Shown: piece by piece, positions 1 through 64,000 of the stretch
How positions within the stretch are numbered: the first letter of the stretch is position 1
Layout: every line of letters begins with the position of its first letter
From: Prevotella melaninogenica
GTDB lineage: Bacteria; Bacteroidota; Bacteroidia; Bacteroidales; Bacteroidaceae
Assembly: GCF_003609775.1 (NCBI RefSeq)
Contig: NZ_AP018049.1
Coordinates: forward strand, 1,550,001-1,614,000
Direction of reading: 5' to 3'
DNA length: 64,000 bases
The notes under the pieces: model-generated
Database searches by the model: none
Told to the model about the DNA's origin: nothing
What the model saw: only the letters and a program-made list of their open reading frames with translations
Translations under genes and position numbers: made by a program

Positions 1-591
1 GATAAGATTCAGTTCTCTCCTGCAGACGATGAGGTTAAGAAGTTCGGTTACTCTTACCAGTGGGAGAATGTTGACGATGCTTACGTACAGGGTGTAGAAT
101 TAGGTGCAAAGGCAAACCTCTTCCGTAACTTCAATGCTGGTATTAACTGGACCTTCAATCAAGGTAAGTTCAAGCACGAGCGTGCCGACTGGTCAGACCC
201 TAACGATGAGACTGTAAAGGAGTTCCCACAGCGTTTGCAGTATGCGAAAGACAGCCGTAACGTTTCTCGTTTCCCAGCAATGACTGGCGATATCGACCTC
301 GATTATACTCCTGGCACATGGAGTTTCTCTCTCACAAGTTCATTGCAGGGAAGAATGTACATCGACTACAACTCTGAGGACGATGGTGCAACATCAAAGA
401 TTAAGAAGACAAACACCTTCATGCTCTTCAACTGCCGCGCTGCAAAGCGTTTTGGTTCATGTACTGTTTATGCAGGTGCTAAGAATATCTTCAGCTATAT
501 TCAGGACGAGAAACACACAGACGACGCAGCCTTCATGTATGCTCCAGTATATGGTGCAACATGGTATGTAGGTCTCAGCGTTAAACTATAA
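1..591 (+). CDS. TonB-dependent outer membrane receptor, C-terminal fragment
   Basis: The frame is open from the first base of the window and stops at 589-591, so only the last 196 residues are seen and the start lies outside. The visible part is rich in aromatic and alternating polar residues, as in the last strands of a TonB-dependent beta-barrel. It contains GVELGAKANLF and AGAKNIFSYIQ, which match the usual GVE and KNLF-Y-Q signatures near the end of such receptors. It would sit in the outer membrane and import a ligand with TonB-ExbBD energy. The substrate cannot be told because the plug domain and any SusD partner are outside the window. A strong terminator follows at 627-667. Confidence 0.85.
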   Translation, partial: DKIQFSPADDEVKKFGYSYQWENVDDAYVQGVELGAKANLFRNFNAGINWTFNQGKFKHERADWSDPNDETVKEFPQRLQYAKDSRNVSRFPAMTGDIDLDYTPGTWSFSLTSSLQGRMYIDYNSEDDGATSKIKKTNTFMLFNCRAAKRFGSCTVYAGAKNIFSYIQDEKHTDDAAFMYAPVYGATWYVGLSVKL

Positions 592-626
592 GACACTCTC
601 TGAATTATTTTATTGAAACTTAGGTC

Positions 627-667
627 GCAGTCGCATTGCCCCACTGGTAATGCGGCTGCTTTGTTTT
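627..667 (+). terminator. Rho-independent terminator after the receptor gene
   Basis: The arms GCAGTCGCATT and AATGCGGCTGC form an 11-bp stem with one mismatch. They enclose an 11-nt loop and are followed by TTTGTTTT. Confidence 0.85.
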
Positions 668-789
668 ATACAACTAAGTACAAAATGAAAACAAGCAAAC
701 CACCATGCGATAAATTTTGCTTTCAAACAAAAAACAAGAACTTACTGAACTTTTTGAGATAGAATTAGACTCACCTTTTTCTACTATTT

Positions 790-821
790 TTTGCTCTTTC
801 CAATACAAATCAGTACATTTG
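790..821 (+). promoter_or_regulatory. Promoter of the SPFH operon
   Basis: A -33 TTTG (790-793) and a -7 TACATTTG (814-821) are separated by 20 bp. This matches the known Bacteroidota primary-sigma consensus TTTG-N19-21-TAnnTTTG. The predicted transcript starts near 828, giving a 5' leader of about 70 nt. Confidence 0.7.
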
Positions 822-899
822 CATATTAAAATAAAGGTAGACACCACAACTAATTGTACAGCAATTATTAAACAAATTTGAAAAAGAAACAATAAAGCT

Positions 900-1898
900 A
901 TGGGATTAACAGATATTTTCAGACGCCAATTGCGAACTGTCATAGAATGGAAAGAGCAGAAAACTAACCTATTATTTCATCAATTGGAAACCACTACAGA
1001 TGAAATAAAGAATGCAAGTAAACTTATCGTTGCTCCGGGACAAGGTTGCATCATCGTTTATGATGGAAAGGTAAAAGATACTCTTACCGAACCAGGCATC
1101 TATGAAATGGAAACCTCCAATCATCCCTTTATCACTTCGCTACTCAATCTTGCACAGCAAACAGATAGTGAACATAAGATGCGTTTCTATTTCTTTCGCA
1201 CTGCTGAAATGGTTAACATTTTATGGGGAACACCTTCACCTGTCAAATACTTTGAGCCAGAATATAAGCTCCCTATAACCCTTGGTGCCTGTGGTAACTT
1301 CTCTATTGTTATTTCCGACCCAGAGAAGATGTTCGTAACATTACTTGGACCTATCAGCGACTATTATAGTCAAGACGTACAAGAGCTTGTATCTTCACGC
1401 ATCATAACACCACTGACCACCTTCCTTGCAGAGAAGGCTTACTCTTATCGAGAAGTTGACACACATCTTATGGAGATGTCAGAGGACTTGAAAAACAAGA
1501 CTGCAGAGGAACTCGAACGCTTAGGTTTGAAACTTACTGACTTCCGAATCAATTCAGTTACCTTCGATGAAGAAACTTTGGAGCGTATTGGAAGAATAGC
1601 TAACATGACCACAGAGAAGCAAGCAGCTGCAGAAGTCGACCTTGATTATGTTAGTATGCAGAAGCTTGAAGCACTCCGTGAAGCAGCACGCAACGAAGGA
1701 GGACTTGCTGGTGCAGGGCTACAAATGGGTGCAGGATTACAGTTAGCACAAGACATCTTCAAGACACAAGGTAAAGAAAATGCCACAGAAGGAGAAATAA
1801 CAGAACGACTCAGAAAGCTGAAAAACCTCCTTAATGAGCAACTTATCACCGAAGAAGAATACGAAAAGAAAAAGAACGAAATACTATCAAAATTATGA
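900..1898 (+). CDS. SPFH-domain protein of the YdjI/virion-core type with C-terminal SHOCT-like tail
   Basis: The 332-residue protein has no signal peptide. It opens with an IEWKE segment followed by a beta-rich SPFH (band-7) domain at about residues 30-235, including VAPGQGCIIVYDGKV and a WGTPSPV stretch that I recognise from YdjI-like proteins. A glycine-rich linker (about 265-285) leads to a short C-terminal helical pair ending ITEEEYEKKKNEIL, which is SHOCT-like and is typically an oligomerisation or tethering module. In Bacillus, YdjI works with zinc-ribbon and membrane partners and recruits PspA. Here the next genes encode a small membrane protein and a zinc-ribbon membrane protein, so a similar membrane-associated scaffold is a reasonable inference. 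The gene overlaps its downstream neighbour by ATGA. Confidence 0.75.
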   Translation: MGLTDIFRRQLRTVIEWKEQKTNLLFHQLETTTDEIKNASKLIVAPGQGCIIVYDGKVKDTLTEPGIYEMETSNHPFITSLLNLAQQTDSEHKMRFYFFRTAEMVNILWGTPSPVKYFEPEYKLPITLGACGNFSIVISDPEKMFVTLLGPISDYYSQDVQELVSSRIITPLTTFLAEKAYSYREVDTHLMEMSEDLKNKTAEELERLGLKLTDFRINSVTFDEETLERIGRIANMTTEKQAAAEVDLDYVSMQKLEALREAARNEGGLAGAGLQMGAGLQLAQDIFKTQGKENATEGEITERLRKLKNLLNEQLITEEEYEKKKNEILSKL

Positions 1899-2230
1899 AA
1901 AAGGTAATTATTCCAGCATTAGCCATACTCACTGTAAATATCATAGTAGGGCTCTTGCTATCTGCATATTCACTGACAAACATGCTATTCACCAGCATAG
2001 CAATTCTTGTCAATACCCTTCTAATTATCATACTCTTCCTTTGCCGCGCAGAAAGTACCCACAGATTGAGCTTAGGCATTATCTTCGCTCTGATTGGAAT
2101 CATAGAGTATTTCAGTGGACTGATAGCTCCCGAACACTTGATGAACAACTGGTGGGTTATCATGTTTGTAATATTAAACGCCATTCAGGCTATACTTGTC
2201 TATCTGGCACTACACTATAAAAAGAAATAA
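1895..2230 (+). CDS. Small integral membrane protein
   Basis: The product is 111 residues, and the start codon overlaps the stop of the SPFH gene (ATGA), which implies translational coupling. Nearly the whole chain is hydrophobic, with about four predicted membrane segments: residues 4-25, 30-49, 57-78 and 86-107. It has few charges and ends in KKK. I do not recognise a family. Its position suggests it is the membrane anchor of the SPFH protein, but that is inference. Confidence 0.7.
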   Translation: MKKVIIPALAILTVNIIVGLLLSAYSLTNMLFTSIAILVNTLLIIILFLCRAESTHRLSLGIIFALIGIIEYFSGLIAPEHLMNNWWVIMFVILNAIQAILVYLALHYKKK

Positions 2231-2251
2231 TAAACCCTGTAAAAATCCTAA

Positions 2252-3616
2252 ATGGGAACAAAGATAAAACCAATAAAATGTCCGAACTGCGGTAGCGAGA
2301 AGCATACACACAAAGAAGATAAGTGTTATCTATGCCAAAGCTGTGGAACCGAATACTATATAGACGACGATGATATCAATATCAACGTCAACCATCGCTT
2401 TGACTATATCCCCTCATCTAATGACACTATAGATATAGTAAGGAAATTAGGAATGTATGCTTTGTTAGCTATAGCTATAGGAGTTTTCTTTGTTTTACTC
2501 CTCATTTTTTTATCATCATCGCCAAATTCTTCTTCAATACTATCCCAAAAAGATTCTATTGATGTTGACGAAGATACCTATATGGCTGTTACAATGAGCC
2601 ATAAAGGCAATGCCTGTCTCTTTTATATTGTTGGAAGAGACTTCTCAACAGGTATGGATAAAGACCCAAAACACATTGATGGGGTTTATTATGGATTCCG
2701 TGATATTAAAACAGGGAAAATTCTTGCCGAACAATTATTGGGTACTGGTGAGGCAGTTTTTGACTTCCGCATGGCTTCATACGACTATTATAATCTAAGA
2801 TATTTCAATCAGGCACACCGTTGGTTCTTTATAGTTTCCGAACGTTACATCTTTGAAGTATCCCCAGAACAGCTCACAATGAAAGATGTAACGAAGTCGC
2901 TCTTTGAAAAAAAGAATGCTATGAGTACTGGTGTTTCCAGTGCTAAGCTACTGTATGACGAGTATGGGGAGGGCATAAAGGTTGTCAACAACTTGGCAGA
3001 AATGTATTACTATTTCCCCGGAACAGATAGACTCTATACGGAAGAAGCTTTTAATTATGCCCAAGATTTGCCACCCTCACAACTTAATGGTGAATTTAGA
3101 GACAGCATTTACTATTGTCTTCAGAAGAAAAATGCTAATTCTTCAACTAATAATGGTGGTAAATACCGTTTTATCAAAATACACTTTAAGTACCATTTAG
3201 GAGATCCACAGAATAGATATTCCTTCGACGACATAGGTGAAAAATTGTGGATACATGATGATCGACTCGTTAGCGATAGCCCTATTACAGACTGGTTTAC
3301 AGCCTTTAATGCTAAAATCATCTACCAAGATGCCAACTATATATTAATATCCTATACCCCTAACATATCAGAGACTACCGTACCTGTATTTCAGTTAAGG
3401 GCAACAAATGGCAAAATCTTATGGACACAAGCTCCAGAAAAAGCTATTAAGGATGTGAAATTTTGTACACTTAGTAATGGACAGATATGGTTTCAAGGTG
3501 ATATAGCTCGTCCAAGTGAACCAACACTAAAAAACGTTTATAGTTTTAGCATAACCAATGGTCAGTTGACATACTATTTCACAATGCCCGATAGTTACAA
3601 AGTACCAGCAAATTAA
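2252..3616 (+). CDS. Zinc-ribbon membrane protein with large extracytoplasmic domain
   Basis: The 454-residue protein starts with a zinc ribbon (C10, C13, then C25, C28 and C31) followed by an acidic linker. One transmembrane helix lies at about residues 68-88, and a domain of about 360 residues follows on the far side of the membrane. That domain has repeated short beta-strand patterns and GKILW-like turns reminiscent of PQQ/beta-propeller folds, but I cannot assign it firmly. The gene lies 21 bp after the small membrane protein and is probably co-transcribed with the SPFH gene. Pairing of a zinc-ribbon membrane protein with a YdjI-like SPFH protein recalls the Bacillus ydjFGHI cluster. No function can be assigned from sequence. 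Confidence 0.65.
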   Translation: MGTKIKPIKCPNCGSEKHTHKEDKCYLCQSCGTEYYIDDDDININVNHRFDYIPSSNDTIDIVRKLGMYALLAIAIGVFFVLLLIFLSSSPNSSSILSQKDSIDVDEDTYMAVTMSHKGNACLFYIVGRDFSTGMDKDPKHIDGVYYGFRDIKTGKILAEQLLGTGEAVFDFRMASYDYYNLRYFNQAHRWFFIVSERYIFEVSPEQLTMKDVTKSLFEKKNAMSTGVSSAKLLYDEYGEGIKVVNNLAEMYYYFPGTDRLYTEEAFNYAQDLPPSQLNGEFRDSIYYCLQKKNANSSTNNGGKYRFIKIHFKYHLGDPQNRYSFDDIGEKLWIHDDRLVSDSPITDWFTAFNAKIIYQDANYILISYTPNISETTVPVFQLRATNGKILWTQAPEKAIKDVKFCTLSNGQIWFQGDIARPSEPTLKNVYSFSITNGQLTYYFTMPDSYKVPAN

Positions 3617-3656
3617 AAGATACCAACTCTGGCGTATGACATTAAGAACATCATAT

Positions 3657-4424
3657 ATGAACACGAAATATATCCTGCTACTACTGTTATGCATTTTCTC
3701 TCTCCAAGCAAATGCACAGACAAAAGAGTTCGTTGATAAATATGACAATGGACAAATTAAAAGCATCTATCACAGAAATAAGGTATGGGGATTTAAAGAA
3801 GGCTCTTGCATTAATTACACAAAAGACGGAACACTTTATTCAGAGCTTAACTATCAAGAAGGAAAGCTACATGGGACGCTTAAGTTTTATAATGAATTTG
3901 GAAAGATAGAGGCTATCATTAACTATGACCGCGGTAGATTTGAAGGTAAATCAACAATGTACCACCCTATACAAAGTGCAGATGAAACACCCGCCATTCA
4001 TTTTACGCAGATGTATCATAATGATAAATTAAATGGGATGACATACGAATATGACAAGAATGGCAAGGATATCATACGACGTGCAAGATACCGTAATGGA
4101 ATATGCATGGCTGACACCATCATTTCTGACAAAGGTATTACCTATAAATATAGAGAATACGAGAGTGAGTACGATGATGAGTTAGAACCAATGACTACCC
4201 GCTTTGTTCCATTTAAGAAAAAATCAGCAACAGCACATAAACCTACGGCTAAGCCACAGAAGAAAACAGCTATCACACGCTCTAATCACTCTTCCTCTAC
4301 AAGTAACAAGACAACTGTAAGTCGCAAAACAACCCCTATTAAACTAACAGAAACACAAACGACTACGCCCGAGAAAAAACCTCGTCTGAAGCTGAATAAG
4401 GATGGAGTGATAGAGTTTGAGTAA
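3657..4424 (+). CDS. Secreted YwqK/MORN-like repeat protein with Lys/Thr-rich tail
   Basis: I start at ATG 3657 rather than the in-frame ATG at 3636, because 3657 opens directly into a signal peptide (MNTKYILL ... LQANAQ, residues 1-21). The body carries several short repeats of the YwqK/MORN type: G-x-I-K-S-I-Y, G-T-L-Y-S-E-L-N-Y, G-K-L-H-G-T-L-K-F-Y and K-L-N-G-M-T-Y-E-Y. Annotation pipelines often call this family a toxin-antitoxin antitoxin, but no toxin is present and the signal peptide argues against that. From about residue 175 the protein becomes a low-complexity Lys/Thr/Ser tail of about 65 residues. It follows the zinc-ribbon gene by 40 bp and is the last gene of the operon. Confidence 0.7.
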   Translation: MNTKYILLLLLCIFSLQANAQTKEFVDKYDNGQIKSIYHRNKVWGFKEGSCINYTKDGTLYSELNYQEGKLHGTLKFYNEFGKIEAIINYDRGRFEGKSTMYHPIQSADETPAIHFTQMYHNDKLNGMTYEYDKNGKDIIRRARYRNGICMADTIISDKGITYKYREYESEYDDELEPMTTRFVPFKKKSATAHKPTAKPQKKTAITRSNHSSSTSNKTTVSRKTTPIKLTETQTTTPEKKPRLKLNKDGVIEFE

Positions 4425-4533
4425 CCTTCCCAGTTATCAATTCTGCTGACTTAATGATTAAAAATGGTCTGTAAAAGACTATTATCGTAAATAAAAGTAA
4501 ACTAAGACATCGTGAATACAACGGAGAGCAGGT

Positions 4534-4780
4534 TTGAAATATATTTACAAATAAAGTTTGCTTTCAATAAAAAATAAGACAAAAAAGAGCTACTAAATCT
4601 GCACTTGTAACTAACAAGAATTCAAGTACTTACAAAACGGTGCGAGAAAAGGTGCTTAGTTAGGCTTCAAAAGGGCGTTAGTTAGCCTCTAAAAGGGCAT
4701 CTTTTACAAGCCAATTGGGCGTCTTTTCGAAGCTAAAAGAGCATCTATCAAAACTCAAGGTGTGAAAAATCATGACAAAG
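4534..4780 (+). repeat. Dispersed ~245-bp repeat, copy 1
   Basis: This segment aligns in the same orientation with 13193-13440. Shared words include GTAACTAACAA, ACTTACAAAAC, AAAAGGGCGTTAGTTAGC, AAAAGGGCATCTTTT and AGCTAAAAGAGCATC. The copies differ at scattered positions and by small indels. No transposase or open reading frame is present in it. Confidence 0.8.
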
Positions 4781-4784
4781 TAGC

Positions 4785-4897
4785 AGACTATTAGCCCTAT
4801 TAGGCTTATTAGTCCTATTAGCCTAATAGGGCTAATAGGGCTAATAAAAAATATTAGGCTAATTGGCCTAATTAGCCATATTAGCCCAATTAGGTCT
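4785..4897. repeat. Cluster of TTAGCC/GGCTAA inverted words
   Basis: About ten overlapping copies of ATTAGCC or GGCTAAT occur within about 110 bp, mixed with CCTATTAG and CTAATAGG. They can form many alternative hairpins. Related clusters lie at 17034-17092 and 24642-24677. Confidence 0.75.
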
Positions 4898-4904
4898 ATA
4901 ACAA

Positions 4905-4940
4905 AATCGGGCCAAACGGATTCTTCCGTTTAGCCCGATT
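4905..4940 (-). terminator. Terminator of the glycan operon
   Basis: The arms AATCGGGC-AAACGG and CCGTTT-GCCCGATT form a 14-bp stem interrupted by one C/A mismatch, with a 6-nt loop. Read on the minus strand it is followed by TTTTGTT. It could also work in the plus direction (GTTT). Confidence 0.85.
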
Positions 4941-4984
4941 GTTTATAACCTTCTACTGAATTAAGTAATCAGCAAGAGAGGTCT

Positions 4985-6433
4985 TTATTTTGTCAGCTTA
5001 ATAATCTTACAGCCATGTGCAGGAATGAGTGCCTCAATCTTATCGCTTACAGTTCCTTCATCAGCATGTTTCCAAAGGTCACGTGCCGACCAAGTACCAG
5101 TAATTCCCACCTTTGTCAGGTCGATAGAACGAGTTGCTGCTGCCTGATCACGATTGAAGAGACCGATAACCCAAGAGCCATCCTTCATCTGACCGTACCA
5201 AACCTCTCCATCAGTATTCCAGAGGTTACGCTCTAATGGCTGACCTACAAAGCCATCCTTCTGCAAAGCAAGCATCTCATCGTTCTGGAAGAACTTCAAG
5301 TCGTTGCCAGTTGGCATATCTGTGATAGAGATAGGACCACCTGCCATCAAAGGAAGAGAAATGACAGACATCTTCTCATTATCATCTGCATAGCTTGCAA
5401 TACGGATAAAGTCGCCATCAAGACGAATCTTCTTACGGCCAGAAATCTTTGACCAATTGATGAAACCATCGAAAGCATTCTCAGAGTTTGGCCATCCACC
5501 ACGAAGGTTACCACGATTGTTGTCAGAAAAACGATACCAGCCACCCTCAAGTGCATCGGCATCAATACGTACCATATTGCCCGCATACTTCTCGACAATA
5601 GCATTATTGCGGAGGTGAGGCATTACGAGTGAAACATATACGCCATACTTCTGTGCATACTTGTTAATCCACTGCATACCCTTTACATAACGCTCACGAC
5701 CATAACCTTTATCGATAACGTCGGTATAATTCATACCATCTTCATACCAAGAGAGGAAGTCCATACGTACAAACTTCACACCTAAATCAGAATAATGCTT
5801 GAAGAATCCTTCAAAATACTGCTCTGCACCTGGGTGATCTGTTACTACCCAACCAAACTGATCCTTTGAGTTTGGATGCTTGATGTCTTTATCTTTTGTT
5901 GGATCATAAGCCAGACTGCTCACCTTAATACCATCAGTTCCTGGAATAACAGCATCAGGATTAGTATAATGATACCAGAACGGACTATCGTAAACACCAA
6001 GTTTCAGCCCCTTCGCCTTCAACTTAGCAACGATAGTTGTCAAAGGAACTTCTGGAGAACTCTCATCTTTCGCTGTGCGGCTATAACGTGTCATGTAGCC
6101 ATCGTCACCACTCATTGAAGCGAAACCATCAGTGACGAGCATGTCATAGCCATGCGATTTGAGATTGGTTGCTACATAGTCAATAGCCTCATCCCAGTCT
6201 TGCTCTGTGAAGATATTTGGGAATGAGCCTGCCTTTTCTTGTGCACGAAGATGGCCATATACACTCCAATAAAGTGGTGCATAGTCCATACCTTCAGCCT
6301 CTGCAACAGGTGTGAGGCCCACTGTTGGGTCAGTCTTATCAACACTCAGATCGCTGGTTACATCCCATTCATTGCTGTTACAACTTGCCAGAAGAGCAGC
6401 GAAAGCCAAGCTTGCTAAAATATATTTCTTCAT
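4985..6433 (-). CDS. Divergent clan GH-D-like glycoside hydrolase, lipoprotein
   Basis: The 482-residue protein has a lipoprotein signal (LLASC, acylated Cys18) followed by an acidic stretch, the Bacteroidota pattern for surface display. A (beta/alpha)8 barrel spans about residues 50-375. VKFVRMDFLSW (D225) lies where a GH27 nucleophile sits, and MVRIDADALEGGW (D291/D293), about 66 residues later, is a candidate acid/base. The C-terminal part, with GLFNRDQAA, RDLWKHADEGT and IPAHGCKIIKL, is close to the beta-sandwich of GH27 enzymes. It lacks the usual MGWNSW and YLKYDNC motifs, so it is a remote member at best. It is the last gene of the SusC-SusD-SusE operon (131-bp gap), so it probably cuts the imported glycan at the cell surface. 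GH27 also contains isomaltodextranases, so an alpha-glucan substrate is possible. Confidence 0.6.
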   Translation of the reverse strand: MKKYILASLAFAALLASCNSNEWDVTSDLSVDKTDPTVGLTPVAEAEGMDYAPLYWSVYGHLRAQEKAGSFPNIFTEQDWDEAIDYVATNLKSHGYDMLVTDGFASMSGDDGYMTRYSRTAKDESSPEVPLTTIVAKLKAKGLKLGVYDSPFWYHYTNPDAVIPGTDGIKVSSLAYDPTKDKDIKHPNSKDQFGWVVTDHPGAEQYFEGFFKHYSDLGVKFVRMDFLSWYEDGMNYTDVIDKGYGRERYVKGMQWINKYAQKYGVYVSLVMPHLRNNAIVEKYAGNMVRIDADALEGGWYRFSDNNRGNLRGGWPNSENAFDGFINWSKISGRKKIRLDGDFIRIASYADDNEKMSVISLPLMAGGPISITDMPTGNDLKFFQNDEMLALQKDGFVGQPLERNLWNTDGEVWYGQMKDGSWVIGLFNRDQAAATRSIDLTKVGITGTWSARDLWKHADEGTVSDKIEALIPAHGCKIIKLTK

Positions 6434-6564
6434 TGTTTTATTCTATCGTAAGTAGTTTTAACCGGCAGCTGTGTGCCTTTAGCCTAACGATACCCATGCA
6501 TTACTATTACAAAACCCATGCATTGGAGCACCAGCTAACCGGTTATTTCTATTATTGAACTCTG

Positions 6565-7803
6565 TTATGCACTTATGTATTCAGCCTTGAACTTCTTGTT
6601 CTTCAAGTCGAGTGTGAGCTTATACTTTCCAGCCTTAGCCACCTTCCATTTCTTGTCACCATAAGAACTCTCAGTTCCATAGAAAAGTCCGTCTTTAGCA
6701 ACACCCGATTCGTTGATGACAGTATTCTCTTCTGGAGCAAAGAAATAAGGCTTATCGCTTGAGAAACCATCTTTATTAAGCATGAACTTCATCTCTCCTT
6801 CTGCAAGTTGAACCTCTATTGAGAAAAGGTGGTCGCCTGTCTTTGTGATAGACACGCCATTTTCAACAGACCAACCTGCAGGAGTTGCGCTACCAATCAG
6901 ATATACATTCTCAGTATCCCAAGGAGATGGTGCAGCTGGAGCAGGTGCATCAGCAACAAAGTTCGTTACCTTAATTTCATGCTTTGTGAGGTCGAATACA
7001 ATCGTATAAGTACCAGCTTCTGTTACCTTCCACTTATTGTCATCGCCACCAACAACCATACCCTGCGTTGCAGGACCATCATGGTTGAACTCACAATCAG
7101 CTACAGGTGCCTGAATCAAGTTGTTCCATCCATCTGATTTATCAAATGACAACTTGAACTCACCTAAGTTTAAATGCCCCTCATAAGTAAACTGTAATGG
7201 ATTAGAAGAGGTCTTAGCAAACTTAGCAGAACCGTCCTGTACCTTTGCTTTCAAGCCATCAATATCCCAACCGTATGGCGTTGCATTACCGATGAATGAC
7301 AACCATTCAGATTCGATTGGAACGATTGGACCTGCTGGTTCTTCACCTTCATAAATAACAGTAAGCTTACGTGTGCGGAGGTCGACAGCGAAGGTATAGA
7401 TACCTGCCTTTGTTACCTTCCACTTATTATCAGCACCACCTTTACGAATATCAATCGCATCACTGGCTACACCTTTATCGTTGATTTCAGTATTAGCAGC
7501 AGGAGCATAAACGAATGTAGCACCCCAATCACCCTTAGAAAGAGGTAACTTAATCTCTCCAGTCTTTAGTTTACCATGATAAGTAAAGAGATATTTATTC
7601 TCTGTATCACGTGTCATCTCGTATGGCTCACCGATGTTCCATCCAGCAGGAGTAGCATCGCCCACCATATAAAGATGATCAACCTTCAATGGAAGTTCTT
7701 CTGTTATGACCACAATATCCTTATCATCGTTGCATGATTGGAATGAGGCTGGCGCAAGAAGCGCCAACATCAGATACATTCCATATTTCATTAACTTTTT
7801 CAT
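6565..7803 (-). CDS. SusE/SusF-like outer membrane glycan-binding lipoprotein
   Basis: The 412-residue protein has a lipoprotein signal ending FQSC (Cys24) followed by NDDKD, a typical surface-export tag. Three successive domains of about 115-130 residues each begin with the same signature: VGDATPAGW, IGNATPYGW and IGSATPAGW. Each ends with NKWKV or KKWKV plus a K(A/E)G-x-Y strand pair. This is the layout of SusE/SusF, which bind starch with several separate domains and do not cleave it. It lies 28 bp downstream of the SusD gene, so the three binding proteins and the transporter are made together. Confidence 0.88.
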   Translation of the reverse strand: MKKLMKYGMYLMLALLAPASFQSCNDDKDIVVITEELPLKVDHLYMVGDATPAGWNIGEPYEMTRDTENKYLFTYHGKLKTGEIKLPLSKGDWGATFVYAPAANTEINDKGVASDAIDIRKGGADNKWKVTKAGIYTFAVDLRTRKLTVIYEGEEPAGPIVPIESEWLSFIGNATPYGWDIDGLKAKVQDGSAKFAKTSSNPLQFTYEGHLNLGEFKLSFDKSDGWNNLIQAPVADCEFNHDGPATQGMVVGGDDNKWKVTEAGTYTIVFDLTKHEIKVTNFVADAPAPAAPSPWDTENVYLIGSATPAGWSVENGVSITKTGDHLFSIEVQLAEGEMKFMLNKDGFSSDKPYFFAPEENTVINESGVAKDGLFYGTESSYGDKKWKVAKAGKYKLTLDLKNKKFKAEYISA

Positions 7804-7831
7804 TTCTATAATAGCTTTTAGTCGTTAAACA

Positions 7832-9571
7832 TCATTCGTAACCTAAGTTCTGCCTCATTCCTTTGTGGGCACCAATGATTTCTGGGTGGAATGGAAATAT
7901 CTCGGTGTGCTTATCAGCATCTGTTTCCTTGTCCCACCATGCATCTTGGAACTTGCCAAAGCGAATCAAGTCAACACGACGGCGACCTTCTGCGAAGAAC
8001 TCACGGCCCCATTCTGCCAACATCTCTTTCATATCGAGACTTGCAGAACCCTCTGGAGCATAGAGAACTGTTGACCAGTCAGATGATGGATAGTTCCGCT
8101 TACGAACCGTATTCAGCAGTTTTGCTGCCGTTGTGACATCACCACTACGGAGCTTACACTCGGCAAGGCTATAGATAATCTCTGGCAAACGAATCTCGCA
8201 ATAGTCTGCTTCAAGCTGCTGAGCCTTCTCGTTATCAGAATAGAGTGGATATTTAGCAAACATCCAACCAGAGTTGTCATCACCATGCTTGATACTGCTC
8301 TCGCTTGTTGACAACCACTTACTACCATCTGTTGCGCCAAAGACACCTACTGCATCGCGGATATCAAGTGCATAAGTTCCGTGGTGATCCTTTAGATACT
8401 GCTGGTTACCATCAGCATCAGTGTACTTAATTTTACCATAGATGAACATACCTTCACGACGACCATTACCAAGATTGGTATACATCTTCAAGCGAACATC
8501 AGAAGGATACTTCTTGAACTGTGCGATAGGCATACCCAACTCGAAAGTATATTTCTCACCCTTAGGGTTATAACTTGGTGAAGCAGAGTACTTAATATTA
8601 TGTGAACCCTCCTTGCTCTTTGTATCATTAAGCCACTCATTTGCCTTAGAAGGAACTGACCACCAGTACAAATCGCCCGTATAGTGCCAGTGAGTTTCGC
8701 CCGAAGAACCTGGGAATGCGAAGATAACTTCATCACAAGTCTCATTATCCCAGTCGAAGGCAGCATCCCAACGATCGGCAACAGCGTATGTTCCATACAT
8801 ACCATCAACGATTGCCTGAGCATACTTCTCGGCATCAGCAAAGCGGTCTTCACCTACATAAACCTTAGCATTCATATACAGACGAACCAACAATGCAGCT
8901 GCACCAGCCTGTGTCCACTGTCCTTGCAGCTTCTGATTACCACCCAAAGAAGTCTTCTTTGTCAACAGAGGAAGCGCTTCTTTTAAGTCTTTCTCTATGA
9001 AATCAAAGATTTCCTTAGGCTGAACCTGCCCTGTAGAGTTCTTTGATTGATCGTAGAAACTTGTAGATAAATAAACGTTACGGAAAGCATCTAAGAGGCG
9101 AAGATAGAACCAAGCACGCAATACATGATTCTGTGCTTTCAAGTTATTAAACTCTTCCTCTGAGAAGCCAAACTTTGAAGCTGTGAGGTTATTAAGGTCT
9201 TCAATTACCTTATTAGCCTGCCCAATGCCCTGATAACAGCCATTGAACTCAGACTGTGCTTCACCAGTCTTATTGTCCCACTTGTGCTGATGAAGCTTAG
9301 CCCAGCGTCCACCATCATCCCACCAGTCTTCACGAGTAGGGGTAATCAGCTGATCGGCTGTCTCTTCATTCAGTACCTGACGGCTCTGAATACTCCAGAA
9401 TCCATGCTCAAACGGACGAAGTACCGCACGAATAACATCATCCTTAGTATTGTAATAGTTATTTGAAGCAACCTGATCGTACAGTGTTTCTGTTAAGTCT
9501 GTACAGCTGGAAGTTGTCATCAATGCTGCTGGCATCATTAGCAAAGCAGCATATTTATATATCTTATTCAT
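7832..9571 (-). CDS. SusD/RagB-family nutrient-binding outer membrane lipoprotein
   Basis: The 579-residue protein has a lipobox at SSC (Cys23), then TDLTETLYDQV and NNYYNTKDDV, the normal start of SusD proteins. The N-terminal part is helical and TPR-like (for example LRAWFYLRLLDAFRNVYL). The C-terminal part has LPEIIYSLAECKLRSG, LNTVRKRNY and the terminal WGREFFAEGRRRVDLIRFGKF box, which is nearly diagnostic. SusD proteins cap the SusC barrel and hand over oligosaccharides. The gene lies 34 bp after susC. Confidence 0.95.
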   Translation of the reverse strand: MNKIYKYAALLMMPAALMTTSSCTDLTETLYDQVASNNYYNTKDDVIRAVLRPFEHGFWSIQSRQVLNEETADQLITPTREDWWDDGGRWAKLHQHKWDNKTGEAQSEFNGCYQGIGQANKVIEDLNNLTASKFGFSEEEFNNLKAQNHVLRAWFYLRLLDAFRNVYLSTSFYDQSKNSTGQVQPKEIFDFIEKDLKEALPLLTKKTSLGGNQKLQGQWTQAGAAALLVRLYMNAKVYVGEDRFADAEKYAQAIVDGMYGTYAVADRWDAAFDWDNETCDEVIFAFPGSSGETHWHYTGDLYWWSVPSKANEWLNDTKSKEGSHNIKYSASPSYNPKGEKYTFELGMPIAQFKKYPSDVRLKMYTNLGNGRREGMFIYGKIKYTDADGNQQYLKDHHGTYALDIRDAVGVFGATDGSKWLSTSESSIKHGDDNSGWMFAKYPLYSDNEKAQQLEADYCEIRLPEIIYSLAECKLRSGDVTTAAKLLNTVRKRNYPSSDWSTVLYAPEGSASLDMKEMLAEWGREFFAEGRRRVDLIRFGKFQDAWWDKETDADKHTEIFPFHPEIIGAHKGMRQNLGYE

Positions 9572-9605
9572 TGTTCTTTCAATGTCTAAAAAGTTTTCTT
9601 ATTAT

Positions 9606-12593
9606 TTAGAAGTCAACCTGCAGACCCAGCATAAACTGTCGAGTTGATGGGTAGTAAGAGCGAGAACCTGTTGCACCTGGCTCAAGACCATTCACCTGAT
9701 AGGTTGATGGGTCAATTCCAGAGAACTTAGTAATCGTGAAGAGGTTGGTTGCTGTCAAGTTGATACGAATCGCATCAATGTACTTCTTGTTCAGATTCAG
9801 TGTGTAACCGAGGCTGAAAGAAGACAGTTTCAGATAGTCACCAGGCTCAAGGAAGTAGTCGCTAACAATTGGATTCTGTGTTACTGCGAGGTTCTTGCTA
9901 TATGCCTTATCCATTACATTGCCTTGGAAGTTCTTGATTCCATAGTAGAAGTCATGAATATTAAAGATATCGAAGCCAAGTGCTGTTTGGAAAAACAGTG
10001 TTGCATCAAAGTTCTTATAACGGAAACTGTGAGTCATTGAACCCGTGAACTTTGGCAAGCCATTACCCACATACTGACGATCTTCATCGGTTGCGTTATC
10101 TGCCAAGATTTTATCACCATCCTTATCGTAAACAATCCAACGGCCCTGTGGGTCAATACCAGCATACTTCCACATATAGAAGTTACCAACACGCTTACCC
10201 TCTTCAAGGCGCTGCAAATAATGGAATGGATAAGGATCCTGCGTACCTACACGATCTTCATAGCTTCTTCCTTCATACTGATCGTTGCTGAAGCTCACGA
10301 ACTTATTACCCATCGTTGAGCCAACCACATTCACAGTATAAGAGAAGTCCTTTGTCTTGATAGCATTCCATGTAATATCAAACTCAAAACCATAGTTACG
10401 CATTGTACCTACGTTTACGAATGTTGTTGTAAACAAGTAAGGAGGAACTGGTACTGCATAATCACCCAAAAGGTCTTGCTGCTTACGGCTGTAATAGTTA
10501 AATGAACCATAGAGATTACCATTAAACAATGCCCAGTCAAGTCCGATATTCCAGTTCTTACCCTTCTCCCAGTGGAGTTTACTATTAGGATTCTTTCCAG
10601 GACCCCATACCTGATAAGACTTACCATTATACATATAGTAGCCAAAGCCCTGCATTGTGTCAAGCGATCTATAGCTATCGAAGTTCTGGTTACCAGTAAC
10701 ACCATAGTCTGCACGAAGTTTCAAGTCGGTCAACCAACTCTTTGTTCCTGCCATGAATGCCTCGTCAGAGATACGCCAACCTGCTGATACAGCAGGGAAG
10801 TTACCCCACTTATAATCCTCACCAAACTTTGTTGAACCCTCATGACGCAAAGAAGCAGTAACCATATAACGGCTCTTCCAGTCGTAGCTTATACGACCGA
10901 AGAAAGCTATCAGCTTATTACCATTCTTATAGGAACCCATACCTAACTCGTCCTTATCCTTCATGTAAGCACCCGTACCAAGGTTGTTGTCCTCTAAGGC
11001 ATCATTAGGGAAGTCCTTATTATTAGCATTGAAGCCTGAATAAAGGGACTCCTGATAAGAGTAACCCAACATTGCTTTAATGTTATGACTACCAAAAGAG
11101 TTAGTATAGTTGTTAATCCATTCTAAACTCTGGAGAGACTCCTTGCCATAACTCTGGCTTGCCTCACCTGTACGACCAGCATTAATAGTTTGCGTATTCG
11201 TTGATGGACGGAACCATTGATTGTAATTAGAATACTGGTGGTCAGCATAGGTCAACTGGCTGGTCAATGTCTGATTGCCTGGATTCTTCAACAAGAGTGG
11301 GAAGAGGTTCAGCTTCACTGTACCATCCCAATCAATCAACTGGGTTGTTCCAGTATCCTTCTGTCGTTTCACTTGTTCTGCTGGGTTCCATGCTGCTGGC
11401 TGTCCCTTGAAATTATAATACAATGCTGAATTCTGCGGATCCCATACAGGTGTCGTTGGATTCGCCTCCATAGCATTACGGAATACATCCCAAGTTGCAT
11501 TCTTACGATAAGCAATACGAGGTGCTACATTCAATCCAAAAGTAACAAGACCACTCTTATTTGTATGATTCAAAGAGACACGTGCACCATACTCACGACG
11601 TCCAGAATACTTATCAATACCCTTTGCATCACGATAGTCTACCGATGCACGGTAATTAGACTTGATATTACCACCACTAAGCGTCAATGTATGAACAGTG
11701 CGAACACCTACTCGACCTACTTCTTTCATCCAATCAGTTGAACCGCCAAGGTCATAACCAGTACCCGATGCCAAGCGATTAGCGCGATACTCTGCAGCAT
11801 CAAGCATATCAAGGTCTTTCTTGATTACATCGAAAGCTACAGTACCATTATAAGTTGTATGGAGATTACCATCGCGCGCTCCCTTCTTAGTTGTCACAAG
11901 GATGACACCATTAGAACCACGTGTACCATAGATTGCTGACGCTGCACCATCCTTGAGGACGTCGTAACTCTCAATATCATTTGGGTTGATATTAGTAAGA
12001 TTACCACCTGGTACACCATCAATAACAATCAATGGACCTAAGCCTGCAGCACGGGATGACACACCACGAATCTGAATACTTGCCTGATTATTAGGGTCAC
12101 CAGAGCCAGTATTAGTAATACTAACACCAGCAACCTTACCCTGAATCATCATTGAAGGGTCTACGCTTGCTACTTGTGTAAAGTTACGTGCCGATACGTG
12201 AGAGACTGCTGAGGTCAACTCCTTCTTATCCATCGTACCATAACCAACGACAACGACCTCATCAAGATTGGCAGCATCTTCCTGCAACTTGATTTTGAAA
12301 TCGGTCTGATTATTCACAGGCAACTCCTGTGTCTTGTAACCAATATAAGTCACACGGAGTCGTGATTTTGGACTTGCAACAGACAGTACGAAGTTTCCAT
12401 CGATATCTGTCACCACACCATTCTTGGTTCCCTGCTCCATAATGGTTGCGCCGATGACGGGCTCACCATGCTGGTCAGTTACCGAACCTTTGACATTGAT
12501 TTGTTGAGCTGCTACGTTCAATGTGCAAATAAGTCCCACCAAGACGGCAAGAACTTTGTGCCATGAACTGTTCTCAGTTTGCAATGGTTTCAT
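9606..12593 (-). CDS. SusC/RagA-family TonB-linked outer membrane transporter
   Basis: The 995-residue protein has a signal peptide ending near AAQ30. A carboxypeptidase-D-like regulatory domain follows at about residues 32-105 (VKGSVTDQHGEPVIGAT ... DIDGNFVL). Next come the SusC box DEVVVVGYG (111-119) and the plug, with IQIRGVSSR and DVLKDGAASAIYGTRGSNG. The remainder is the TonB-dependent barrel, ending STRQFMLGLQVDF. It imports the glycan fragments bound by SusD and SusE. It is the first gene of the minus-strand operon. No SusR, HTCS or ECF sigma/anti-sigma pair lies beside it, so its regulator must be elsewhere. Confidence 0.96.
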   Translation of the reverse strand: MKPLQTENSSWHKVLAVLVGLICTLNVAAQQINVKGSVTDQHGEPVIGATIMEQGTKNGVVTDIDGNFVLSVASPKSRLRVTYIGYKTQELPVNNQTDFKIKLQEDAANLDEVVVVGYGTMDKKELTSAVSHVSARNFTQVASVDPSMMIQGKVAGVSITNTGSGDPNNQASIQIRGVSSRAAGLGPLIVIDGVPGGNLTNINPNDIESYDVLKDGAASAIYGTRGSNGVILVTTKKGARDGNLHTTYNGTVAFDVIKKDLDMLDAAEYRANRLASGTGYDLGGSTDWMKEVGRVGVRTVHTLTLSGGNIKSNYRASVDYRDAKGIDKYSGRREYGARVSLNHTNKSGLVTFGLNVAPRIAYRKNATWDVFRNAMEANPTTPVWDPQNSALYYNFKGQPAAWNPAEQVKRQKDTGTTQLIDWDGTVKLNLFPLLLKNPGNQTLTSQLTYADHQYSNYNQWFRPSTNTQTINAGRTGEASQSYGKESLQSLEWINNYTNSFGSHNIKAMLGYSYQESLYSGFNANNKDFPNDALEDNNLGTGAYMKDKDELGMGSYKNGNKLIAFFGRISYDWKSRYMVTASLRHEGSTKFGEDYKWGNFPAVSAGWRISDEAFMAGTKSWLTDLKLRADYGVTGNQNFDSYRSLDTMQGFGYYMYNGKSYQVWGPGKNPNSKLHWEKGKNWNIGLDWALFNGNLYGSFNYYSRKQQDLLGDYAVPVPPYLFTTTFVNVGTMRNYGFEFDITWNAIKTKDFSYTVNVVGSTMGNKFVSFSNDQYEGRSYEDRVGTQDPYPFHYLQRLEEGKRVGNFYMWKYAGIDPQGRWIVYDKDGDKILADNATDEDRQYVGNGLPKFTGSMTHSFRYKNFDATLFFQTALGFDIFNIHDFYYGIKNFQGNVMDKAYSKNLAVTQNPIVSDYFLEPGDYLKLSSFSLGYTLNLNKKYIDAIRINLTATNLFTITKFSGIDPSTYQVNGLEPGATGSRSYYPSTRQFMLGLQVDF

Positions 12594-12670
12594 GATTGTT
12601 GATTTGATTTATGTTTTTAAAATTATTTCCTGTCTTTGTAACGGAAACTCCTTTTTCTAAAAGGTGTATG

Positions 12671-12678
12671 CAAAGATA
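12671..12678 (-). promoter_or_regulatory. Probable -7 element of the susC operon
   Basis: On the minus strand this reads TATCTTTG, a perfect TAnnTTTG match, about 78 bp before the susC start. No good TTTG lies 19-21 bp upstream. That would fit a promoter needing an activator, as is usual for Sus-like operons. Confidence 0.5.
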
Positions 12679-13192
12679 CACGAAAATAAGCCTTTATAAT
12701 AGATAATAAAAGGAAGTGAGAAGAAATTACAAATACTCTCTACTGATTATCAGTAAGTTAGAGTTAGTAATATACAAATAAATACCACAACCATTATAAG
12801 CTTCAACAACAAGTGTTGACATCTAAAAAGACTTTAAGTGTGTACGAAAAGAATCCTAATCACGCTTTTCTACGGCAGTTTATTCCTTGCATTAATCTGT
12901 TTAGAAATAAGCAGAAAATCCTTTGCTCTATATTGAAGTAAGACTACAATAACCCTTAAAACTATCGATGAAATGGGCAAAAATTGAAGTTTTCTTGCTA
13001 TATATAATATTGAACAGAGAAAACTTATTTGACGAAACAAACTTTAAAAAGCAATACATCATATCTCGTTTATCCTTAGAATATTCTCAAAAAGCCTTAT
13101 TTGTGTAATAAAAGATTGTTGCTGCCTCCCAAGAGTCAATCTTCTGCAGATATAAAAGACACGTATTAGTTAGTAGAAAAACTATCGAGTAT

Positions 13193-13440
13193 TACTGAAA
13201 TTTATTTACAAAACAAAGGGTGTTTTTATCTAAAAAAGGGGCCAAAAGGGGTCATAAAAACCACACTCGTAACTAACAAATAATCAAAGACTTACAAAAC
13301 AGTAAAACAAAAGGTGCTTAATTGGCTTTCAAAAGGGCGTTAGTTAGCGTCCAAAAGGGCATCTTTTCGAAGCCAACTGGGTGTCTTTTCAAAGCTAAAA
13401 GAGCATCAATTAAAAATCAAGATGTGAAAAATTATTACAA
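13193..13440 (+). repeat. Dispersed ~245-bp repeat, copy 2
   Basis: This is the partner of 4534-4780 in the same orientation. Together the two copies bracket the glycan operon. A 62-codon open frame inside this copy is not present in copy 1 and is not a gene. Confidence 0.8.
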
Positions 13441-13460
13441 TACAAAACCAAATCAACAAA

Positions 13461-13488
13461 AAAGCCCTCCCCGAATGGGAAGGGACTT
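13461..13488 (-). terminator. Terminator of the DUF4919-like gene
   Basis: On the minus strand, AAGTCCCTTCCC and GGGGAGGGCTT pair with one bulge around an ATTC loop and are followed by TTTTTG. The stem resembles the CCCTCC/GGAGGG motifs found at 17702, 22008 and 55637. Confidence 0.75.
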
Positions 13489-13548
13489 AAACATTATGAT
13501 ACTTCTATAAGAGATAAAGGAAAAGATTACCTTATACATTTTACTTCT

Positions 13549-14262
13549 TTACTTCCCATCCCCTCCTTGCGAATTGAACATGGACTTTTCTATTTCAAAG
13601 ACACGTTTTACATCAAAATAAATATCAGGAGATGAATAATTCTTATTGGTTTCACCCAAAACGAGACGGTCGCAAGTACCCACAACCGACTGCCCATTAA
13701 CTTTAAAAATACCAAAGAAGAATTGTAAAAGATTATATTCATCACCTACTGTAGTTACAGAGAAAGGATATTCCTTACTACCATCGCCAGTCATAAAGAT
13801 AGTATCAAGGATGCGCGATAAACGAACACTATAAACCTTAAGACTATCGTTCAACATCCATGATTTATCGGGTTCTTTATTGACAAGTATCCTAAAATTA
13901 TAAATCTTAGATACTATCGCATTTGTATTAAGGGGATTGCTGGCAAGAACTTTGTCTGCAATTGCAGCTGCTTTATCAAACTTACCTTCATTTCTGGCCT
14001 TCGACATATCAAATTCCATCAACAAATCTCTACCATTATTAAGGTAAGTCCGTCCATAAACAGCCAAAATTTTGTCTTCAGCAGTCAATGTGGTATCAGC
14101 ATCTACATTGATAAAAATGTCGACTAACTGCTGCACACGCTGCGGGTTAGCTTCTACCTCTGCCTTTATCTTCCCCCAGTCGACAGTCATAAATGCCTTG
14201 TCTGTCTGTGCTGATACAGCGATAGCTAACAGCAAAAATGTGAAAACACATAATTTTCTCAT
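13549..14262 (-). CDS. Exported protein, probably DUF4919 family
   Basis: The 237-residue protein has a signal peptide (residues 1-19, ending VSAQ). The mature part opens with a helical stretch (VDWGKIKAEVEANPQRVQQLVDIF). It then has a segment AKARNEGKFDKAAAIADKVLASNPLNTNA-like in composition that looks like one TPR-type hairpin, followed by mixed strands with GDGSKEYPFSVTTVGDEYNLLQFF. I recall this pattern from the Bacteroidota family DUF4919, but the assignment needs a profile search. No function is known to me. It has its own terminator and appears to be a single-gene unit. Confidence 0.6.
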   Translation of the reverse strand: MRKLCVFTFLLLAIAVSAQTDKAFMTVDWGKIKAEVEANPQRVQQLVDIFINVDADTTLTAEDKILAVYGRTYLNNGRDLLMEFDMSKARNEGKFDKAAAIADKVLASNPLNTNAIVSKIYNFRILVNKEPDKSWMLNDSLKVYSVRLSRILDTIFMTGDGSKEYPFSVTTVGDEYNLLQFFFGIFKVNGQSVVGTCDRLVLGETNKNYSSPDIYFDVKRVFEIEKSMFNSQGGDGK

Positions 14263-14318
14263 ATTCTTTTGTATTTAGTTATTGTATTGTTGTTAAGTCT
14301 TTGGGCTTTAGAGCAAGC

Positions 14319-15860
14319 TCATCTCTCAGCCCAGTCGCTCCTATCCAAGTTTCTATATCCTATCGCCTCAGCGATATGCTGCACTTGTACAGCCTCTGAC
14401 TCTTCCAAGTCAGCTATCGAACGCGCTACCTTTAGAATCCTATTATAAGCACGAGCAGATAGTTTCAAACGTTCCATAGCATCACGGAGCAACTTGATAG
14501 AAGCTTCATCAGGTTCCGCAAACTCATGAATCATACGCTCATTCATCTGTGCGTTACAATGAATATTACGATAACTGCTGAAGCGATCGGTCTGAATAGC
14601 ACGCGCTCGGATGACTCGCTCACGAATAGCAGTACTCGGTTCGCCTGGTGTTGCCTGCGAAATGTCTTTGAAGGGGAGAGGGGCAATCTCGCATTGAATG
14701 TCGATTCTATCCATTAGCGGACCAGATATCTTGGCAAGATACTTCTGAATCTGCCCCGGTGAACAAACGCAATGATGCGTAGGATCGGCAAAATAGCCAC
14801 ACGGACAAGGATTCATACTCGCCACAAACATAAAGCTACAAGGATAAGTGACCGTATACTTGGCACGTGAAATCGTTATATGACGGTCTTCCAAAGGCTG
14901 TCGAAGCACCTCTAAAGTATGCTTATTAAACTCTGGTAACTCATCACAGAAGAGCACTCCATTGTGTGCAAGGGTTATCTCACCCGGCATTGGATTAGCT
15001 CCACCACCCACAAGTGCAACCTCAGAGATAGTATGGTGAGGGCTACGGAAAGGACGTTGTGTAATCAAGCCTGTGTCACGACGTAACTTACCAGCTATCG
15101 AGTGAATCTGAGTTGTTTCTAAACTCTCTGAAAGAGACAAAGGAGGAAGAATGGAAGGAAGGCGTTTTGCCATCATACTCTTACCACTTCCGGGCGGTCC
15201 AACCATGATAAGATTATGTCCGCCAGCCGCTGCAACCTCTAATGCTCGCTTCACATTCTCTTGTCCACGGACGTCAGCAAAGTCGAGGTCAAAAGCATAT
15301 TGATGCTCATAAAACTCCTTCCGAGTATCTACAAAACAAGGTTCTGGATTTGATGTACCATTAAGAAAGTCTATTACTTGTAGGATATTATCCATTCCAT
15401 AGACCTCTAACGTGTCAACCACAGCCGCTTCGTGCTCATTAGCTTTCGGTACAATAATACCTTTAAACTTCTCGGCACGAGCCTTAATAGCTATGGGTAG
15501 TATGCCTTTAACAGGCTGTAAAGTACCATCAAGGCTCAACTCTCCCACAAGCATAAACTCTCGCAAACGGTCACAACTCATCTTCTCATTGGCAGCCAAG
15601 ATGGCTATTGCCAATGGGAGATCAAAACTGGAGCCTTCCTTCTTGAGGTCGGCTGGAGCAAGATTGGCGGTGATATCGGCTACAGGAAATTTGTAACCAG
15701 TATTAAGAAGTGCTGCAGCAATACGGTCATGGCTCTCCTTTACCGCTCCGTCTGCAAGACCGGTAAGGTGGAACAATACGCCCCGCGTAATACTAACTTC
15801 AACTATCACGGTGGTGACTTCCATTCCGTTAACAGCTGCACAAAATGTCTTTACAAGCAC
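14319..15860 (-). CDS. comM: YifB/ComM-family magnesium-chelatase-like AAA+ ATPase
   Basis: The 513-residue protein has the family architecture in full. The N-terminal ChlI/Lon-protease-like domain (about 1-165) starts LVKTFCAAVNGMEVTTVIVEV. The AAA+ core has Walker A GPPGSGKSM, the helper motif LFCDELPEF and the cysteine cluster MNPCPCGYF ... HHCVCSPGQ. The C-terminal lid contains LSARAYNRILKVARSIADLE. In naturally competent bacteria ComM is a helicase that extends branch migration during recombination of incoming DNA; in other species its role is less clear. The gene is 11 bp after a thioredoxin-fold lipoprotein gene and is probably co-transcribed with it. Confidence 0.93.
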   Translation of the reverse strand: MLVKTFCAAVNGMEVTTVIVEVSITRGVLFHLTGLADGAVKESHDRIAAALLNTGYKFPVADITANLAPADLKKEGSSFDLPLAIAILAANEKMSCDRLREFMLVGELSLDGTLQPVKGILPIAIKARAEKFKGIIVPKANEHEAAVVDTLEVYGMDNILQVIDFLNGTSNPEPCFVDTRKEFYEHQYAFDLDFADVRGQENVKRALEVAAAGGHNLIMVGPPGSGKSMMAKRLPSILPPLSLSESLETTQIHSIAGKLRRDTGLITQRPFRSPHHTISEVALVGGGANPMPGEITLAHNGVLFCDELPEFNKHTLEVLRQPLEDRHITISRAKYTVTYPCSFMFVASMNPCPCGYFADPTHHCVCSPGQIQKYLAKISGPLMDRIDIQCEIAPLPFKDISQATPGEPSTAIRERVIRARAIQTDRFSSYRNIHCNAQMNERMIHEFAEPDEASIKLLRDAMERLKLSARAYNRILKVARSIADLEESEAVQVQHIAEAIGYRNLDRSDWAER

Positions 15861-15871
15861 GATATTGGTTT

Positions 15872-16867
15872 TTAGTCTGCGCCATAACGCTGACGGATGG
15901 TATTAGCAGTGATGTTCTTTTCTACCACTTTCCCGTTACGAATGACGATATTATCAGGTATAGTATTAAGACCAAAGGTTTTGAGCAGTGGTGTATTAAG
16001 TAGTTTTCCGTCACAAACATTGGAAAACTCAACCCCATCACGCTCTAATACTTGTCTAACCTCCTTAGGGTTAGCATCTACACAGATACCCAAAGCAGCC
16101 ATCTTTCCCGCTTTCACAGCATCACTCAGTGCTCGCTGGATATCAAGACTCTCGTAACTCCAAGCCGCCCAAGTATTGATAATAACTACATCCTTTCCTT
16201 GGAAAGTCGCATTATTAACCGTCTTTCCATTGACATCTTTAGCTGTAAACTTAGGTATCTTACTACCGATTGGCAGTGAGCCAAGCTCAGACAGATGTCG
16301 TTGAAGACGACCCAAAGAAGCATTATCAGGCTGCTCTTTTATTAATAAGGGTAAAAGTTTTGCAGACTGCTTATAATCAGGAGACTCTGTTTGAACAAGA
16401 TAACGATTAAGTAGATACGCACTCACAGCAGACTCCGGATGATCATTGATGAATGCAATAGCATACTTCAACTCCTCTGGAGGAGAAACACTTGCTATCT
16501 GTTTACGGAACTTAGTCATGAGTTCATTATCCTTCGTACCCTCTACTTCCATCTCTTTCAAATGGGAAGCATCCGCTTTCACCTCAACCGCTTCACCCGA
16601 TTCGGCAAAGATTGGTTGCGTGGAATAATTAGGGAAGATGATAATTAGTGTAGAAGGTTTGCTACAAGGCTTCTCGTAAGAAAAGCGTCCTGCTTCAATC
16701 TTGATGGTATCCAAACCTGCTATACCACCATCAGGACTATATACATAAAGTTCGCCTTGATTCATGTGCAAGAAGCGTCCCTCCATCTTGAAGTAACCGC
16801 TACGGGTACCACAAGAAACTAACAGCAGGGAGAACAAAAGTATGTATGCTATTCGCTTCATGCGCAT
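15872..16867 (-). CDS. DUF4369-type lipoprotein with thioredoxin fold lacking the CxxC motif
   Basis: The 331-residue protein has a lipoprotein signal (LLLVSC, Cys19). It continues with a beta-rich DUF4369-like N-terminal domain (about 25-110) and a helical linker. A TlpA/AhpC-type thioredoxin domain lies at about residues 198-325 (GSKIPKFTAKDVNGKTV, cis-proline at NTIPDNIV). At the active site, where relatives have WCxxC, it reads W236-S-Y-E-S240, so both redox cysteines are absent. It therefore cannot act as a normal disulfide reductase and may be a binding or chaperone-like version. ATG 16861 is an alternative start. The start codon lies only 16 bp beyond the 3' end of tRNA-Leu, so the tRNA promoter probably drives it. 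Confidence 0.8.
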   Translation of the reverse strand: MRMKRIAYILLFSLLLVSCGTRSGYFKMEGRFLHMNQGELYVYSPDGGIAGLDTIKIEAGRFSYEKPCSKPSTLIIIFPNYSTQPIFAESGEAVEVKADASHLKEMEVEGTKDNELMTKFRKQIASVSPPEELKYAIAFINDHPESAVSAYLLNRYLVQTESPDYKQSAKLLPLLIKEQPDNASLGRLQRHLSELGSLPIGSKIPKFTAKDVNGKTVNNATFQGKDVVIINTWAAWSYESLDIQRALSDAVKAGKMAALGICVDANPKEVRQVLERDGVEFSNVCDGKLLNTPLLKTFGLNTIPDNIVIRNGKVVEKNITANTIRQRYGAD

Positions 16868-16883
16868 AGGATTTAAGAAGAAG

Positions 16884-16969
16884 TGCCGCGAGCGGGACTC
16901 GAACCCGCACAGCCATTACTGGCCAAGGGATTTTAAGTCCCTCGTGTCTACCAATTCCACCATTGCGGC
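16884..16969 (-). tRNA. tRNA-Leu (anticodon TAA)
   Basis: An 86-nt cloverleaf is visible. It has acceptor GCCGCAA/TCGCGGC, a D-arm with GGTAGACAC, anticodon loop CTTAAAA (anticodon TAA), a long class II variable arm, T-loop TTCGAGT, discriminator A and no encoded CCA. Acceptor pair 6-67 is an A-C mismatch. Confidence 0.95.
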
Positions 16970-16979
16970 AAACCGTTTG

Positions 16980-17011
16980 CAAAGATAAGGCTAAATCTTC
17001 GAACTGGCAAA
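16980..17011 (-). promoter_or_regulatory. Promoter of tRNA-Leu and the downstream lipoprotein
   Basis: On the minus strand a -33 TTTG (17008-17011) is separated by 20 bp from a -7 TATCTTTG (16980-16987), a perfect Bacteroidota-type promoter 10 bp before the tRNA. Confidence 0.8.
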
Positions 17012-17033
17012 GGTTTTGCAAGTTTTTTTATTT

Positions 17034-17092
17034 ATTAGCCTTATTAAGCCTATTGGACCAATTAGTCCAATCAGGTTAATTACCTTAATTTA
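17034..17092. repeat. TTAGCC/GGTTAA word cluster
   Basis: ATTAGCC, TTAAGCC, CCTATTGG, CCAATTAG and CCAATCAGG follow each other. This is the same type of sequence as 4785-4897. It runs into the last codons of the gene that ends at 17085. Confidence 0.55.
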
Positions 17093-17669
17093 CCCCCAAC
17101 ACGCCATAAGGGCCTGTACTGCTTGCACGATAGCGCATCAGTTTCTTACCGCTATCGCCAGAGACAACATTTCCGCCAGTGTTAAGGTTATACCTACGAT
17201 GACAATTACTACAAGTAGCAAAGCCATCACTGCTTATCTTCAACTCATAAGAACGCAGCGGAAGCGCATTGGTATTGAAGCAATTAGGACACTGTAAGTC
17301 GTAAGCATAGAAAGGAGAAGGGTTGTCCAAGTTGCCATAACCAACGATGAGTCCATTATTCAAACCCACATGTTTCCAGCTCTCCAACCTAAGATCAATA
17401 CCATCAAACCACACAGGAGCACTTGATTTCAGTCCTTGATTGTTCTCAAAAGAGAAACTATAACGACCGCTAACAAAGTTAGTTCTTATCGTACAATACA
17501 CACCTGGCGACAAAGGATTCATCGCTGTTGCAAGGATTGGGTCTTGATGTGTCTCGTTGTGAAAGGTAAAGAAGTTACGATGACTACTATACTCATAGTC
17601 AACTACATCACCACAAGATGACAATAGCACTATAAGCATTAACAAAACAGACTGAACAAGCTTCTTCAT
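17085..17669 (-). CDS. Rieske-like four-cysteine lipoprotein
   Basis: The 194-residue protein has a lipoprotein signal (VLLSSC, Cys19). The central part is beta-rich. Two CxxC pairs, LQCPNC and ATCSNCHRRYNLNTGG, are followed by VVSGDSGKKLMRYRA. The ending and the spacing resemble the C-terminal half of Rieske-type domains (C-x2-H, then Y-L-T-G, then G-x-G-x-x-L-x-x-Y), but the ligand pairs read CxxC and CxxCH. It could bind a zinc ion or a modified Fe-S cluster. It is probably on the inner or outer membrane facing the periplasm. It stands alone, between a terminator and tRNA-Leu. Confidence 0.6.
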   Translation of the reverse strand: MKKLVQSVLLMLIVLLSSCGDVVDYEYSSHRNFFTFHNETHQDPILATAMNPLSPGVYCTIRTNFVSGRYSFSFENNQGLKSSAPVWFDGIDLRLESWKHVGLNNGLIVGYGNLDNPSPFYAYDLQCPNCFNTNALPLRSYELKISSDGFATCSNCHRRYNLNTGGNVVSGDSGKKLMRYRASSTGPYGVLGVN

Positions 17670-17701
17670 ACCTTACTTCTTTATCTATATAAAAAACATC
17701 A

Positions 17702-17730
17702 AGTCCTCCTCCCTTAGGAAGGAGGTGAAC
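17702..17730 (-). terminator. Hairpin after the SRPBCC gene
   Basis: On the minus strand CCTCCTTCC and GGGAGGAGG pair around TAA. A T-run follows about 8 nt later (GTTTTTT). This is probably the terminator of the SRPBCC gene. Confidence 0.6.
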
Positions 17731-17733
17731 GTC

Positions 17734-18183
17734 TTATTCGAATGGAATCATTGCCAAAGCATCGGCAATCTTCTCAATACCCTCCTGTAAAGGCTTTGAC
17801 ACCATACCCTTTGCAAAGAAAGGAATATCGGCATCTATCGTGAGTTTCATCTTTGAAGAAGACTCTGTTACAGGCAGTATCTGAATCCAGAAATTAAATG
17901 ATAAGGGTGAGTTATCACTCTCAAACTTAATCGTCTTAGGTTCTTCGCGCTCAATAATACGCATAGAAATCTGACCAACTGGGTCAACTGTCATAGACAA
18001 TGAGTCCTGATCAAAGGTGATATTCTGTAATCTTTCTTTGACCTTATCCATGTCATCATTACCAGTAGAACCTTCTGGAAGACGCTCCTTCAGACGCTGT
18101 ACATTATTTAAATCGCTCAGCGTGTTGTAAACACTCTGCTGAGAATGGGGAATCTGCTTTACGCTACTTTCAAACTTTGTCAT
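17734..18183 (-). CDS. SRPBCC-family (START-like) protein
   Basis: The 149-residue protein has no signal peptide. It opens with KFESSVKQIPHSQQSVYNTLSDLNNVQRL, the first strand and helix pair of the SRPBCC/Bet v1 ligand-binding fold, then has strands ending in a long C-terminal helix (FAKGMVSKPLQEGIEKIADALAMIPF). These proteins hold a hydrophobic ligand in a pocket. The ligand here is unknown, and no catalytic partner is next to it. In many Bacteroidota it lies near pyrE, as here (175 bp apart). Confidence 0.75.
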   Translation of the reverse strand: MTKFESSVKQIPHSQQSVYNTLSDLNNVQRLKERLPEGSTGNDDMDKVKERLQNITFDQDSLSMTVDPVGQISMRIIEREEPKTIKFESDNSPLSFNFWIQILPVTESSSKMKLTIDADIPFFAKGMVSKPLQEGIEKIADALAMIPFE

Positions 18184-18358
18184 TGAATATTTTTATTGGG
18201 AAGTTAAGGAGGAAAGGACTGGAAGTAAGCGGAAATAATTGTTATAGAAGCACATATCTAAATGTAGGGACGCACGAATAATGCGCCCACTACACAATAT
18301 CATACACCAACAATCCCTTTGAAAGAAAGGACTTCCCTTCCAGTGGAATGCTTAGATA

Positions 18359-18991
18359 TTACTTTTTCCAGTTTGCTGGGTCCTTACGCCAATCATGCAA
18401 CATAGAAACCTCAGACTCCTTGATATAACCTGTCTCAAGTGCTTTCTCTACAACATGCTCATAATCGGTGAGCGTTACAAGCTTTACATTAGCCTCACGG
18501 AACGCCTCCTCAGCTACTGGGAAACCATAGGTATAAGATGCAACCATACCCACAACCTCAAAACCTGCTTCACGAAGTGCAGCAACAGCTTTCAAAGAAG
18601 AGCCACCAGTTGAGATAAGGTCTTCTACAACGACAACCTTAGAGCCTGCAGGGAGTTCACCTTCAATCTGATTCTTCATACCGTGGTCCTTTGGTTTCGG
18701 ACGAACGTATGCGTATGGCAATGCCAATTCATCAGCAACGAGCATACCCTGTGCGATAGCACCCGTAGCAACACCTGCCACTGCCGTAGCCTCAGGGAAG
18801 TTCTCAAGGATAGCATGAACTAACTCGAGCTTCACAAACGAACGTACATCGTGGAACGATAACGTCTTGCGGTTATCACAATAGAATGGTGACTTCCAAC
18901 CACTTGCCCATGTAAATGGGTCGTTAGGTTGCAACTTAATAGCTTTAATTCCGAGCAGTTTGCCTGCAAAGACTTTCTTTAAATCTTCCAT
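18359..18991 (-). CDS. pyrE: Orotate phosphoribosyltransferase
   Basis: The 210-residue cytosolic enzyme converts orotate and PRPP to OMP in pyrimidine synthesis. Visible features are the substrate segment FTWASGWKSPFYCDNR, the loop YVRPKPKDHGMKNQIEG and the PRPP-binding motif VVVVEDLISTGGSS. The length is normal for the family. A -7-like TAAGTTTG lies at 19021-19028 on the minus strand, about 30 bp upstream, but without a clear -33 partner. Confidence 0.95.
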   Translation of the reverse strand: MEDLKKVFAGKLLGIKAIKLQPNDPFTWASGWKSPFYCDNRKTLSFHDVRSFVKLELVHAILENFPEATAVAGVATGAIAQGMLVADELALPYAYVRPKPKDHGMKNQIEGELPAGSKVVVVEDLISTGGSSLKAVAALREAGFEVVGMVASYTYGFPVAEEAFREANVKLVTLTDYEHVVEKALETGYIKESEVSMLHDWRKDPANWKK

Positions 18992-19375
18992 CTTGATAGT
19001 TTATGGTTATATACTAACTGCAAACTTACACATTTTTTCTGAGATTAAAGGATAAAAAGACTATAAAAGAAGATAACAAGAACAGATGATACTCCTATCA
19101 AATACAAGAACAGTTTTATTTGCTTTGAGTAGTATAACTCTTCCTAACAACCATCTAACGTTACTTTTCCGACTCCATATTGCAGTGGTGTTAAGCCTCC
19201 GCACTATTCGTGCTAAGCCTTCGCACCAATGGTGTTGAGCCTCCGCACATCAATAGAAAACAAACCGAAAAAACCTTATCTACTATCAGGACAGATACAA
19301 TTAACTACTAATTACTTACAAAGACGAGTACTACTCATAGACTAACTATAATGGTACGAAGCGTAATGATACTGA
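18992..19375. other. Intergenic region with a 22-bp array
   Basis: This gap of about 380 bp lies between pyrE and the end of comF. It holds the CAC-N5-GTG array at 19182-19248 and otherwise AT-rich sequence with no gene. Confidence 0.75.
19182..19248 (-). repeat. 22-bp CAC-N5-GTG tandem array, copy 1
   Basis: There are three units, the first 3 bp shorter. The dyads GCAC-TATTC-GTGC and GCAC-CAATG-GTGT are separated by spacers such as TAAGCCTTC and TGAGCCTCC, and a truncated GCAC ends the array. By its spacers this copy runs opposite to the three others (36153, 43925 and 55495). Confidence 0.8.
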
Positions 19376-20083
19376 TTAATCATTATTCGCAAAGCCCAAT
19401 GAGAGGACACTGACTTTGACATTCTCTCCTTTAAGAACTTCTTTGGCAGCAGCAACAAGGGTGGCACCAGAAGTAATAACATCATCAACCAACAAGATGT
19501 GTTGATTATTTAGGGCGGAAGAATCAAGGAGATGGAAGGCTTTTTCTACGTTTTCATTTCGTTCCCAACGTCCTTTTTGCGTCTGACTACCATGAAAACT
19601 AACACGTTCTAAGACCTTATCTAAGACTGGCAAACCAGTTGCTGCACTGATACCACGCGCTATCTCCACACTTTGATTATACCCTCTTTCTCGCTCACGC
19701 TGGCGAGCAAGCGGCACTGGAACCACAGCTGTGATCCCATCGAAGAAGCCATCTTGTGCAAACTCTGCTGCAACAATACGCCCAAGTCGCTCACCTATCT
19801 CAGGATGTCCGCCATACTTCAATTGATAAAGCAAACGACTGGTGTCAGAATGGGCTTTATAAAAGAAGAAAGCAGCACCTTTCTCTATGGGAATCCTACC
19901 CCAAAAGAGACGCACAAGCTTATTGTCATAACCTGATTTTGCATAGCCCGTGCGAGGAAGAGAGTGATTACAACAAGCACACATCACCTCCTCCGTAACG
20001 GTCAGACGCCTACCACAAACCGTACAAGGACGAGGGGCAAGGGTGTCTATCAGGCGAGCCAATAAACTAATCGTCTGTTTCAT
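19376..20083 (-). CDS. comF: ComF-family phosphoribosyltransferase-like protein
   Basis: The 235-residue protein starts with a zinc-ribbon region (CTVCGRRL and MCACC), followed by the LKYGGHPEIG segment. It ends with a PRTase domain carrying VPVPLARQRERERGYNQS and ILLVDDVITSGATL. ComF proteins are needed for DNA uptake in competent bacteria, but the biochemical role is not settled. The start overlaps the end of recX by 17 bp, and it is the last gene of prmC-recX-comF. Confidence 0.92.
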   Translation of the reverse strand: MKQTISLLARLIDTLAPRPCTVCGRRLTVTEEVMCACCNHSLPRTGYAKSGYDNKLVRLFWGRIPIEKGAAFFFYKAHSDTSRLLYQLKYGGHPEIGERLGRIVAAEFAQDGFFDGITAVVPVPLARQRERERGYNQSVEIARGISAATGLPVLDKVLERVSFHGSQTQKGRWERNENVEKAFHLLDSSALNNQHILLVDDVITSGATLVAAAKEVLKGENVKVSVLSLGFANND

Positions 20084-20585
20084 CGTCTACGAAGTCTACA
20101 TCATCGTCCGCAGCAACGACTCCTTCATCTATACACCTACGGATTAAATCCATCGTAAAACCACGCCCCATGGCAAACTTTATCAACTTCATTGAACGCT
20201 CATAGTCGCTCTCTGCTTTGATAGTACGATACTTACTCGCTAACAATGGGCGCAAGACTTCAAGATATTCTTCGTCATCTACCGCATCAAGGATGGGCGA
20301 TGAGACGGCATTATCAACCTTTTTCATCCACAGAGCCTGCTCAATCTTTCGTCTACCCCACTTGTTATAGCGAATTTTATCATGCACAAAAGACTCCGTA
20401 TAACGGCTATCATCAACGTAATGCAGCGTTATCAACTTCTCCATAATACGTGCTTGCGCATCTTCTGATAGTCCCCATTTACGCATCTTCTCTAACATCT
20501 CACCAGAGCAATGCTCACCTTTCGCACATAAATCGGCAAGTTTCTTCAGGGCTTGCGGCTCTAATATCGGCCGTTTCTGTATCAT
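20067..20585 (-). CDS. recX: Regulatory protein RecX
   Basis: The 172-residue protein shows three-helix RecX repeats, for example LADLCAKGEHCSGEMLEKMRKWG, LITLHYVDDSRYTESFVHDKIRYNKWGRRKIEQAL and KLIKFAMGRGFTMDLIRRCI. RecX binds RecA filaments and usually inhibits them. RecA is not nearby. The start codon overlaps the prmC stop by four bases. The C-terminus is a run of Asp-rich residues (about 17 acidic in the last 20), which is unusual. Confidence 0.9.
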   Translation of the reverse strand: MIQKRPILEPQALKKLADLCAKGEHCSGEMLEKMRKWGLSEDAQARIMEKLITLHYVDDSRYTESFVHDKIRYNKWGRRKIEQALWMKKVDNAVSSPILDAVDDEEYLEVLRPLLASKYRTIKAESDYERSMKLIKFAMGRGFTMDLIRRCIDEGVVAADDDVDFVDDETDD

Positions 20586-21445
20586 GGTCGGATGGCTTTA
20601 GTGAAGCGAAGCTTACCAAACTGGTCTTCTCTCAGTTCTACCCGCTTATAACCTAACGCGTTTAACATCTCCTTCACGTCATTAATATACAATGGGTTGG
20701 TCTCAAAATAAAGCACACCATCAGCCGACAAAGCCTGCACGCCATATTCAGCTATTGCACGATAGAAACGTAGTGGGTCATCATCAGGAACAAAGAGTGC
20801 CGTTTCTGGTTCATACGCAAGCACATTCTCCTTCATCTCTGTCCGTTCTTTGTCGCAGATGTAAGGTGGATTACTCACTATAATATCAAATTGCTGCTGC
20901 ATAGCCGATGCTGAAGGATGAAGCGTATCCTCCATTTTTAGTTCAACACGAACCTGCCATTGGTGTACATTCTCACGTGCAATAAGCAGTGCGTCACCCG
21001 ATATATCCCACGCTGTAACCGCCGAGTTGCGTAGGTCAGCAGCCAACGTAACAGCAATACAACCACTGCCTGTTCCTACATCTAACACCTGCAGGGGTAC
21101 AGGAGGTTGCAAAGCGCAATAACATTGGTTGTTATCCTCTTCTATCCAACGGCACAGCACCTCAGTCTCTGGACGTGGAATCAATACGCCCGGAGCCACA
21201 TGAAATGTGCGCCCACAAAAGGTTTCACGTCCTAAAACATACTGTACAGGTTCCGAACGCTCCAAGCGAGAGATGATTTTCTCTAATTCCTCCTCCGCTT
21301 CTCGAGATAATTCATTAACTTTGCCCGTATATATATCGGTCAGCTTGATGCCAAACTGAACCTCTAATACAAGCCGAACGATAGATTGCGCTTCACCTTC
21401 ATCATACAAAGGAGTGAGTCTGCGCCATAAATCTTGATATGTCAT
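20582..21445 (-). CDS. prmC: Release factor glutamine methyltransferase
   Basis: I choose ATG 21445 (287 residues, MTYQDLWRRLTPLYD), not the longer frame to 21481, because the upstream extension overlaps the promoter. PrmC methylates the GGQ glutamine of peptide-release factors using SAM. Visible motifs are VLDVGTGSGCIAV (SAM binding), VSNPPYI (catalytic NPPY) and the N-terminal helical substrate domain. A -7 TATCTTTG at 21451-21458 (minus) lies only 5 bp before the start, so the mRNA may be leaderless. Confidence 0.93.
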   Translation of the reverse strand: MTYQDLWRRLTPLYDEGEAQSIVRLVLEVQFGIKLTDIYTGKVNELSREAEEELEKIISRLERSEPVQYVLGRETFCGRTFHVAPGVLIPRPETEVLCRWIEEDNNQCYCALQPPVPLQVLDVGTGSGCIAVTLAADLRNSAVTAWDISGDALLIARENVHQWQVRVELKMEDTLHPSASAMQQQFDIIVSNPPYICDKERTEMKENVLAYEPETALFVPDDDPLRFYRAIAEYGVQALSADGVLYFETNPLYINDVKEMLNALGYKRVELREDQFGKLRFTKAIRP

Positions 21446-21450
21446 AGCTG

Positions 21451-21482
21451 CAAAGATAGGAATTTTAATGAAATGAAACAAG
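21451..21482 (-). promoter_or_regulatory. Promoter of prmC-recX-comF, nearly leaderless
   Basis: On the minus strand a -7 TATCTTTG (21451-21458) lies 20 bp from a CTTG (21479-21482, one base off TTTG). Transcription should begin at or within a few bases of the prmC ATG at 21445. The -33 element lies inside the first codons of ribD. Confidence 0.6.
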
Positions 21483-22591
21483 AAGAAACTGACAAAAAAT
21501 ACATGCGTCGCTGCTTACAATTAGCACGCAATGGGCAGCTACTTGCTAAGCCTAACCCAATGGTCGGGGCGGTTATTGTGAGCAAGGAGGGTAGGATTAT
21601 TGGTGAGGGCTACCACGTACGTTGTGGCAAAGGGCACGCGGAGGTGAACGCTTTTGCATCTGTAAGGAAGGAAGACGAGACTTTGCTACGTGAAGCAACG
21701 GTGTACGTCAGTCTTGAGCCTTGCTCTCATTATGGGAAAACACCTCCTTGTGCCGACTTGATTATCAGTAAGGGTGTGCACCGTGTGGTATGCGGTTGCA
21801 TCGATCCTTTTGCTGAAGTGCAAGGACGTGGGGTGAAGAAGATTCGCGAAGCAGGGATAGAAGTGACCGTGGGTGTATTGGAGAAAGAGTGTTTAGAACT
21901 GAATAAACGGTTTATTACTTATAATACACATAAACGACCTTATGTGATATTGAAGTGGGCGGAAACAGAAAGTAGACTAACCAACACGCCATTCAACACA
22001 CCAGCCAGCCCCTCCCCCTTACCCCTCCCCCATAGGGAGGGGAGTAATCACCGAGATACCCCTGATGATGCGAGTATTATAAATGGTAGTAAAGATGGTG
22101 TAACTACTTGTACTAATAACTCTGGCGTGGCTTATATTGGCAACTTGCCGGGTAAAGACTATCAGCCATTGATTATCTCTACGCCTTTCACTAAAATGTT
22201 GGTGCATAAGATGAGGGCTGAGAATGATGCGATTCTCGTTGGGAAAACAACGGAAGAATTAGAACAACCACAGCTGACGGTGAGGGAATGGAGCGGTCCA
22301 AATCCAGAGAAGTTAGTGCTGACAAGTCGGCCGACAAAGGAGGGAGAATACGCAACACCTGCTGAAGTGCTGTCGCATCTCTATGCTGAAAAGAAGCAAA
22401 GTCTCATCGTGGAAGGTGGTGCAAAAACCTTACAGAGTTTTTTAGATGCTGGACTATGGGACGAGATACGCATAGAATCGGCTCCTTTCACGGTTAACGA
22501 AGGTGTAGAAGCACCAAAACTCCCAGAGAATATACGTGTTGTAAAGGTAGAGAAGTATGTTAATACGATTGTAACATACGAACGAGCGTAG
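21473..22591 (+). CDS. ribD: Bifunctional riboflavin biosynthesis deaminase/reductase with an interdomain insertion
   Basis: I choose ATG 21473 (372 residues). The N-terminal deaminase domain has the zinc ligands H55-A-E57 and C84/C93 (EPCSHYGKTPPC). The C-terminal reductase shows RPYVILKWA, then ISTPFTKMLVHKMRAENDAILVG and LIVEGGAKTLQSFLDAGLWDE. Between KWAE and the ISTP segment there is an extra low-complexity stretch, residues about 168-229. Relatives have only a dozen residues there. Part of it (about 179-191) is encoded by a CCCCTCCCCC-type palindromic repeat at 22008-22044. The frame stays open, so the gene is probably functional. It catalyses two steps of riboflavin synthesis; the other rib genes are not nearby. 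Confidence 0.92.
   Translation: MKQEETDKKYMRRCLQLARNGQLLAKPNPMVGAVIVSKEGRIIGEGYHVRCGKGHAEVNAFASVRKEDETLLREATVYVSLEPCSHYGKTPPCADLIISKGVHRVVCGCIDPFAEVQGRGVKKIREAGIEVTVGVLEKECLELNKRFITYNTHKRPYVILKWAETESRLTNTPFNTPASPSPLPLPHREGSNHRDTPDDASIINGSKDGVTTCTNNSGVAYIGNLPGKDYQPLIISTPFTKMLVHKMRAENDAILVGKTTEELEQPQLTVREWSGPNPEKLVLTSRPTKEGEYATPAEVLSHLYAEKKQSLIVEGGAKTLQSFLDAGLWDEIRIESAPFTVNEGVEAPKLPENIRVVKVEKYVNTIVTYERA
22008..22044. repeat. GC-rich palindromic repeat inside ribD
   Basis: The sequence CCCCTCCCCC, then TTA, then CCCCTCCCCC-AT-AGGGAGGGG forms a strong hairpin within the ribD reading frame. Similar CCCCTC/GAGGGG and GGGGTTGGGGG motifs occur at 55637-55743. Confidence 0.75.
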
Positions 22592-22636
22592 GATGAAATG
22601 GCATCCATTCAGTACTACAAAACGGCTAAAAACAAT

Positions 22637-22723
22637 TTATCTTCATGAAAAAAAGAATTTCTTTTCATGAAGATAAATATTTATTTTCACGACAAAAAAT
22701 ATTTCTTTTCATGAAAATAATTC
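22637..22723 (+). repeat. 87-bp TTCATGAA array, copy A
   Basis: Four units of exactly 22 bp (the last is 21 bp) have cores CTTCATGAA, TTTCATGAA, TTTCACGAC and TTTCATGAA, and the array ends in AATAATTC. It lies between the convergent genes ribD and cyuA. Confidence 0.9.
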
Positions 22724-22757
22724 GACAATAAGACTGAGTTGGGGTGCAATAGTCTTT

Positions 22758-24047
22758 TTAATTGCACTTATGCGTCATAATATTCAACACCATATCATCG
22801 GTAATACACATCGCTTCCTTACCAATGCTTGTAAGGTTTCGGATAGACTTATCAACATCTTCGTCAATGATTCCCTCTGCAGACGTTACGTGTTTGCCCT
22901 CCATGGAAAGTGTTGCTGAAAGGATAGCTGTTGACACACCCGATGAAATCTTTAGTGAACAACTTGGCTTCGCACCATCGCAAATCATACCAGTAAGGTT
23001 GGCTATCATGTTCTTTACCGAATGACAAACATTGGTATAATTGCCTCCCATCAGATAAGTAATACCACAACTGGAACCAATACTTGCTACGACACAACCA
23101 CAAAGGGCTGAGAGTGCACCAAGACTCTGCTTGATGTAGATGGCTGTGAGATGACTCAAGGTGAGTGCGCGGATAAGTTCCTCACGTGTATTCTCATTCT
23201 CCTTCGCAAAAACAGCCACTGGATTGGTTGCACAGATACCCTGATTTCCAGAACCGCTATTACTCATCACTGGAATCAAAGCACCACCCATACGGGCATC
23301 GCAGGCTGAAGCGGTCTTCGCAATAACGTGTGAGAAAATGCTGTTACCAAAGATTCCACGACTCAAAGGACGGTCCATTATCTTTCCCAAACAATGTCCG
23401 TAATTTCCCTTCAAAGCCTCAGCAGCAGCACGAAGATTATAACGCTTTGCTTCAAGGATAAACTCAATCTCATCGATAGGAGTAGTTGTTGCAAACTCCC
23501 ATACCTTATTGAGGTTCAGACAGAGGGGTGCTGTTTCAACAGCAGCAGCACTGGGTTGCATCTTATCATGCAAAACAGTACCATCCTTCTCCTCAAAAAC
23601 AATATTCGTATGGGTACCCATGATGATGGCTGTGGCACGATGTCCCTCAGCCTCACAAGTGATTTCTATGTATAGTTTCTCGGTGATACCGTCCTTCAGT
23701 TTGACATCAATTCGATTCTCACTGATAAATGTCTTGCCAGCCTCCAAAGTAACAGGTGTGAGGTCCTTGATAACCTCCAACTGATATTCTGACTTACCCA
23801 CCAAAGCACCGAGGGCAATAGCAATAGGCAATCCAATCATTCCCGTGCCAGGAATACCGACTCCCATCGCATTCTTCAGAATATTAGCAGAGAGCAACAC
23901 GCTAATATGTTCTGGTTTCTGACCTAACAACTCTGTAGCGTGTGCAGTACACAACGCCACAGCCATTGGCTCTGTACAACCAACAGCAGGTACTACCTGC
24001 TGGTGTATCAACTCGATAATCTGTTCTCTAATGTTCTTCTCAAGCAT
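22758..24047 (-). CDS. cyuA: CyuA/YhaM-type L-cysteine desulfidase (UPF0597, serine dehydratase alpha-like)
   Basis: The 429-residue cytosolic protein starts with VVPAVGCTEPMAVALC and has GIPGTGMIGLPIAIALG, MSNSGSGNQGICATNPV and CGCVVASIGSSCGITYLMGG with MICDGAKPSCSLKISSG. These conserved cysteines are the expected ligands of the oxygen-sensitive Fe-S cluster. Family members break down cysteine to pyruvate, ammonia and sulfide, relevant for an anaerobe that makes H2S. No transporter or regulator is beside it. Confidence 0.88.
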   Translation of the reverse strand: MLEKNIREQIIELIHQQVVPAVGCTEPMAVALCTAHATELLGQKPEHISVLLSANILKNAMGVGIPGTGMIGLPIAIALGALVGKSEYQLEVIKDLTPVTLEAGKTFISENRIDVKLKDGITEKLYIEITCEAEGHRATAIIMGTHTNIVFEEKDGTVLHDKMQPSAAAVETAPLCLNLNKVWEFATTTPIDEIEFILEAKRYNLRAAAEALKGNYGHCLGKIMDRPLSRGIFGNSIFSHVIAKTASACDARMGGALIPVMSNSGSGNQGICATNPVAVFAKENENTREELIRALTLSHLTAIYIKQSLGALSALCGCVVASIGSSCGITYLMGGNYTNVCHSVKNMIANLTGMICDGAKPSCSLKISSGVSTAILSATLSMEGKHVTSAEGIIDEDVDKSIRNLTSIGKEAMCITDDMVLNIMTHKCN

Positions 24048-24122
24048 AATGATGTGATTTAGGTTTAGCTTGATATTATTATGATATTAAATAATTCTCC
24101 TTCGTATCTACCCGCTCAAACA

Positions 24123-24536
24123 TCAATCTATTTGAGAGAGCTTATTACCTAACTCTTGTCGCATAGCCTCCATCTTTTGATGTCGGTCGATAGAGAATGT
24201 TGAGCCATTCGCCTCAACATAATAAAATAAAGCGTATGCTTTTTCCAACAGTATTTGGCGCAAAGGTTGCCCTTTATAGCTTGCCTCAGCATGTAGCAAC
24301 TCTGCAACCATATTTATTTTATCTATTCGCTCAGCCTCATCCCACTGCTCCTTAGCGTATTTCAACAGCTCGTCAACGGAGAGATTACGTAAATCATCAT
24401 ACTCTCCAACATACTGTCTATAAAGGTCTTTCAAGTCCTTATCCAGCTTTAAGTCATCATCTTTCTTCGAAAGAAAGCGCGAAATAGCAGCATTGAATTC
24501 CTCTATCAAGCGAATAAAATAATCTCGTTGTAACAT
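24123..24536 (-). CDS. Small helical cytosolic protein of unknown function
   Basis: I choose ATG 24536 (137 residues, MLQRDYFIRLIEEFNAAISRFL) over the frame start at 24560. The protein is all helix: a coiled N-terminal stretch of about 40 residues with KKDDDLKLDKDLKDLYRQYVG, then TPR-like helices (ELLKYAKEQWDEAERI, AELLHAEASYKG, QILLEKAYALFYYVEANGSTF). I recall similar short proteins annotated as DUF6483 but cannot confirm this. No neighbour suggests a job. Confidence 0.65.
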   Translation of the reverse strand: MLQRDYFIRLIEEFNAAISRFLSKKDDDLKLDKDLKDLYRQYVGEYDDLRNLSVDELLKYAKEQWDEAERIDKINMVAELLHAEASYKGQPLRQILLEKAYALFYYVEANGSTFSIDRHQKMEAMRQELGNKLSQID

Positions 24537-24641
24537 AGTAGATTTCCTTTTATGACACAAAAGTAAATAAAAAATTGATATAAATCCACTTTTCAGTGTG
24601 TAATTAAATAAAAAATATTTTAGGATTGGGGGTATAAAGAA

Positions 24642-24677
24642 TTAGCCCAATTAGCCTAATAAGGCCAATTGGGCTAA
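24642..24677 (-). terminator. Hairpin after the helicase gene, TTAGCC type
   Basis: The arms TTAGCCCAATT and AATTGGGCTAA form an 11-bp perfect stem around AGCCTAATAAGGCC, which itself pairs. It lies 15 bp beyond the helicase stop on the minus strand and belongs to the same word family as 4785-4897. Confidence 0.7.
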
Positions 24678-24691
24678 TAGAATAGACACTT

Positions 24692-26662
24692 TTAGGACTG
24701 CGGAAGACTTTCCCACAGCTTCTTATAGAATTCGTGTTGGGTCATTGTTTGGACATTACCAAGGATTATCAACTTCATTCTGGCACGTGTTATAGCCACG
24801 TTCATACGACGTAAATCACGTAAAAAACCTATCTGACCATCATCATTGGAACGCACAAGAGAAATGAGTATCACGTCACGTTCCTGTCCTTGAAAGCCGT
24901 CAACAGTGTTCACACTGATAAGACTTCGATAGGGCTTGAAGAACTCTCGCTTCTTAATCAAGCTACGGAGATACTGCACTTGAGCACGATAAGGAGAGAT
25001 TACTCCCACATCTATCCGCTCTTCCAACACTCTATGCTTGCCAATCTTAGTGAAATAATCCTTTAAAGTCTTGAGTGTTAGCTCTGCTTCTCCTTTATTA
25101 ATACGTCCAAAAGAAGAACCAACAAACTGCTCATGGAAGGCGTTTTCCTTTTCGTTATTTGACTGAGAAGGACCTGAATTAGCTTCACTTTCCGTCAAAT
25201 CATACGATGAAACGACCGCTTCATTTGACGTATCAATCCATACCATTGGATTGTCATAATCAAGGATGCCACGGTATTTAATCTGCGGAGCGGTTTCCAC
25301 CTGTCCGCCATAGAACCAATCGGATGAGAAGCGCATAATCTCTTCATTCATTCGATACTGCACCTTCAACAGCGTTACAACCTCTGGTTTATTCTCTACG
25401 ATGCGTTCCATCAGTGTCTTACCCAATCCTCCACGCAAGGCTGCTATGCTTTTTACCGTCGGTGGAAGTTGGCAATGATCACCCGCAAAGACAACTCTCG
25501 ATGCCCTGCGAATAGCTATCCAGCAGGCCGCTTCAAGGGCTTGTGCAGCCTCATCGATAAACAAAGTCGTGAACTTCTGACCTTCCATTATCCTGCTGTT
25601 TGCACCAACGAGGGTAGAAGCAACGACACGTGCCTCTCCAAACAACTCGGCATTGATACGTATCTCAAGCTCAGTAGCACGGCTCTTCAGCCTATCCATC
25701 TTCTGATGATAGCTTTCAGAACCTTTCTTTCTATTGTTTCTCAATTCACGAATAGCCTTCCGAATCGACCACAACTGAGGGTAGTCAGGATGCGCTTCAA
25801 ACTTTCTTTCGTATGTAAAACCTAACATCTTATCATTCACTCGGGTAGGATTACCAATGCGAAGAACATTGATACCACGGTCAACAAGCTTCTCACAAAT
25901 CCAGTCAACAGCCATATTACTCTGCGCACAAACCATCACCTGACTCTCTCGCATCAGTGTTTCGTTGATAGCTTCGACCAATGTTGTTGTCTTACCCGTT
26001 CCCGGTGGACCATGAACTATCGCCACATCCTTTGCCCATAACACCTCATTAACAGCCTTTTCTTGTGTTGGATTCAGCCATGGTAATCGAATAGGAGCAA
26101 AGGAGAACTTCTCTACCTTTTGTCGTGAATAGAACAAGTCACGAAGATGAGCCAGCCTATTTCCTTTTGCTTTCATGGTACGGTCTAACGCATCGAACAT
26201 CATCTGATAGCTCGTTTCATCAAAACCTAATTGACATCCAATCTGCTCTGAAGCTGATTGAAGGTCTAATAAGGGTGCAGAGTCAGGGACTGCAACAACC
26301 ATTCTGTCGCCCTCTACATACGATACTGTACCTGTAAAGCCATAGTATTTCAGCTGAACAGACTTATTGGGAGTCCCCTTCTCCGTCTCAATGAACTTAA
26401 AGAAAAGAAGCGGACGACCACATTCAAAGTTATGCTCGATATCCCCATCCTGTGTACGAAATACCTCAATGCATAGTTGGTTGAGTCCATTATAAAACCG
26501 TTTGCCCACTCTTAACGGAAACCAAGCGTCACCTCGCTTCACTTTCCGCTGCATACCAGCAGCCTCAGTCTGCTTTCTAAAGGCTTCTTTCTCGGCATAA
26601 TACTCCATTTGGAGCAGTAAACGCTGACGTTGTAAGAGTTGTATTGGACTTTCCTGAAGCAT
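24692..26662 (-). CDS. SF1B DNA2/Upf1-like helicase
   Basis: The 656-residue protein has all helicase motifs: Walker A GPPGTGKTT, QSNMAVD, DEAAQALE (motif II), GDHCQLPPT, QYRMNEEI, VNTVDGFQGQERD and NVAITRARMKL. An N-terminal OB-like or 1B region of about 190 residues precedes the core. The family includes IGHMBP2 and Upf1, which unwind RNA or DNA 5' to 3'. The role of the single-subunit Bacteroidota version is not established. An array of GTTGACGAGTTAAC words lies immediately upstream (26675-26755). Confidence 0.9.
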   Translation of the reverse strand: MLQESPIQLLQRQRLLLQMEYYAEKEAFRKQTEAAGMQRKVKRGDAWFPLRVGKRFYNGLNQLCIEVFRTQDGDIEHNFECGRPLLFFKFIETEKGTPNKSVQLKYYGFTGTVSYVEGDRMVVAVPDSAPLLDLQSASEQIGCQLGFDETSYQMMFDALDRTMKAKGNRLAHLRDLFYSRQKVEKFSFAPIRLPWLNPTQEKAVNEVLWAKDVAIVHGPPGTGKTTTLVEAINETLMRESQVMVCAQSNMAVDWICEKLVDRGINVLRIGNPTRVNDKMLGFTYERKFEAHPDYPQLWSIRKAIRELRNNRKKGSESYHQKMDRLKSRATELEIRINAELFGEARVVASTLVGANSRIMEGQKFTTLFIDEAAQALEAACWIAIRRASRVVFAGDHCQLPPTVKSIAALRGGLGKTLMERIVENKPEVVTLLKVQYRMNEEIMRFSSDWFYGGQVETAPQIKYRGILDYDNPMVWIDTSNEAVVSSYDLTESEANSGPSQSNNEKENAFHEQFVGSSFGRINKGEAELTLKTLKDYFTKIGKHRVLEERIDVGVISPYRAQVQYLRSLIKKREFFKPYRSLISVNTVDGFQGQERDVILISLVRSNDDGQIGFLRDLRRMNVAITRARMKLIILGNVQTMTQHEFYKKLWESLPQS

Positions 26663-26674
26663 ATCTTTTTATAG

Positions 26675-26755
26675 TTGACAAGTTAACGAGTTGACGAGTT
26701 AACAAGTTATATCTTTTTATAGTTGACGAGTTAACAAGTTGACAAGTTAATCGCT
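26675..26755. repeat. GTTGACAAGTTAAC array, copy 1
   Basis: This is a tandem run of GTTGACAAG, TTAACGAG, TTGACGAG and TTAACAAG words, in two blocks around ATATCTTTTTATA. It is related to the GTCAAC/AACTTG arrays at 31787-31918, but on the opposite strand. Confidence 0.75.
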
Positions 26756-26836
26756 TTATCTCTGTTTCAAACACTTTACAAATATAATACTTTTTATCTA
26801 ATATCCATTATACAACGAATAAAAAACAAGAAGGGC

Positions 26837-27592
26837 TTAACAACTGAAGTCATCCTCTATCTCTGCGACTTTACCCATTTGCAAACCAGGGGGCGCACAA
26901 GATGATAAGAACAAGGCAACACGGAGTTCCTCATAATCTGTAGGTAAGGAAAGAACAAGATCTAACTTCCCATCTCCATCCAAGTCACCTGCAAACAGAA
27001 GCGCAAAACTTGCTGCATCAACCCTTGCCTCTCTAACAATTCGTTCTCCATTCAGCAATACTGTATAGTTCTTTAATTGGCTTTCTCCCTGCGCCTTTGC
27101 CTCTAACTTGTAATGTTTCCCAGCAAAAGTAAAATTCCTTACAGAGCCTGGTTCCAAGTAAGTACTATCTGAAAACGCAACATCAGCAATCTTAACTTTT
27201 CCCTTCTTTATTGGCAACTGATTGACAAACAATATCGTGTTTCGTTTTTCTGATAGGTATGTTGGAATGGTACTTGAACACTCATCCTCTCTCATATCAA
27301 TACTATACCGAGCTTTACCAACATAATATTCATTCCCTTCTTTATATAATTCAACCCAATTGTGGTTGATTATCGTATCTGGATTACATAAACGATAATT
27401 AAAAGGAACAAGAATCTTATACATTATTGATGTCTTCTTCGCAACCTTAACACTATCAACCTTCTTTACAGACACACTATCTTCCTGCTGTACAGACGAC
27501 TCCTGCGCCTGACTAACAGGCTTCTTATCGGTACAAGAGAGAAGTATCATGCAAAGACTCAACAAAAAGAAAAGAGACTTAACTTTCTTCAT
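26837..27592 (-). CDS. Lipoprotein with an FG-GAP/EF-hand-like Asp loop
   Basis: I choose ATG 27592 (251 residues, MKKVKSLFFLL), which starts a lipoprotein signal ending MILLSC (Cys20). A low-complexity Gln/Ser/Val/Lys linker of about 35 residues follows. A beta-rich domain then contains GDLDGDGKLDLVLSL, the calcium-binding loop of VCBS/FG-GAP repeats. The gene at 36601 encodes a similar loop (GDLNKDGLDDCVL), so the two may be related proteins. A -7-like TATTTTTG lies at 27646-27653 on the minus strand. The function is unknown. Confidence 0.65.
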   Translation of the reverse strand: MKKVKSLFFLLSLCMILLSCTDKKPVSQAQESSVQQEDSVSVKKVDSVKVAKKTSIMYKILVPFNYRLCNPDTIINHNWVELYKEGNEYYVGKARYSIDMREDECSSTIPTYLSEKRNTILFVNQLPIKKGKVKIADVAFSDSTYLEPGSVRNFTFAGKHYKLEAKAQGESQLKNYTVLLNGERIVREARVDAASFALLFAGDLDGDGKLDLVLSLPTDYEELRVALFLSSCAPPGLQMGKVAEIEDDFSC

Positions 27593-27840
27593 AATCACGT
27601 TTTTATTGCCTATCAGCAAACAGTATTATTATATATCACACACTGCAAAAATAACACTTTTCTCTCTATATTCCAACCTTGAACTCTATAAAAGACTCCA
27701 TAGTAATAACTATATATGGGTATTTTGCAGCTTTACTCCACTTATTTACCTTTTTTATCCTAACTTCTTACGCCACTTCCACGAATATTTACTATTTTTG
27801 TCATCAATAATTAACAATAAGAACTAAGACTTTTAAGCTT

Positions 27841-29283
27841 ATGAAAACAAACAATGTGCAAATAGAGCACAAACTCCCATCAGAGTGTACAACCATCATC
27901 GTTGGTCAAGAACAGACTGCTGATGGTTCTATGATAGTAGCGCGTTCAGAAGACTGGGACGCAATGGAAGCTAAGAATTACGAGATTTTTGAAGATACGG
28001 ACAATGGTCCACGCGAGTTCGTTGCCAAAGATAGTCCTTTCCGTTGCGAACTTCCAGAGAAGGCTTTGGGCTATTCTGCCCTTTCTCCGTATAATCTTCA
28101 CGGCCATTGGGGTAGTGCTGGTTTCAACACGGCAGGTGTCGGCATGAGTGCCACGGAGAGTATCTTCAGCAATGACGAGGTATTGAAACACGACCCATTG
28201 GTAGAGAATGGTGTGGCAGAAAACTCTGTCTTCAACATTACCCTACCTTATATCCACACCGCCCGTGAAGGTGTTGAGCGATTGGGTATGATCATCGAGA
28301 AATATGGTATTGCTGAAGGCTTCGGTATCGGCTTTGTAGATAGCAAGGAGATATGGTACTTGGAAACAGCTTGCGGCCATCGCTGGTTGGCTTGCCGTAT
28401 GCCAAAAGATCAGTATTTCGTAACTGGTAACCAGAGCCGCTTCCGCACCTACGATCCGAATGATAAGGAGAATTACCTCGCATCAGCCGACTTGATTGAG
28501 TTTGCAGAGAAGCATGGACTCTACAATCCAGCACAGGGTGCCTTCGATTTCCATGAGGCTTACGCACGTGATATCAAACTCGACACTACTTATAACTACC
28601 CACGTGTATGGGGATTGCAGCAGTTATTCTCTCCAGAGATAAAGAATGACGTAGCAAAAAACACCTTCCCTATCTTTGCTAAGGCTGCGCACAAGGTCAC
28701 ACTGACCGAACTCCGCACTGCATTCCGCTTCCACTATGACAATACGGAGCACGACCCATATCTCAATAGCAATCCAAAGGAGCCTTATCGCCCAGTTTCT
28801 ATCTTCCGTACCACTCAGACCCACCTCTTGCAGGTACGCCCAGAACTGCCACAGGCTATCGGTTGTATCAACTATGTTGCAATGGGAATGGCAGACCTCG
28901 GTGTGTTCCTCCCACTCTACCAGGGCATCACTTCTTATCCAGAGGCTTACACAAAGGGTAATGGTGAGTCAAGTGACGACTCTGCTTATTGGAAGTTCCG
29001 CAAGATAATGGTTTTGGGTATGACCAACTATAACAAGTATGCTCCTATCATCAAGGAGGCGTATGCTAAGTTTGAAGCTGAGACCGACCAACGTCAACGT
29101 GAGATGGAAGAAGAGTATCTACGCATCTATAAGACACAACCTCTCCATGCACAAGACATGTTACAGGCGTTCTCTGACAAGATTCTTAACAGTGCACTCG
29201 ACCTTGCCGACCGTCTACAAGAGAAACTCTTTACGCTGATGACACAAGACATTCAGAAGGAGTATCTCTTCCACGGGGCATAA
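27841..29283 (+). CDS. pepD: C69-family dipeptidase
   Basis: The 480-residue protein begins with a short propeptide, then C16-TTIIVGQEQTADGS, where the cysteine becomes the N-terminal nucleophile after self-cleavage. VARSEDW, GVGMSATESI and YLETACGHRWLACRMP are typical of the family (NTN hydrolase fold). There is no signal peptide, so it should act in the cytosol on dipeptides. It is a single gene, with a strong terminator at 29320-29364 and a weak -7-like TATTTTTG at 27793-27800. Confidence 0.92.
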   Translation: MKTNNVQIEHKLPSECTTIIVGQEQTADGSMIVARSEDWDAMEAKNYEIFEDTDNGPREFVAKDSPFRCELPEKALGYSALSPYNLHGHWGSAGFNTAGVGMSATESIFSNDEVLKHDPLVENGVAENSVFNITLPYIHTAREGVERLGMIIEKYGIAEGFGIGFVDSKEIWYLETACGHRWLACRMPKDQYFVTGNQSRFRTYDPNDKENYLASADLIEFAEKHGLYNPAQGAFDFHEAYARDIKLDTTYNYPRVWGLQQLFSPEIKNDVAKNTFPIFAKAAHKVTLTELRTAFRFHYDNTEHDPYLNSNPKEPYRPVSIFRTTQTHLLQVRPELPQAIGCINYVAMGMADLGVFLPLYQGITSYPEAYTKGNGESSDDSAYWKFRKIMVLGMTNYNKYAPIIKEAYAKFEAETDQRQREMEEEYLRIYKTQPLHAQDMLQAFSDKILNSALDLADRLQEKLFTLMTQDIQKEYLFHGA

Positions 29284-29319
29284 ACATAAGTAGCATCCTA
29301 CTTTTACAACAATAAGACT

Positions 29320-29364
29320 GGCTGTATCAAGTAGCACACAATGCCTCTTGATACAGCCTTATTT
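29320..29364 (+). terminator. Terminator of the dipeptidase gene
   Basis: A perfect 12-bp stem, GGCTGTATCAAG and CTTGATACAGCC, encloses a 15-nt loop and is followed by TTATTT. Confidence 0.9.
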
Positions 29365-29442
29365 AGGTAAAAAACACCAGCAAGAACGATAAGGGAAAGG
29401 TAAAAAATCTATTGTTTCACACTATATATAACTTTTTTTTCC

Positions 29443-29450
29443 TAACTTTG
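29443..29450 (+). promoter_or_regulatory. -7 element of tRNA-Arg
   Basis: TAACTTTG lies 57 bp before the tRNA. Only an imperfect TTGTTTC lies in the -33 region. A short inverted repeat (GCTA ... TAGC, 29471-29486) lies between the promoter and the tRNA. Confidence 0.5.
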
Positions 29451-29507
29451 CAGACAAGAGCTATTGCACAGCTATCCTACGGTAGCAAAGTAAAGTTTGA
29501 AAAACTC

Positions 29508-29579
29508 GCTCTGATAGTTCAATGGATAGAACGTAGGTTTCCTAAACCTTTGATCCGGGTTCGATTCCCGGTCGGAGTA
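29508..29579 (+). tRNA. tRNA-Arg (anticodon CCT)
   Basis: This is a 72-nt cloverleaf. It has acceptor GCTCTGA/TCGGAGT with two G-T pairs, D-loop region TTCAATGGATAGAAC, anticodon loop TTCCTAA, T-arm CCGGG-TTCGATT-CCCGG, discriminator A and no encoded CCA. Confidence 0.94.
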
Positions 29580-29733
29580 CTATATATCATTTCTTATCCT
29601 CTCCCTTGTAAGAGAGAAGAGTCTGATTATCATTTTTTATATAGATTTACTACTAACAACCAAAAGGAAACATATACCCCCATAGTATTTTTCAATCCCC
29701 TCTCAAGCAACGGAGAGACTAAAAAGAAACTTC

Positions 29734-30537
29734 ATGATTGGTGCTATTATAGGAGATATCGTTGGCTCACGCTTCGAATTCGGAGCAACTCCACAACAAG
29801 GGTTTGAGCTTTTTACACCCGATTGTTCTTACACAGATGATACAATCTGCACCATCGCTATTGCCGATGCGGTGCTGAATGAACGTGACTATCAGGAGAG
29901 TCTGCTCGATTGGTGTCGTCGTTATCCAGACCCAATGGGCGGATATGGCAAGCGATTTTATCAATGGATTAACTCCGATAATCCACAGCCTACGGATTCA
30001 TGTGGCAATGGATCTGCCATGCGTGTCAGCCCTATTGGCTGGCTCTTCGATGAATGGGAGGACGTAATAGAGGAAGCCAAGAAGAGTGCTATCATAAGTC
30101 ATAACCACCCCGAAGGTATTAAGGGCGCACAATGTATTGCTGAAGCGATTTATTGGCTGCGCTTGATGCGCTTCTCTAAGTCGGATTTGGAGCGAAAAGT
30201 TAAGAAGTTCTTTGGATATAAACTGCCACCTATGCGGGATATTAAGAAGATTGGTTCTGAAGGACATTTTGATGGAACCTGTCAGGAAACCGTACCGATG
30301 GCACTGCGCTGTTTCATGGATGCCAATAGTTTCGAGGAGACCATCCGCCTCGCTGTACTATGTGATGACGATACAGACACGAAGGCTTGCATTGCTGGTG
30401 CGGTTGCTGAAGCCTATTATCAGGTACCAGAATGGATGATTGAAAAGGCTATCAGCTATTTGCCCGATGATATGCTCAACATCCTCGGACAGTTTTATGA
30501 GCGCATACAAGATAGCTGTGGAACGAAGAAAAGGTAA
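29734..30537 (+). CDS. ADP-ribosylglycohydrolase-family protein
   Basis: The 267-residue protein starts MIGAIIGDIVGSRFEF and has YTDDTICTIAIADAVL, the N-terminal metal-binding motif. It also has GNGSAMRVSPIG and DDDTDTKACIAGAVAEAYY, the C-terminal Asp cluster that holds two magnesium ions. Members remove ADP-ribose from proteins or small molecules. It is a stand-alone gene with no macrodomain, toxin or ADP-ribosyltransferase nearby, so its substrate is unknown. It ends 77 bp before a TTCATGAA array. Confidence 0.9.
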   Translation: MIGAIIGDIVGSRFEFGATPQQGFELFTPDCSYTDDTICTIAIADAVLNERDYQESLLDWCRRYPDPMGGYGKRFYQWINSDNPQPTDSCGNGSAMRVSPIGWLFDEWEDVIEEAKKSAIISHNHPEGIKGAQCIAEAIYWLRLMRFSKSDLERKVKKFFGYKLPPMRDIKKIGSEGHFDGTCQETVPMALRCFMDANSFEETIRLAVLCDDDTDTKACIAGAVAEAYYQVPEWMIEKAISYLPDDMLNILGQFYERIQDSCGTKKR

Positions 30538-30614
30538 CTTTAAGCCTTTTAAAAAGATGATTTTTCAAGTCTAACAATGCTGTTTTGAAAGCCCTAAAAC
30601 AGCATTGTTGCAAG

Positions 30615-30701
30615 TTATTTTCATGAACAAAAAGATTTATTTACGTGAAAAGAAATATTTACTTTCATGAAGAAAAATATTTCTTTTCATGAAAATAATT
30701 C
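30615..30701 (+). repeat. 87-bp TTCATGAA array, copy B
   Basis: Four units at 30615, 30637, 30659 and 30681 have cores TTTCATGAA, TTACGTGAA, TTTCATGAA and TTTCATGAA. It lies between the convergent ADP-ribosylglycohydrolase and patatin genes, and its end overlaps the last codon of the latter. Confidence 0.9.
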
Positions 30702-31689
30702 ATCGTTGGTGGTCTTTCATGAACGTTTCCATCTGCGTTCGATACTGCAATCCAGTCTCCTCGCCTATTTGAAGAATAGCTTTTATAGCCTTTGTACTGA
30801 AATTAGTAAGACCATAAGGACCTAAATCAGGATTAATGTAAAGGTCTGCTTGCGTTCGATTGACATTATATTTCTTAATATCAGGACGTTCTGCCATCCA
30901 TTTCAAAATACCTCCCATACCCTTCAGAAAGCCAAAAGGCGAACGATAATCATCATGTTTCTGCTGATGAAGGTCGATTGCAATAACAATATCTGCCCCC
31001 ATATTTCGCACAACATCTACCGGAAGATTATTTCCCATACCGCCATCTACCAGCATCAACGTGTCTATCCGTACTGGTTTGAACGCACCGGGGATAGCCA
31101 TACTGGCACGCATATTACGCACCAAAGAACCTGTATCGAGTACTACTTCTTGTTGACGACGAATGTCAAAAGCTACACACGAGAAGGGAATAGCCTTCTC
31201 AACGGTACCACGTTGTACTGGAGAATGACGAACAAGAGAGTCAAGAAAATTATAGATGTGGTCGCCATGTAACATTCCAAAGCCTTTCTTCACTTTCGCA
31301 TCAGCCTTTCTCCGTACAGGAAAACCGAAGATATAAACCACGCCATCTGCTTCCTTATAGACCTTTCCGACAAGTGTTGTATCTCTATCTGACAAGAGTG
31401 CCAGCCAATTCTGCGAACAAAAGAGTGTTTCGAGGTCGTCTGCACGATAGCCCTGAGAATATAATCCGCCTATAATCGCTCCTATACTTGTTCCTGCAAT
31501 ATAATCGACTGGTATCTGTGCCCGCTCCAATTCCTTCAGTATTCCTATGGCTGCAGCACCTTTCGCACCACCGCCACCAATCACAAGACCTACCTTTGGG
31601 CGGTCTTTTCCGTCTTTATTCTCCTGCTGTGCCATCACAGATAAACCACAGCATATCAGCATTAGAAATACAAGTAAGTATTTTTTCAT
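30700..31689 (-). CDS. Secreted patatin-like phospholipase
   Basis: The 329-residue protein has a signal peptide (residues 1-21, ending SVMAQ). The patatin domain shows the oxyanion glycine-rich box GGGGAKGAAAIGIL, the nucleophile elbow GTSIGAI and the catalytic Asp in DGGMGNN. The C-terminal part after GTSIGA includes KGFGMLHGD and RRQQEVVLDTGSLVRNMRASMAIPGAF. It is likely a periplasmic or outer membrane lipid acyl hydrolase. The signal peptide distinguishes it from cytosolic antiphage patatins. Confidence 0.9.
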   Translation of the reverse strand: MKKYLLVFLMLICCGLSVMAQQENKDGKDRPKVGLVIGGGGAKGAAAIGILKELERAQIPVDYIAGTSIGAIIGGLYSQGYRADDLETLFCSQNWLALLSDRDTTLVGKVYKEADGVVYIFGFPVRRKADAKVKKGFGMLHGDHIYNFLDSLVRHSPVQRGTVEKAIPFSCVAFDIRRQQEVVLDTGSLVRNMRASMAIPGAFKPVRIDTLMLVDGGMGNNLPVDVVRNMGADIVIAIDLHQQKHDDYRSPFGFLKGMGGILKWMAERPDIKKYNVNRTQADLYINPDLGPYGLTNFSTKAIKAILQIGEETGLQYRTQMETFMKDHQR

Positions 31690-31694
31690 AGCGA

Positions 31695-31702
31695 CAAAAG
31701 TA
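31695..31702 (-). promoter_or_regulatory. -7 element of the patatin gene, nearly leaderless
   Basis: TACTTTTG on the minus strand lies 5 bp before the ATG at 31689. No clear TTTG is present 19-21 bp upstream. Confidence 0.45.
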
Positions 31703-31786
31703 ATGTTTTTCTCAGAGATAAACGTGTTTTTTCCTTTTATTGTTGCTTTTCATTTCTCCAATAATCTCATGTGTCTCAAAAGCAAG

Positions 31787-31918
31787 TAACTTGTTCACTC
31801 GTGAACTTGTCTACTTGTCAACTCCAAAACAAGCAACTTGTACACCCGTGAACTTGTCTACTTGTCAACTCCAAAACAAGCAACTTGTTCACACGTAAAC
31901 TTGTTTACTCGTCAACTA
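31787..31918. repeat. 47-bp AACTTGT/GTCAAC tandem array, copy 2
   Basis: Three repeats of about 47 bp, the last shorter, each contain CAACTTGT, a variable CAC-type centre, GTGAACTTGTCTACTTGTCAAC and CCAAAAC in pieces. The array ends 17 bp before the start of the RluA-type gene and may supply its -33 region. Confidence 0.85.
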
Positions 31919-31923
31919 TTCCT

Positions 31924-31931
31924 TACCTTTG
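31924..31931 (+). promoter_or_regulatory. -7 element of the RluA-type gene, nearly leaderless
   Basis: TACCTTTG lies 4 bp before ATG 31936. A possible -33 (TTG at 31901-31903) lies inside the tandem array, 20 bp upstream. Confidence 0.45.
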
Positions 31932-31935
31932 CATT

Positions 31936-33651
31936 ATGAAGTTTCACCCTATACAATCAAAACAGGCCCTACCCGCTCGGTTTAATAATCCTTTTGATTA
32001 CGAACCGGACGCTCTTTGCCGTGCAGCAGTCAAGCAGTTGCAGACAAACCTTCCTATTGAACCTACCGAAGGAAAGATGTATGGCGTTCTGATTGTTGAG
32101 CGAAACGGAGAGATTGGCTATCTGCAAGCCTACTCAGGACAGATAGATGATGAAGGAGAAGACTTTGTTCCAGCTGTTTTCGACTACCTTCAGCCCGATG
32201 GTTACTTCAAGATTCATGAGGCTGAGATTAGTCAATTTAATCAACAGATAGCTCAACTAAAAGCCTCAACAGCCTATCGACAAGCAAAGGAAAACCTAAA
32301 AACGATTCAACAGAAGGCTGAAAAGGCTATCGAAGAAGCTCGAAAGGTGATGCAAGGAGCTAAGTTCTTGCGTGATAAACGTCGTAAGGAGGCTTTTATT
32401 TCAGAGGCAGAACGAAACGAAATGACACGCCAGAGCCAGTTTCTTAAAGCGGAATTGCACCGTAAGAAACAAACTTACGCAGAGCAGATTACCGCTGCAC
32501 AAACTATCGTAAACGCCTATCAGGAACAGATAACAGCATGGAAACGAGAGCGCAAAATGAAGTCTGACCGCCTACAACGTTGGCTTTTCTCCCAGTTCTC
32601 ACTGCTCAATGCACGCGGAGAACATAAAAACTTGCTTGATATTTTCCGTGATTACTATCTGAAGAACAGTCCTGCACGTACGAAGGCTGCTCATATAACA
32701 AGTGCAAACACTGCTGAGCGTGCTGCAAAAGAGTGTCTTGCAGCTTCGCTACTTCCGCCCTCTGGCGCAGGTGAATGCTGTGAACCAAAACTCTTACAAT
32801 ATGCCTTTTTGCATGGTTTTAAGCCTATTAGCATGGCTATGTTTTGGTGGGGACCATCGCCAAAGACCGAGATAAGACAGCATGGAAACTATTATCCTGC
32901 CTGCAATGGAAAGTGTAAACCTATCTTGGAGTGGATGTTGGAAGGGATAGACGTTGACAATAAGGATTGCGATAGGACAAATAATGAAACAGAAACAATG
33001 CCTTCTGAAGGACTACAAACACTCTATGAAGACGATTATCTTGCAGTCATTGCCAAGCCATCAGGCTTACTTTCTGTACCCGGGAAGAGCTGTCAGCCAT
33101 CTGTTTATAGTATTCTAAAGGAGCGATGGAAGGGTAAGAGCGATGCATTCATGGTACATCGATTAGACATGGCGACAAGTGGTTTGCTTGTTGTTGCTCG
33201 TACCTCTGAGGTTCATAAGGCTTTGCAAGCACAGTTTATTGGGCGAATTGTAAAGAAGAAGTATGTTGCTTTGCTTCCTCTCTCTATTCTCGACAAGCAG
33301 TTACCAGCAGAGGGACGAATAGAACTTCCGCTTTCTCCAGACCCAGACGACCGCCCTCGACAGCGTGTTGATAGAACTAATGGGAAGCCTGCTATCACCG
33401 AATATCGTATTATCGGTAAGACAACATACGGCAAAGAAGCATTGGAAGCGGTAAAGATTGGACTCTATCCGCTGACTGGTCGTACCCATCAACTGCGCAT
33501 TCATTGTGCTCATCCAGACGGATTGGGAACTCCTATCATTGGCGATAACCTCTATGGGCAGCGAGCAGAACGCCTATGGCTGCATGCAACACACCTTGAA
33601 TTTACTCATCCTATTACACAAGAACAGATGAGTTTTGACCTTCCTTTGTAA
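31936..33651 (+). CDS. RluA-family pseudouridine synthase with a long coiled-coil N-terminus
   Basis: I start at ATG 31936 (571 residues), because the longer frame begins inside the tandem array and overlaps the -7 element. The first 85 residues form a small domain (GKMYGVLIVERNGEIGYLQAYSG). Residues about 95-220 are a Gln/Lys/Ala-rich coiled coil. A linker with CxxxC (PACNGKCKPILEW) follows. The C-terminal 220 residues are the synthase, with LYEDDYLAVIAKPSGLLSVPG, the catalytic HRLDMATSGLLVVA and LTGRTHQLRIH. It modifies uridine in rRNA or tRNA. The N-terminal part is not present in E. coli RluA, RluC or TruC and its role is unknown. Confidence 0.88.
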   Translation: MKFHPIQSKQALPARFNNPFDYEPDALCRAAVKQLQTNLPIEPTEGKMYGVLIVERNGEIGYLQAYSGQIDDEGEDFVPAVFDYLQPDGYFKIHEAEISQFNQQIAQLKASTAYRQAKENLKTIQQKAEKAIEEARKVMQGAKFLRDKRRKEAFISEAERNEMTRQSQFLKAELHRKKQTYAEQITAAQTIVNAYQEQITAWKRERKMKSDRLQRWLFSQFSLLNARGEHKNLLDIFRDYYLKNSPARTKAAHITSANTAERAAKECLAASLLPPSGAGECCEPKLLQYAFLHGFKPISMAMFWWGPSPKTEIRQHGNYYPACNGKCKPILEWMLEGIDVDNKDCDRTNNETETMPSEGLQTLYEDDYLAVIAKPSGLLSVPGKSCQPSVYSILKERWKGKSDAFMVHRLDMATSGLLVVARTSEVHKALQAQFIGRIVKKKYVALLPLSILDKQLPAEGRIELPLSPDPDDRPRQRVDRTNGKPAITEYRIIGKTTYGKEALEAVKIGLYPLTGRTHQLRIHCAHPDGLGTPIIGDNLYGQRAERLWLHATHLEFTHPITQEQMSFDLPL

Positions 33652-33821
33652 CAAAAAGCCATCACAAAGAGAAGTATTATCAGTAAATGCCAACGTTTTA
33701 AGCATCAAACTCTTCGCTTAATAGCAGCCTATAATAACTTTCTAAATGCTTATCGGACGGTCATATAAACCCCATCCGTCAGAGTAACAAAAGTTTATTA
33801 TCACGTTACACACCCATTTCC

Positions 33822-33852
33822 TTTGTCATTTACCTTATTTACTGTAACTTTG
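33822..33852 (+). promoter_or_regulatory. Promoter of metG
   Basis: A -33 TTTG (33822-33825) and a -7 TAACTTTG (33845-33852) are separated by 19 bp. The leader is about 22 nt. Confidence 0.75.
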
Positions 33853-33879
33853 CAGTAGAAAATAAATAATCAAACAGAT

Positions 33880-35943
33880 ATGGAAGAAAAGAAATTTAAG
33901 CGCACCACTGTCACCGCAGCATTGCCATACGCGAATGGTGGTGTACATATAGGACACCTTGCTGGTGTGTATGTTCCTGCCGATATCTACGTTCGTTACC
34001 TCCGATTGAAGAAGCGTGAAGTAGCTTTCATCGGTGGTAGTGACGAGCATGGTGTGCCTATCACCATCCGTGCAAAGAAGGAAGGAATCACCCCACAAGA
34101 CGTATGTGACCGTTATCATAAGTTGATTAAGGACTCTTTCGAGGAGTTCGGTATCTCATTCGATGTGTATAGTCGTACGACAAGTGAGACCCACCACAAG
34201 TTTGCTTCTGACTTCTTCCGTAAGCTATATGATGATGGTAAGCTCGTTGAACAGGAGAGTGAGCAGTACTATGATGAGGAAGCTCACCAGTTCCTTGCCG
34301 ATCGTTACATCATGGGGGAGTGTCCTCACTGCGGCAATCCAAATGCCTACGGCGACCAATGCGAGAAGTGTGGTAGCGATCTTAGCCCTATGGAGTTGAA
34401 GAATCCACACTCAACAATCTCTGGCTCACAGCCAATCATCAAGAGTACTAAGAACTGGTACCTGCCTTTGAATGACTATCAAGAGTGGCTGAAGCAGTGG
34501 ATTTTGGAGGATCATAAGGAGTGGCGACCAAACGTTTATGGTCAGTGTAAGAGTTGGTTGGATATGGATCTCCAGCCACGTGCTATGACCCGCGACCTTG
34601 ATTGGGGTATTCCTGTTCCTGTAGAAGGCGCTGAAGGCAAGGTTCTCTACGTATGGTTCGATGCACCTATCGGCTATATTTCAAACACAAAGGAGCTTTG
34701 TGAGAAGGATCCAGAGCACTTTGGCAACTGGCAGAAGTGGTGGCAGGACCCAGAGACACGCATCGTTCACTTCATTGGAAAGGACAACATCGTGTTCCAT
34801 TGTCTTATCTTCCCAACCATGTTGAAGGCGCATGGCGATTATATTTTGCCTGATAACGTACCATCAAATGAGTTCCTTAACCTTGAAGACGATAAGATTT
34901 CTACAAGTAAGAACTGGGCAGTTTGGCTCCACGAGTACCTCCGTGACTTTGAAGGAAAGCAGGATGTGCTACGCTATGTACTGACAGCTAACGCACCAGA
35001 AACCAAAGATAACAACTTCACTTGGAAAGACTTCCAGGAGCGTAACAACTCTGAACTCGTTGCTGTTTATGGTAACTTCGTTAACCGTGCATTGCAATTG
35101 ACAAAGAAGTATTGGAATGGTGTGGTTCCTGCTTGTGGTGAATTGGAAGAGATTGACCGTCAGACTATCCAAGAGTTCAAGGACGTAAAGGCAAAGGTGG
35201 AGGCTTATCTCGATATATTTAAGTTCCGTGAGGCACAGAAGGAGGCGATGAACCTTGCTCGCATCGGTAACAAATACATTGCTGAAACAGAACCTTGGAA
35301 GCTCTGGAAGACCGATCCTAAGCGCGTAGAGACCATTCTCAACATCTCGCTTCAGCTCGTTGCCAACCTCAGTATTGCCTTCGAACCATTCTTGCCATTC
35401 AGCAGTAAGAAGCTTCGTGAACTGATTAACATGACAGAGTATGACTGGAGTGAACTCGGTTCTACCGACCTTCTCCCAGCTGGTAAGCAGTTGGCAGAGC
35501 CAGAGTTGCTCTTCGAGAAGATTGAGGATGAGGCTATCGAGGCTCAGTTGCGTAAGTTGGAAGAGACTAAGAAGGCTAATGAAGCGGCTTCCTACAAGGC
35601 TGAACCAATCAAGAAGGATATTCCTTTCGAAGACTTCGAGAAACTCGACATCCGTGTTGGACATATCATCAAGTGCGAGAAGGTGAAGAAGAGTAAGAAG
35701 CTCTTGCAGTTTACTATCGACGATGGTTCAGGTGTTGAGCGCACTATCCTTAGCGGTATTGCAGCCTACTACGAGCCAGAGCAGCTCACAGGTAAGGATG
35801 TTCTCTTCGTTGCTAACTTTGCTCCTCGCAAGATGATGGGCATCGAGAGCCAAGGAATGATTCTCTCAGCTGTCAACTTCGATGGCTCCCTCACCGTTAC
35901 TACAACCATGGGTGAGGTGAAACCGGGTAGTCAGGTGGGATAA
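33880..35943 (+). CDS. metG: Methionyl-tRNA synthetase
   Basis: The 687-residue enzyme charges tRNA-Met. It has the HIGH box in [15 protein letters not shown] zinc knuckle has two Cys pairs ([18 protein letters not shown]), and KISTS replaces KMSKS ([11 protein letters not shown], a common form in this class). The C-terminal tRNA-binding domain, about the last 110 residues, starts [20 protein letters not shown]. The length matches dimeric E. coli-type MetRS. It is transcribed alone and ends at a clear terminator. Confidence 0.97.
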
Positions 35944-35974
35944 AATAAGCCCAAGCGGCTTTTTCTAATAACCT

Positions 35975-36025
35975 AAAAAGGCAATTATAATGTGTGAATC
36001 TCCACGCTTTATAATTGCCTTTTTC
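35975..36025 (+). terminator. Terminator of metG
   Basis: The arms AAAAAGGCAATTATAA and TTATAATTGCCTTTTT form a 16-bp stem with a 19-nt loop. It can also act in the minus direction. Confidence 0.9.
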
Positions 36026-36146
36026 CCGTATTGTTTCGTAAAAGTAAGTCTTCTTTTATTAAAGTAAAGCATGTTCACTTATGGTGGCATGACTCTTTCT
36101 TAACAACAAGTTGCTTCCATACTGTGGACCTTTTGCAAGCTTTTTA

Positions 36147-36226
36147 GTGTTTAACACCATTGGTGTTTACCATCAGCACCACATGTGCGAAGCATCAGCA
36201 CCATACGTGCGGAGCACCAACACATC
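36147..36226 (+). repeat. 22-bp CAC-N5-GTG tandem array, copy 2
   Basis: Units at 36153, 36175 and 36197 read ACAC-CATTG-GTGT, GCAC-CACAT-GTGC and GCAC-CATAC-GTGC, with spacers such as GAAGCATCA. A partial fourth unit ends at 36226. Confidence 0.85.
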
Positions 36227-36600
36227 TACTAAAAGAGCAAAAGAGAGGGCTTTATAATCATTATAATAAATGTAGTAAGACGTAATAACGAACTAATAGA
36301 GGGCAAAGTTTTGTCCAAATGCTAATAATTCTCAAACCTTAATCAGTGCAAATATAACAACAAAAAGCTAATTATCGGCTCATCGAGAGCCTAAAAACAA
36401 GTAATATGAATGGTATATTGAGCCGATTCTTGCACTCTATACGTTTAAAGGCAAGCACTCAATAACTCTACACAACCCTTAAAAGCTACATATTCAACTC
36501 GTTTTATTTACCAAAAGCGATAAAAGGAACCTTCTCTAAAACTAAGAACACAACAACAACATATAAACTCTTTTATTCATAATCCCTTTGTTTAAGATAA

Positions 36601-37401
36601 CTATTCAAACCTTAGTTCGTCAAAATCTTCTATTTCCGAAAGCTTCATTAACGGCTTCTTCTTCAGTTTAACGACGGTCCTCTTGAATACCTCATCATCC
36701 ACTGGATCATCATCAGAATCTGCATCAAACTTGTCAGCATTGATATTCTCATCATCATATTCAACACCTGTAAGAAAGTTAATACTTGTTTTTCCTAAGA
36801 CTAATGGACCACGATTATAAGTTGCTTCATAACCTATAAGCATAAAATCTGAGCCTTGATAACGAAAACAATACTCCCAATAACCATACCGACCATGACA
36901 ATAACGCAAATAAAGATTTCCCTTTCTCTCCTCTACCCATAACTCTGGAGCAAAATAAACACCACCATCTTCATTCTCTGACGAGAAGCAATTGTAATTC
37001 TTCGATGCAAGTTTATAACCATCTTTCTCGGTAAACAGTATGATAATCCCCCTGCGGTTTCGGTCAACCACCTCGTCTTTAAAATCTTTTACGAAGCCAT
37101 CCTTACGAGTTGCCTTGATAATTAACACGCAGTCGTCAAGCCCATCTTTGTTCAAGTCACCCGATACCTTCTCAAAAATCTTATAACCTTTGGGAATGAA
37201 ATCAGTTATTCGCTTCTGGTCAGCAACATCATACTGACGCATATCTTCTTTCTTTTTCGACTTTGATATACGACTCACCCTCTGCCCTACTGCAGCCAAA
37301 GAGTCTGCAGTTTCAGCTTTTGACTGTACTTTATCACGGCAGCCAGTTAGCACTATTGCCACACAGAACAAATAAAGAATTAACTTACAGACTTGTTTCA
37401 T
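36601..37401 (-). CDS. Lipoprotein with an FG-GAP-like Asp loop
   Basis: I choose ATG 37401 (266 residues, MKQVCKLILYLF), which starts a lipoprotein signal ending VLTGC (Cys21). The earlier in-frame ATG at 37482 lies in the repeat-containing gap. A charged linker is followed by a beta-rich domain with GDLNKDGLDDCVLII (calcium-loop type) and RRGIIILFTEKDGYKL. An Asp/Glu-rich stretch (DADSDDDPVDDEVF) lies near the C-terminus. It resembles the lipoprotein at 26837 in layout. The function is unknown. Confidence 0.7.
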   Translation of the reverse strand: MKQVCKLILYLFCVAIVLTGCRDKVQSKAETADSLAAVGQRVSRISKSKKKEDMRQYDVADQKRITDFIPKGYKIFEKVSGDLNKDGLDDCVLIIKATRKDGFVKDFKDEVVDRNRRGIIILFTEKDGYKLASKNYNCFSSENEDGGVYFAPELWVEERKGNLYLRYCHGRYGYWEYCFRYQGSDFMLIGYEATYNRGPLVLGKTSINFLTGVEYDDENINADKFDADSDDDPVDDEVFKRTVVKLKKKPLMKLSEIEDFDELRFE

Positions 37402-37769
37402 ATCATATATAGAATTAATTTCACTTGCAAATATAAATAAAAAGAAGGATAACAAGCGACAGAATACAGCTTTTATTATCACTAAATTGTATGTGTTTAC
37501 TAACCAAAAAGAAGGTAGCGCAATAGCACAACAGGCTTCTCCTGCGAATTATTTTCATGTAAAAAAGAATTTATTTTCATGAAGATAAATATTTATTTTC
37601 ACGACAAAAAATATTTATTTTCATGAAAATAATTCGGAAAGCATGGTCTTTACTTGTTTATATCGTTACTTTTAATTACTTTTACAGCCATAGGAAAGGA
37701 TAGAATCGATAGTTAATAATAAAACGAAAGAGGCTCTCCATAAATCGTAATCACATAAAGTATCAGCAC
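37402..37769. other. Intergenic region with TTCATGAA array
   Basis: This gap of about 370 bp lies between two minus-strand genes. Apart from array copy C (37549-37635) it is AT-rich and I see no gene. Confidence 0.75.
37549..37635 (+). repeat. 87-bp TTCATGAA array, copy C
   Basis: Four units at 37549, 37571, 37593 and 37615 are the cleanest of the set. The flanks are perfect inverted repeats: CGAATTATTTTCATG on the left and CATGAAAATAATTCG on the right. Confidence 0.92.
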
Positions 37770-39764
37770 TTAAAACCGCCAACGCAATTGAATATCAAGT
37801 CCACTTAGCGTTGAGGAGTTAACCTGTTGTAGCCCTGAGGATATGTGGTCACGATCGAAATAATGCGTGGTTGAACTGCGAAGAATTATCATAAGATGGC
37901 TCGATAGGTCTGCCCGAGCAAACAGACTGTAGTGCATTCCCTTACCAAAGAAGGCTGGAAAGCTAAAAGAATAGAGTGGACCACGTTCGTAAACATAGAT
38001 ACGTGAGGCGAAATCTGTCGTTTGGAAATAACCAATCATACCATTCAGCGTGAGCCACGGGAGCGGTTTCCAAGCCCCTGACTCACTCACCATATAACCG
38101 AAACTACGCTTGAGATAATTGCTTGCAGCGATGTCCAGCTGGGTTTTACAGCTCCAAGACTCTGCCGAATAAGCCAAAGAAAGGCGACCACGCTGCGTTA
38201 CTTCGTTTATAAGAGCAGTCTTACCAGCATTATCTTTCTCACGTAATCTAAGCCGATAGCGGGCCAAGAGCGACCAACTTTGACAACTATAAGTTAGTAT
38301 CAGTAGGTTATCCCATGCCTTACTGGATGTATGTGCGCCAAAACGAGGGTGTGAGAAATAGGCGAAATCAGTGTAAGCCATGAGCGACAAACCACGTTTT
38401 ACATTCCAATTCGCACCAATGAGTAATCCACTTTCATTCTGAACCGTCCCGTTATCACCGAAACTACGTGCAAAGAGTGCTGTGTATTGGTAGCCATAAT
38501 AACGCTGAACAGCAAGTAAAGAGAGTTTAGAAGTTGGCTGATAGGAAAGATTATTCACCATTGCAAGGCTCCCCTTGCTATCCATTGCTGTCTCACCTGC
38601 CAACGACCAGCGCGGATGTTGATAGCTATAATCTGCACTTACGTTCCAAAAGTGATTACCTGCAGGCGCATAATGACGATAATATAAAGAAGTATTGGGC
38701 GTTAAGTCCTTGTTGAAACAAGAATAAACGCCCGATAATCCCATGCGAAAAGCACCCGACGACCAAGCTAAATGCATTCCTGCAGCAAACTGTGAGGCTG
38801 CATCTTTACTGTTCATCTCACGCACAGTACGATGATAACCAGTCTTGAGGATTGTTTTAATGGTTCCACTGTCCGTAAGTGTAGCATCTATACTGCGATA
38901 AGAAAGAAAGGTGGTTAGATCAAGATGCTTTGCTATTTCCACCGTTGCAGCTGCTCCTTGTAGATAGTTAGCAGCCGAACGAGAGGAATGTGTGCGAATA
39001 CCTGTTGATTGTCTGCCTAACGTTGAGAGCATAGCAAGCTTTCCAAAGCCAAAGGAATTGTTGATTATAAGTCCTTGACCAAAGTTCACTTTATATCTTC
39101 CTACCGCCAAAGTCTTTAATCGTCCCATCTTTCTTAACAACAAGTAAAAACTATAATGATCGTAACCCAGACTATTACCATGGGCAAAGAAGGGTTCGCC
39201 AGCATCCTGTGCGCCAACCAATCCAGCCTGAGCATAATCGCCATAACGGAAGGTATAACGCAAAGAATGGGTATATGGATAGCCAAGATAGCCATTGCGG
39301 TCGCCCGCTCGTTGATAGAAAGGAAGATGAGAGGTCAATAAGAAGTTGTGCTTTCCACCCTTTATAATCGATTTAAGTGTGGGAAACTGGCGTTGTTCTT
39401 CTGCTGTAGAGACGTAGACAAAATAAGGAAGAAGCTGGCGACGGAGGGCATCTAAGGATTCAATCATAGCCAATTCGCCCAACGATTGCATACCATGATA
39501 TTGATAAACGTATGCTTGTATATCCTCAACTTGCTCTGCTGTAAGGAAAGGGATACGCTCAAGTTCTTCCCGACTTGCCGTATTGAGGTTGAGTGGATGT
39601 TCTGAAAGGTCAGCTAATAGTTCAAAGCTTTCCTCCTTAGCATCCGTATTCTCGCCATTATTTGCATAGAGTTCTTCAAACAACTCTTCCCATTCATAGG
39701 TCTGTTGTGCCGTAGAGGTGAGGCTAATAAGCCCTAAAAGGCAGGTCAGTAGTAGATTTTTCAT
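37770..39764 (-). CDS. Outer membrane beta-barrel protein with N-terminal helix-hairpin-helix domain
   Basis: The 664-residue protein has a signal peptide (ending STAQ, residue 19). An acidic helical stretch (EELFEELYANNGENTDAKEE) is followed by a ComEA-like double helix-hairpin-helix region, LNLNTASREELERIPFLTAEQVEDIQAY, at about residues 56-85. The remaining 500 residues are aromatic-rich beta-strands ending LSGLDIQLRWRF, a barrel with a terminal Phe. A DNA-binding-like fold on an outer membrane protein suggests contact with DNA, for example uptake, but HhH domains also bind other partners. The promoter is at 39794-39825. Confidence 0.8.
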   Translation of the reverse strand: MKNLLLTCLLGLISLTSTAQQTYEWEELFEELYANNGENTDAKEESFELLADLSEHPLNLNTASREELERIPFLTAEQVEDIQAYVYQYHGMQSLGELAMIESLDALRRQLLPYFVYVSTAEEQRQFPTLKSIIKGGKHNFLLTSHLPFYQRAGDRNGYLGYPYTHSLRYTFRYGDYAQAGLVGAQDAGEPFFAHGNSLGYDHYSFYLLLRKMGRLKTLAVGRYKVNFGQGLIINNSFGFGKLAMLSTLGRQSTGIRTHSSRSAANYLQGAAATVEIAKHLDLTTFLSYRSIDATLTDSGTIKTILKTGYHRTVREMNSKDAASQFAAGMHLAWSSGAFRMGLSGVYSCFNKDLTPNTSLYYRHYAPAGNHFWNVSADYSYQHPRWSLAGETAMDSKGSLAMVNNLSYQPTSKLSLLAVQRYYGYQYTALFARSFGDNGTVQNESGLLIGANWNVKRGLSLMAYTDFAYFSHPRFGAHTSSKAWDNLLILTYSCQSWSLLARYRLRLREKDNAGKTALINEVTQRGRLSLAYSAESWSCKTQLDIAASNYLKRSFGYMVSESGAWKPLPWLTLNGMIGYFQTTDFASRIYVYERGPLYSFSFPAFFGKGMHYSLFARADLSSHLMIILRSSTTHYFDRDHISSGLQQVNSSTLSGLDIQLRWRF

Positions 39765-39793
39765 TTAGTTAGACTTTCAAAGTATTAAGACAA

Positions 39794-39825
39794 CAAATAT
39801 AGTCTTTACAACTGAGAAAAGCAAA
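39794..39825 (-). promoter_or_regulatory. Promoter of the HhH-barrel gene
   Basis: On the minus strand a -33 TTTG (39822-39825) lies 20 bp from a -7 TATATTTG (39794-39801). The start codon is 29 bp further. Confidence 0.7.
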
Positions 39826-39851
39826 CAAAACGACAAGAAAGGTATAAAGAA

Positions 39852-39915
39852 AAACCCTCTCATCCTTCTCTAAGACCATGGTTTATGGTAAAAGAGAGGC
39901 AATGAGAGGGTTGTA
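39852..39915 (-). terminator. Terminator after the lipoprotein at 39960
   Basis: On the minus strand AACCCTCTCAT and ATGAGAGGGTT pair around a long loop that itself contains CCTCTCTTTTACC. The end is followed by TTTTTCTTT. Confidence 0.75.
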
Positions 39916-39959
39916 TTTTATGCTTTTAAGCAGGAATAGCGATAAAAGCAGAGAACTCT

Positions 39960-40505
39960 TTACTGAATTCTCACGCTCTTTCCATCCTTATAACAAGCGA
40001 TAGTGCGGCTACCATTGGTGTAGATATCCTCGCTACCTGGCATATCCAAGGTGAAACCAGCAGCCTTTACCTGAGCCACAAGGTTATCGTATGCTGGCTG
40101 ATTAAACACTGCAATGATGATTGCACCATCCTTAAAGGCAACGTAACTTGACACACCTTTGCGCATTGGCTTTGGATAATCCTCATACTTGTCAGCGGTA
40201 AGAAGCTTTGCAAGCACACAATTCTTATAATACATCTTATTGAACTTATCGAGTCGATAAACCTCATAATTTGTCTTCAACTTGTAGCCATACTTCTTTG
40301 TAATAGCATCAACCTTGTCTGGATTCTGATACATATCCAAAGCTTCTGCAATGCTGATAACCTCCGCTAAAGGCTCAACTGCGACAACTGGTTCTTGAAC
40401 AACAGGTGTCGCAACAGTCGCTGTTGCCTTCTGTTGTGTACCACAGCTATTCAAGATTAAAGCAAGTACAAGGACGATAGGAACTATCCATACATTCTTT
40501 TTCAT
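39960..40505 (-). CDS. Small lipoprotein of unknown function
   Basis: The 181-residue protein has a lipobox ILNSC (Cys21), followed by GTQQKATATVATPVVQEPVVAVEPLAE, a short Thr/Val/Pro linker. The rest is a compact mixed alpha/beta domain (LDMYQNPDKVDAITKKYGYKL, KPMRKGVSSYVAFKDGAIIIAVFN). I do not recognise the family. It sits alone between two unrelated genes and has its own terminator. Confidence 0.65.
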   Translation of the reverse strand: MKKNVWIVPIVLVLALILNSCGTQQKATATVATPVVQEPVVAVEPLAEVISIAEALDMYQNPDKVDAITKKYGYKLKTNYEVYRLDKFNKMYYKNCVLAKLLTADKYEDYPKPMRKGVSSYVAFKDGAIIIAVFNQPAYDNLVAQVKAAGFTLDMPGSEDIYTNGSRTIACYKDGKSVRIQ

Positions 40506-40586
40506 AAGTTTGTTCTATTTATTTTAATGTTTTATTTATTACATATAGGATTAAAGAAGCTATTAAAACAACGGCAAAAGCAAGTC

Positions 40587-41297
40587 TTAACCGCCTATGA
40601 TTGCACTTATAGAAGCCTTCACTTCCGTTGCTGATACAGCCTTTAACGTACCCGCTTTCACCTCCAACAAGCTATCGGAAAAGCGTACAGCAAGTTCTAA
40701 GTCATGGGTTGAAAGAAGGATAAGTTTATCCCTTTCATGTGCCATTCGTTGTAAAGACTGAAAGGTCTCAGCCTTAGAAGGGAAATCGAGGAAGGCTGTT
40801 GGCTCATCAAGTAAGATGACTGGCGTCTCTTGAGCAAGTGCTTTTGCAATCATCACCTTCTGCCTTTCGCCATCAGAAAGGGTCTGAATCATTCTCCCTC
40901 TTAGCTTTTCAATTCCCATCGTAGCGATTGCATCATCAACAACCTTGCGGTCTTCCGCACGCAATCGACCAAAGAAACCAGTATAAGGAGACCTTCCTAA
41001 GCCTATTATCTCCTCTATCGTGAGGTTCTGTACATCAGGTTTTTGCGTCAAAACAATACTCACCTGCCGTGCTATTTCTCGTTGAGAAAAGGACTCAATA
41101 TCACGATTATCCAACAGAAGGCTACCTTTCAGTTTTGGAAGAAAGCCTGTAAGCGTTTTCAAAAGAGTTGACTTACCTATTCCGTTCTCCCCTATCAAGC
41201 ACGCCAATTGCCCACTCTTTAACTCTAAATTGATGTCAGAGATAACGGGGTGGGAAGACGAATAGCCTACTGATAACTGAGATAAACTGATAACCAT
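40587..41297 (-). CDS. ABC transporter ATP-binding protein (FecE/BtuD-like)
   Basis: The 236-residue ATPase has Walker A GENGIGKST, the signature LSDGERQKVMIAKALAQ and Walker B VILLDEPTAFLDFPSKAE. The LSDGERQ signature and LDFPSKAE tail are typical of iron-siderophore/B12-type (FecE) ATPases. No permease or binding-protein gene is adjacent; the partner must be encoded elsewhere. It lies 15 bp after the AspT-like gene, so it is co-transcribed with a transporter of a different type, which is unusual. Confidence 0.88.
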   Translation of the reverse strand: MVISLSQLSVGYSSSHPVISDINLELKSGQLACLIGENGIGKSTLLKTLTGFLPKLKGSLLLDNRDIESFSQREIARQVSIVLTQKPDVQNLTIEEIIGLGRSPYTGFFGRLRAEDRKVVDDAIATMGIEKLRGRMIQTLSDGERQKVMIAKALAQETPVILLDEPTAFLDFPSKAETFQSLQRMAHERDKLILLSTHDLELAVRFSDSLLEVKAGTLKAVSATEVKASISAIIGG

Positions 41298-41312
41298 TAC
41301 GACACTAAGGAC

Positions 41313-42977
41313 CTATCTAACAAAGAACATCACTAATATCTGTGCAATGATAACTCTGGCAAACATACCCAAAGGATATACCGAAGCATAACTAATGTTG
41401 CTGGTTTCACCCTTTATCGTATCATTTGCATAGCCCAACGCCATTGGATTAGCCATCGAACCGCAAAGGATACCACAGATAGTTCCAAAGTCAAACTTCT
41501 TCAATCGTAGAGCTATCAACCCTACTATGACAATAGGAACGACCGTAAGTACAAAGCCTAAACCTATCCAAAGCAAGCCTTCTGGGCGTACAACGATATC
41601 GAGGAAGTCCTTACCCGCATCCAAACCTAAGCACGCAAGATAAAGCGATAAGCCCAACTTACGAAGCATGAGGGAGGCACTACGCGTTGTATAAGCAATG
41701 AAATGCAAACGAGGACCAAAGGCTCCAGCCAATATTCCCATAATGATTGGACCACCAGCGATACCCAATCGGATTGGTGAATCCATACCTGGAAGTGTGA
41801 TTGGGATAGTTCCTAATGCCAAACCAAGCAACATTCCGAGGAAGATAACAGCCAGATTAGGCTCGTTAAGGGTCTTAACAGAGTTGCCCAAGAAGTGTTC
41901 TGCCTGATCAATTGCTTCTGGTTGACCAACCAAGGTAAGGCGGTCGCCATAACGAACAACGAGGTCTTGCGTTGCCAACAGCTTGATATCAGCACGAATA
42001 ATACGACTCACGTTGACATTATAAGCCTCACGCAAATGAAGTTGTCCGAGCTTTTTACCGTTTAACATACTCTTTGATAAGACGATAACACGGCTCTCTA
42101 CCTTTGCATCAAGGTGATTCCAATCCACCTGCTCTTTATTCAAATCGCAATTAACCTGCTTTCCGAAAAGAATCTCCATGGCTGGAACTTCATCGCGTTT
42201 TGACGCTACAAGCAGATTATCATTGGTTTTCAAAACCGTTGTACTCATCGGAACGATTACGTCATCACCACGCCAAATACGCGAGATAATAAACTTTCGA
42301 TGCGTTCCCTGTGCTATCTCTGCAATTGTTTTTCCATTAACGGCTGGATTAAGAACAACAAACTGTCCGATATAAGTATGGTCGTCTTCTGCTCCCGAAT
42401 GTACTACTAAGTCGGAAGGCTTCACAAAGAACTTACGAAGAAATATCATGGCAAAGATAACACCGACAACACCTAATGGATAAGTAACGGCTGTTGCCAA
42501 TGCTGCCGGCCCCCCACTATGCCCCGCATGTTGCAATGCTTGCTGTGCAGCACCAAGTGCTGGCGTATTCGTTGTAGCACCACAAAGGACACCAACCATG
42601 CTTGACATCGGTACATTCATTGCATATGAGAGCACGACAGACATAATGGTTCCCAAGAAGATAACGCCTAAACTCCACAGATTAAACAAGGTTCCTTCAT
42701 GTCGGAAGGAGCCAAAGAAGGTTGGTCCTACACTCAGTCCGAGTGTATAGACGAAGATAACCAATCCGAAAGTCTCACAGTAGTTAAGCATCTGCTCATC
42801 TACCTGCAAGCCGAAACTACCCGCAGCGATACCAAAAAAGAATACAAAGGCAATACCAAGTGATATGCCTGCTATTCTAATCTTACCTAAGCCCAATCCC
42901 ACCGTACAAACAAGCGAGAGGACCACGACTGCCTGTAGGGCAGAAGGAATGGCAAATAGTCCGTTAATCCAGTCCAT
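41313..42977 (-). CDS. AspT/YidE-family putative antiporter with two TrkA-C domains
   Basis: The 554-residue membrane protein has two halves of about five membrane helices each: about residues 15-180 and 375-554. Between them lies a hydrophilic stretch with two RCK/TrkA-C-like domains (about 205-275 and 290-370; VASKRDEVPAMEILFG and LTLVGQPEAIDQAEHFLG). Typical pore segments are GATTNTPALGAAQQAL and GILCGSMANPMALGYAN. Homologues exchange aspartate with alanine or transport other small acids. The substrate is not predictable here. It lies 9 bp after the pyridoxamine kinase gene, so an operon is likely. Confidence 0.9.
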   Translation of the reverse strand: MDWINGLFAIPSALQAVVVLSLVCTVGLGLGKIRIAGISLGIAFVFFFGIAAGSFGLQVDEQMLNYCETFGLVIFVYTLGLSVGPTFFGSFRHEGTLFNLWSLGVIFLGTIMSVVLSYAMNVPMSSMVGVLCGATTNTPALGAAQQALQHAGHSGGPAALATAVTYPLGVVGVIFAMIFLRKFFVKPSDLVVHSGAEDDHTYIGQFVVLNPAVNGKTIAEIAQGTHRKFIISRIWRGDDVIVPMSTTVLKTNDNLLVASKRDEVPAMEILFGKQVNCDLNKEQVDWNHLDAKVESRVIVLSKSMLNGKKLGQLHLREAYNVNVSRIIRADIKLLATQDLVVRYGDRLTLVGQPEAIDQAEHFLGNSVKTLNEPNLAVIFLGMLLGLALGTIPITLPGMDSPIRLGIAGGPIIMGILAGAFGPRLHFIAYTTRSASLMLRKLGLSLYLACLGLDAGKDFLDIVVRPEGLLWIGLGFVLTVVPIVIVGLIALRLKKFDFGTICGILCGSMANPMALGYANDTIKGETSNISYASVYPLGMFARVIIAQILVMFFVR

Positions 42978-42986
42978 AATATATTG

Positions 42987-43805
42987 TTACAAGACACCAA
43001 GATATTTCTCTAAAGGTATTCCCCTGTTTTTGTCTTTGTTGTCTTTATTGAGATCTATCAGTTTATAAACGCCATCAATAGCCTTCTGTGTACTTGGAAT
43101 CAACTCTTCACCATCCAGCAGATGACCTATGAGGATTGCCGAGAAGATATCACCCGTACCTGGGAAGTGTACAGGAATCTCAGTGTAAGGCAGTGTGAAA
43201 TGCTCATCTGTTACGTGGTTATAACCTACAACAGACGGTGTACCATCAACGAGAATAGAAGTAATCATTGCCGATTTCGTACCTATCAATCGTAAACCAT
43301 CAAGTAATCTTTTAGCCTCCTCAAAGCTTACTCCCTTCTCATCATACTTACTTGACGTTAGATAGCAAGCCTCAGTATAATTAGGGAAAGTAAGGTCGGC
43401 AACGCTAATCATCTCTCGCATAGAGTTGATTGTTGCAGCTGTCACACCATTATAGAGCTTTCCTTCATCTCCCATAATCGGGTCTACAAAGATAGTCGTA
43501 CCACGTTCAGCCTGCTCACGACAATAGTCTGCTACCAGTTTTGCCTGTCGCTCTGAAGCGATAAAGCCTGTCGCAATGGCATCGAAGCTAAAGCCAAGTT
43601 CCTTCCACACTGGGAATACGCCTTTGATATAGTCGGTTGTCTCAAGGATATTGAACTTACCATAATCGAGCGTATTAGATACCAACGCTGTAGGGAGGTT
43701 ATAAACGGGATGTCCCAAGTAGGACAATATAGGAAGCATGGCTGCTGTTGCAACCTTTCCGTATCCTGCTATGTCATTAACGAGGAGTATATGTTTCTTA
43801 CTCAT
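42987..43805 (-). CDS. pdxY: Pyridoxamine/pyridoxal kinase (PdxY-like)
   Basis: I choose ATG 43805 (272 residues, MSKKHILLVNDIAGYGKVA), not the frame start at 43847, which overlaps the promoter. This is a PfkB/ThiD-fold kinase. It has NDIAGYGKVATAAMLPIL, VDPIMGDEGKLYNG and a GTGD box near the C-terminus (VHFPGTGDIFSAILIGH), which holds the catalytic Asp. It salvages vitamin B6 by phosphorylating pyridoxal or pyridoxamine. It is the first gene of the pdxY-AspT-ABC ATPase operon. Confidence 0.88.
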   Translation of the reverse strand: MSKKHILLVNDIAGYGKVATAAMLPILSYLGHPVYNLPTALVSNTLDYGKFNILETTDYIKGVFPVWKELGFSFDAIATGFIASERQAKLVADYCREQAERGTTIFVDPIMGDEGKLYNGVTAATINSMREMISVADLTFPNYTEACYLTSSKYDEKGVSFEEAKRLLDGLRLIGTKSAMITSILVDGTPSVVGYNHVTDEHFTLPYTEIPVHFPGTGDIFSAILIGHLLDGEELIPSTQKAIDGVYKLIDLNKDNKDKNRGIPLEKYLGVL

Positions 43806-43828
43806 TATATCTTTCTTCAATTGGACTA

Positions 43829-43859
43829 CAAAGGTAGTGCAAACCACATGAACGGCAAA
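43829..43859 (-). promoter_or_regulatory. Promoter of the pdxY operon
   Basis: On the minus strand a -33 TTTG (43856-43859) is separated by 19 bp from a -7 TACCTTTG (43829-43836). The ATG is 23 bp further. The CAC-N5-GTG array begins about 50 bp upstream of the -33. Confidence 0.75.
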
Positions 43860-43910
43860 ATAAAAACCAATAAATCACCATAATAAGGCTTGCTTTCCCT
43901 TTTCTATCGT

Positions 43911-43979
43911 CGTGTTGATGCTGCGCACGAGTGGTGCGAACGCCCAACACATATCGTGCGGATGGTAAACACCAATAAG
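43911..43979 (+). repeat. 22-bp CAC-N5-GTG tandem array, copy 3
   Basis: The units read GCAC-GAGTG-GTGC with spacer GAACGCCCA, then ACAC-ATATC-GTGC with spacer GGATGGTAA. Incomplete dyads lie on both sides (GTGTTGATGCTGC and ACACCAATAAG). Confidence 0.8.
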
Positions 43980-44109
43980 AATAATGGTTATATCTATAGA
44001 AGATTATTAACAGTGGAAGGCGAAAATAACCATTAAGAGCATAAATAGCAAAGCCACTTAACACCACCTCTCATGGCTTTTACGACTATTATACCCTATC
44101 TCCTGCGAA

Positions 44110-44196
44110 TTATTCTCATGAAGAAAAGAAATTATTTACATGAAAAGAAATATTTATCTTCACGAAAAAAAATATTTATTTTCATGTAAATAATTT
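44110..44196 (+). repeat. 87-bp TTCATGAA array, copy D
   Basis: Units at 44110, 44132, 44154 and 44176 have cores CTCATGAA, TACATGAA, TTCACGAA and TTCATGTA. It has the same TCCTGCGAATTATT left flank as copy C. Confidence 0.9.
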
Positions 44197-44289
44197 GTAA
44201 ACTAACAACCATAACAAGTAAAGAAACAATCTTGTCAGCCATCATTTACATCCAACTGCCCCGCAATTCAGTACCATTAGAAATACGAT

Positions 44290-44323
44290 AACAGCCCGCT
44301 ACCATTGCTGATAACGGGCTGTT
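44290..44323 (-). terminator. Terminator of secDF
   Basis: The arms AACAGCCCG and CGGGCTGTT form a 9-bp stem with a 16-nt loop. On the minus strand it is followed only by a weak T-run (ATCGTATTT). Confidence 0.65.
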
Positions 44324-44366
44324 ATATATAATAAGGTGTAAAACCTTAGTTTTGACTTTCTATTGA

Positions 44367-47300
44367 TTAAGCCTCAACTGGTGCCTCTGCAAGTTCGTGT
44401 GAACGCTTCTCAATCTTCTTACCCAATACGAGGTAAGCAACAGGAGATGCGATGAAGATAGAACTCAAAGTACCAATAACAATACCGATAATCATTGCGA
44501 AGGCAAAGCTACGGATACTTTCACCACCGAGGATGAAGATAGACACGAGCACTATCAATGTTGATACAGATGTATTGATAGTACGTGAAAGGGTCTGGTT
44601 GATAGAGTCATTAAAGATCTTCTGGATATCAGCCTTAGCAAGATTGTGCTTGTGCTTACCCAAGTTCTCACGGATACGGTCGTAAACAACCACGGTATCG
44701 TTGATATCATAACCAATTACAGTCAAGATAGCACCGATGAAGGTCTGGTCAATCTCAAGTGAGAAGCCAATCCAACCATAGCACAACGAGAAGCAACCGA
44801 TAACGATTGTGGTATCGAGAGCCAAACCAACGATTGAACCAACAGAGAAACCAATGTTGCGGAAACGCAAGAGGATATACAAGAAGATGAAGAAGATAGC
44901 CAACAATACGCTCATGATAGCATTGTAAGTAATGTTCTTAGCGATTGAAGGACCAACCTTCGCACTCTGAATAATAGAGCCACCCTCACGGATATCTGGG
45001 TTCTTAAAGTTCTCAACACTTGCCTGACTAACAAAGCCACCCTTCTTCAATGTGTTGTAAAGGATTGTCTCAGCCTTGTCATCCTCTGCAGGATTGTTAG
45101 ACTCGATATTGTAGTTAGTTGAAACACGAACGGTCTTACCATCAGTACCCAGCGCAATAACGGTTGTTGTAGCAGGCTTACCAGCATTCTCACCAACAGT
45201 ATTTACGAAAGCACCTTCCATCACCTTGCGGACATCCTCAACGTGAGTTGGCTTATTCAATGTGATAACATAGTTACGACCACCAGTAAAGTCGATACTG
45301 CGACTCAAGCCACGAACAGCGAAGCTGACAATACAAATCAAGACAATAACACCCCAAACGGTGAAAGAAGTCTTATACATGCTAAGGAAGTTAAAGTTCT
45401 TACCCTGCATGAAGTTCTTTGATAAACCTGTTGTAAAGGTCAAATTCATCCACTTATCCTTACCAACACGGTTCTCGAATATGAGACGTGTGAGGAATAC
45501 TGCTGTGAAGAATGAGATAACGATACCAATAATCCAAGTTGTAGCGAAACCACGGATAGGACCTGTACCAGTTACAAGAAGAATCACACCAGTGATGAGT
45601 GATGTCAAGTTAGAGTCGAAAATAGCTGAGAAGGCATTTCCATAACCTTCCTTCAACGCCTGCTTCATACCCTTACCGAGCTTCAACTCCTCCTTAATAC
45701 GCTCGTAGATAAGCACGTTAGCATCCACAGCTGTACCCAAGGTCAATACGATACCGGCAATACCTGGCATAGTCAATGCTGACTGGAAAGACGCCAATAC
45801 ACCCAATGTAAAGAAGAGGTTGGCAATCAAAGCGAGGTTAGCCATCATACCAGGAATGAAGTTGTACATGACAATCATGTAAAGCATCAAGAGTACGAAA
45901 GCAATAGCAAATGAGATAAGACCCTGCTCAATAGACTGTGCACCAAGTGTAGGACCTACGACTTCCTCCTGTACAATCTTCGCAGGAGCAGGCATACGAC
46001 CTGACTTCAATGTGTTAGCCAAGTCCTTAGTATCCTCAATAGTGAAGTTACCAGAGATAGATGACTGACCACCAGAGATCTCACCGTTAACGCGTGGAGC
46101 TGAGTAAACAACGCCATCGAGTACGATTGCGATTGCTTTACCTACATTTGCCTTTGTCAAAGCAGCCCACTCACGAGCACCCTCAGAGTTCATTGTCATG
46201 CTAACCTCAGGACGACCATGCTGGTCAAACTGGTCCTTAGCATCTGTAACAACGTCACCCTCAAGTGGAGCACGACCATCAGAGGTAGTAATCTTCAAAG
46301 CATAAAGACCATATACGTTCTTCTTATTGAGTCCGTCTTCTGGCTTAGCACCCCAAAGAAGCTTCAAGTCGCTTGGCAAAATCTGCTTAGCAAGCTGACC
46401 GTAGATAAGCTTATTGATCTCAGCAGTATCACGTACGTTTGCATAACCTACGAGACTAAGAGCGTCACCAGGGATAGTCTGCAACATAGAGAGCAATGGG
46501 TGCATCTTCTTCAACGCTGCCATCTGAGCATCTTCACCCTTAGCTGCATTATTCTTGTTGAGTGCAAACTTAGAAGGAGCAGCTGCAGGAGCCTGTACCT
46601 TCTTAGTTGAATCAGTAGCAGTTGTGTCTACCTTTGTATCACCATTAGCCAAACGCTGGTCGAGCTGAGCGAGATAAGGGGTTACTTCTTGGTTGTTATA
46701 AGTCTCCCAGAACTCAAGGTTAGCAGAACCCTGAAGGAGCTTACGCATACGCTCTGGCTCACGAATACCAGGCATTTCAACCATGAGTCGACCTTCCTGA
46801 CCTTCCAGCTTCTGGATGTTTGGCTGTACAACACCATACTGGTCGATACGGTTTGTTACGACATTGTATGAGTTGTCGATCGCTGCAGCAACCTCTTCAC
46901 GAAGTGCTTTTACAACCTCTTCGTCTGTACTCTGTGTACTAACCTTGCCTTTGAGCTGCTGTGTAGCGAAGATCTCAGCAAGCTTGTGACCCGGAGCTTC
47001 CTTGTGGAAAGCATCTACGAAGAGAGAGATAAAGTCCTTCTGACTGGTCATCTCTTCCTGCTTTGCCATTTCTAAAGCCTTCTGATAAGCAGCATCCTGC
47101 TTGTGATCTGCCAAGAAATCAACAACATCAGGTACTGAAATCTCGAGTACAACGTTCATACCGCCCTTCAAGTCAAGACCAAGACCGATCTGTGTTTCAA
47201 GGCATTTCTGGTAAGAGTAGAGGCCCAAATACTTTACAGAATCCTTATAATCCTGTTGCGCAATAGGGTCTTTAATCGTTGCTGCCTGACCATCATAGAA

Positions 47301-47387
47301 GCTTGTCGCTACTGAAAATGACAGGTAGAAGATACTTGCGAGCGTCAAGAGAACAGCTACGCAAATTACTAATCCTTTGTTTTGCAT
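44367..47387 (-). CDS. secDF: Fused protein-export membrane protein SecDF
   Basis: The 1006-residue protein joins SecD and SecF. The first membrane helix is at residues 7-30. The large periplasmic P1 domain includes GLGLDLKGGMNVVLEISVPDV and NRIDQYGVVQPNIQKLEGQEGRLMVEMPG. The SecD membrane half has LGTAVDANVLIYERIKEEL (motif 4), and the SecF half (from about residue 660) has RSIDFTGGRNYVITL and GYDINDTVVVYDRIREN. It uses the proton gradient to pull secreted proteins through SecYEG. A Lys/Ala-rich insertion lies at about residues 255-285. A -7 TATCTTTG lies at 47436-47443, about 50 bp upstream. Confidence 0.96.
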   Translation of the reverse strand: MQNKGLVICVAVLLTLASIFYLSFSVATSFYDGQAATIKDPIAQQDYKDSVKYLGLYSYQKCLETQIGLGLDLKGGMNVVLEISVPDVVDFLADHKQDAAYQKALEMAKQEEMTSQKDFISLFVDAFHKEAPGHKLAEIFATQQLKGKVSTQSTDEEVVKALREEVAAAIDNSYNVVTNRIDQYGVVQPNIQKLEGQEGRLMVEMPGIREPERMRKLLQGSANLEFWETYNNQEVTPYLAQLDQRLANGDTKVDTTATDSTKKVQAPAAAPSKFALNKNNAAKGEDAQMAALKKMHPLLSMLQTIPGDALSLVGYANVRDTAEINKLIYGQLAKQILPSDLKLLWGAKPEDGLNKKNVYGLYALKITTSDGRAPLEGDVVTDAKDQFDQHGRPEVSMTMNSEGAREWAALTKANVGKAIAIVLDGVVYSAPRVNGEISGGQSSISGNFTIEDTKDLANTLKSGRMPAPAKIVQEEVVGPTLGAQSIEQGLISFAIAFVLLMLYMIVMYNFIPGMMANLALIANLFFTLGVLASFQSALTMPGIAGIVLTLGTAVDANVLIYERIKEELKLGKGMKQALKEGYGNAFSAIFDSNLTSLITGVILLVTGTGPIRGFATTWIIGIVISFFTAVFLTRLIFENRVGKDKWMNLTFTTGLSKNFMQGKNFNFLSMYKTSFTVWGVIVLICIVSFAVRGLSRSIDFTGGRNYVITLNKPTHVEDVRKVMEGAFVNTVGENAGKPATTTVIALGTDGKTVRVSTNYNIESNNPAEDDKAETILYNTLKKGGFVSQASVENFKNPDIREGGSIIQSAKVGPSIAKNITYNAIMSVLLAIFFIFLYILLRFRNIGFSVGSIVGLALDTTIVIGCFSLCYGWIGFSLEIDQTFIGAILTVIGYDINDTVVVYDRIRENLGKHKHNLAKADIQKIFNDSINQTLSRTINTSVSTLIVLVSIFILGGESIRSFAFAMIIGIVIGTLSSIFIASPVAYLVLGKKIEKRSHELAEAPVEA

Positions 47388-47435
47388 TTTATTTGATTGT
47401 TTTTAATTATTGTTTCGCTACACTTGATAGACGTG

Positions 47436-47443
47436 CAAAGATA
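47436..47443 (-). promoter_or_regulatory. -7 element of secDF
   Basis: TATCTTTG on the minus strand lies 48 bp before the start codon. A -33 TTTG at the expected distance is not evident. Confidence 0.5.
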
Positions 47444-47492
47444 AGCAAATTTTCACACTTTGGGAAATTTATACCTTATAAATGTGTGTTTT

Positions 47493-48593
47493 TTAAGGTT
47501 TTGGGCGGTATTTAAGCCAACAATAGATGGGATAATGGTCGGAAGTAGTCACACTATTGTCGACCTTAGCTCCATAAGACTCGAAATCGTCGGAACAAAA
47601 GATATGGTCTATACGGAAGTACATTCCACTTTTATGATAGCTTATTCCTGGTCCGTTTCCACTCCCAACAAAGCAATCATTCAGCTCTTTTGCCATTACT
47701 CGATGGGTATAACTCAATGGGTTGTCATTGAAGTCTCCGCAGAGAATAACAGGCACCTTCTTATCAAGATATTTCCTGACATAACGTGCAACAGCCTCCG
47801 CTTGCGGTGCTCGACGTGCCGAAACCTCGCCTAACTTAGTGATTAAATGAACTGATTGTCTTTTTGCTTCGCCAGTCTTCAGTTCGCCTTTTACGAGTGT
47901 CTTAAACCCTTCTTTGTCGCCAGAGCTCAGTCCATTACTCTCAAAATGATTATTGACAACGAGAGTATTATTCCCTCTGATATTAAGCATATAAGCCACA
48001 CTCTGATTACTACTTGAGCCGTATGGGATAGTATCTTGCCAAAGAACAGGATATTTACTAAGCAATACCATGTAGTCTGCACCAGGGGCTTTTTTAATCA
48101 TCAACTTGAAGTATGGGTAATGTTCTTTCAGTGTTGAATAGATATGATCTTTGTCATCTAAGGTCGCTTGTGCCTCTTGCAAACAGACAATATCCGCCTT
48201 ACTCTTAACGATATAATCCACAATTGGATTCTTCTTTGCATCAGGCTCACTCCATGAAGAGAACATATAAACATTATACGACAGCACTTTTATAGAGCCA
48301 TGTGGCTTATCTTCAGGGAGATTAAAGGGTGAATACGTACGGATAGGACCATAACAAAGCAGGAAACCCAACAATGGCAACCAGATAGTACGCAACCGGA
48401 GAAAGCTCCAAACTACAAGGAAAACCAGATTAAACACAAGAAGTATTGGAAAGCCCAACCCTAAATTAGCCAACAAGGGATAATCAACAGGATTAAACCT
48501 ATCTATATTTCCGACAAACAACATCAGCAGAATCACAATGATATTGCCTGTCAATAACATCCTATATGTAAGCGTCTTAAATTTACTAAACAT
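47493..48593 (-). CDS. Membrane-anchored endonuclease/exonuclease/phosphatase family protein
   Basis: The 366-residue protein starts with about three membrane helices (residues 8-85). The EEP (DNase I-like) domain follows, with KVLSYNVYMFSSW, VCLQEAQATLDDKDH, VVNNHFESNGL, VILCGDFNDNPLS and a terminal TSDHYPIYCWL. These residues form the metal-binding and catalytic site. The substrate (DNA, phospholipid or phosphoinositide-like molecule) cannot be told. Similar genes often sit beside rhomboid genes in Bacteroidota, as here (204-bp gap to the rhomboid gene). Confidence 0.9.
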   Translation of the reverse strand: MFSKFKTLTYRMLLTGNIIVILLMLFVGNIDRFNPVDYPLLANLGLGFPILLVFNLVFLVVWSFLRLRTIWLPLLGFLLCYGPIRTYSPFNLPEDKPHGSIKVLSYNVYMFSSWSEPDAKKNPIVDYIVKSKADIVCLQEAQATLDDKDHIYSTLKEHYPYFKLMIKKAPGADYMVLLSKYPVLWQDTIPYGSSSNQSVAYMLNIRGNNTLVVNNHFESNGLSSGDKEGFKTLVKGELKTGEAKRQSVHLITKLGEVSARRAPQAEAVARYVRKYLDKKVPVILCGDFNDNPLSYTHRVMAKELNDCFVGSGNGPGISYHKSGMYFRIDHIFCSDDFESYGAKVDNSVTTSDHYPIYCWLKYRPKP

Positions 48594-48797
48594 CTTAAAT
48601 CCAAATAATCAAGTAGTCTCTACACCTGTTATTTCTCTGTTTTACGAATAAAACAAATAGTTACTAAATGGCTATAAAGTAAGCGGACAAACATCAAGTA
48701 TTGATAAGTAGTCATCCCCTCACATTCTAATAAGTTGCTGATTGATAACGTATCCGTTATTAACCAACAACTCATTTATTTGTCACCAACCACCCTC

Positions 48798-49754
48798 TTA
48801 ATTCTTACTGTTATCAAAGAGCTTTTGTTTCTCGTCTTTTGTCAGACTGTCGTAACCACTCTTACGAATCTTATCGAGGATGCGGTCTACCTCTTCTTGC
48901 TGTTGTTTCTTGTGAGCATTGTAATCCCAATCACTCCTATTATTAGCATCACTGCTCTGAGAAGTATTCGTCCATGACCCACTATTACCATTCGTAGCAT
49001 TACGAGTGTCACGCCCTCCGCGTTGTTCCCATGAATTCTTCATGCGATCAAAGAACTGATGCCCTCTGTTCATACCAAAGTCACCATAGCCAGAATACGG
49101 ATGCTTCTTCCAATAACGGATAAGAATAAAACCAAAGAGCATACCACCTAAGTGTGCCAAATGCGCCACTCCGTCATTGCTTGTGCCTATCGCAGAGAAC
49201 AATTCTACCACGATTGAACCCATAATAATCCACTTAGCTTTTATCGGGACAGGGATTGGAATGATGAACATACGCTCTTCTGGGAATAGCATTCCGAAAG
49301 CAAGTAGCACACCATAGATGGCTCCAGAGGCACCAACAGTGTTCATCATATTCAGATAAACATCCATAGGAAGAACTGTTGTACCAATTTTCACGGATTC
49401 AAAATTAGCCAATCCCTCTACGAGATACGTACCATATTGCGCCAACTCCTGACAGAGTCCTGCTCCAACACCACAGACAATGTAATAAAAAAGGAACTTT
49501 CTTGGACCCCATACATTCTCAACAACCATACCAAACATCCACAGCATAAACATGTTCATCAAGATGTGTGTAAACCCACCATGCATGAACATATAAGTGA
49601 AAAACTGCCAAATACGGAAGTCAGAGGCTAAAAAGAAATGTAAGCCAAGAATATCATTCAAATCAATATTCATTCCTCTTACAACATACGTGGCTATAAA
49701 CACCAGAATGTTGATAATGAGAAGATTCTTTGTTACAACAGGTATATTTCGCAT
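48798..49754 (-). CDS. Rhomboid-family intramembrane serine protease
   Basis: The 318-residue protein has six membrane helices in the first 215 residues. The catalytic Ser is S143 in GASGAIYG and the His is H201 in LAHLGGMLFGF; FMHGGFTHILMNMFML is the conserved TM2 segment. The C-terminal tail of about 95 residues is hydrophilic, rich in Asn/Ser/Gly and basic residues (NATNGNSGSWTNTSQSSD). It ends in a charged helix (VDRILDKIRKSGYDSLTKDEKQKLFD), the usual DUF6576-like tail of this group. It cleaves membrane proteins; substrates are unknown. Confidence 0.93.
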   Translation of the reverse strand: MRNIPVVTKNLLIINILVFIATYVVRGMNIDLNDILGLHFFLASDFRIWQFFTYMFMHGGFTHILMNMFMLWMFGMVVENVWGPRKFLFYYIVCGVGAGLCQELAQYGTYLVEGLANFESVKIGTTVLPMDVYLNMMNTVGASGAIYGVLLAFGMLFPEERMFIIPIPVPIKAKWIIMGSIVVELFSAIGTSNDGVAHLAHLGGMLFGFILIRYWKKHPYSGYGDFGMNRGHQFFDRMKNSWEQRGGRDTRNATNGNSGSWTNTSQSSDANNRSDWDYNAHKKQQQEEVDRILDKIRKSGYDSLTKDEKQKLFDNSKN

Positions 49755-49887
49755 TTACGTTATGTCTTATTCTTTACAATATATCATTTAAACAATGCAA
49801 AATTACAAAAATCTCTCGTTATTAAGCAGAAAATAAGCGAGATAAAGACTTTTTTTTATAAATTTCTACACTTTTCCTTTGAATTTA

Positions 49888-49918
49888 TTTGTTTTATAAA
49901 AGGAAACAACTATATTTG
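49888..49918 (+). promoter_or_regulatory. Promoter of the HU gene
   Basis: A -33 TTTG (49888-49891) and a -7 TATATTTG (49911-49918) are separated by 19 bp. The leader is about 47 nt. Confidence 0.8.
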
Positions 49919-49971
49919 CAACATAATCTTGTATATCACTCATAAAATTAATCAATAAATAAATCAAAATT

Positions 49972-50247
49972 ATGAACAAAACAGAATTGATCGAGAAGAT
50001 TGCAGCTAATGCTGAGGTAAGCAAGGCTGCTGCCAAGAAGGCTTTGGATGCTACTACAGAGGCTATTAAGGAAGCACTTGCTGCTGGTGATAAGGTACAG
50101 CTCGTTGGCTTTGGTACTTTCTCTACAACTGAGCGTCCAGCTCACGAGGGTATTAACCCAAGAACAAAGAAGAAGATTAAGATTGCTGCTAAGAAGGTTG
50201 CTAAGTTCAAGGCTGGTGCTGAGTTGGCAGACGCAGTAAACAAATAA
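49972..50247 (+). CDS. hup: HU-family histone-like DNA-binding protein
   Basis: The 91-residue protein matches the HU length and fold throughout. MNKTELIEKIAANAEVSKAAAKKALDATTEAI is the helical dimer part, GDKVQLVGFGTFS the core, and RPAHEGINPRTKKKIKIAAKK the beta-arm (with R-x-G-x-NPxT). It bends and compacts DNA and is probably abundant, in line with its perfect promoter and terminator. Confidence 0.97.
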   Translation: MNKTELIEKIAANAEVSKAAAKKALDATTEAIKEALAAGDKVQLVGFGTFSTTERPAHEGINPRTKKKIKIAAKKVAKFKAGAELADAVNK

Positions 50248-50275
50248 TATGTAAAGATATTACATAATATATTAA

Positions 50276-50300
50276 GGCAAGCCATTGGCTTGCCTTTTTG
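50276..50300 (+). terminator. Terminator of the HU gene
   Basis: The arms GGCAAGCC and GGCTTGCC surround ATT and are followed by TTTTTG. Confidence 0.92.
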
Positions 50301-50390
50301 TTTTATAATAGCCTTTAACGACCTCAAAACATAGTCTAATCCTGCTCCTCCAAGCCTTATCTACTACCCCAACAAATCTTCTGCTCCAAA

Positions 50391-50477
50391 TTACTTTCAT
50401 GAAAAGAAATAATTATTTTCACGAACAGAAATATTTATTTTCATGAAGAAAAATATTTTTCTTCATGAAAAGAATTC
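50391..50477 (+). repeat. 87-bp TTCATGAA array, copy E
   Basis: Units at 50391, 50413, 50435 and 50457 have cores TTCATGAA, TTCACGAA, TTCATGAA and TTCATGAA, and the array ends AGAATTCGG. It lies between convergent genes (HU and the outer membrane barrel gene). Confidence 0.92.
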
Positions 50478-50725
50478 GGAGGCATCAGGCTTTTTACGCA
50501 CTAATAACAATATAAAAAGTAGAGAGAAACCTTCTTTTCTGCTCTTTGTGATGCTATATCTAAGGATAGAAAAGAAGGTTTTCCCTACCATAATACATAA
50601 ATAATAAAGTTATTAAGTCACACCATGAGACGATAGATAAGGACAATAACAAAACATTTTTCTTTATACTTTATCGTAGACCTTATCCCATAAATGACTA
50701 AGATTAATTGCAGTATAGCTATCCG

Positions 50726-52789
50726 CTACATGATTCCCGTCTGTTTATTCCCTTCATGCTGCACTTTCTTATCAATCTCTTTATAGCTTTTACCCTTTGA
50801 CAACTTCCAACTAAACCTAAGAGTTATCATATTTCCCAAGTCTCTGCTGCGATAAATATACTCTTTATGGAGGTTTTCATTCAGCACCTTACCACGCTGT
50901 ATAGCGGGATGTTGCTGGAAAGGATGCTGTAAAAAGAGCGATACATTACACTTCTTCCATCTGTAACTGGCTCCTAAATAGACCGCTGGACCATTCCTTC
51001 CCTCATGCTCTCCTTCAACAAACCGCCAACCATTATCAGCATATCCCGTCAATGTCCACCGTCCGAGATAAGCCTGAACATTACCACCATAGTTGTAACT
51101 TGTAAGATGATGACGGTACAGACTGCTGATATTAAAGAAACGATTGATACCTCCGAAAAGTGTTACAGACAGACGCTCTGGCACTACATCATACCTCACA
51201 TAATTCTGTACAACAAACATCATGATATTACCAATGTTCTGCTGCGAATAAAGGAACTCATCTGTTGCCGTACGTTCATACACGCTCATATTGCTCCCAA
51301 GGTCACGTCGGTACTCCATATTCATACCACCGCTCACACGCCTACCATTATAACTGACATCAATAATATTCTTAATGACTCTTGAAGGTTGCAAATTAGG
51401 ATTTCCAACCTTCCATTCCCGGCTGTTTTCCCTGATTCTTGCATCGCTCACCATAGCGTATGAGGACACACGACGATAGGTCTCAAAGGTGTAACGTGCA
51501 TTTAATCCTGTCAAAATCTCGTAACTTAACGTCAACTTTGGGCGAAAAGTCCAATAATCAAAGTTGTAATCTTCCTGAGAATAGGTTTTGTTAGCCATAC
51601 CAACGCCAGCCGAATAGCCTAATCGCTTCCACCGTCCTTTCACCTCAGAGAATAGATAAAGTTCTCCTCTTCGCATCTTGTTAAGAGCAGATACATCACC
51701 AGTATATTCATTATTGGTAAACGACATTGAGTGCTCCAAACCTGCAGAAAGGGTAAAAGGCTTGAGTTTATTCTCATAAATAGCTTCACTCTCCAGCGAC
51801 CAAGTACGACCATCAACATCATAGGCATAACTTCTTCCTTCTCCATTATATCCCCGCTTGTCCGTATAAATACCCGAACCAACAACGTTAGCCGTAATAC
51901 TCTGATGTTTACCAAGCTGATGAAAGAAGTAAAGATCAAGAGTTGGAGAGAAATCACTTGATACATCAATCGTCCGATAAGTCTGTTCTATCGTTCCATC
52001 TCGATACACAAAATCAGCATAATTACCGGGCGTATTGTTTCCTCCCACTGACAGATTCGCTTGGAAAACATACGTAGCCGAGTCAGCAAGACTATACTTT
52101 ACCTCAAACTGATTACCAAAACGACGACTCCTTCCATCGGTCTGATTGCGTGAAACCAGATAATGACTACCATTGTTCAAAGTATAGTCAGCCGTTTCTG
52201 AAGACCGAAAACCATGCTGGTCTTGATAAAGAGAAGTAAAGGTAAAAGCCAGTTCTGAATTCTTATGATTGTACTTTGCATAGAGCGTATTACCGCCGTT
52301 CACAGTCGTAACAGAGTTCGATAAATCTGCTCCGAGCACGTAACCAGTGGTGTTACGCTTTGTCCGAATATCAATGACATAGCCTATTCCGTCACCATAT
52401 CTGACTCCTGGATTATCGATAAAATCGATGTTTTTTACAAGTTTTGGGTCCAGTGAAAGCAGGTCTTCTTTACTTGCCAAAGTGCCATTCAGCCTAAGTT
52501 GAACAGTTCCATTGTTCGTTAAAGGCACAATGGTACGCATCACCTCGTCTACTCTGATACGTGGAAGAGACAGCTTTCCAAGCAAACTATATCCATCCGT
52601 TGCCGCTTCTCGCTGTGCTTCAGACGGTATAATCAGCAGACCATCAAGCTTTTTCGTCACACGTGCAGCCTCAACTGTCACCTCTTTCATCTCTACACTC
52701 TTTGCCGACTTGTCGCTTTCTTTCTCATTCTGTGCACCAACAGGAAGTGCAAGAAAGCATAACAACAGCATCCATAAACCTTTTTCCAT
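50726..52789 (-). CDS. TonB-dependent-receptor-like outer membrane beta-barrel protein
   Basis: The 687-residue protein has a signal peptide (residues 1-19, ending VGAQ). A plug-like region at about 30-140 contains VEMKEVTVEAARVTKKLDGLLIIPS, LPRIRVDEVMRTIVPLTNNGTVQLRLNG and the IDNPGVRYGDG motif. About 500 residues of barrel strands follow. There is no carboxypeptidase-D-like domain and no SusD partner, so it resembles the outer membrane protein beta-barrel family often paired with regulators. The membrane-bound regulator gene lies 188 bp upstream on the same strand, and each gene has its own promoter. The substrate is unknown. Confidence 0.8.
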   Translation of the reverse strand: MEKGLWMLLLCFLALPVGAQNEKESDKSAKSVEMKEVTVEAARVTKKLDGLLIIPSEAQREAATDGYSLLGKLSLPRIRVDEVMRTIVPLTNNGTVQLRLNGTLASKEDLLSLDPKLVKNIDFIDNPGVRYGDGIGYVIDIRTKRNTTGYVLGADLSNSVTTVNGGNTLYAKYNHKNSELAFTFTSLYQDQHGFRSSETADYTLNNGSHYLVSRNQTDGRSRRFGNQFEVKYSLADSATYVFQANLSVGGNNTPGNYADFVYRDGTIEQTYRTIDVSSDFSPTLDLYFFHQLGKHQSITANVVGSGIYTDKRGYNGEGRSYAYDVDGRTWSLESEAIYENKLKPFTLSAGLEHSMSFTNNEYTGDVSALNKMRRGELYLFSEVKGRWKRLGYSAGVGMANKTYSQEDYNFDYWTFRPKLTLSYEILTGLNARYTFETYRRVSSYAMVSDARIRENSREWKVGNPNLQPSRVIKNIIDVSYNGRRVSGGMNMEYRRDLGSNMSVYERTATDEFLYSQQNIGNIMMFVVQNYVRYDVVPERLSVTLFGGINRFFNISSLYRHHLTSYNYGGNVQAYLGRWTLTGYADNGWRFVEGEHEGRNGPAVYLGASYRWKKCNVSLFLQHPFQQHPAIQRGKVLNENLHKEYIYRSRDLGNMITLRFSWKLSKGKSYKEIDKKVQHEGNKQTGIM

Positions 52790-52806
52790 AGTCTTTGTTT
52801 TTTGCT

Positions 52807-52838
52807 ACAAAGATAGAATTCACCATCTATCAGGGCAA
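52807..52838 (-). promoter_or_regulatory. Promoter of the barrel gene
   Basis: On the minus strand a -33 TTTG (52835-52838) lies 20 bp from a -7 TATCTTTG (52807-52814). The leader is about 12 nt. Confidence 0.75.
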
Positions 52839-52977
52839 AAATAGACACTGACAACTAACTGACAATAGCTAATTGGAGTGTGTTAAGACAAGAAAAAGCA
52901 CGAGAAAACTACCTGACAATCTCTTAGCAGGCATAATATTTCTATAAAGATAAGGTTAAAGTTTATATTTCAAAGGT

Positions 52978-53754
52978 TTACTCTTCTCCTTTAAGAAAGC
53001 TGTTCAATACCTTCTTTGATGACGATTCAGAAGTAAGTCGATACCCATCACCCCTATCAGCTACAATCCTTAATCCGCAACGCTCACTGACAATTGGTTT
53101 CAGGCGACGGATAAGTGTATAGAGTGTTTCGCTTGCATCGGGTTTCTTTGGCCAAAGTGTTTCACAGATAACAGCCTTCGACAACTTTCTATCAGTTGCA
53201 TTTATAAATAGCTCCATGAGCTGTTGTTGCATCGGTGTAAAGGCTATCTTCTCCCCATGCCAGTCACGAAAGCTATGATCAGAAGCGGCATATACCATCC
53301 TTCCCAACACTAATCTATCGGAACGATGACGACGAAAATACACAATAGATGTTACCATCCAAACCAATGATAACAATAGGAATGAAAGCGGTAGACGCTG
53401 GTCGGACAATCCCCATACCGTAGCAAAGGAACAATCAGCATAGCTCTGGAATAGAAGCGAATGGCCACCTGACTGCCATTTCATCTGTCTACTGCGCAGC
53501 GAATGACTATCATCATCCAATGCGTATGACACAAACGAACGACTTTTGAGGTCATCTATCTGTAAATATTGTCGATAGCTTTGTATTGTATCAGGCGTAA
53601 TCCACGCCTCACGTTTCCCTGCAAGAGTCTTCGATAAAGCCTGATTCATATCCTGTACAATAGATGTTTCCGCACAGTGATAGCTGTCAACACTTGCCCA
53701 AACTGATGAGCAGACGAGTAGTAAAAATATGATAACTGACGATATAGGTTTCAT
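52978..53754 (-). CDS. ToxR-like membrane-bound transcriptional regulator with C-terminal winged helix
   Basis: The 258-residue protein has an N-terminal signal sequence (residues 1-20, ending VWA). An extracytoplasmic domain of about 100 residues carries two cysteines (C27, C108). One membrane helix lies at about 121-140 (LPLSFLLLSLVWMVTSIVYF). A cytosolic OmpR/PhoB-type winged helix follows at about 165-242, with FTPMQQQLMELFINA, ETLYTLIRRLKPIV and VADRGDGYRL. There is no receiver domain, so sensing and DNA binding are in one chain, with topology reversed relative to classical ToxR. It probably controls the barrel gene next to it and/or itself; this is inferred from position. Confidence 0.8.
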   Translation of the reverse strand: MKPISSVIIFLLLVCSSVWASVDSYHCAETSIVQDMNQALSKTLAGKREAWITPDTIQSYRQYLQIDDLKSRSFVSYALDDDSHSLRSRQMKWQSGGHSLLFQSYADCSFATVWGLSDQRLPLSFLLLSLVWMVTSIVYFRRHRSDRLVLGRMVYAASDHSFRDWHGEKIAFTPMQQQLMELFINATDRKLSKAVICETLWPKKPDASETLYTLIRRLKPIVSERCGLRIVADRGDGYRLTSESSSKKVLNSFLKGEE

Positions 53755-53803
53755 AGACTTGTATAATACAAAGTGATAGAATGTTCCGAGCTATAGTATG
53801 CTA

Positions 53804-53835
53804 CAAAGATAATCTTTTATCTTATAAACACCAAA
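53804..53835 (-). promoter_or_regulatory. Promoter of the membrane regulator gene
   Basis: On the minus strand a -33 TTTG (53832-53835) lies 20 bp from a -7 TATCTTTG (53804-53811). The start codon is 49 bp further. Confidence 0.75.
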
Positions 53836-53924
53836 CAGCATAGAAGAAATATCAGATAAAATGGGAATAATTTGCGTATATTTGCTGCACAAACACAGTA
53901 GATACGCAAAATTATACAGCAAAA

Positions 53925-53956
53925 TTTGGGCATTAAACTAAAAAACACTATCTTTG
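53925..53956 (+). promoter_or_regulatory. Promoter of tRNA-Gln
   Basis: A -33 TTTG (53925-53928) and a -7 TATCTTTG (53949-53956) are separated by 20 bp. The tRNA starts 10 bp further. Confidence 0.8.
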
Positions 53957-53966
53957 CACCCACGAT

Positions 53967-54037
53967 TGTCCTATGGTGTAATGGTAGCACTACAGTTTTT
54001 GGTTCTGTCAGTGGTGGTTCGAGTCCGCCTGGGACAA
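53967..54037 (+). tRNA. tRNA-Gln (anticodon TTG)
   Basis: This is a 71-nt cloverleaf. It has acceptor TGTCCTA/TGGGACA (one T-G pair), D-loop TGTAATGGTAGCA, anticodon loop TTTTGGT, T-arm GGTGG-TTCGAGT-CCGCC and discriminator A. No CCA is encoded. Confidence 0.95.
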
Positions 54038-54044
54038 CACAGAT

Positions 54045-54079
54045 AATCCGCGGATTCTTTATGATTCTGCGGATTTTTC
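54045..54079 (+). terminator. Terminator of tRNA-Gln
   Basis: AATCCGC and GCGGATT pair around a 17-nt loop and are followed by TTTC. Confidence 0.8.
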
Positions 54080-54110
54080 AGTATTAGCTAATTCCTAAAC
54101 TATAATAATA

Positions 54111-55340
54111 ATGATTCTGAATCTCTCTAAACTCCGTAAATCACTATTGCTTTTTGCTGCCCTTCTGCTTGCCTCACTGAGCACAATGGCAACCAATCGT
54201 GACTCATTAGCACTGACTCCTCCAATGGGTTTTATGACCTGGAACAAATATAAGGAGGACATCAACGAACAGCTTATCCGACAAATTGCTGATAAGATGG
54301 CAGCTGATGGCTATGCTGAAGCTGGATATAAATACATCTTCATCGATGATGCATGGCAGGGAGGACGCGACAAACGCAATAACATCATCCCTGACCCTAA
54401 GAAGTTCCCAAGCGGAATCAAAGCACTCGCAGACTATGTTCACTCAAAGGGTTTACTACTCGGTATCTACTCTGATGCCGCCCAGCTCACTTGTGCAGGC
54501 TACACTGCCAGCTACGGTTTTGAGGAACAAGATGCCAAGACCTTTGCACAATGGGGTATTGACTATCTGAAATACGACTACTGCCACGCACCTTCTGACA
54601 GTGCCGTTGCCCACGAACGCTATAAGAAGATGGCAGATGCGCTACAGAATTCAGGTCGTAAGATTGCCTTGGGTGTCTGTGAATGGGGACAGCTGAACCC
54701 AGAGATGTGGGCTCGTCAGGCTGGTGGTTCACTTTGGCGTGTAAGCTATGACGTGCGTGATATGTGGAAAGACATCGTGAAGCAGGGAGGTATGGGTATC
54801 ATTGATATCATCAATATTACCGAACCACTTTATAAATACGCAGGTCGAGGCTATTGGCTCGATATGGATATGCTCGTCGTTGGACTTGACGGAAAGGGTG
54901 GTCCATCAAGCGATTTAGGTGGTGTAGGCTGTACTTATACAGAATATCAGACACAGATGTCTATGTGGTGTATGTTTGCTTCGCCATTAGCAGTGAGCCA
55001 TGACATTCTGAACGAGAACGCAGAAACACGTCGCATCCTCCTCAATAAGGAGATTATTGCCATCAACCAAGACGCCCTTGGCGAGGCAGCCCATAGAGTT
55101 GACTTCCCTGGTGCATGCCGTGTCTATCTCAGAAACCTAAGCGGAAACCGTCAGGCAATTGCCATCATGAATCCTTCAGACGCTCCTCAGCGCGTTCAGC
55201 TGCCACTTTCTATCCTCGGCAATGCAAAGGAATACAATTTCAGAGACGTATGGGAGCACAAGACAACACGTCAACGTAAGGCTTGGCAAGGAACCTTACA
55301 ACCTCATGAAACAAAGGTCTTTACGGTTACAACACGATAA
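54111..55340 (+). CDS. GH27 alpha-galactosidase-like glycoside hydrolase, secreted
   Basis: The 409-residue protein has a signal peptide (cleavage near residue 27, TMA). The catalytic barrel opens with ALTPPMGFMTWNKYKEDI and continues with IFIDDAWQGGRD, LGIYSDAAQLTCAGYTASYG and YLKYDYC (nucleophile D156). WRVSYDVRD (acid/base D214) follows, and then GYWLDMDML, where the usual motif is GYWNDPDML. INQDALG and a C-terminal beta-sandwich (VFTV) complete a normal-length GH27. The likely activity is release of terminal alpha-galactose in the periplasm. It is not in a Sus-type operon. It follows tRNA-Gln and its terminator, so it may have its own weak promoter. Confidence 0.9.
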   Translation: MILNLSKLRKSLLLFAALLLASLSTMATNRDSLALTPPMGFMTWNKYKEDINEQLIRQIADKMAADGYAEAGYKYIFIDDAWQGGRDKRNNIIPDPKKFPSGIKALADYVHSKGLLLGIYSDAAQLTCAGYTASYGFEEQDAKTFAQWGIDYLKYDYCHAPSDSAVAHERYKKMADALQNSGRKIALGVCEWGQLNPEMWARQAGGSLWRVSYDVRDMWKDIVKQGGMGIIDIINITEPLYKYAGRGYWLDMDMLVVGLDGKGGPSSDLGGVGCTYTEYQTQMSMWCMFASPLAVSHDILNENAETRRILLNKEIIAINQDALGEAAHRVDFPGACRVYLRNLSGNRQAIAIMNPSDAPQRVQLPLSILGNAKEYNFRDVWEHKTTRQRKAWQGTLQPHETKVFTVTTR

Positions 55341-55398
55341 TCCGCATATTATTTTGTAAAGAAAAGAATTAAAAGATAACATCTTTTTATCCCCAACA

Positions 55399-55431
55399 AC
55401 TGGCACAGCATGTTCCTGCTGTGCCAGTTTT
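55399..55431 (+). terminator. Terminator of the GH27 gene
   Basis: A 12-bp stem, ACTGGCACAGCA with TGCTGTGCCAGT, has a 6-nt loop and is followed by TTTTGC. Confidence 0.92.
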
Positions 55432-55481
55432 GCATTCCAATAACACCCTCTTATTATCATTGTAAGCTATTATTTCACATC

Positions 55482-55566
55482 GTGTTATTGGTCCGCACCA
55501 ATGGTGCGAACGGCAAACACCAATGGTGCGGATGCTCAGCACCAATAGTGTGGAGAATATAACACC
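55482..55566 (+). repeat. 22-bp CAC-N5-GTG tandem array, copy 4
   Basis: Three full units start at 55495, 55517 and 55539: GCAC-CAATG-GTGC, ACAC-CAATG-GTGC and GCAC-CAATA-GTGT. A half unit precedes (GTGTTATTGGTCC) and another follows (AACACC). Confidence 0.88.
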
Positions 55567-55636
55567 TTACAATTTGTTGTTAGTATTAAAACAACTCACG
55601 CCTGAATCGAGTTACAATTACCCTTTTCGGTAATCA

Positions 55637-55743
55637 CTCCCCTCTCCTTTCGGAGAGGGGTCGGGGGTGAGGCTATCTCTCTTTTGGTAGGGGTTGGGGG
55701 TGAGGCTATCTCTCTTTTGGTAGGGGTTGGGGGTGAGGCTGCC
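55637..55743 (+). repeat. 33-bp GC-rich tandem array
   Basis: A CCCCTCTCC-TTTC-GGAGAGGGG hairpin is followed by TCGGGGGTGAGG and two nearly exact 33-bp repeats containing TATCTCTCTTTTGG and TAGGGGTTGGGGGTGAGGC. Each unit has G-runs GGGG and GGGGG, which could form G-quadruplex structures. Confidence 0.85.
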
Positions 55744-55763
55744 TATTTAATTTCCCCTATCCA

Positions 55764-55795
55764 TTTGCTAATATCATGCTTTTTATCTATATTTG
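55764..55795 (+). promoter_or_regulatory. Promoter of the AEC transporter gene
   Basis: A -33 TTTG (55764-55767) and a -7 TATATTTG (55788-55795) are separated by 20 bp. The leader is about 35 nt. Confidence 0.78.
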
Positions 55796-55836
55796 TACGT
55801 TGTAACAAATACAAATTAGATAAATTCAGCAAATAA

Positions 55837-56772
55837 ATGAAAGCAATAGAAATTCTCTTTCCTGTCTTCTTTATGATGTTCCTCGGTTGGTTGAGCCATA
55901 GAAGAGGTTGGGTAACAGCAGGACAGAACGAAGGAGCAAAGTCATTAGTATTTAATATTCTTTTCCCGCTACTCGTCTTTCACGTACTTGTGAAAGCAGA
56001 ATTGTCGACGAATTTCATTTACGAGATTCTCTTTTTAGATGCCGCTTGGATTCTTGTCTATCTGATAGGTAAGAGCATAGCAAAGCCCATCAGCGGTCGT
56101 TATGCCCGTTTGGCACCCTTCCTACTGATGACATGTGAGGGAGGTAGCGTTGCCCTACCCCTTTACATCGCACTTGTAGGAGCAGAACACGCTGTGAATA
56201 TCATTACCTTTGACGTTGCTGGTATCCCTATCAACTTTGGACTTGTGCCAGCACTCGTCACCCGCCAGACATCAAAGGATGTGGCTTTCTTGCCTATGGC
56301 AAAACGAATTATTACAGCCCCTTTCATCGTTGCCGTTATCGTGGGTATTCTCGTTAATATGTCGGGCTTGTACCAATGGCTGATGGAAAATGAATTTCAC
56401 AGAATCTATGACGGTACGATGGATATGGCAATGACACCTATTGCGAGTATTATCCTCTTCACCCTCGGCTATGGTTTCCACCTGCGTGCAGCACAGATTA
56501 AGCCACTTTTGGCATTGACAGTGGTGCGCCTTGTGCTGTGTGGAGCTATCGTAGGAGCTTTCTTCTTACTGTTCCCTGAATTAATGGCAGTGAAGATATT
56601 CCTTATTGGCGTACTACTTTACTTTGCTTGTCCGACGGGATTCCCCGTACCGCTACAGATAGAAAGCCTATGCAAGGATGAGGATGACGAAAGCTTTATG
56701 TCGGCTTTTATCTCCATCTTCATTGTGATAGCAATGATTGTTTACACATTAATTACATTGCTATTGATATAA
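55837..56772 (+). CDS. AEC-family transporter (auxin efflux carrier fold)
   Basis: The 311-residue integral membrane protein has about ten helices. It starts AIEILFPVFFMMFLGWLSHRRGWV and has the repeated half-signature NILFPLLVFHVLVKA, then GGSVALPLYIALVG, and a second half ending VYTLITLLLI. YFACPTGFPVPLQIESL is the conserved crossover region. Bacterial members export or import small organic acids such as malate or malonate. The FMN alpha-hydroxyacid dehydrogenase gene is 100 bp downstream on the same strand, so lactate or a similar hydroxyacid is a reasonable guess for the substrate. Confidence 0.85.
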   Translation: MKAIEILFPVFFMMFLGWLSHRRGWVTAGQNEGAKSLVFNILFPLLVFHVLVKAELSTNFIYEILFLDAAWILVYLIGKSIAKPISGRYARLAPFLLMTCEGGSVALPLYIALVGAEHAVNIITFDVAGIPINFGLVPALVTRQTSKDVAFLPMAKRIITAPFIVAVIVGILVNMSGLYQWLMENEFHRIYDGTMDMAMTPIASIILFTLGYGFHLRAAQIKPLLALTVVRLVLCGAIVGAFFLLFPELMAVKIFLIGVLLYFACPTGFPVPLQIESLCKDEDDESFMSAFISIFIVIAMIVYTLITLLLI

Positions 56773-56871
56773 CTTTAAGGAGTTAAGGAGTGAAAGGGAG
56801 TTGAAAGGAGGTAAGACAATAGTTTTAATAGTAATATAAAATAATGGAGTTAAGGAGTGAATTTAAAGAAC

Positions 56872-57822
56872 ATGAACGATAACGTAAAGAGTCCATGGCC
56901 AGGACCAGCGGGAATGATTCCCGTAACAAGCGGCAAAGCAGATGATGCAAATGTTTTTAACCGTAACTACTTGGATTCTATCCATGTTGAGATGCGTGTT
57001 ATTGATGCCATTGAACCATCGTTGAAGACAGTTATCTTCGGCGAAGAGTTCGATTCACCAATTATGATGCCTGCCTTCTCGCATCTGAATAAGGTGCTGA
57101 AAGATGGCAAGAAACCAATGTTAGAGTATGCTCGTGCTGCCAAAAAGCTGAATACAGTCAACTGGGTAGGTATGGAACCTAACGAGGAATATGCTGAAAT
57201 TGCAGCTGAAGGAGCACGAACAGTGAGAATCATTAAGCCATTTGCTGACCATAGTATCATCCTTGATGAGATTCAGTTTGCTATCAAACATGGTGCAATA
57301 GCTGTCGGTGTAGACATTGACCACGTTCCTGGTACAGATGGGCGGTATGATGTTGTAGATGGTATTCCACTCGGTCCTGTCATGCTTTCAGACCTCAAAG
57401 AATACGTGAAGGCTGCTGGCTCAGTTCCATTCGTTGCCAAAGGTGTACTCTCTGTGCAGGATGCTTTGAAGTGTAAGGAGGCAGGCTGTGCTGCTATCGT
57501 TATCTCTCATCACCACGGACGTATTCCTTTCGGCATTGCTCCGCTGATGGTTCTACCTAAGATTAAGGCAGCATTAGAGGGAAGCGGTATCGCAATCTTC
57601 GTTGACTGCGGTATTGATACAGGCTACGATGCTTACAAAGCACTTGCATTAGGGGCTGATGCCGTAGCTGTGGGTAGAGGTATCCTCAAGCCATTGCTGC
57701 AACAAGGAGCAGAAGGAGTTGAAGAGAAGGTACAAAAAATGAACGAACAACTTTCAGAGCTGATGATGTACACCTGCGTGAAAGATACTCGTTCATTCGA
57801 TGCGTCTGTGCTTTATATCTAA
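56872..57822 (+). CDS. FMN-dependent alpha-hydroxyacid dehydrogenase/oxidase-like protein
   Basis: I start at ATG 56872 (316 residues, MNDNVKSPWPGPAG). A GTG at 56857 is also in frame and overlaps an AAGGAG. Conserved features of the family are IMMPAFSHLNKVLK near the N-terminus, AIAVGVDIDHVPGTDGRYDVV, PFVAKGVLSVQDALKC, AIVISHHHGRIPFG (catalytic His and Arg, usually SNHGGR) and IFVDCGIDTGYDAYKALALGADAVAVGRGIL (phosphate-binding GRG). It should bind FMN and oxidise a 2-hydroxy acid. The altered SHHHGR motif is noteworthy. It is likely in an operon with the AEC transporter. A terminator follows. Confidence 0.86.
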   Translation: MNDNVKSPWPGPAGMIPVTSGKADDANVFNRNYLDSIHVEMRVIDAIEPSLKTVIFGEEFDSPIMMPAFSHLNKVLKDGKKPMLEYARAAKKLNTVNWVGMEPNEEYAEIAAEGARTVRIIKPFADHSIILDEIQFAIKHGAIAVGVDIDHVPGTDGRYDVVDGIPLGPVMLSDLKEYVKAAGSVPFVAKGVLSVQDALKCKEAGCAAIVISHHHGRIPFGIAPLMVLPKIKAALEGSGIAIFVDCGIDTGYDAYKALALGADAVAVGRGILKPLLQQGAEGVEEKVQKMNEQLSELMMYTCVKDTRSFDASVLYI

Positions 57823-57825
57823 AGA

Positions 57826-57871
57826 AATAGCATCTATAGAAGCTTACTTTTTCTATAGATGCTATTTTTAT
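57826..57871. terminator. Bidirectional terminator between convergent genes
   Basis: A perfect 16-bp stem, AATAGCATCTATAGAA with TTCTATAGATGCTATT, has a 9-nt loop and is followed by TTTATATTTG. It lies in a 64-bp gap and serves both the alpha-hydroxyacid and the clostripain-like genes. Confidence 0.9.
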
Positions 57872-57886
57872 ATTTGCCTTTTAATC

Positions 57887-59137
57887 CTAATGGGTAGCCT
57901 TATAATAAAGGTTCTTGTTTAAAGAACGGGTTACCTCTGGATTTGAAGAAGGGTCGGAGATGGTTATACCTGAATAAGTTCGGATAGGCAGTACATCTCC
58001 ACTACGACTGCGAACAGCGGTATAATATGATGGTGTATTGCCCTTCTCAGGAACAAGGAGGTTAAGTTGCTGATTGAATCTTGACAATAAAAGTGGCTTA
58101 TTATGTAATATAGTACGCCCATAATCTCCCATATCATAGAACATTGAAGGAATATAACCATCCATACTCTGGAGGTTACTTTCCACAAATGGAGAGAGAG
58201 AAGCAGATGTATTCACCTCCTTCATGATGTTTACCATACCCTCAACCTGTGAACAATCAATTACACTGATTGTACCATAAGGATAAGGAGAACCGTTATA
58301 CGTGTAGTTGCTATAGAAGTTGATAAAGGTGTTACAGATATTTCTATAGTTTGGATTCACCTTTGAGAGTTCATTCCACAGAAGTTTATAAGGCATACCG
58401 TATGCCATAATCTCTGTAGGACTACCAATAATATGGTCTGTTACATTACGAAGTTCGTAAGCAACTTCAATACCTGTCATATTACAATCGTCAAAGAGGA
58501 TGTACTGGAACTTACCAATACCCGAGTCTTTTATACCCTTATCAAAGGCTGAGATATCTGTCTGATAAGCATCACCACCCAACCAACGCGTTGGAGGTCC
58601 TGCCATACCTGCATCTCTATCAAGTCCAAAAGGAGAAGCTGCTAAGCGAGCACGGCGTGTACTTGGCTTACCAGGAATCCATCCCATACCATGACATCCG
58701 ACTATCATTGAGTAATGCTTAGCTGGTGCTTCCTGCTTAACACGCTTCAAGAGAGTTGTTATCCACTCTGCAGAATTCAGTTTTAAGCCTGACAATGTGT
58801 TATTATAGATGGCAACGGTATCGTCTACACAGCGTCCATTCTGATACTTAACATTAATCAAAGCACCCTTATTCACCTTCGTAGAGATAAATATCATAAG
58901 TCTCTTGTTGCCAAGTCCACCTTGACTAACAATTGCACTCTTTATATCCTCTATGTTAGTTAAAAAGAATCCGTAAAGTCCTGAATCAGTCTCACTAACA
59001 CCCGACCATGGCATATAAACAAAGATAGTATTCTCTACCTCGGTACCTGGTTGAGGTGTTGGGTCTGGGTCTTCACGACTACAAGAGGTAAAAACAACAA
59101 GCATTGCCAGTTGTAAGAGAAGGAAGATTTTCTTCAT
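57887..59137 (-). CDS. Clostripain-family (C11) cysteine peptidase, lipoprotein
   Basis: I choose ATG 59137 (416 residues), which begins a lipoprotein signal ending VFTSC (Cys19), followed by SREDPDP. The peptidase domain has TIFVYMPWSG, the catalytic His in YSMIVGCHGMGW and the catalytic Cys in ILFDDCNMTGIEVAYELRN, then IGSPTEIMAYGMPY. These are the C11 motifs. It probably acts at the cell surface or in the periplasm as an Arg- or Lys-specific protease. It is a single gene on the minus strand. No clear -7 element is seen in the 58 bp before the tyrS terminator. Confidence 0.9.
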   Translation of the reverse strand: MKKIFLLLQLAMLVVFTSCSREDPDPTPQPGTEVENTIFVYMPWSGVSETDSGLYGFFLTNIEDIKSAIVSQGGLGNKRLMIFISTKVNKGALINVKYQNGRCVDDTVAIYNNTLSGLKLNSAEWITTLLKRVKQEAPAKHYSMIVGCHGMGWIPGKPSTRRARLAASPFGLDRDAGMAGPPTRWLGGDAYQTDISAFDKGIKDSGIGKFQYILFDDCNMTGIEVAYELRNVTDHIIGSPTEIMAYGMPYKLLWNELSKVNPNYRNICNTFINFYSNYTYNGSPYPYGTISVIDCSQVEGMVNIMKEVNTSASLSPFVESNLQSMDGYIPSMFYDMGDYGRTILHNKPLLLSRFNQQLNLLVPEKGNTPSYYTAVRSRSGDVLPIRTYSGITISDPSSNPEVTRSLNKNLYYKATH

Positions 59138-59194
59138 AATCAATCTTTTTAGGCCCATGAGTATTTTGAAAGAAATCTATGGGAGTGGTTAATC

Positions 59195-59236
59195 AAAAAG
59201 CCTTGCAACGCCACAATGGGCGTAGTAAGGCTTTTC
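59195..59236 (-). terminator. Terminator of tyrS
   Basis: On the minus strand AAAAGCCTTaCtACGCC and GGCGTtGcAAGGCTTTTT pair with two mismatches. The stem is followed by GATT, with the T-run inside the arm. Confidence 0.8.
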
Positions 59237-59265
59237 ATAGTTATGTATTTATAGTCTGTAAATAC

Positions 59266-60564
59266 TTACTTTACAATAATCAAAGAGTAATTCTTCTTAC
59301 CCTTCTGTACGAGGAGATACTTACCATCGATAAGATCCTCGGCTGTTACTGGCTGATCAAAGGCTGCGAGTTTTTCCTTGTTGAGTGCTACGCCACCGCC
59401 CTTAACGAGCTTACGCATCTCACTCTTACTTGGGAATATCTGCATACCTTCCTGATTGAAGACATCAACAGCAGGCTGACCAAGGACATCCTTTGACACC
59501 TCGTAATGTGGTACATCCTTGAAGACATCGGTAAAGGTCTGCTCGTCTAACTGCAACAAGTTCTCCTTTGTACTCTTACCAAAGAGGATGTTAGAGGCTG
59601 CAATAGCCATATCAAGGTCTTCCTGAGAGTGAACCATACGAGTAACCTCCTCTGCAAGACGATATTGAAGTGTACGACGACCTGGGTCCTGACGGTGCTC
59701 TTCAACGAGACTATCGATAACATCCTTCTCCAAAGAGGTGAAGATCTTGATATACTTCTCGGCATCATCATCACTGACATTCAACCAGAACTGATAGAAT
59801 GCGTATGGTGTAGTACGGTTACGATCAAGCCAGATGTTACCGCTTTCAGTCTTACCAAACTTCTTACCATCCGCCTTTGTTATCAGTGGACAAGTAAGGC
59901 AATATGTCTCAGTTTCGTTACCTAAAGTACGACGGATAAGCTCTGTACCAGTAGTCATATTACCCCACTGGTCATTACCACCTAACTGCAACTTTACACC
60001 AAACTTCTCATAGAGATAGAGGAAGTCGTAACCTTGCAGAAGCTGATAGGTGAACTCAGTAAAGCTAAGTCCATCGCGACTCTCGCCACTCAAGCGCTTC
60101 TTCACACTATCCTTAGCCATCATATAGTTGACAGTGATGTGCTTACCAACCAATCGAGCGAAGTCAAGGAAGGTAAAGTCCTTCATCCAGTCATAGTTAT
60201 TAACCATCTCAGCCTTGTTAGGCTCGTTGCCATCAAAGTCGAGGAACTTACTAACCTGCTTCTTGATAGCCTCCTGGTTATGGTAAAGTGTTTCAGTATC
60301 AAGAAGGTTACGCTCCTGACTCTTACCAGAAGGGTCACCAATCATACCAGTAGCACCACCTACAAGGAGGTAAGGTTTGTGTCCACAACGCTGCAAATGA
60401 CGCAACATCATGATACCACAAAGGTGTCCAATATGCAATGAGTCAGCAGTTGGGTCAGTACCCAAGTAAGCTGAAACCATTTCTTTCTGAAGCATTTCCT
60501 CAGTACCTGGCATCATCTGAGCCAGCATACCACGCCAACGGAGTTCTTCTACAAAGTTCTTCAT
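59266..60564 (-). CDS. tyrS: Tyrosyl-tRNA synthetase
   Basis: The 432-residue enzyme has the class I HIGH box in [14 protein letters not shown]. Further motifs are [42 protein letters not shown] and [11 protein letters not shown] (KMSKS equivalent). The last 75 residues are an S4-like RNA-binding domain ending [14 protein letters not shown]. It charges tRNA-Tyr. It lies 96 bp downstream of yidD on the same strand and could be co-transcribed with the rnpA cluster. Confidence 0.97.
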
Positions 60565-60660
60565 CTATGTCTTTATACTTTAAGGAGTCAAGAGCTTGAA
60601 GTCATTTTACTCATTCTTCATAAGCCTCAACTCTGTATTAATATTCTATTATGAGCATCG

Positions 60661-60963
60661 TTAGGGCACTGGGTCATAACCACTACCGCCCCATGGGTTG
60701 CATCTTAATATACGCCAAATTGTAAGTGCCAATCCCTTAAAAGGTCCATGCTTTAGGATAGCTTGTCTACCATACTCCGAACAACTGGGAGTGAAGCGAC
60801 AAGAAGGTGGCGTAAAAGGAGAGATGAACTGGCGATAAAAGAGTATAGGGAGTATCAATAGCCATGATAAACCACGAGTAAAAAGTTGCCATAGTTTGGC
60901 TAAAACGTTTTGAGATTGCTGCTCATTTGACGCCCTCTCATTTCTCTCCTTCTCATCCATCAT
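60661..60963 (-). CDS. yidD: Membrane protein insertion efficiency factor YidD
   Basis: The 100-residue protein has one amphipathic helix and the family motif [33 protein letters not shown], then [24 protein letters not shown]. It assists insertion of inner membrane proteins. It overlaps rnpA by four bases (ATGA), the standard rnpA-yidD pair. Confidence 0.95.
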
Positions 60964-61385
60964 ATCCGTTCTCCTATTCTTTGAAGCAGGTTAGAAACCC
61001 GCTGTTCAATTGTAACAGAATCTATCAATTCGTTTGAAAGCCATATAAAAGCTATTAACAACTGCTTGTCAGCATGCTCGTTCACACGAAGCGTCACAAA
61101 ACTCTTGTGCTTTCGATAAGCCTCGCGCACCTGACGTTTAACCCTATTGCGCTTTACTGCGCGTTTGAAATGCTTTTTCGGAACACTAACTAACACCTGT
61201 ACATTCGACTCCATGACCGTTTCTTCTGGTGCTGAAGTCTCCGCCTTACAGTCAATTAGTCTGTAAACAGCCTTCAAAGGGAATGCTGTCATCGCATGAC
61301 TTCCACCAGTTCCAAAGAGCGTATCTATGAGTTTCTTGCTACATAGACGTTCTTCTTTTCTCAGTCTTTCATCATGCTTTTCCAT
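60960..61385 (-). CDS. rnpA: Ribonuclease P protein component
   Basis: The 141-residue basic protein has the RNP-binding core [26 protein letters not shown] and a short N-terminal helix starting [21 protein letters not shown]. It pairs with RNase P RNA (not in this window) to mature tRNAs. The chain is longer than the usual 115-125 residues because of a loop after [22 protein letters not shown]. Confidence 0.94.
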
Positions 61386-61469
61386 TCCTTATCAGCTTAT
61401 ATTTACCGTATGTCCAGTACTGATGTCGGCTCCTCCCCCATCCATTTAGATGAAGCAGAAGCCGTTATG

Positions 61470-62225
61470 TTATTTATTCTTCTTCTCTTTCTCTAAGAAA
61501 GCACGCAATGCACCAGTCATAGAAGGATACTCCTGAGATGGTGCTTGTAGGTCAAGTCTCAGACCCTGTGCCTCAACTTCCTTTGCTGTAGCAGGACCAA
61601 AGGCTGCTATCTTGATATCCCCTTGTTCAAAGTTAGGGATATTCTCTTTCAGAGCCTTTACTCCTGTTGGGCTAAAGAAGACAAGCATATCATAATCAAA
61701 GTTCTTAACTTCTTCCTCAGTTAAGCCATTGCTCACTGTGCGATACATCACACATTCCTTATGCTTGAGCTTATTTGCATCCAATAACTCCGTCAAAGCG
61801 TCTGTATGAACAGAACTCTGTGGAACAAGGTACTTCTCTGTCTTATGCTTAGTCATTGTAGGGATAAGACTATCAATCTTTCCCGTATTACCAAAGAACA
61901 CCTTACGTTTGCGGTACTGCACGTATTTCTGAATATAAAGAGCAATCGTTTCAATCACACAGAAATACTTCATATCCTCTGGGATAGTAACACGCATTTC
62001 CTTAGCGAGATTAAAATAATTGTCTACAGCATGACGAGAAGTAAACACCACTGCTGTATAATCCAACAGGTTTATCTTCTGCTGACGGAACTCTTTCGCT
62101 GAGAGTCCTTCGACCTTAAAGAAAGGTCTGAAAACCAGTTCCACTCCTAAGTCTTCTGCTATGTCGTAATATGGCGACTTTTCGCTTGACGGCTTTGGCT
62201 GTGAAACCAAGATCTTTTTTATCAT
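61470..62225 (-). CDS. hemD: Uroporphyrinogen-III synthase
   Basis: The 251-residue protein has the two-lobed HemD shape. It contains ILVSQPKPSSEKSPYYDIAEDLG, AVVFTSRHAVDNYF, KYLVPQSSVHTDALTELL and MLVFFSPTGVKAL with IAAFGPATAKEVEAQGLRLDL. It cyclises hydroxymethylbilane in haem synthesis. Other hem genes are not nearby. It starts 7 bp after the DUF4271 gene. Confidence 0.88.
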   Translation of the reverse strand: MIKKILVSQPKPSSEKSPYYDIAEDLGVELVFRPFFKVEGLSAKEFRQQKINLLDYTAVVFTSRHAVDNYFNLAKEMRVTIPEDMKYFCVIETIALYIQKYVQYRKRKVFFGNTGKIDSLIPTMTKHKTEKYLVPQSSVHTDALTELLDANKLKHKECVMYRTVSNGLTEEEVKNFDYDMLVFFSPTGVKALKENIPNFEQGDIKIAAFGPATAKEVEAQGLRLDLQAPSQEYPSMTGALRAFLEKEKKNK

Positions 62226-62231
62226 CGTGTC

Positions 62232-63164
62232 CTAAAAGTTTATTATCAAATAGTTATCTGTAATGAACAAAACGCCCCACAATACCATCAACGGCATCAA
62301 TTCGAGCGCACAAAAGTACAAAATTATTTGCAGACTGGCCCCCATTCTCTTAAAAAAGATACTGTAACTCTTATAAAAAGCAAGCATTTTGACGATTAAC
62401 ATAACAATTAGTGTATAAATCAATGCTGCTTGGAGTGACAAAGAGAAGTAAACCAGCAAGAGTACTATCGGGAACAACAAGACTCCTTCCAGAGAAGAAA
62501 GGAAGACCTGCGTACGCTGCCATTGTCCATTATTTTTCCTATCAAAGAACACCCAGTTTACGAATCCATAGACCAGATACTTAAATAGGAAGTAAGCGAC
62601 AAAAACGCCAAAAAAACATCCTATCGCTCCAAGTTGTGTTTCATTCGAGAGCTTACCGCCTCCCAAATTACGTACGAAGAAATAATAGAGAATACTACCT
62701 AACAAAGAGGTCTGTGCTATCAGGATTGTTTGAAAGCGCATCTCTTCATTTGTTTCAACTACCGACTCCTTACTACGGCTAACTCTAAAGAAACTCTTTA
62801 TCTGTCGTTCTATGAAATTCCTCGAAAGTGAAAAAGCCACCATCGCCATCACAAAACACCCTAAGAGTATTGCAGCAATAACATTATCATTGCTTACAGC
62901 ATAAGGAGCAAGGACGCCAGACACACCATCAGCATGAATATATTCACGTCCCAGTTTGAAATACTTATTCCCTTTAAAGTAGCCTTCTTCTGCAAATTTG
63001 AAATCCGTCAGCTGAAACGTCTTCTGCTTTTTAGGGCGCAACAAGATAGACGAATCAGTTTTCTGACTCGCCTTTGCCACAGAATCGACATTCGCCTTCT
63101 TCCCTGCTGCCAATGTTGACTTTAACAGCAGGGACGGGCGAACAATGGAATCAGTTGTCGGCAT
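62232..63164 (-). CDS. DUF4271-family membrane protein
   Basis: The 310-residue protein has a hydrophilic N-terminal part of about 90 residues and then eight or so membrane helices (from NDNVIAAILLGCFVMAMVAFSL onward). In Bacteroidota this gene is regularly found between metK and hemD, as here. The function is unknown. The tight spacing (6 and 6 bp) shows that the three genes share one transcript. Confidence 0.85.
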   Translation of the reverse strand: MPTTDSIVRPSLLLKSTLAAGKKANVDSVAKASQKTDSSILLRPKKQKTFQLTDFKFAEEGYFKGNKYFKLGREYIHADGVSGVLAPYAVSNDNVIAAILLGCFVMAMVAFSLSRNFIERQIKSFFRVSRSKESVVETNEEMRFQTILIAQTSLLGSILYYFFVRNLGGGKLSNETQLGAIGCFFGVFVAYFLFKYLVYGFVNWVFFDRKNNGQWQRTQVFLSSLEGVLLFPIVLLLVYFSLSLQAALIYTLIVMLIVKMLAFYKSYSIFFKRMGASLQIILYFCALELMPLMVLWGVLFITDNYLIINF

Positions 63165-63170
63165 CGTCTA

Positions 63171-64000
63171 TTATAGTCCGAATGTCTTTTTGATATCCTC
63201 TACACGGTCGAGCTTTTCCCAAGTGAAAAGTTCAATATCAACCGTCTTTTTCTCATGATAACGGCTCTCGAAAGTCTTCTGAACAACCTCGTTCTGACGT
63301 CCCATGTGACCATAAGCAGCAGTCTCCAAATACATTGGTTGACGGAGTTTCAGCGTCTTCTCAATCGCCTTTGGACGAAGATCAAAGAGTTTCTTCACCA
63401 TCTCTGCAATCTCACCATCAGTAGCCTTCACGTGTGAACGACCATAGGTATTCACATAAACACTAACTGGCTCAGCAACACCAATGGCGTATGCTAACTG
63501 TACGAGAATCTCATCACTCACACCAGCTGCCACCATATTCTTGGCGATATAGCGTGCTGCATAGGCTGCAGAACGGTCTACCTTACTTGAATCCTTACCA
63601 GAGAAGGCACCACCACCATGACCGCCTTTACCACCGTAAGTATCAACAATAATCTTACGACCAGTCAAACCAGTATCACCATGAGGACCACCAATCACAA
63701 ACTTACCCGTTGGATTGACAAGATACTTGATATTGTCGTTGAACAAGGCAAGTACTTTCTCCGATGTAATCTGCGCCTTTACGCGTGGCATCAGAATCTC
63801 AAGAACGTCCTTATGAATCTGTTCAACCATCTCCTTATCCGCCTTTAGCTGTGCTTCACGTGAGTCGTCAGCAGGCTTGATAAAGTCGTCGTGCTGTGTT
63901 GAAACAACAATTGTGTCTATACGCTGTGGAATATTGTCATCGCTGTACTCCACTGTCACCTGACTTTTAGAGTCTGGACGGAGATAAGTCATCTGCTTAC
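63171..64000 (-). CDS. metK: S-adenosylmethionine synthetase, 3' part
   Basis: The window ends inside the gene. About 276 C-terminal residues are visible and the start is beyond 64000. Motifs include [47 protein letters not shown] and [20 protein letters not shown] [15 protein letters not shown], which form the ATP and methionine sites. It makes SAM. Nothing in the visible part is damaged. Confidence 0.96.

Follow-up and report, generated by a model that had tools for sequence, protein, structure and literature searches.

Rows of 22-bp-phased dyads in Prevotella melaninogenica: candidate sites for a putative dimeric DNA-binding protein

Four arrays of small dyads in the window

The window, the whole stretch of 64,000 nucleotides analysed here from a Prevotella melaninogenica genome (G000 in the comparisons below), carries four short arrays of 22-bp units in gaps between genes. 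An earlier note on this DNA had described them as fixed dyads around a variable centre, with RCAC followed after exactly five bases by GTGY, and the letters agree: all 10 complete dyads of the window fit the pattern, the 22-bp period holds within each array, and the eight centres that had been named (CAATG, TATTC, GAGTG, ATATC, CACAT, CATAC, CATTG and CAATA) are all present. Overlapping pairs of the form CACN5GTG-N11-CACN5GTG occur 6 times in the window, and 60 simulated first-order sequences of 64 kb gave 0.0 on average. The arrays are as follows, with the centre of each complete dyad in brackets.

19188..19248, no strand: Array 1, RCAC-N5-GTGY; complete dyads 19202-19212 (TATTC) and 19224-19234 (CAATG); half dyads GTG 19188-19190 and CAC 19246-19248
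36155..36223, no strand: Array 2, in the convergent gap 3' of metG; complete dyads 36155-36165 (CATTG), 36177-36187 (CACAT) and 36199-36209 (CATAC); half dyad CAC 36221-36223
43912..43972, no strand: Array 3; complete dyads 43926-43936 (GAGTG) and 43948-43958 (ATATC); half dyads GTG 43912-43914 and CAC 43970-43972
55482..55565, no strand: Array 4, the array under study, 3' of the Melibiase_2 (GH27) gene; complete dyads 55496-55506 (CAATG), 55518-55528 (CAATG) and 55540-55550 (CAATA); half dyad GTG 55482-55484

An in-register half dyad GTG opens three of the four arrays, the left GTG of Array 2 (at 36147) being six out, and an in-register half dyad CAC closes three of the four, the exception being Array 4, where the right half CAC at 55563-55565 is one base out of register. 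The array at 19182 had been said to face the opposite way to the other three. By majority of the spacers this holds (+++ compared to 0--, +-- and +--), but two of the latter three give mixed scores.

The genes named as neighbours are backed by Pfam for metG, secDF and Melibiase_2 (GH27), but the gene called pyrE shows a phosphoribosyltransferase domain only. Array 1 lies 5' of the pyrE-like gene and 3' of another phosphoribosyltransferase-domain gene (Pfam). Array 3 is 3' of secDF, by 404 bp, and 5' of a Phos_pyr_kin gene, by 74 bp.

Other tandem repeats are found in the window as well. Just 3' of Array 4, a 33-bp unit (AGGGGTTGGGGGTGAGGCTATCTCTCTTTTGGT) is repeated 2.6 times with 98% matches (55656-55740), and 47-bp and 16-bp repeats with GTTCACACGTGAAC and AGTTGACAAGTTAACA words occupy 31777-31917 and 26673-26750.

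Arrays of 22-bp units across the chromosome and the genus

The genome comprises 3.09 Mb in 3 contigs, two of them of 1.74 and 1.34 Mb. A genome-wide search for the paired pattern at the 22-bp period finds it at 274 places, far more than had been noted, and finds its reversed control at none. A sample of 864 kb (the window and 40 stretches of 20 kb, with 712 ORFs) was studied in detail and holds 58 arrays of this kind, called family A, with 2-4 dyads each. They are found on both large contigs, and never two in one gap among the 228 gaps of at least 200 bp. None of the 58 falls within an ORF that has 100 codons or more, and three overlap an ORF end, by 3, 41 and 43 bp. By the direction of the flanking genes, the arrays lie in ++ (18), -- (13), +- (13) and -+ (11) gaps, the remaining 3 being at a stretch edge without a gap type; as a share of gaps of at least 200 bp, this is 18/71, 11/63, 11/47 and 10/47, respectively. 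This placement of family A is the pattern of neither a terminator nor an operator.

The dyads have further structure. In a profile of 149 dyads, in which CAC and GTG are invariant because the search fixes them, the base before CAC is R and the base after GTG is Y in almost all, and the N5 centre is non-random, favouring NANTN (A 0.64, T 0.74). The spacer consensus is GTG-YKRA-N3-TYMR-CAC. Beyond the end dyads, 57 of 116 array ends carry a weaker half dyad with an in-register GTG, and the outer halves of the end dyads read CGGA at 46 of 116. The spacers have a direction because their halves differ, and it is all + in 20 arrays, all - in 15, mixed in 9 (with + always to the left of -) and unscored in 14. 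Agreement between neighbouring scored spacers is seen in 26 of 35 cases, so that direction is not claimed to be an end effect.

The genes beside the arrays share no common theme, as far as 114 neighbours in the sample (short ones judged by eye) and the 8 window neighbours with Pfam can tell, so no regulon backs the binding-site idea. Two of these neighbours look like helix-turn-helix (HTH) proteins (L080:12088-12681 and L085:9530-9841). The Bacteroidota promoter word, TAnnTTTG, is not enriched in array-bearing gaps (2.61 compared to 2.84 per kb).

Family A is one of several families with this period. In a self-similarity scan of intergenic segments at each lag from 8 to 60, the 864 kb gave 80 segments at lag 22, followed by lags 44 (32), 14 (13) and 9 (11), and 3 at lag 23. 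Nearly all lag-22 segments belong to family A, family B (built around TTTTCATGAAAA) or family C (CAAAAGGGC / AAAAG-N5-CTTTT). The window holds the following arrays of families B and C.

22628..22720, no strand: family B array, 22-bp units around TTTTCATGAAAA
30615..30698, no strand: family B array
37549..37632, no strand: family B array
44108..44193, no strand: family B array in the secDF gap, where P. jejuni also has one
50389..50474, no strand: family B array
4647..4746, no strand: family C array, 22-bp units with CAAAAGGGC / AAAAG-N5-CTTTT
13308..13398, no strand: family C array

The dyad of family B has a centre of 2 bp, and family C is only partly dyadic in this genome. Dyad symmetry at p<0.05 is seen in 48 of 79 arrays of the genome, compared to 16 of 123 control pieces, so the controls exceed the nominal 5%. 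The families also tend to exclude each other. Among the 228 gaps of at least 200 bp, 50 hold family A, 19 family B and 31 family C, and two families share a gap only once, in the secDF gap of the window, where 13.5 (sd 2.7) shared gaps would be expected with gap length held; none of 5000 permutations went as low as 1. Some 22-bp-phased array is present in 101 of the 191 gaps of at least 250 bp, and none of the 47 divergent gaps that reach 200 bp holds family B.

By eye, family C is embedded in a larger dispersed element, very roughly 170 bp in length, whose recurring outer words are ATCAATTAGTTATAAAG ... AAAATAGTTTACAA (L051:17172, L058:13730, L073:417 and others). Words of 9 bp (CTATTAGCC / ATTAGCCTA) are tandemly repeated beside the first family C array of the window, at 4788-4894. 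Two further 22-bp arrays, L046:14222-14323 (around AAGACAAAGTAACAGGGTAAGG) and L074:949-1033 (around TACTAATTTGTCGC), show no obvious dyad.

Other genomes of the genus have the same geometry, in part with other letters. Family A pairs number 274 in G156, as in the genome of the window, 267 in G170, 245 in G372, 144 in G334, 82 in G287, 76 in G404 and 50 in G238, the matches listed being of the form GCAC-N5-GTGC. Overall, 114 of 398 genus genomes have the pattern, 18 with at least 6 pairs and 96 with 1-4, a level at which the reversed control rings in many genomes. Among 22 named genomes, P. denticola has 62 pairs, P. multiformis 42, P. jejuni 35 and P. histicola 22, five others have 1-4 and 13 have none. 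Family B pairs are most numerous in G334 (139), G372 (71), the genome of the window (63), P. jejuni (49), G170 (30) and G156 (29), with 1-17 in six more genomes and 0 in 20 of 32. The pattern AAAAG-N5-CTTTT-N7, derived from arrays of P. histicola and P. brunnea, gives 457 pairs in P. histicola, and 85 and 55 in P. brunnea and P. bivia, respectively; the reversed control has no match in these three. None of the other 29 genomes exceeds 7 pairs, and in G334 the reversed control itself rings 17 times.

Among 15 genomes, pairs of a further family, TCAYCRYGRTGA, number 25 each in P. veroralis and P. vespertina and 2 in P. histicola; it has an array in the secDF gap at about the same distance as family B. 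Its arms match each other in nearly every listed unit (by eye) and in 7 of 7 units of the fetched loci, TCACC going with GGTGA and TCATC with GATGA (P. veroralis G424, P. vespertina G425), unlike in families A and B. This matching could reflect unit ancestry or structure.

The period itself reaches beyond these letter sets. One stretch from each of 20 other genus genomes (354 kb, three stretches being shorter than 20 kb), chosen among genomes with no family A match, gave 14 lag-22 segments in 8 genomes and at most 1 at any other lag except 44 (4). Of 35 secDF surroundings of Prevotella or Hoylesella type (368 kb), 11 hold 13 lag-22 segments; P. koreensis, H. marshii and P. ihumii are in both sets. 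Outside the genus, 43 secDF loci of other Bacteroidota (430 kb) gave 0 such segments, and 20 genomes belonging to the order's other families (273 kb, with every second stretch a short one) gave 1 and no peak. The arrays of other species are dyadic in 27 of 43 cases at p<0.05 (19 at p<0.01), with letters that differ by species. As a conserved slot for arrays, the secDF gap was rejected: 7 of 26 named loci carry a 22-bp array there, a rate no higher than the general one, so slot conservation is not claimed.

Three single observations can be added. A gap that measures 54 bp in the genome of the window (L085:1860) has 427 bp in G334 (L226:9010-9437) and holds a TACCAAGGCTTTGTA array of 22-bp units there, which is possibly the footprint of an array's arrival. 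The one family A pair of P. corporis (G427:C12:6766) is identical over 33 bp to G156:C1:73803, with horizontal transfer or contamination as possible explanations. Finally, the reversed pattern GTG-N5-CAC, phased at 22 bp, matches 25 times in G032 and may be a further letter set of the 22-bp class.

Change in arms, centres and flanks

Orthologous arrays reveal which parts of the unit are kept. The arrays stay in place between species: one is present in the orthologous gap in 12 of 13 cases for G170 and 6 of 7 for G156, the single absence being the same array, and in 12 of 12 and 7 of 7 in the reverse direction. Fifteen arrays of G000 were aligned with their orthologs (12 in G170, 1 in G156 and 2 in G372), a sixteenth aligned locus, L050:1001, being left out as its ortholog lacks the array. 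The earlier note had set conserved centres with changing arms against its binding-site reading; the opposite was found, with changes at 0 of 228 arm bases, 32 of 190 centre bases and 402 of 1865 flanking bases. The R/Y positions changed at 13 of 76 and the remaining spacer at 33 of 304. Array lengths in the aligned loci differ by whole 22-bp units.

Finding arrays by their arms hides arm changes on the G000 branch, but not on the partner branch, on which alone, at half the flank rate, about 25 arm changes would be expected by our own estimate. With the arrays defined in the partner genomes instead, 6 of 246 arm bases, 41 of 205 centre bases and 384 of 1850 flanking bases changed. Judged from these alignments, the mirrored arms are kept by selection and the centre is free.

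At part of the arrays of P. jejuni, this constraint is lost. Six arrays could be compared with G000 on both sides (2 of 8, with one-sided matches, were left out), of which 2 are intact and 4 eroded, one of these partly deleted. The changes amount to 20 of 86 arm bases, 25 of 70 centre bases and 199 of 899 flanking bases. The ortholog of Array 3, in the secDF gap, is eroded, and the adjacent family B array is present.

One array has a particular neighbour. A family A array with units that contain TTTCACGTTGG abuts TGTTTCACGTGGAACA, a parS-like palindrome, at L048:13895-14005 (about 53.9 kb on G000:C1). parS is a TGTTTCACGTGAAACA-like site bound by ParB, and no such site appears in the family A profile of 149 dyads. 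P. jejuni keeps the parS-like palindrome beside this array (L048:13915) though the abutting array has eroded, which argues against ParB as the reader of the arrays.

Paired bases tell little of a hairpin. The R/Y pair is pairable in 196 of 234 dyads (195.9 expected) and the next pair in 101 of 234 (116.1 expected), and the spacer halves avoid complementarity (89 of 185 paired compared to 109 expected, and 67 of 185 compared to 91). Family B arms change without compensation. Two tests were nominally positive: for pair -1/11 in other species, 56 are paired where 52.5 would be expected (mutual information (MI) p=0.033), and for pair 3/7 across the pooled set the numbers are 89 and 85.3 (p=0.04). 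Also, the left and right ends of whole arrays do not covary, which argues against the array as one large inverted repeat.

Possible readers and the closest known systems

The arrays are probably rows of sites for a putative dimeric, sequence-specific DNA-binding protein whose specificity would drift while the geometry stays. The half site would be GTG with a loosely kept YKRA, two half sites facing each other across the free 5-bp centre. Since the dyads recur every 22 bp, or about two helical turns, the dimers would all face the same side of the double helix and may be able to bind cooperatively. Both the reading of the arrays by a protein and its dimeric state are what we infer.

An unlikely alternative is that the dyads are targets of a site-specific recombinase, the free centre being the crossover region and the changes by 22-bp units its products; the neisserial dRS3, ATTCCC(N8)GGGAAT, is reported as a phage integrase target (PMC3898611). 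Fixed arms around a free centre would suit such an enzyme, as would the gain and loss of whole units, but slippage explains the changes in unit number and the arrays stay put between species (12 of 13). For site-specific recombinases, 3-5 bp is also a short arm.

It is quite unlikely that the arrays are epigenetic marks made of bipartite methylation sites, although CAC-N5-GTG and AAAAG-N5-CTTTT resemble type I or IIB words. The unchanging arms, the free N5 and an adenine in each arm would fit, enzymes with symmetric N5 sites exist, and the genome of the window has 4 HsdS matches. However, HsdS counts do not track the arrays (P. brunnea has 85 AAAAG-N5-CTTTT pairs and 0 HsdS matches), the spacer too changes less than the flanks, and the centre of family B is 2 bp.

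Equally doubtful is the idea of mobile or satellite-like repeats without host function, a miniature inverted-repeat transposable element (MITE) or minisatellite like BrickBuilt. High copy number, intergenic position, lineage-specific letters, the longer dispersed element around family C and the 427-bp gap of G334 all point that way. Copying or homogenisation, though, would preserve the centres as well, and here they drift around unchanged arms; array positions are stable between species, and the genome of the window has no match to a Y1 transposase.

RNA elements, that is, hairpins with a conserved stem and a free loop that act in transcripts as terminators or protein-binding hairpins, are very improbable: the free centres, the absence of family B from divergent gaps and the matching arms of the TCAYCRYGRTGA family would suit them, but the stems are just 3-4 bp, family A is indifferent to gene direction, Rfam at gathering scores returned 3 tRNAs and nothing else, and without clear covariation of paired bases a hairpin is unlikely. 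The lack of clear covariation in both dyads and the indifference to gene direction fit a protein on DNA rather than RNA and, together with the kept arms, lend support to the binding-site reading of the earlier note.

For the putative dimeric protein, a chromosome-wide role would be in keeping with one family A array per gap, indifference to gene direction and the exchangeability of the families. Such a role may be architecture, insulation or the marking of long intergenic gaps rather than the control of single promoters. The other 22-bp families, here and in other Prevotella, would be the same device written in other letters, with relatives of the protein or altered forms of it as their readers.

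A search for a conserved regulator, as the earlier note had proposed, gave no candidate among Y1 transposases, ORF6N proteins, HsdS counts, paralogs and array neighbours. ORF6N proteins number 0 in the genome of the window and 1 each in G287 and P. histicola, HsdS was dropped as a lead to the reader as its counts do not follow the arrays, and no paralogous small DNA-binding family stood out from the 712 ORFs of the sample, with names judged by eye.

More tentatively, and less likely than not, the arrays belong to a genus-wide marking system in which co-evolving dimeric proteins read 22-bp-phased arrays. The geometry (two 5-bp arms around a free 5-bp centre, followed by a 7-bp spacer, or a second class with a 2-bp centre) would be conserved and the letters rewritten in each lineage; the families would be interchangeable and mutually exclusive, and arrays would decay when a lineage changes its reader. 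If the class is real, it points to a DNA-binding protein, probably abundant and quick to change its specificity, in one of the major genera of the human mouth and gut. Arrays that are kept in some species, erode in a neighbour and have other letters in a third would be a natural experiment in which the search for the protein is directly testable. High-copy extragenic dyad repeats are a known kind; to our knowledge, a class with genus-wide spacing and dimer geometry but turnover of letters would be new. No earlier description of the 22-bp arrays was found in the literature searched, most subscription papers lying outside it.

Among known systems, the neisserial dRS3/NIME elements are similar in having hundreds of fixed-arm, free-centre dyads, often in intergenic arrays. 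They are 20 bp long, form mosaics with RS elements and have the arms ATTCCC-N8-GGGAAT, whereas those of Prevotella are CAC and GTG with N5, and the accessible part of the source describes no 22-bp phase for them (PMC3898611). The REP/BIME sequences with their RAYT proteins, in the parts of the sources available (PMC3733652, PMC2817692, PMC3116915), are likewise high-copy extragenic palindromes, tandem in places and with lineage-dependent letters. REP is marked by a GTAG or CGTC tag and comes with a Y1 transposase, and the genome of the window shows neither: the 149-dyad profile has no such invariant tetramer, and PF01797 has 0 matches in G000 and in 14 of 15 other Prevotella-type genomes, with 1 in P. 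koreensis (G435). The tested defining features of REP/RAYT and dRS3 (tag, transposase, arm word) are thus not those of the Prevotella arrays.

BrickBuilt, a minisatellite-MITE of Porphyromonas gingivalis, is also intergenic, in Bacteroidales, with tandem units of similar length (23 nt). As far as the consulted part of PMC4596501 goes, it has 19 copies in one strain and a leader and tail with inverted repeats; the Prevotella arrays are many more, with 2-4 units in each of the 58 arrays, a period of 22 and not 23 bp, and selection on the arms. Family A array ends have an inverted half-site consensus in common, though left and right ends do not covary pairwise. CRISPR arrays differ in having long unique spacers between identical repeats, and here the centres are 5 bp and the spacers 11 bp, with many recurring. 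Plasmid iterons and parS clusters are tandem protein sites phased at about two helical turns, like the Prevotella arrays, which differ from iterons and centromeres in lying on both large contigs, with at most one family A array per gap and with letters that turn over between species.
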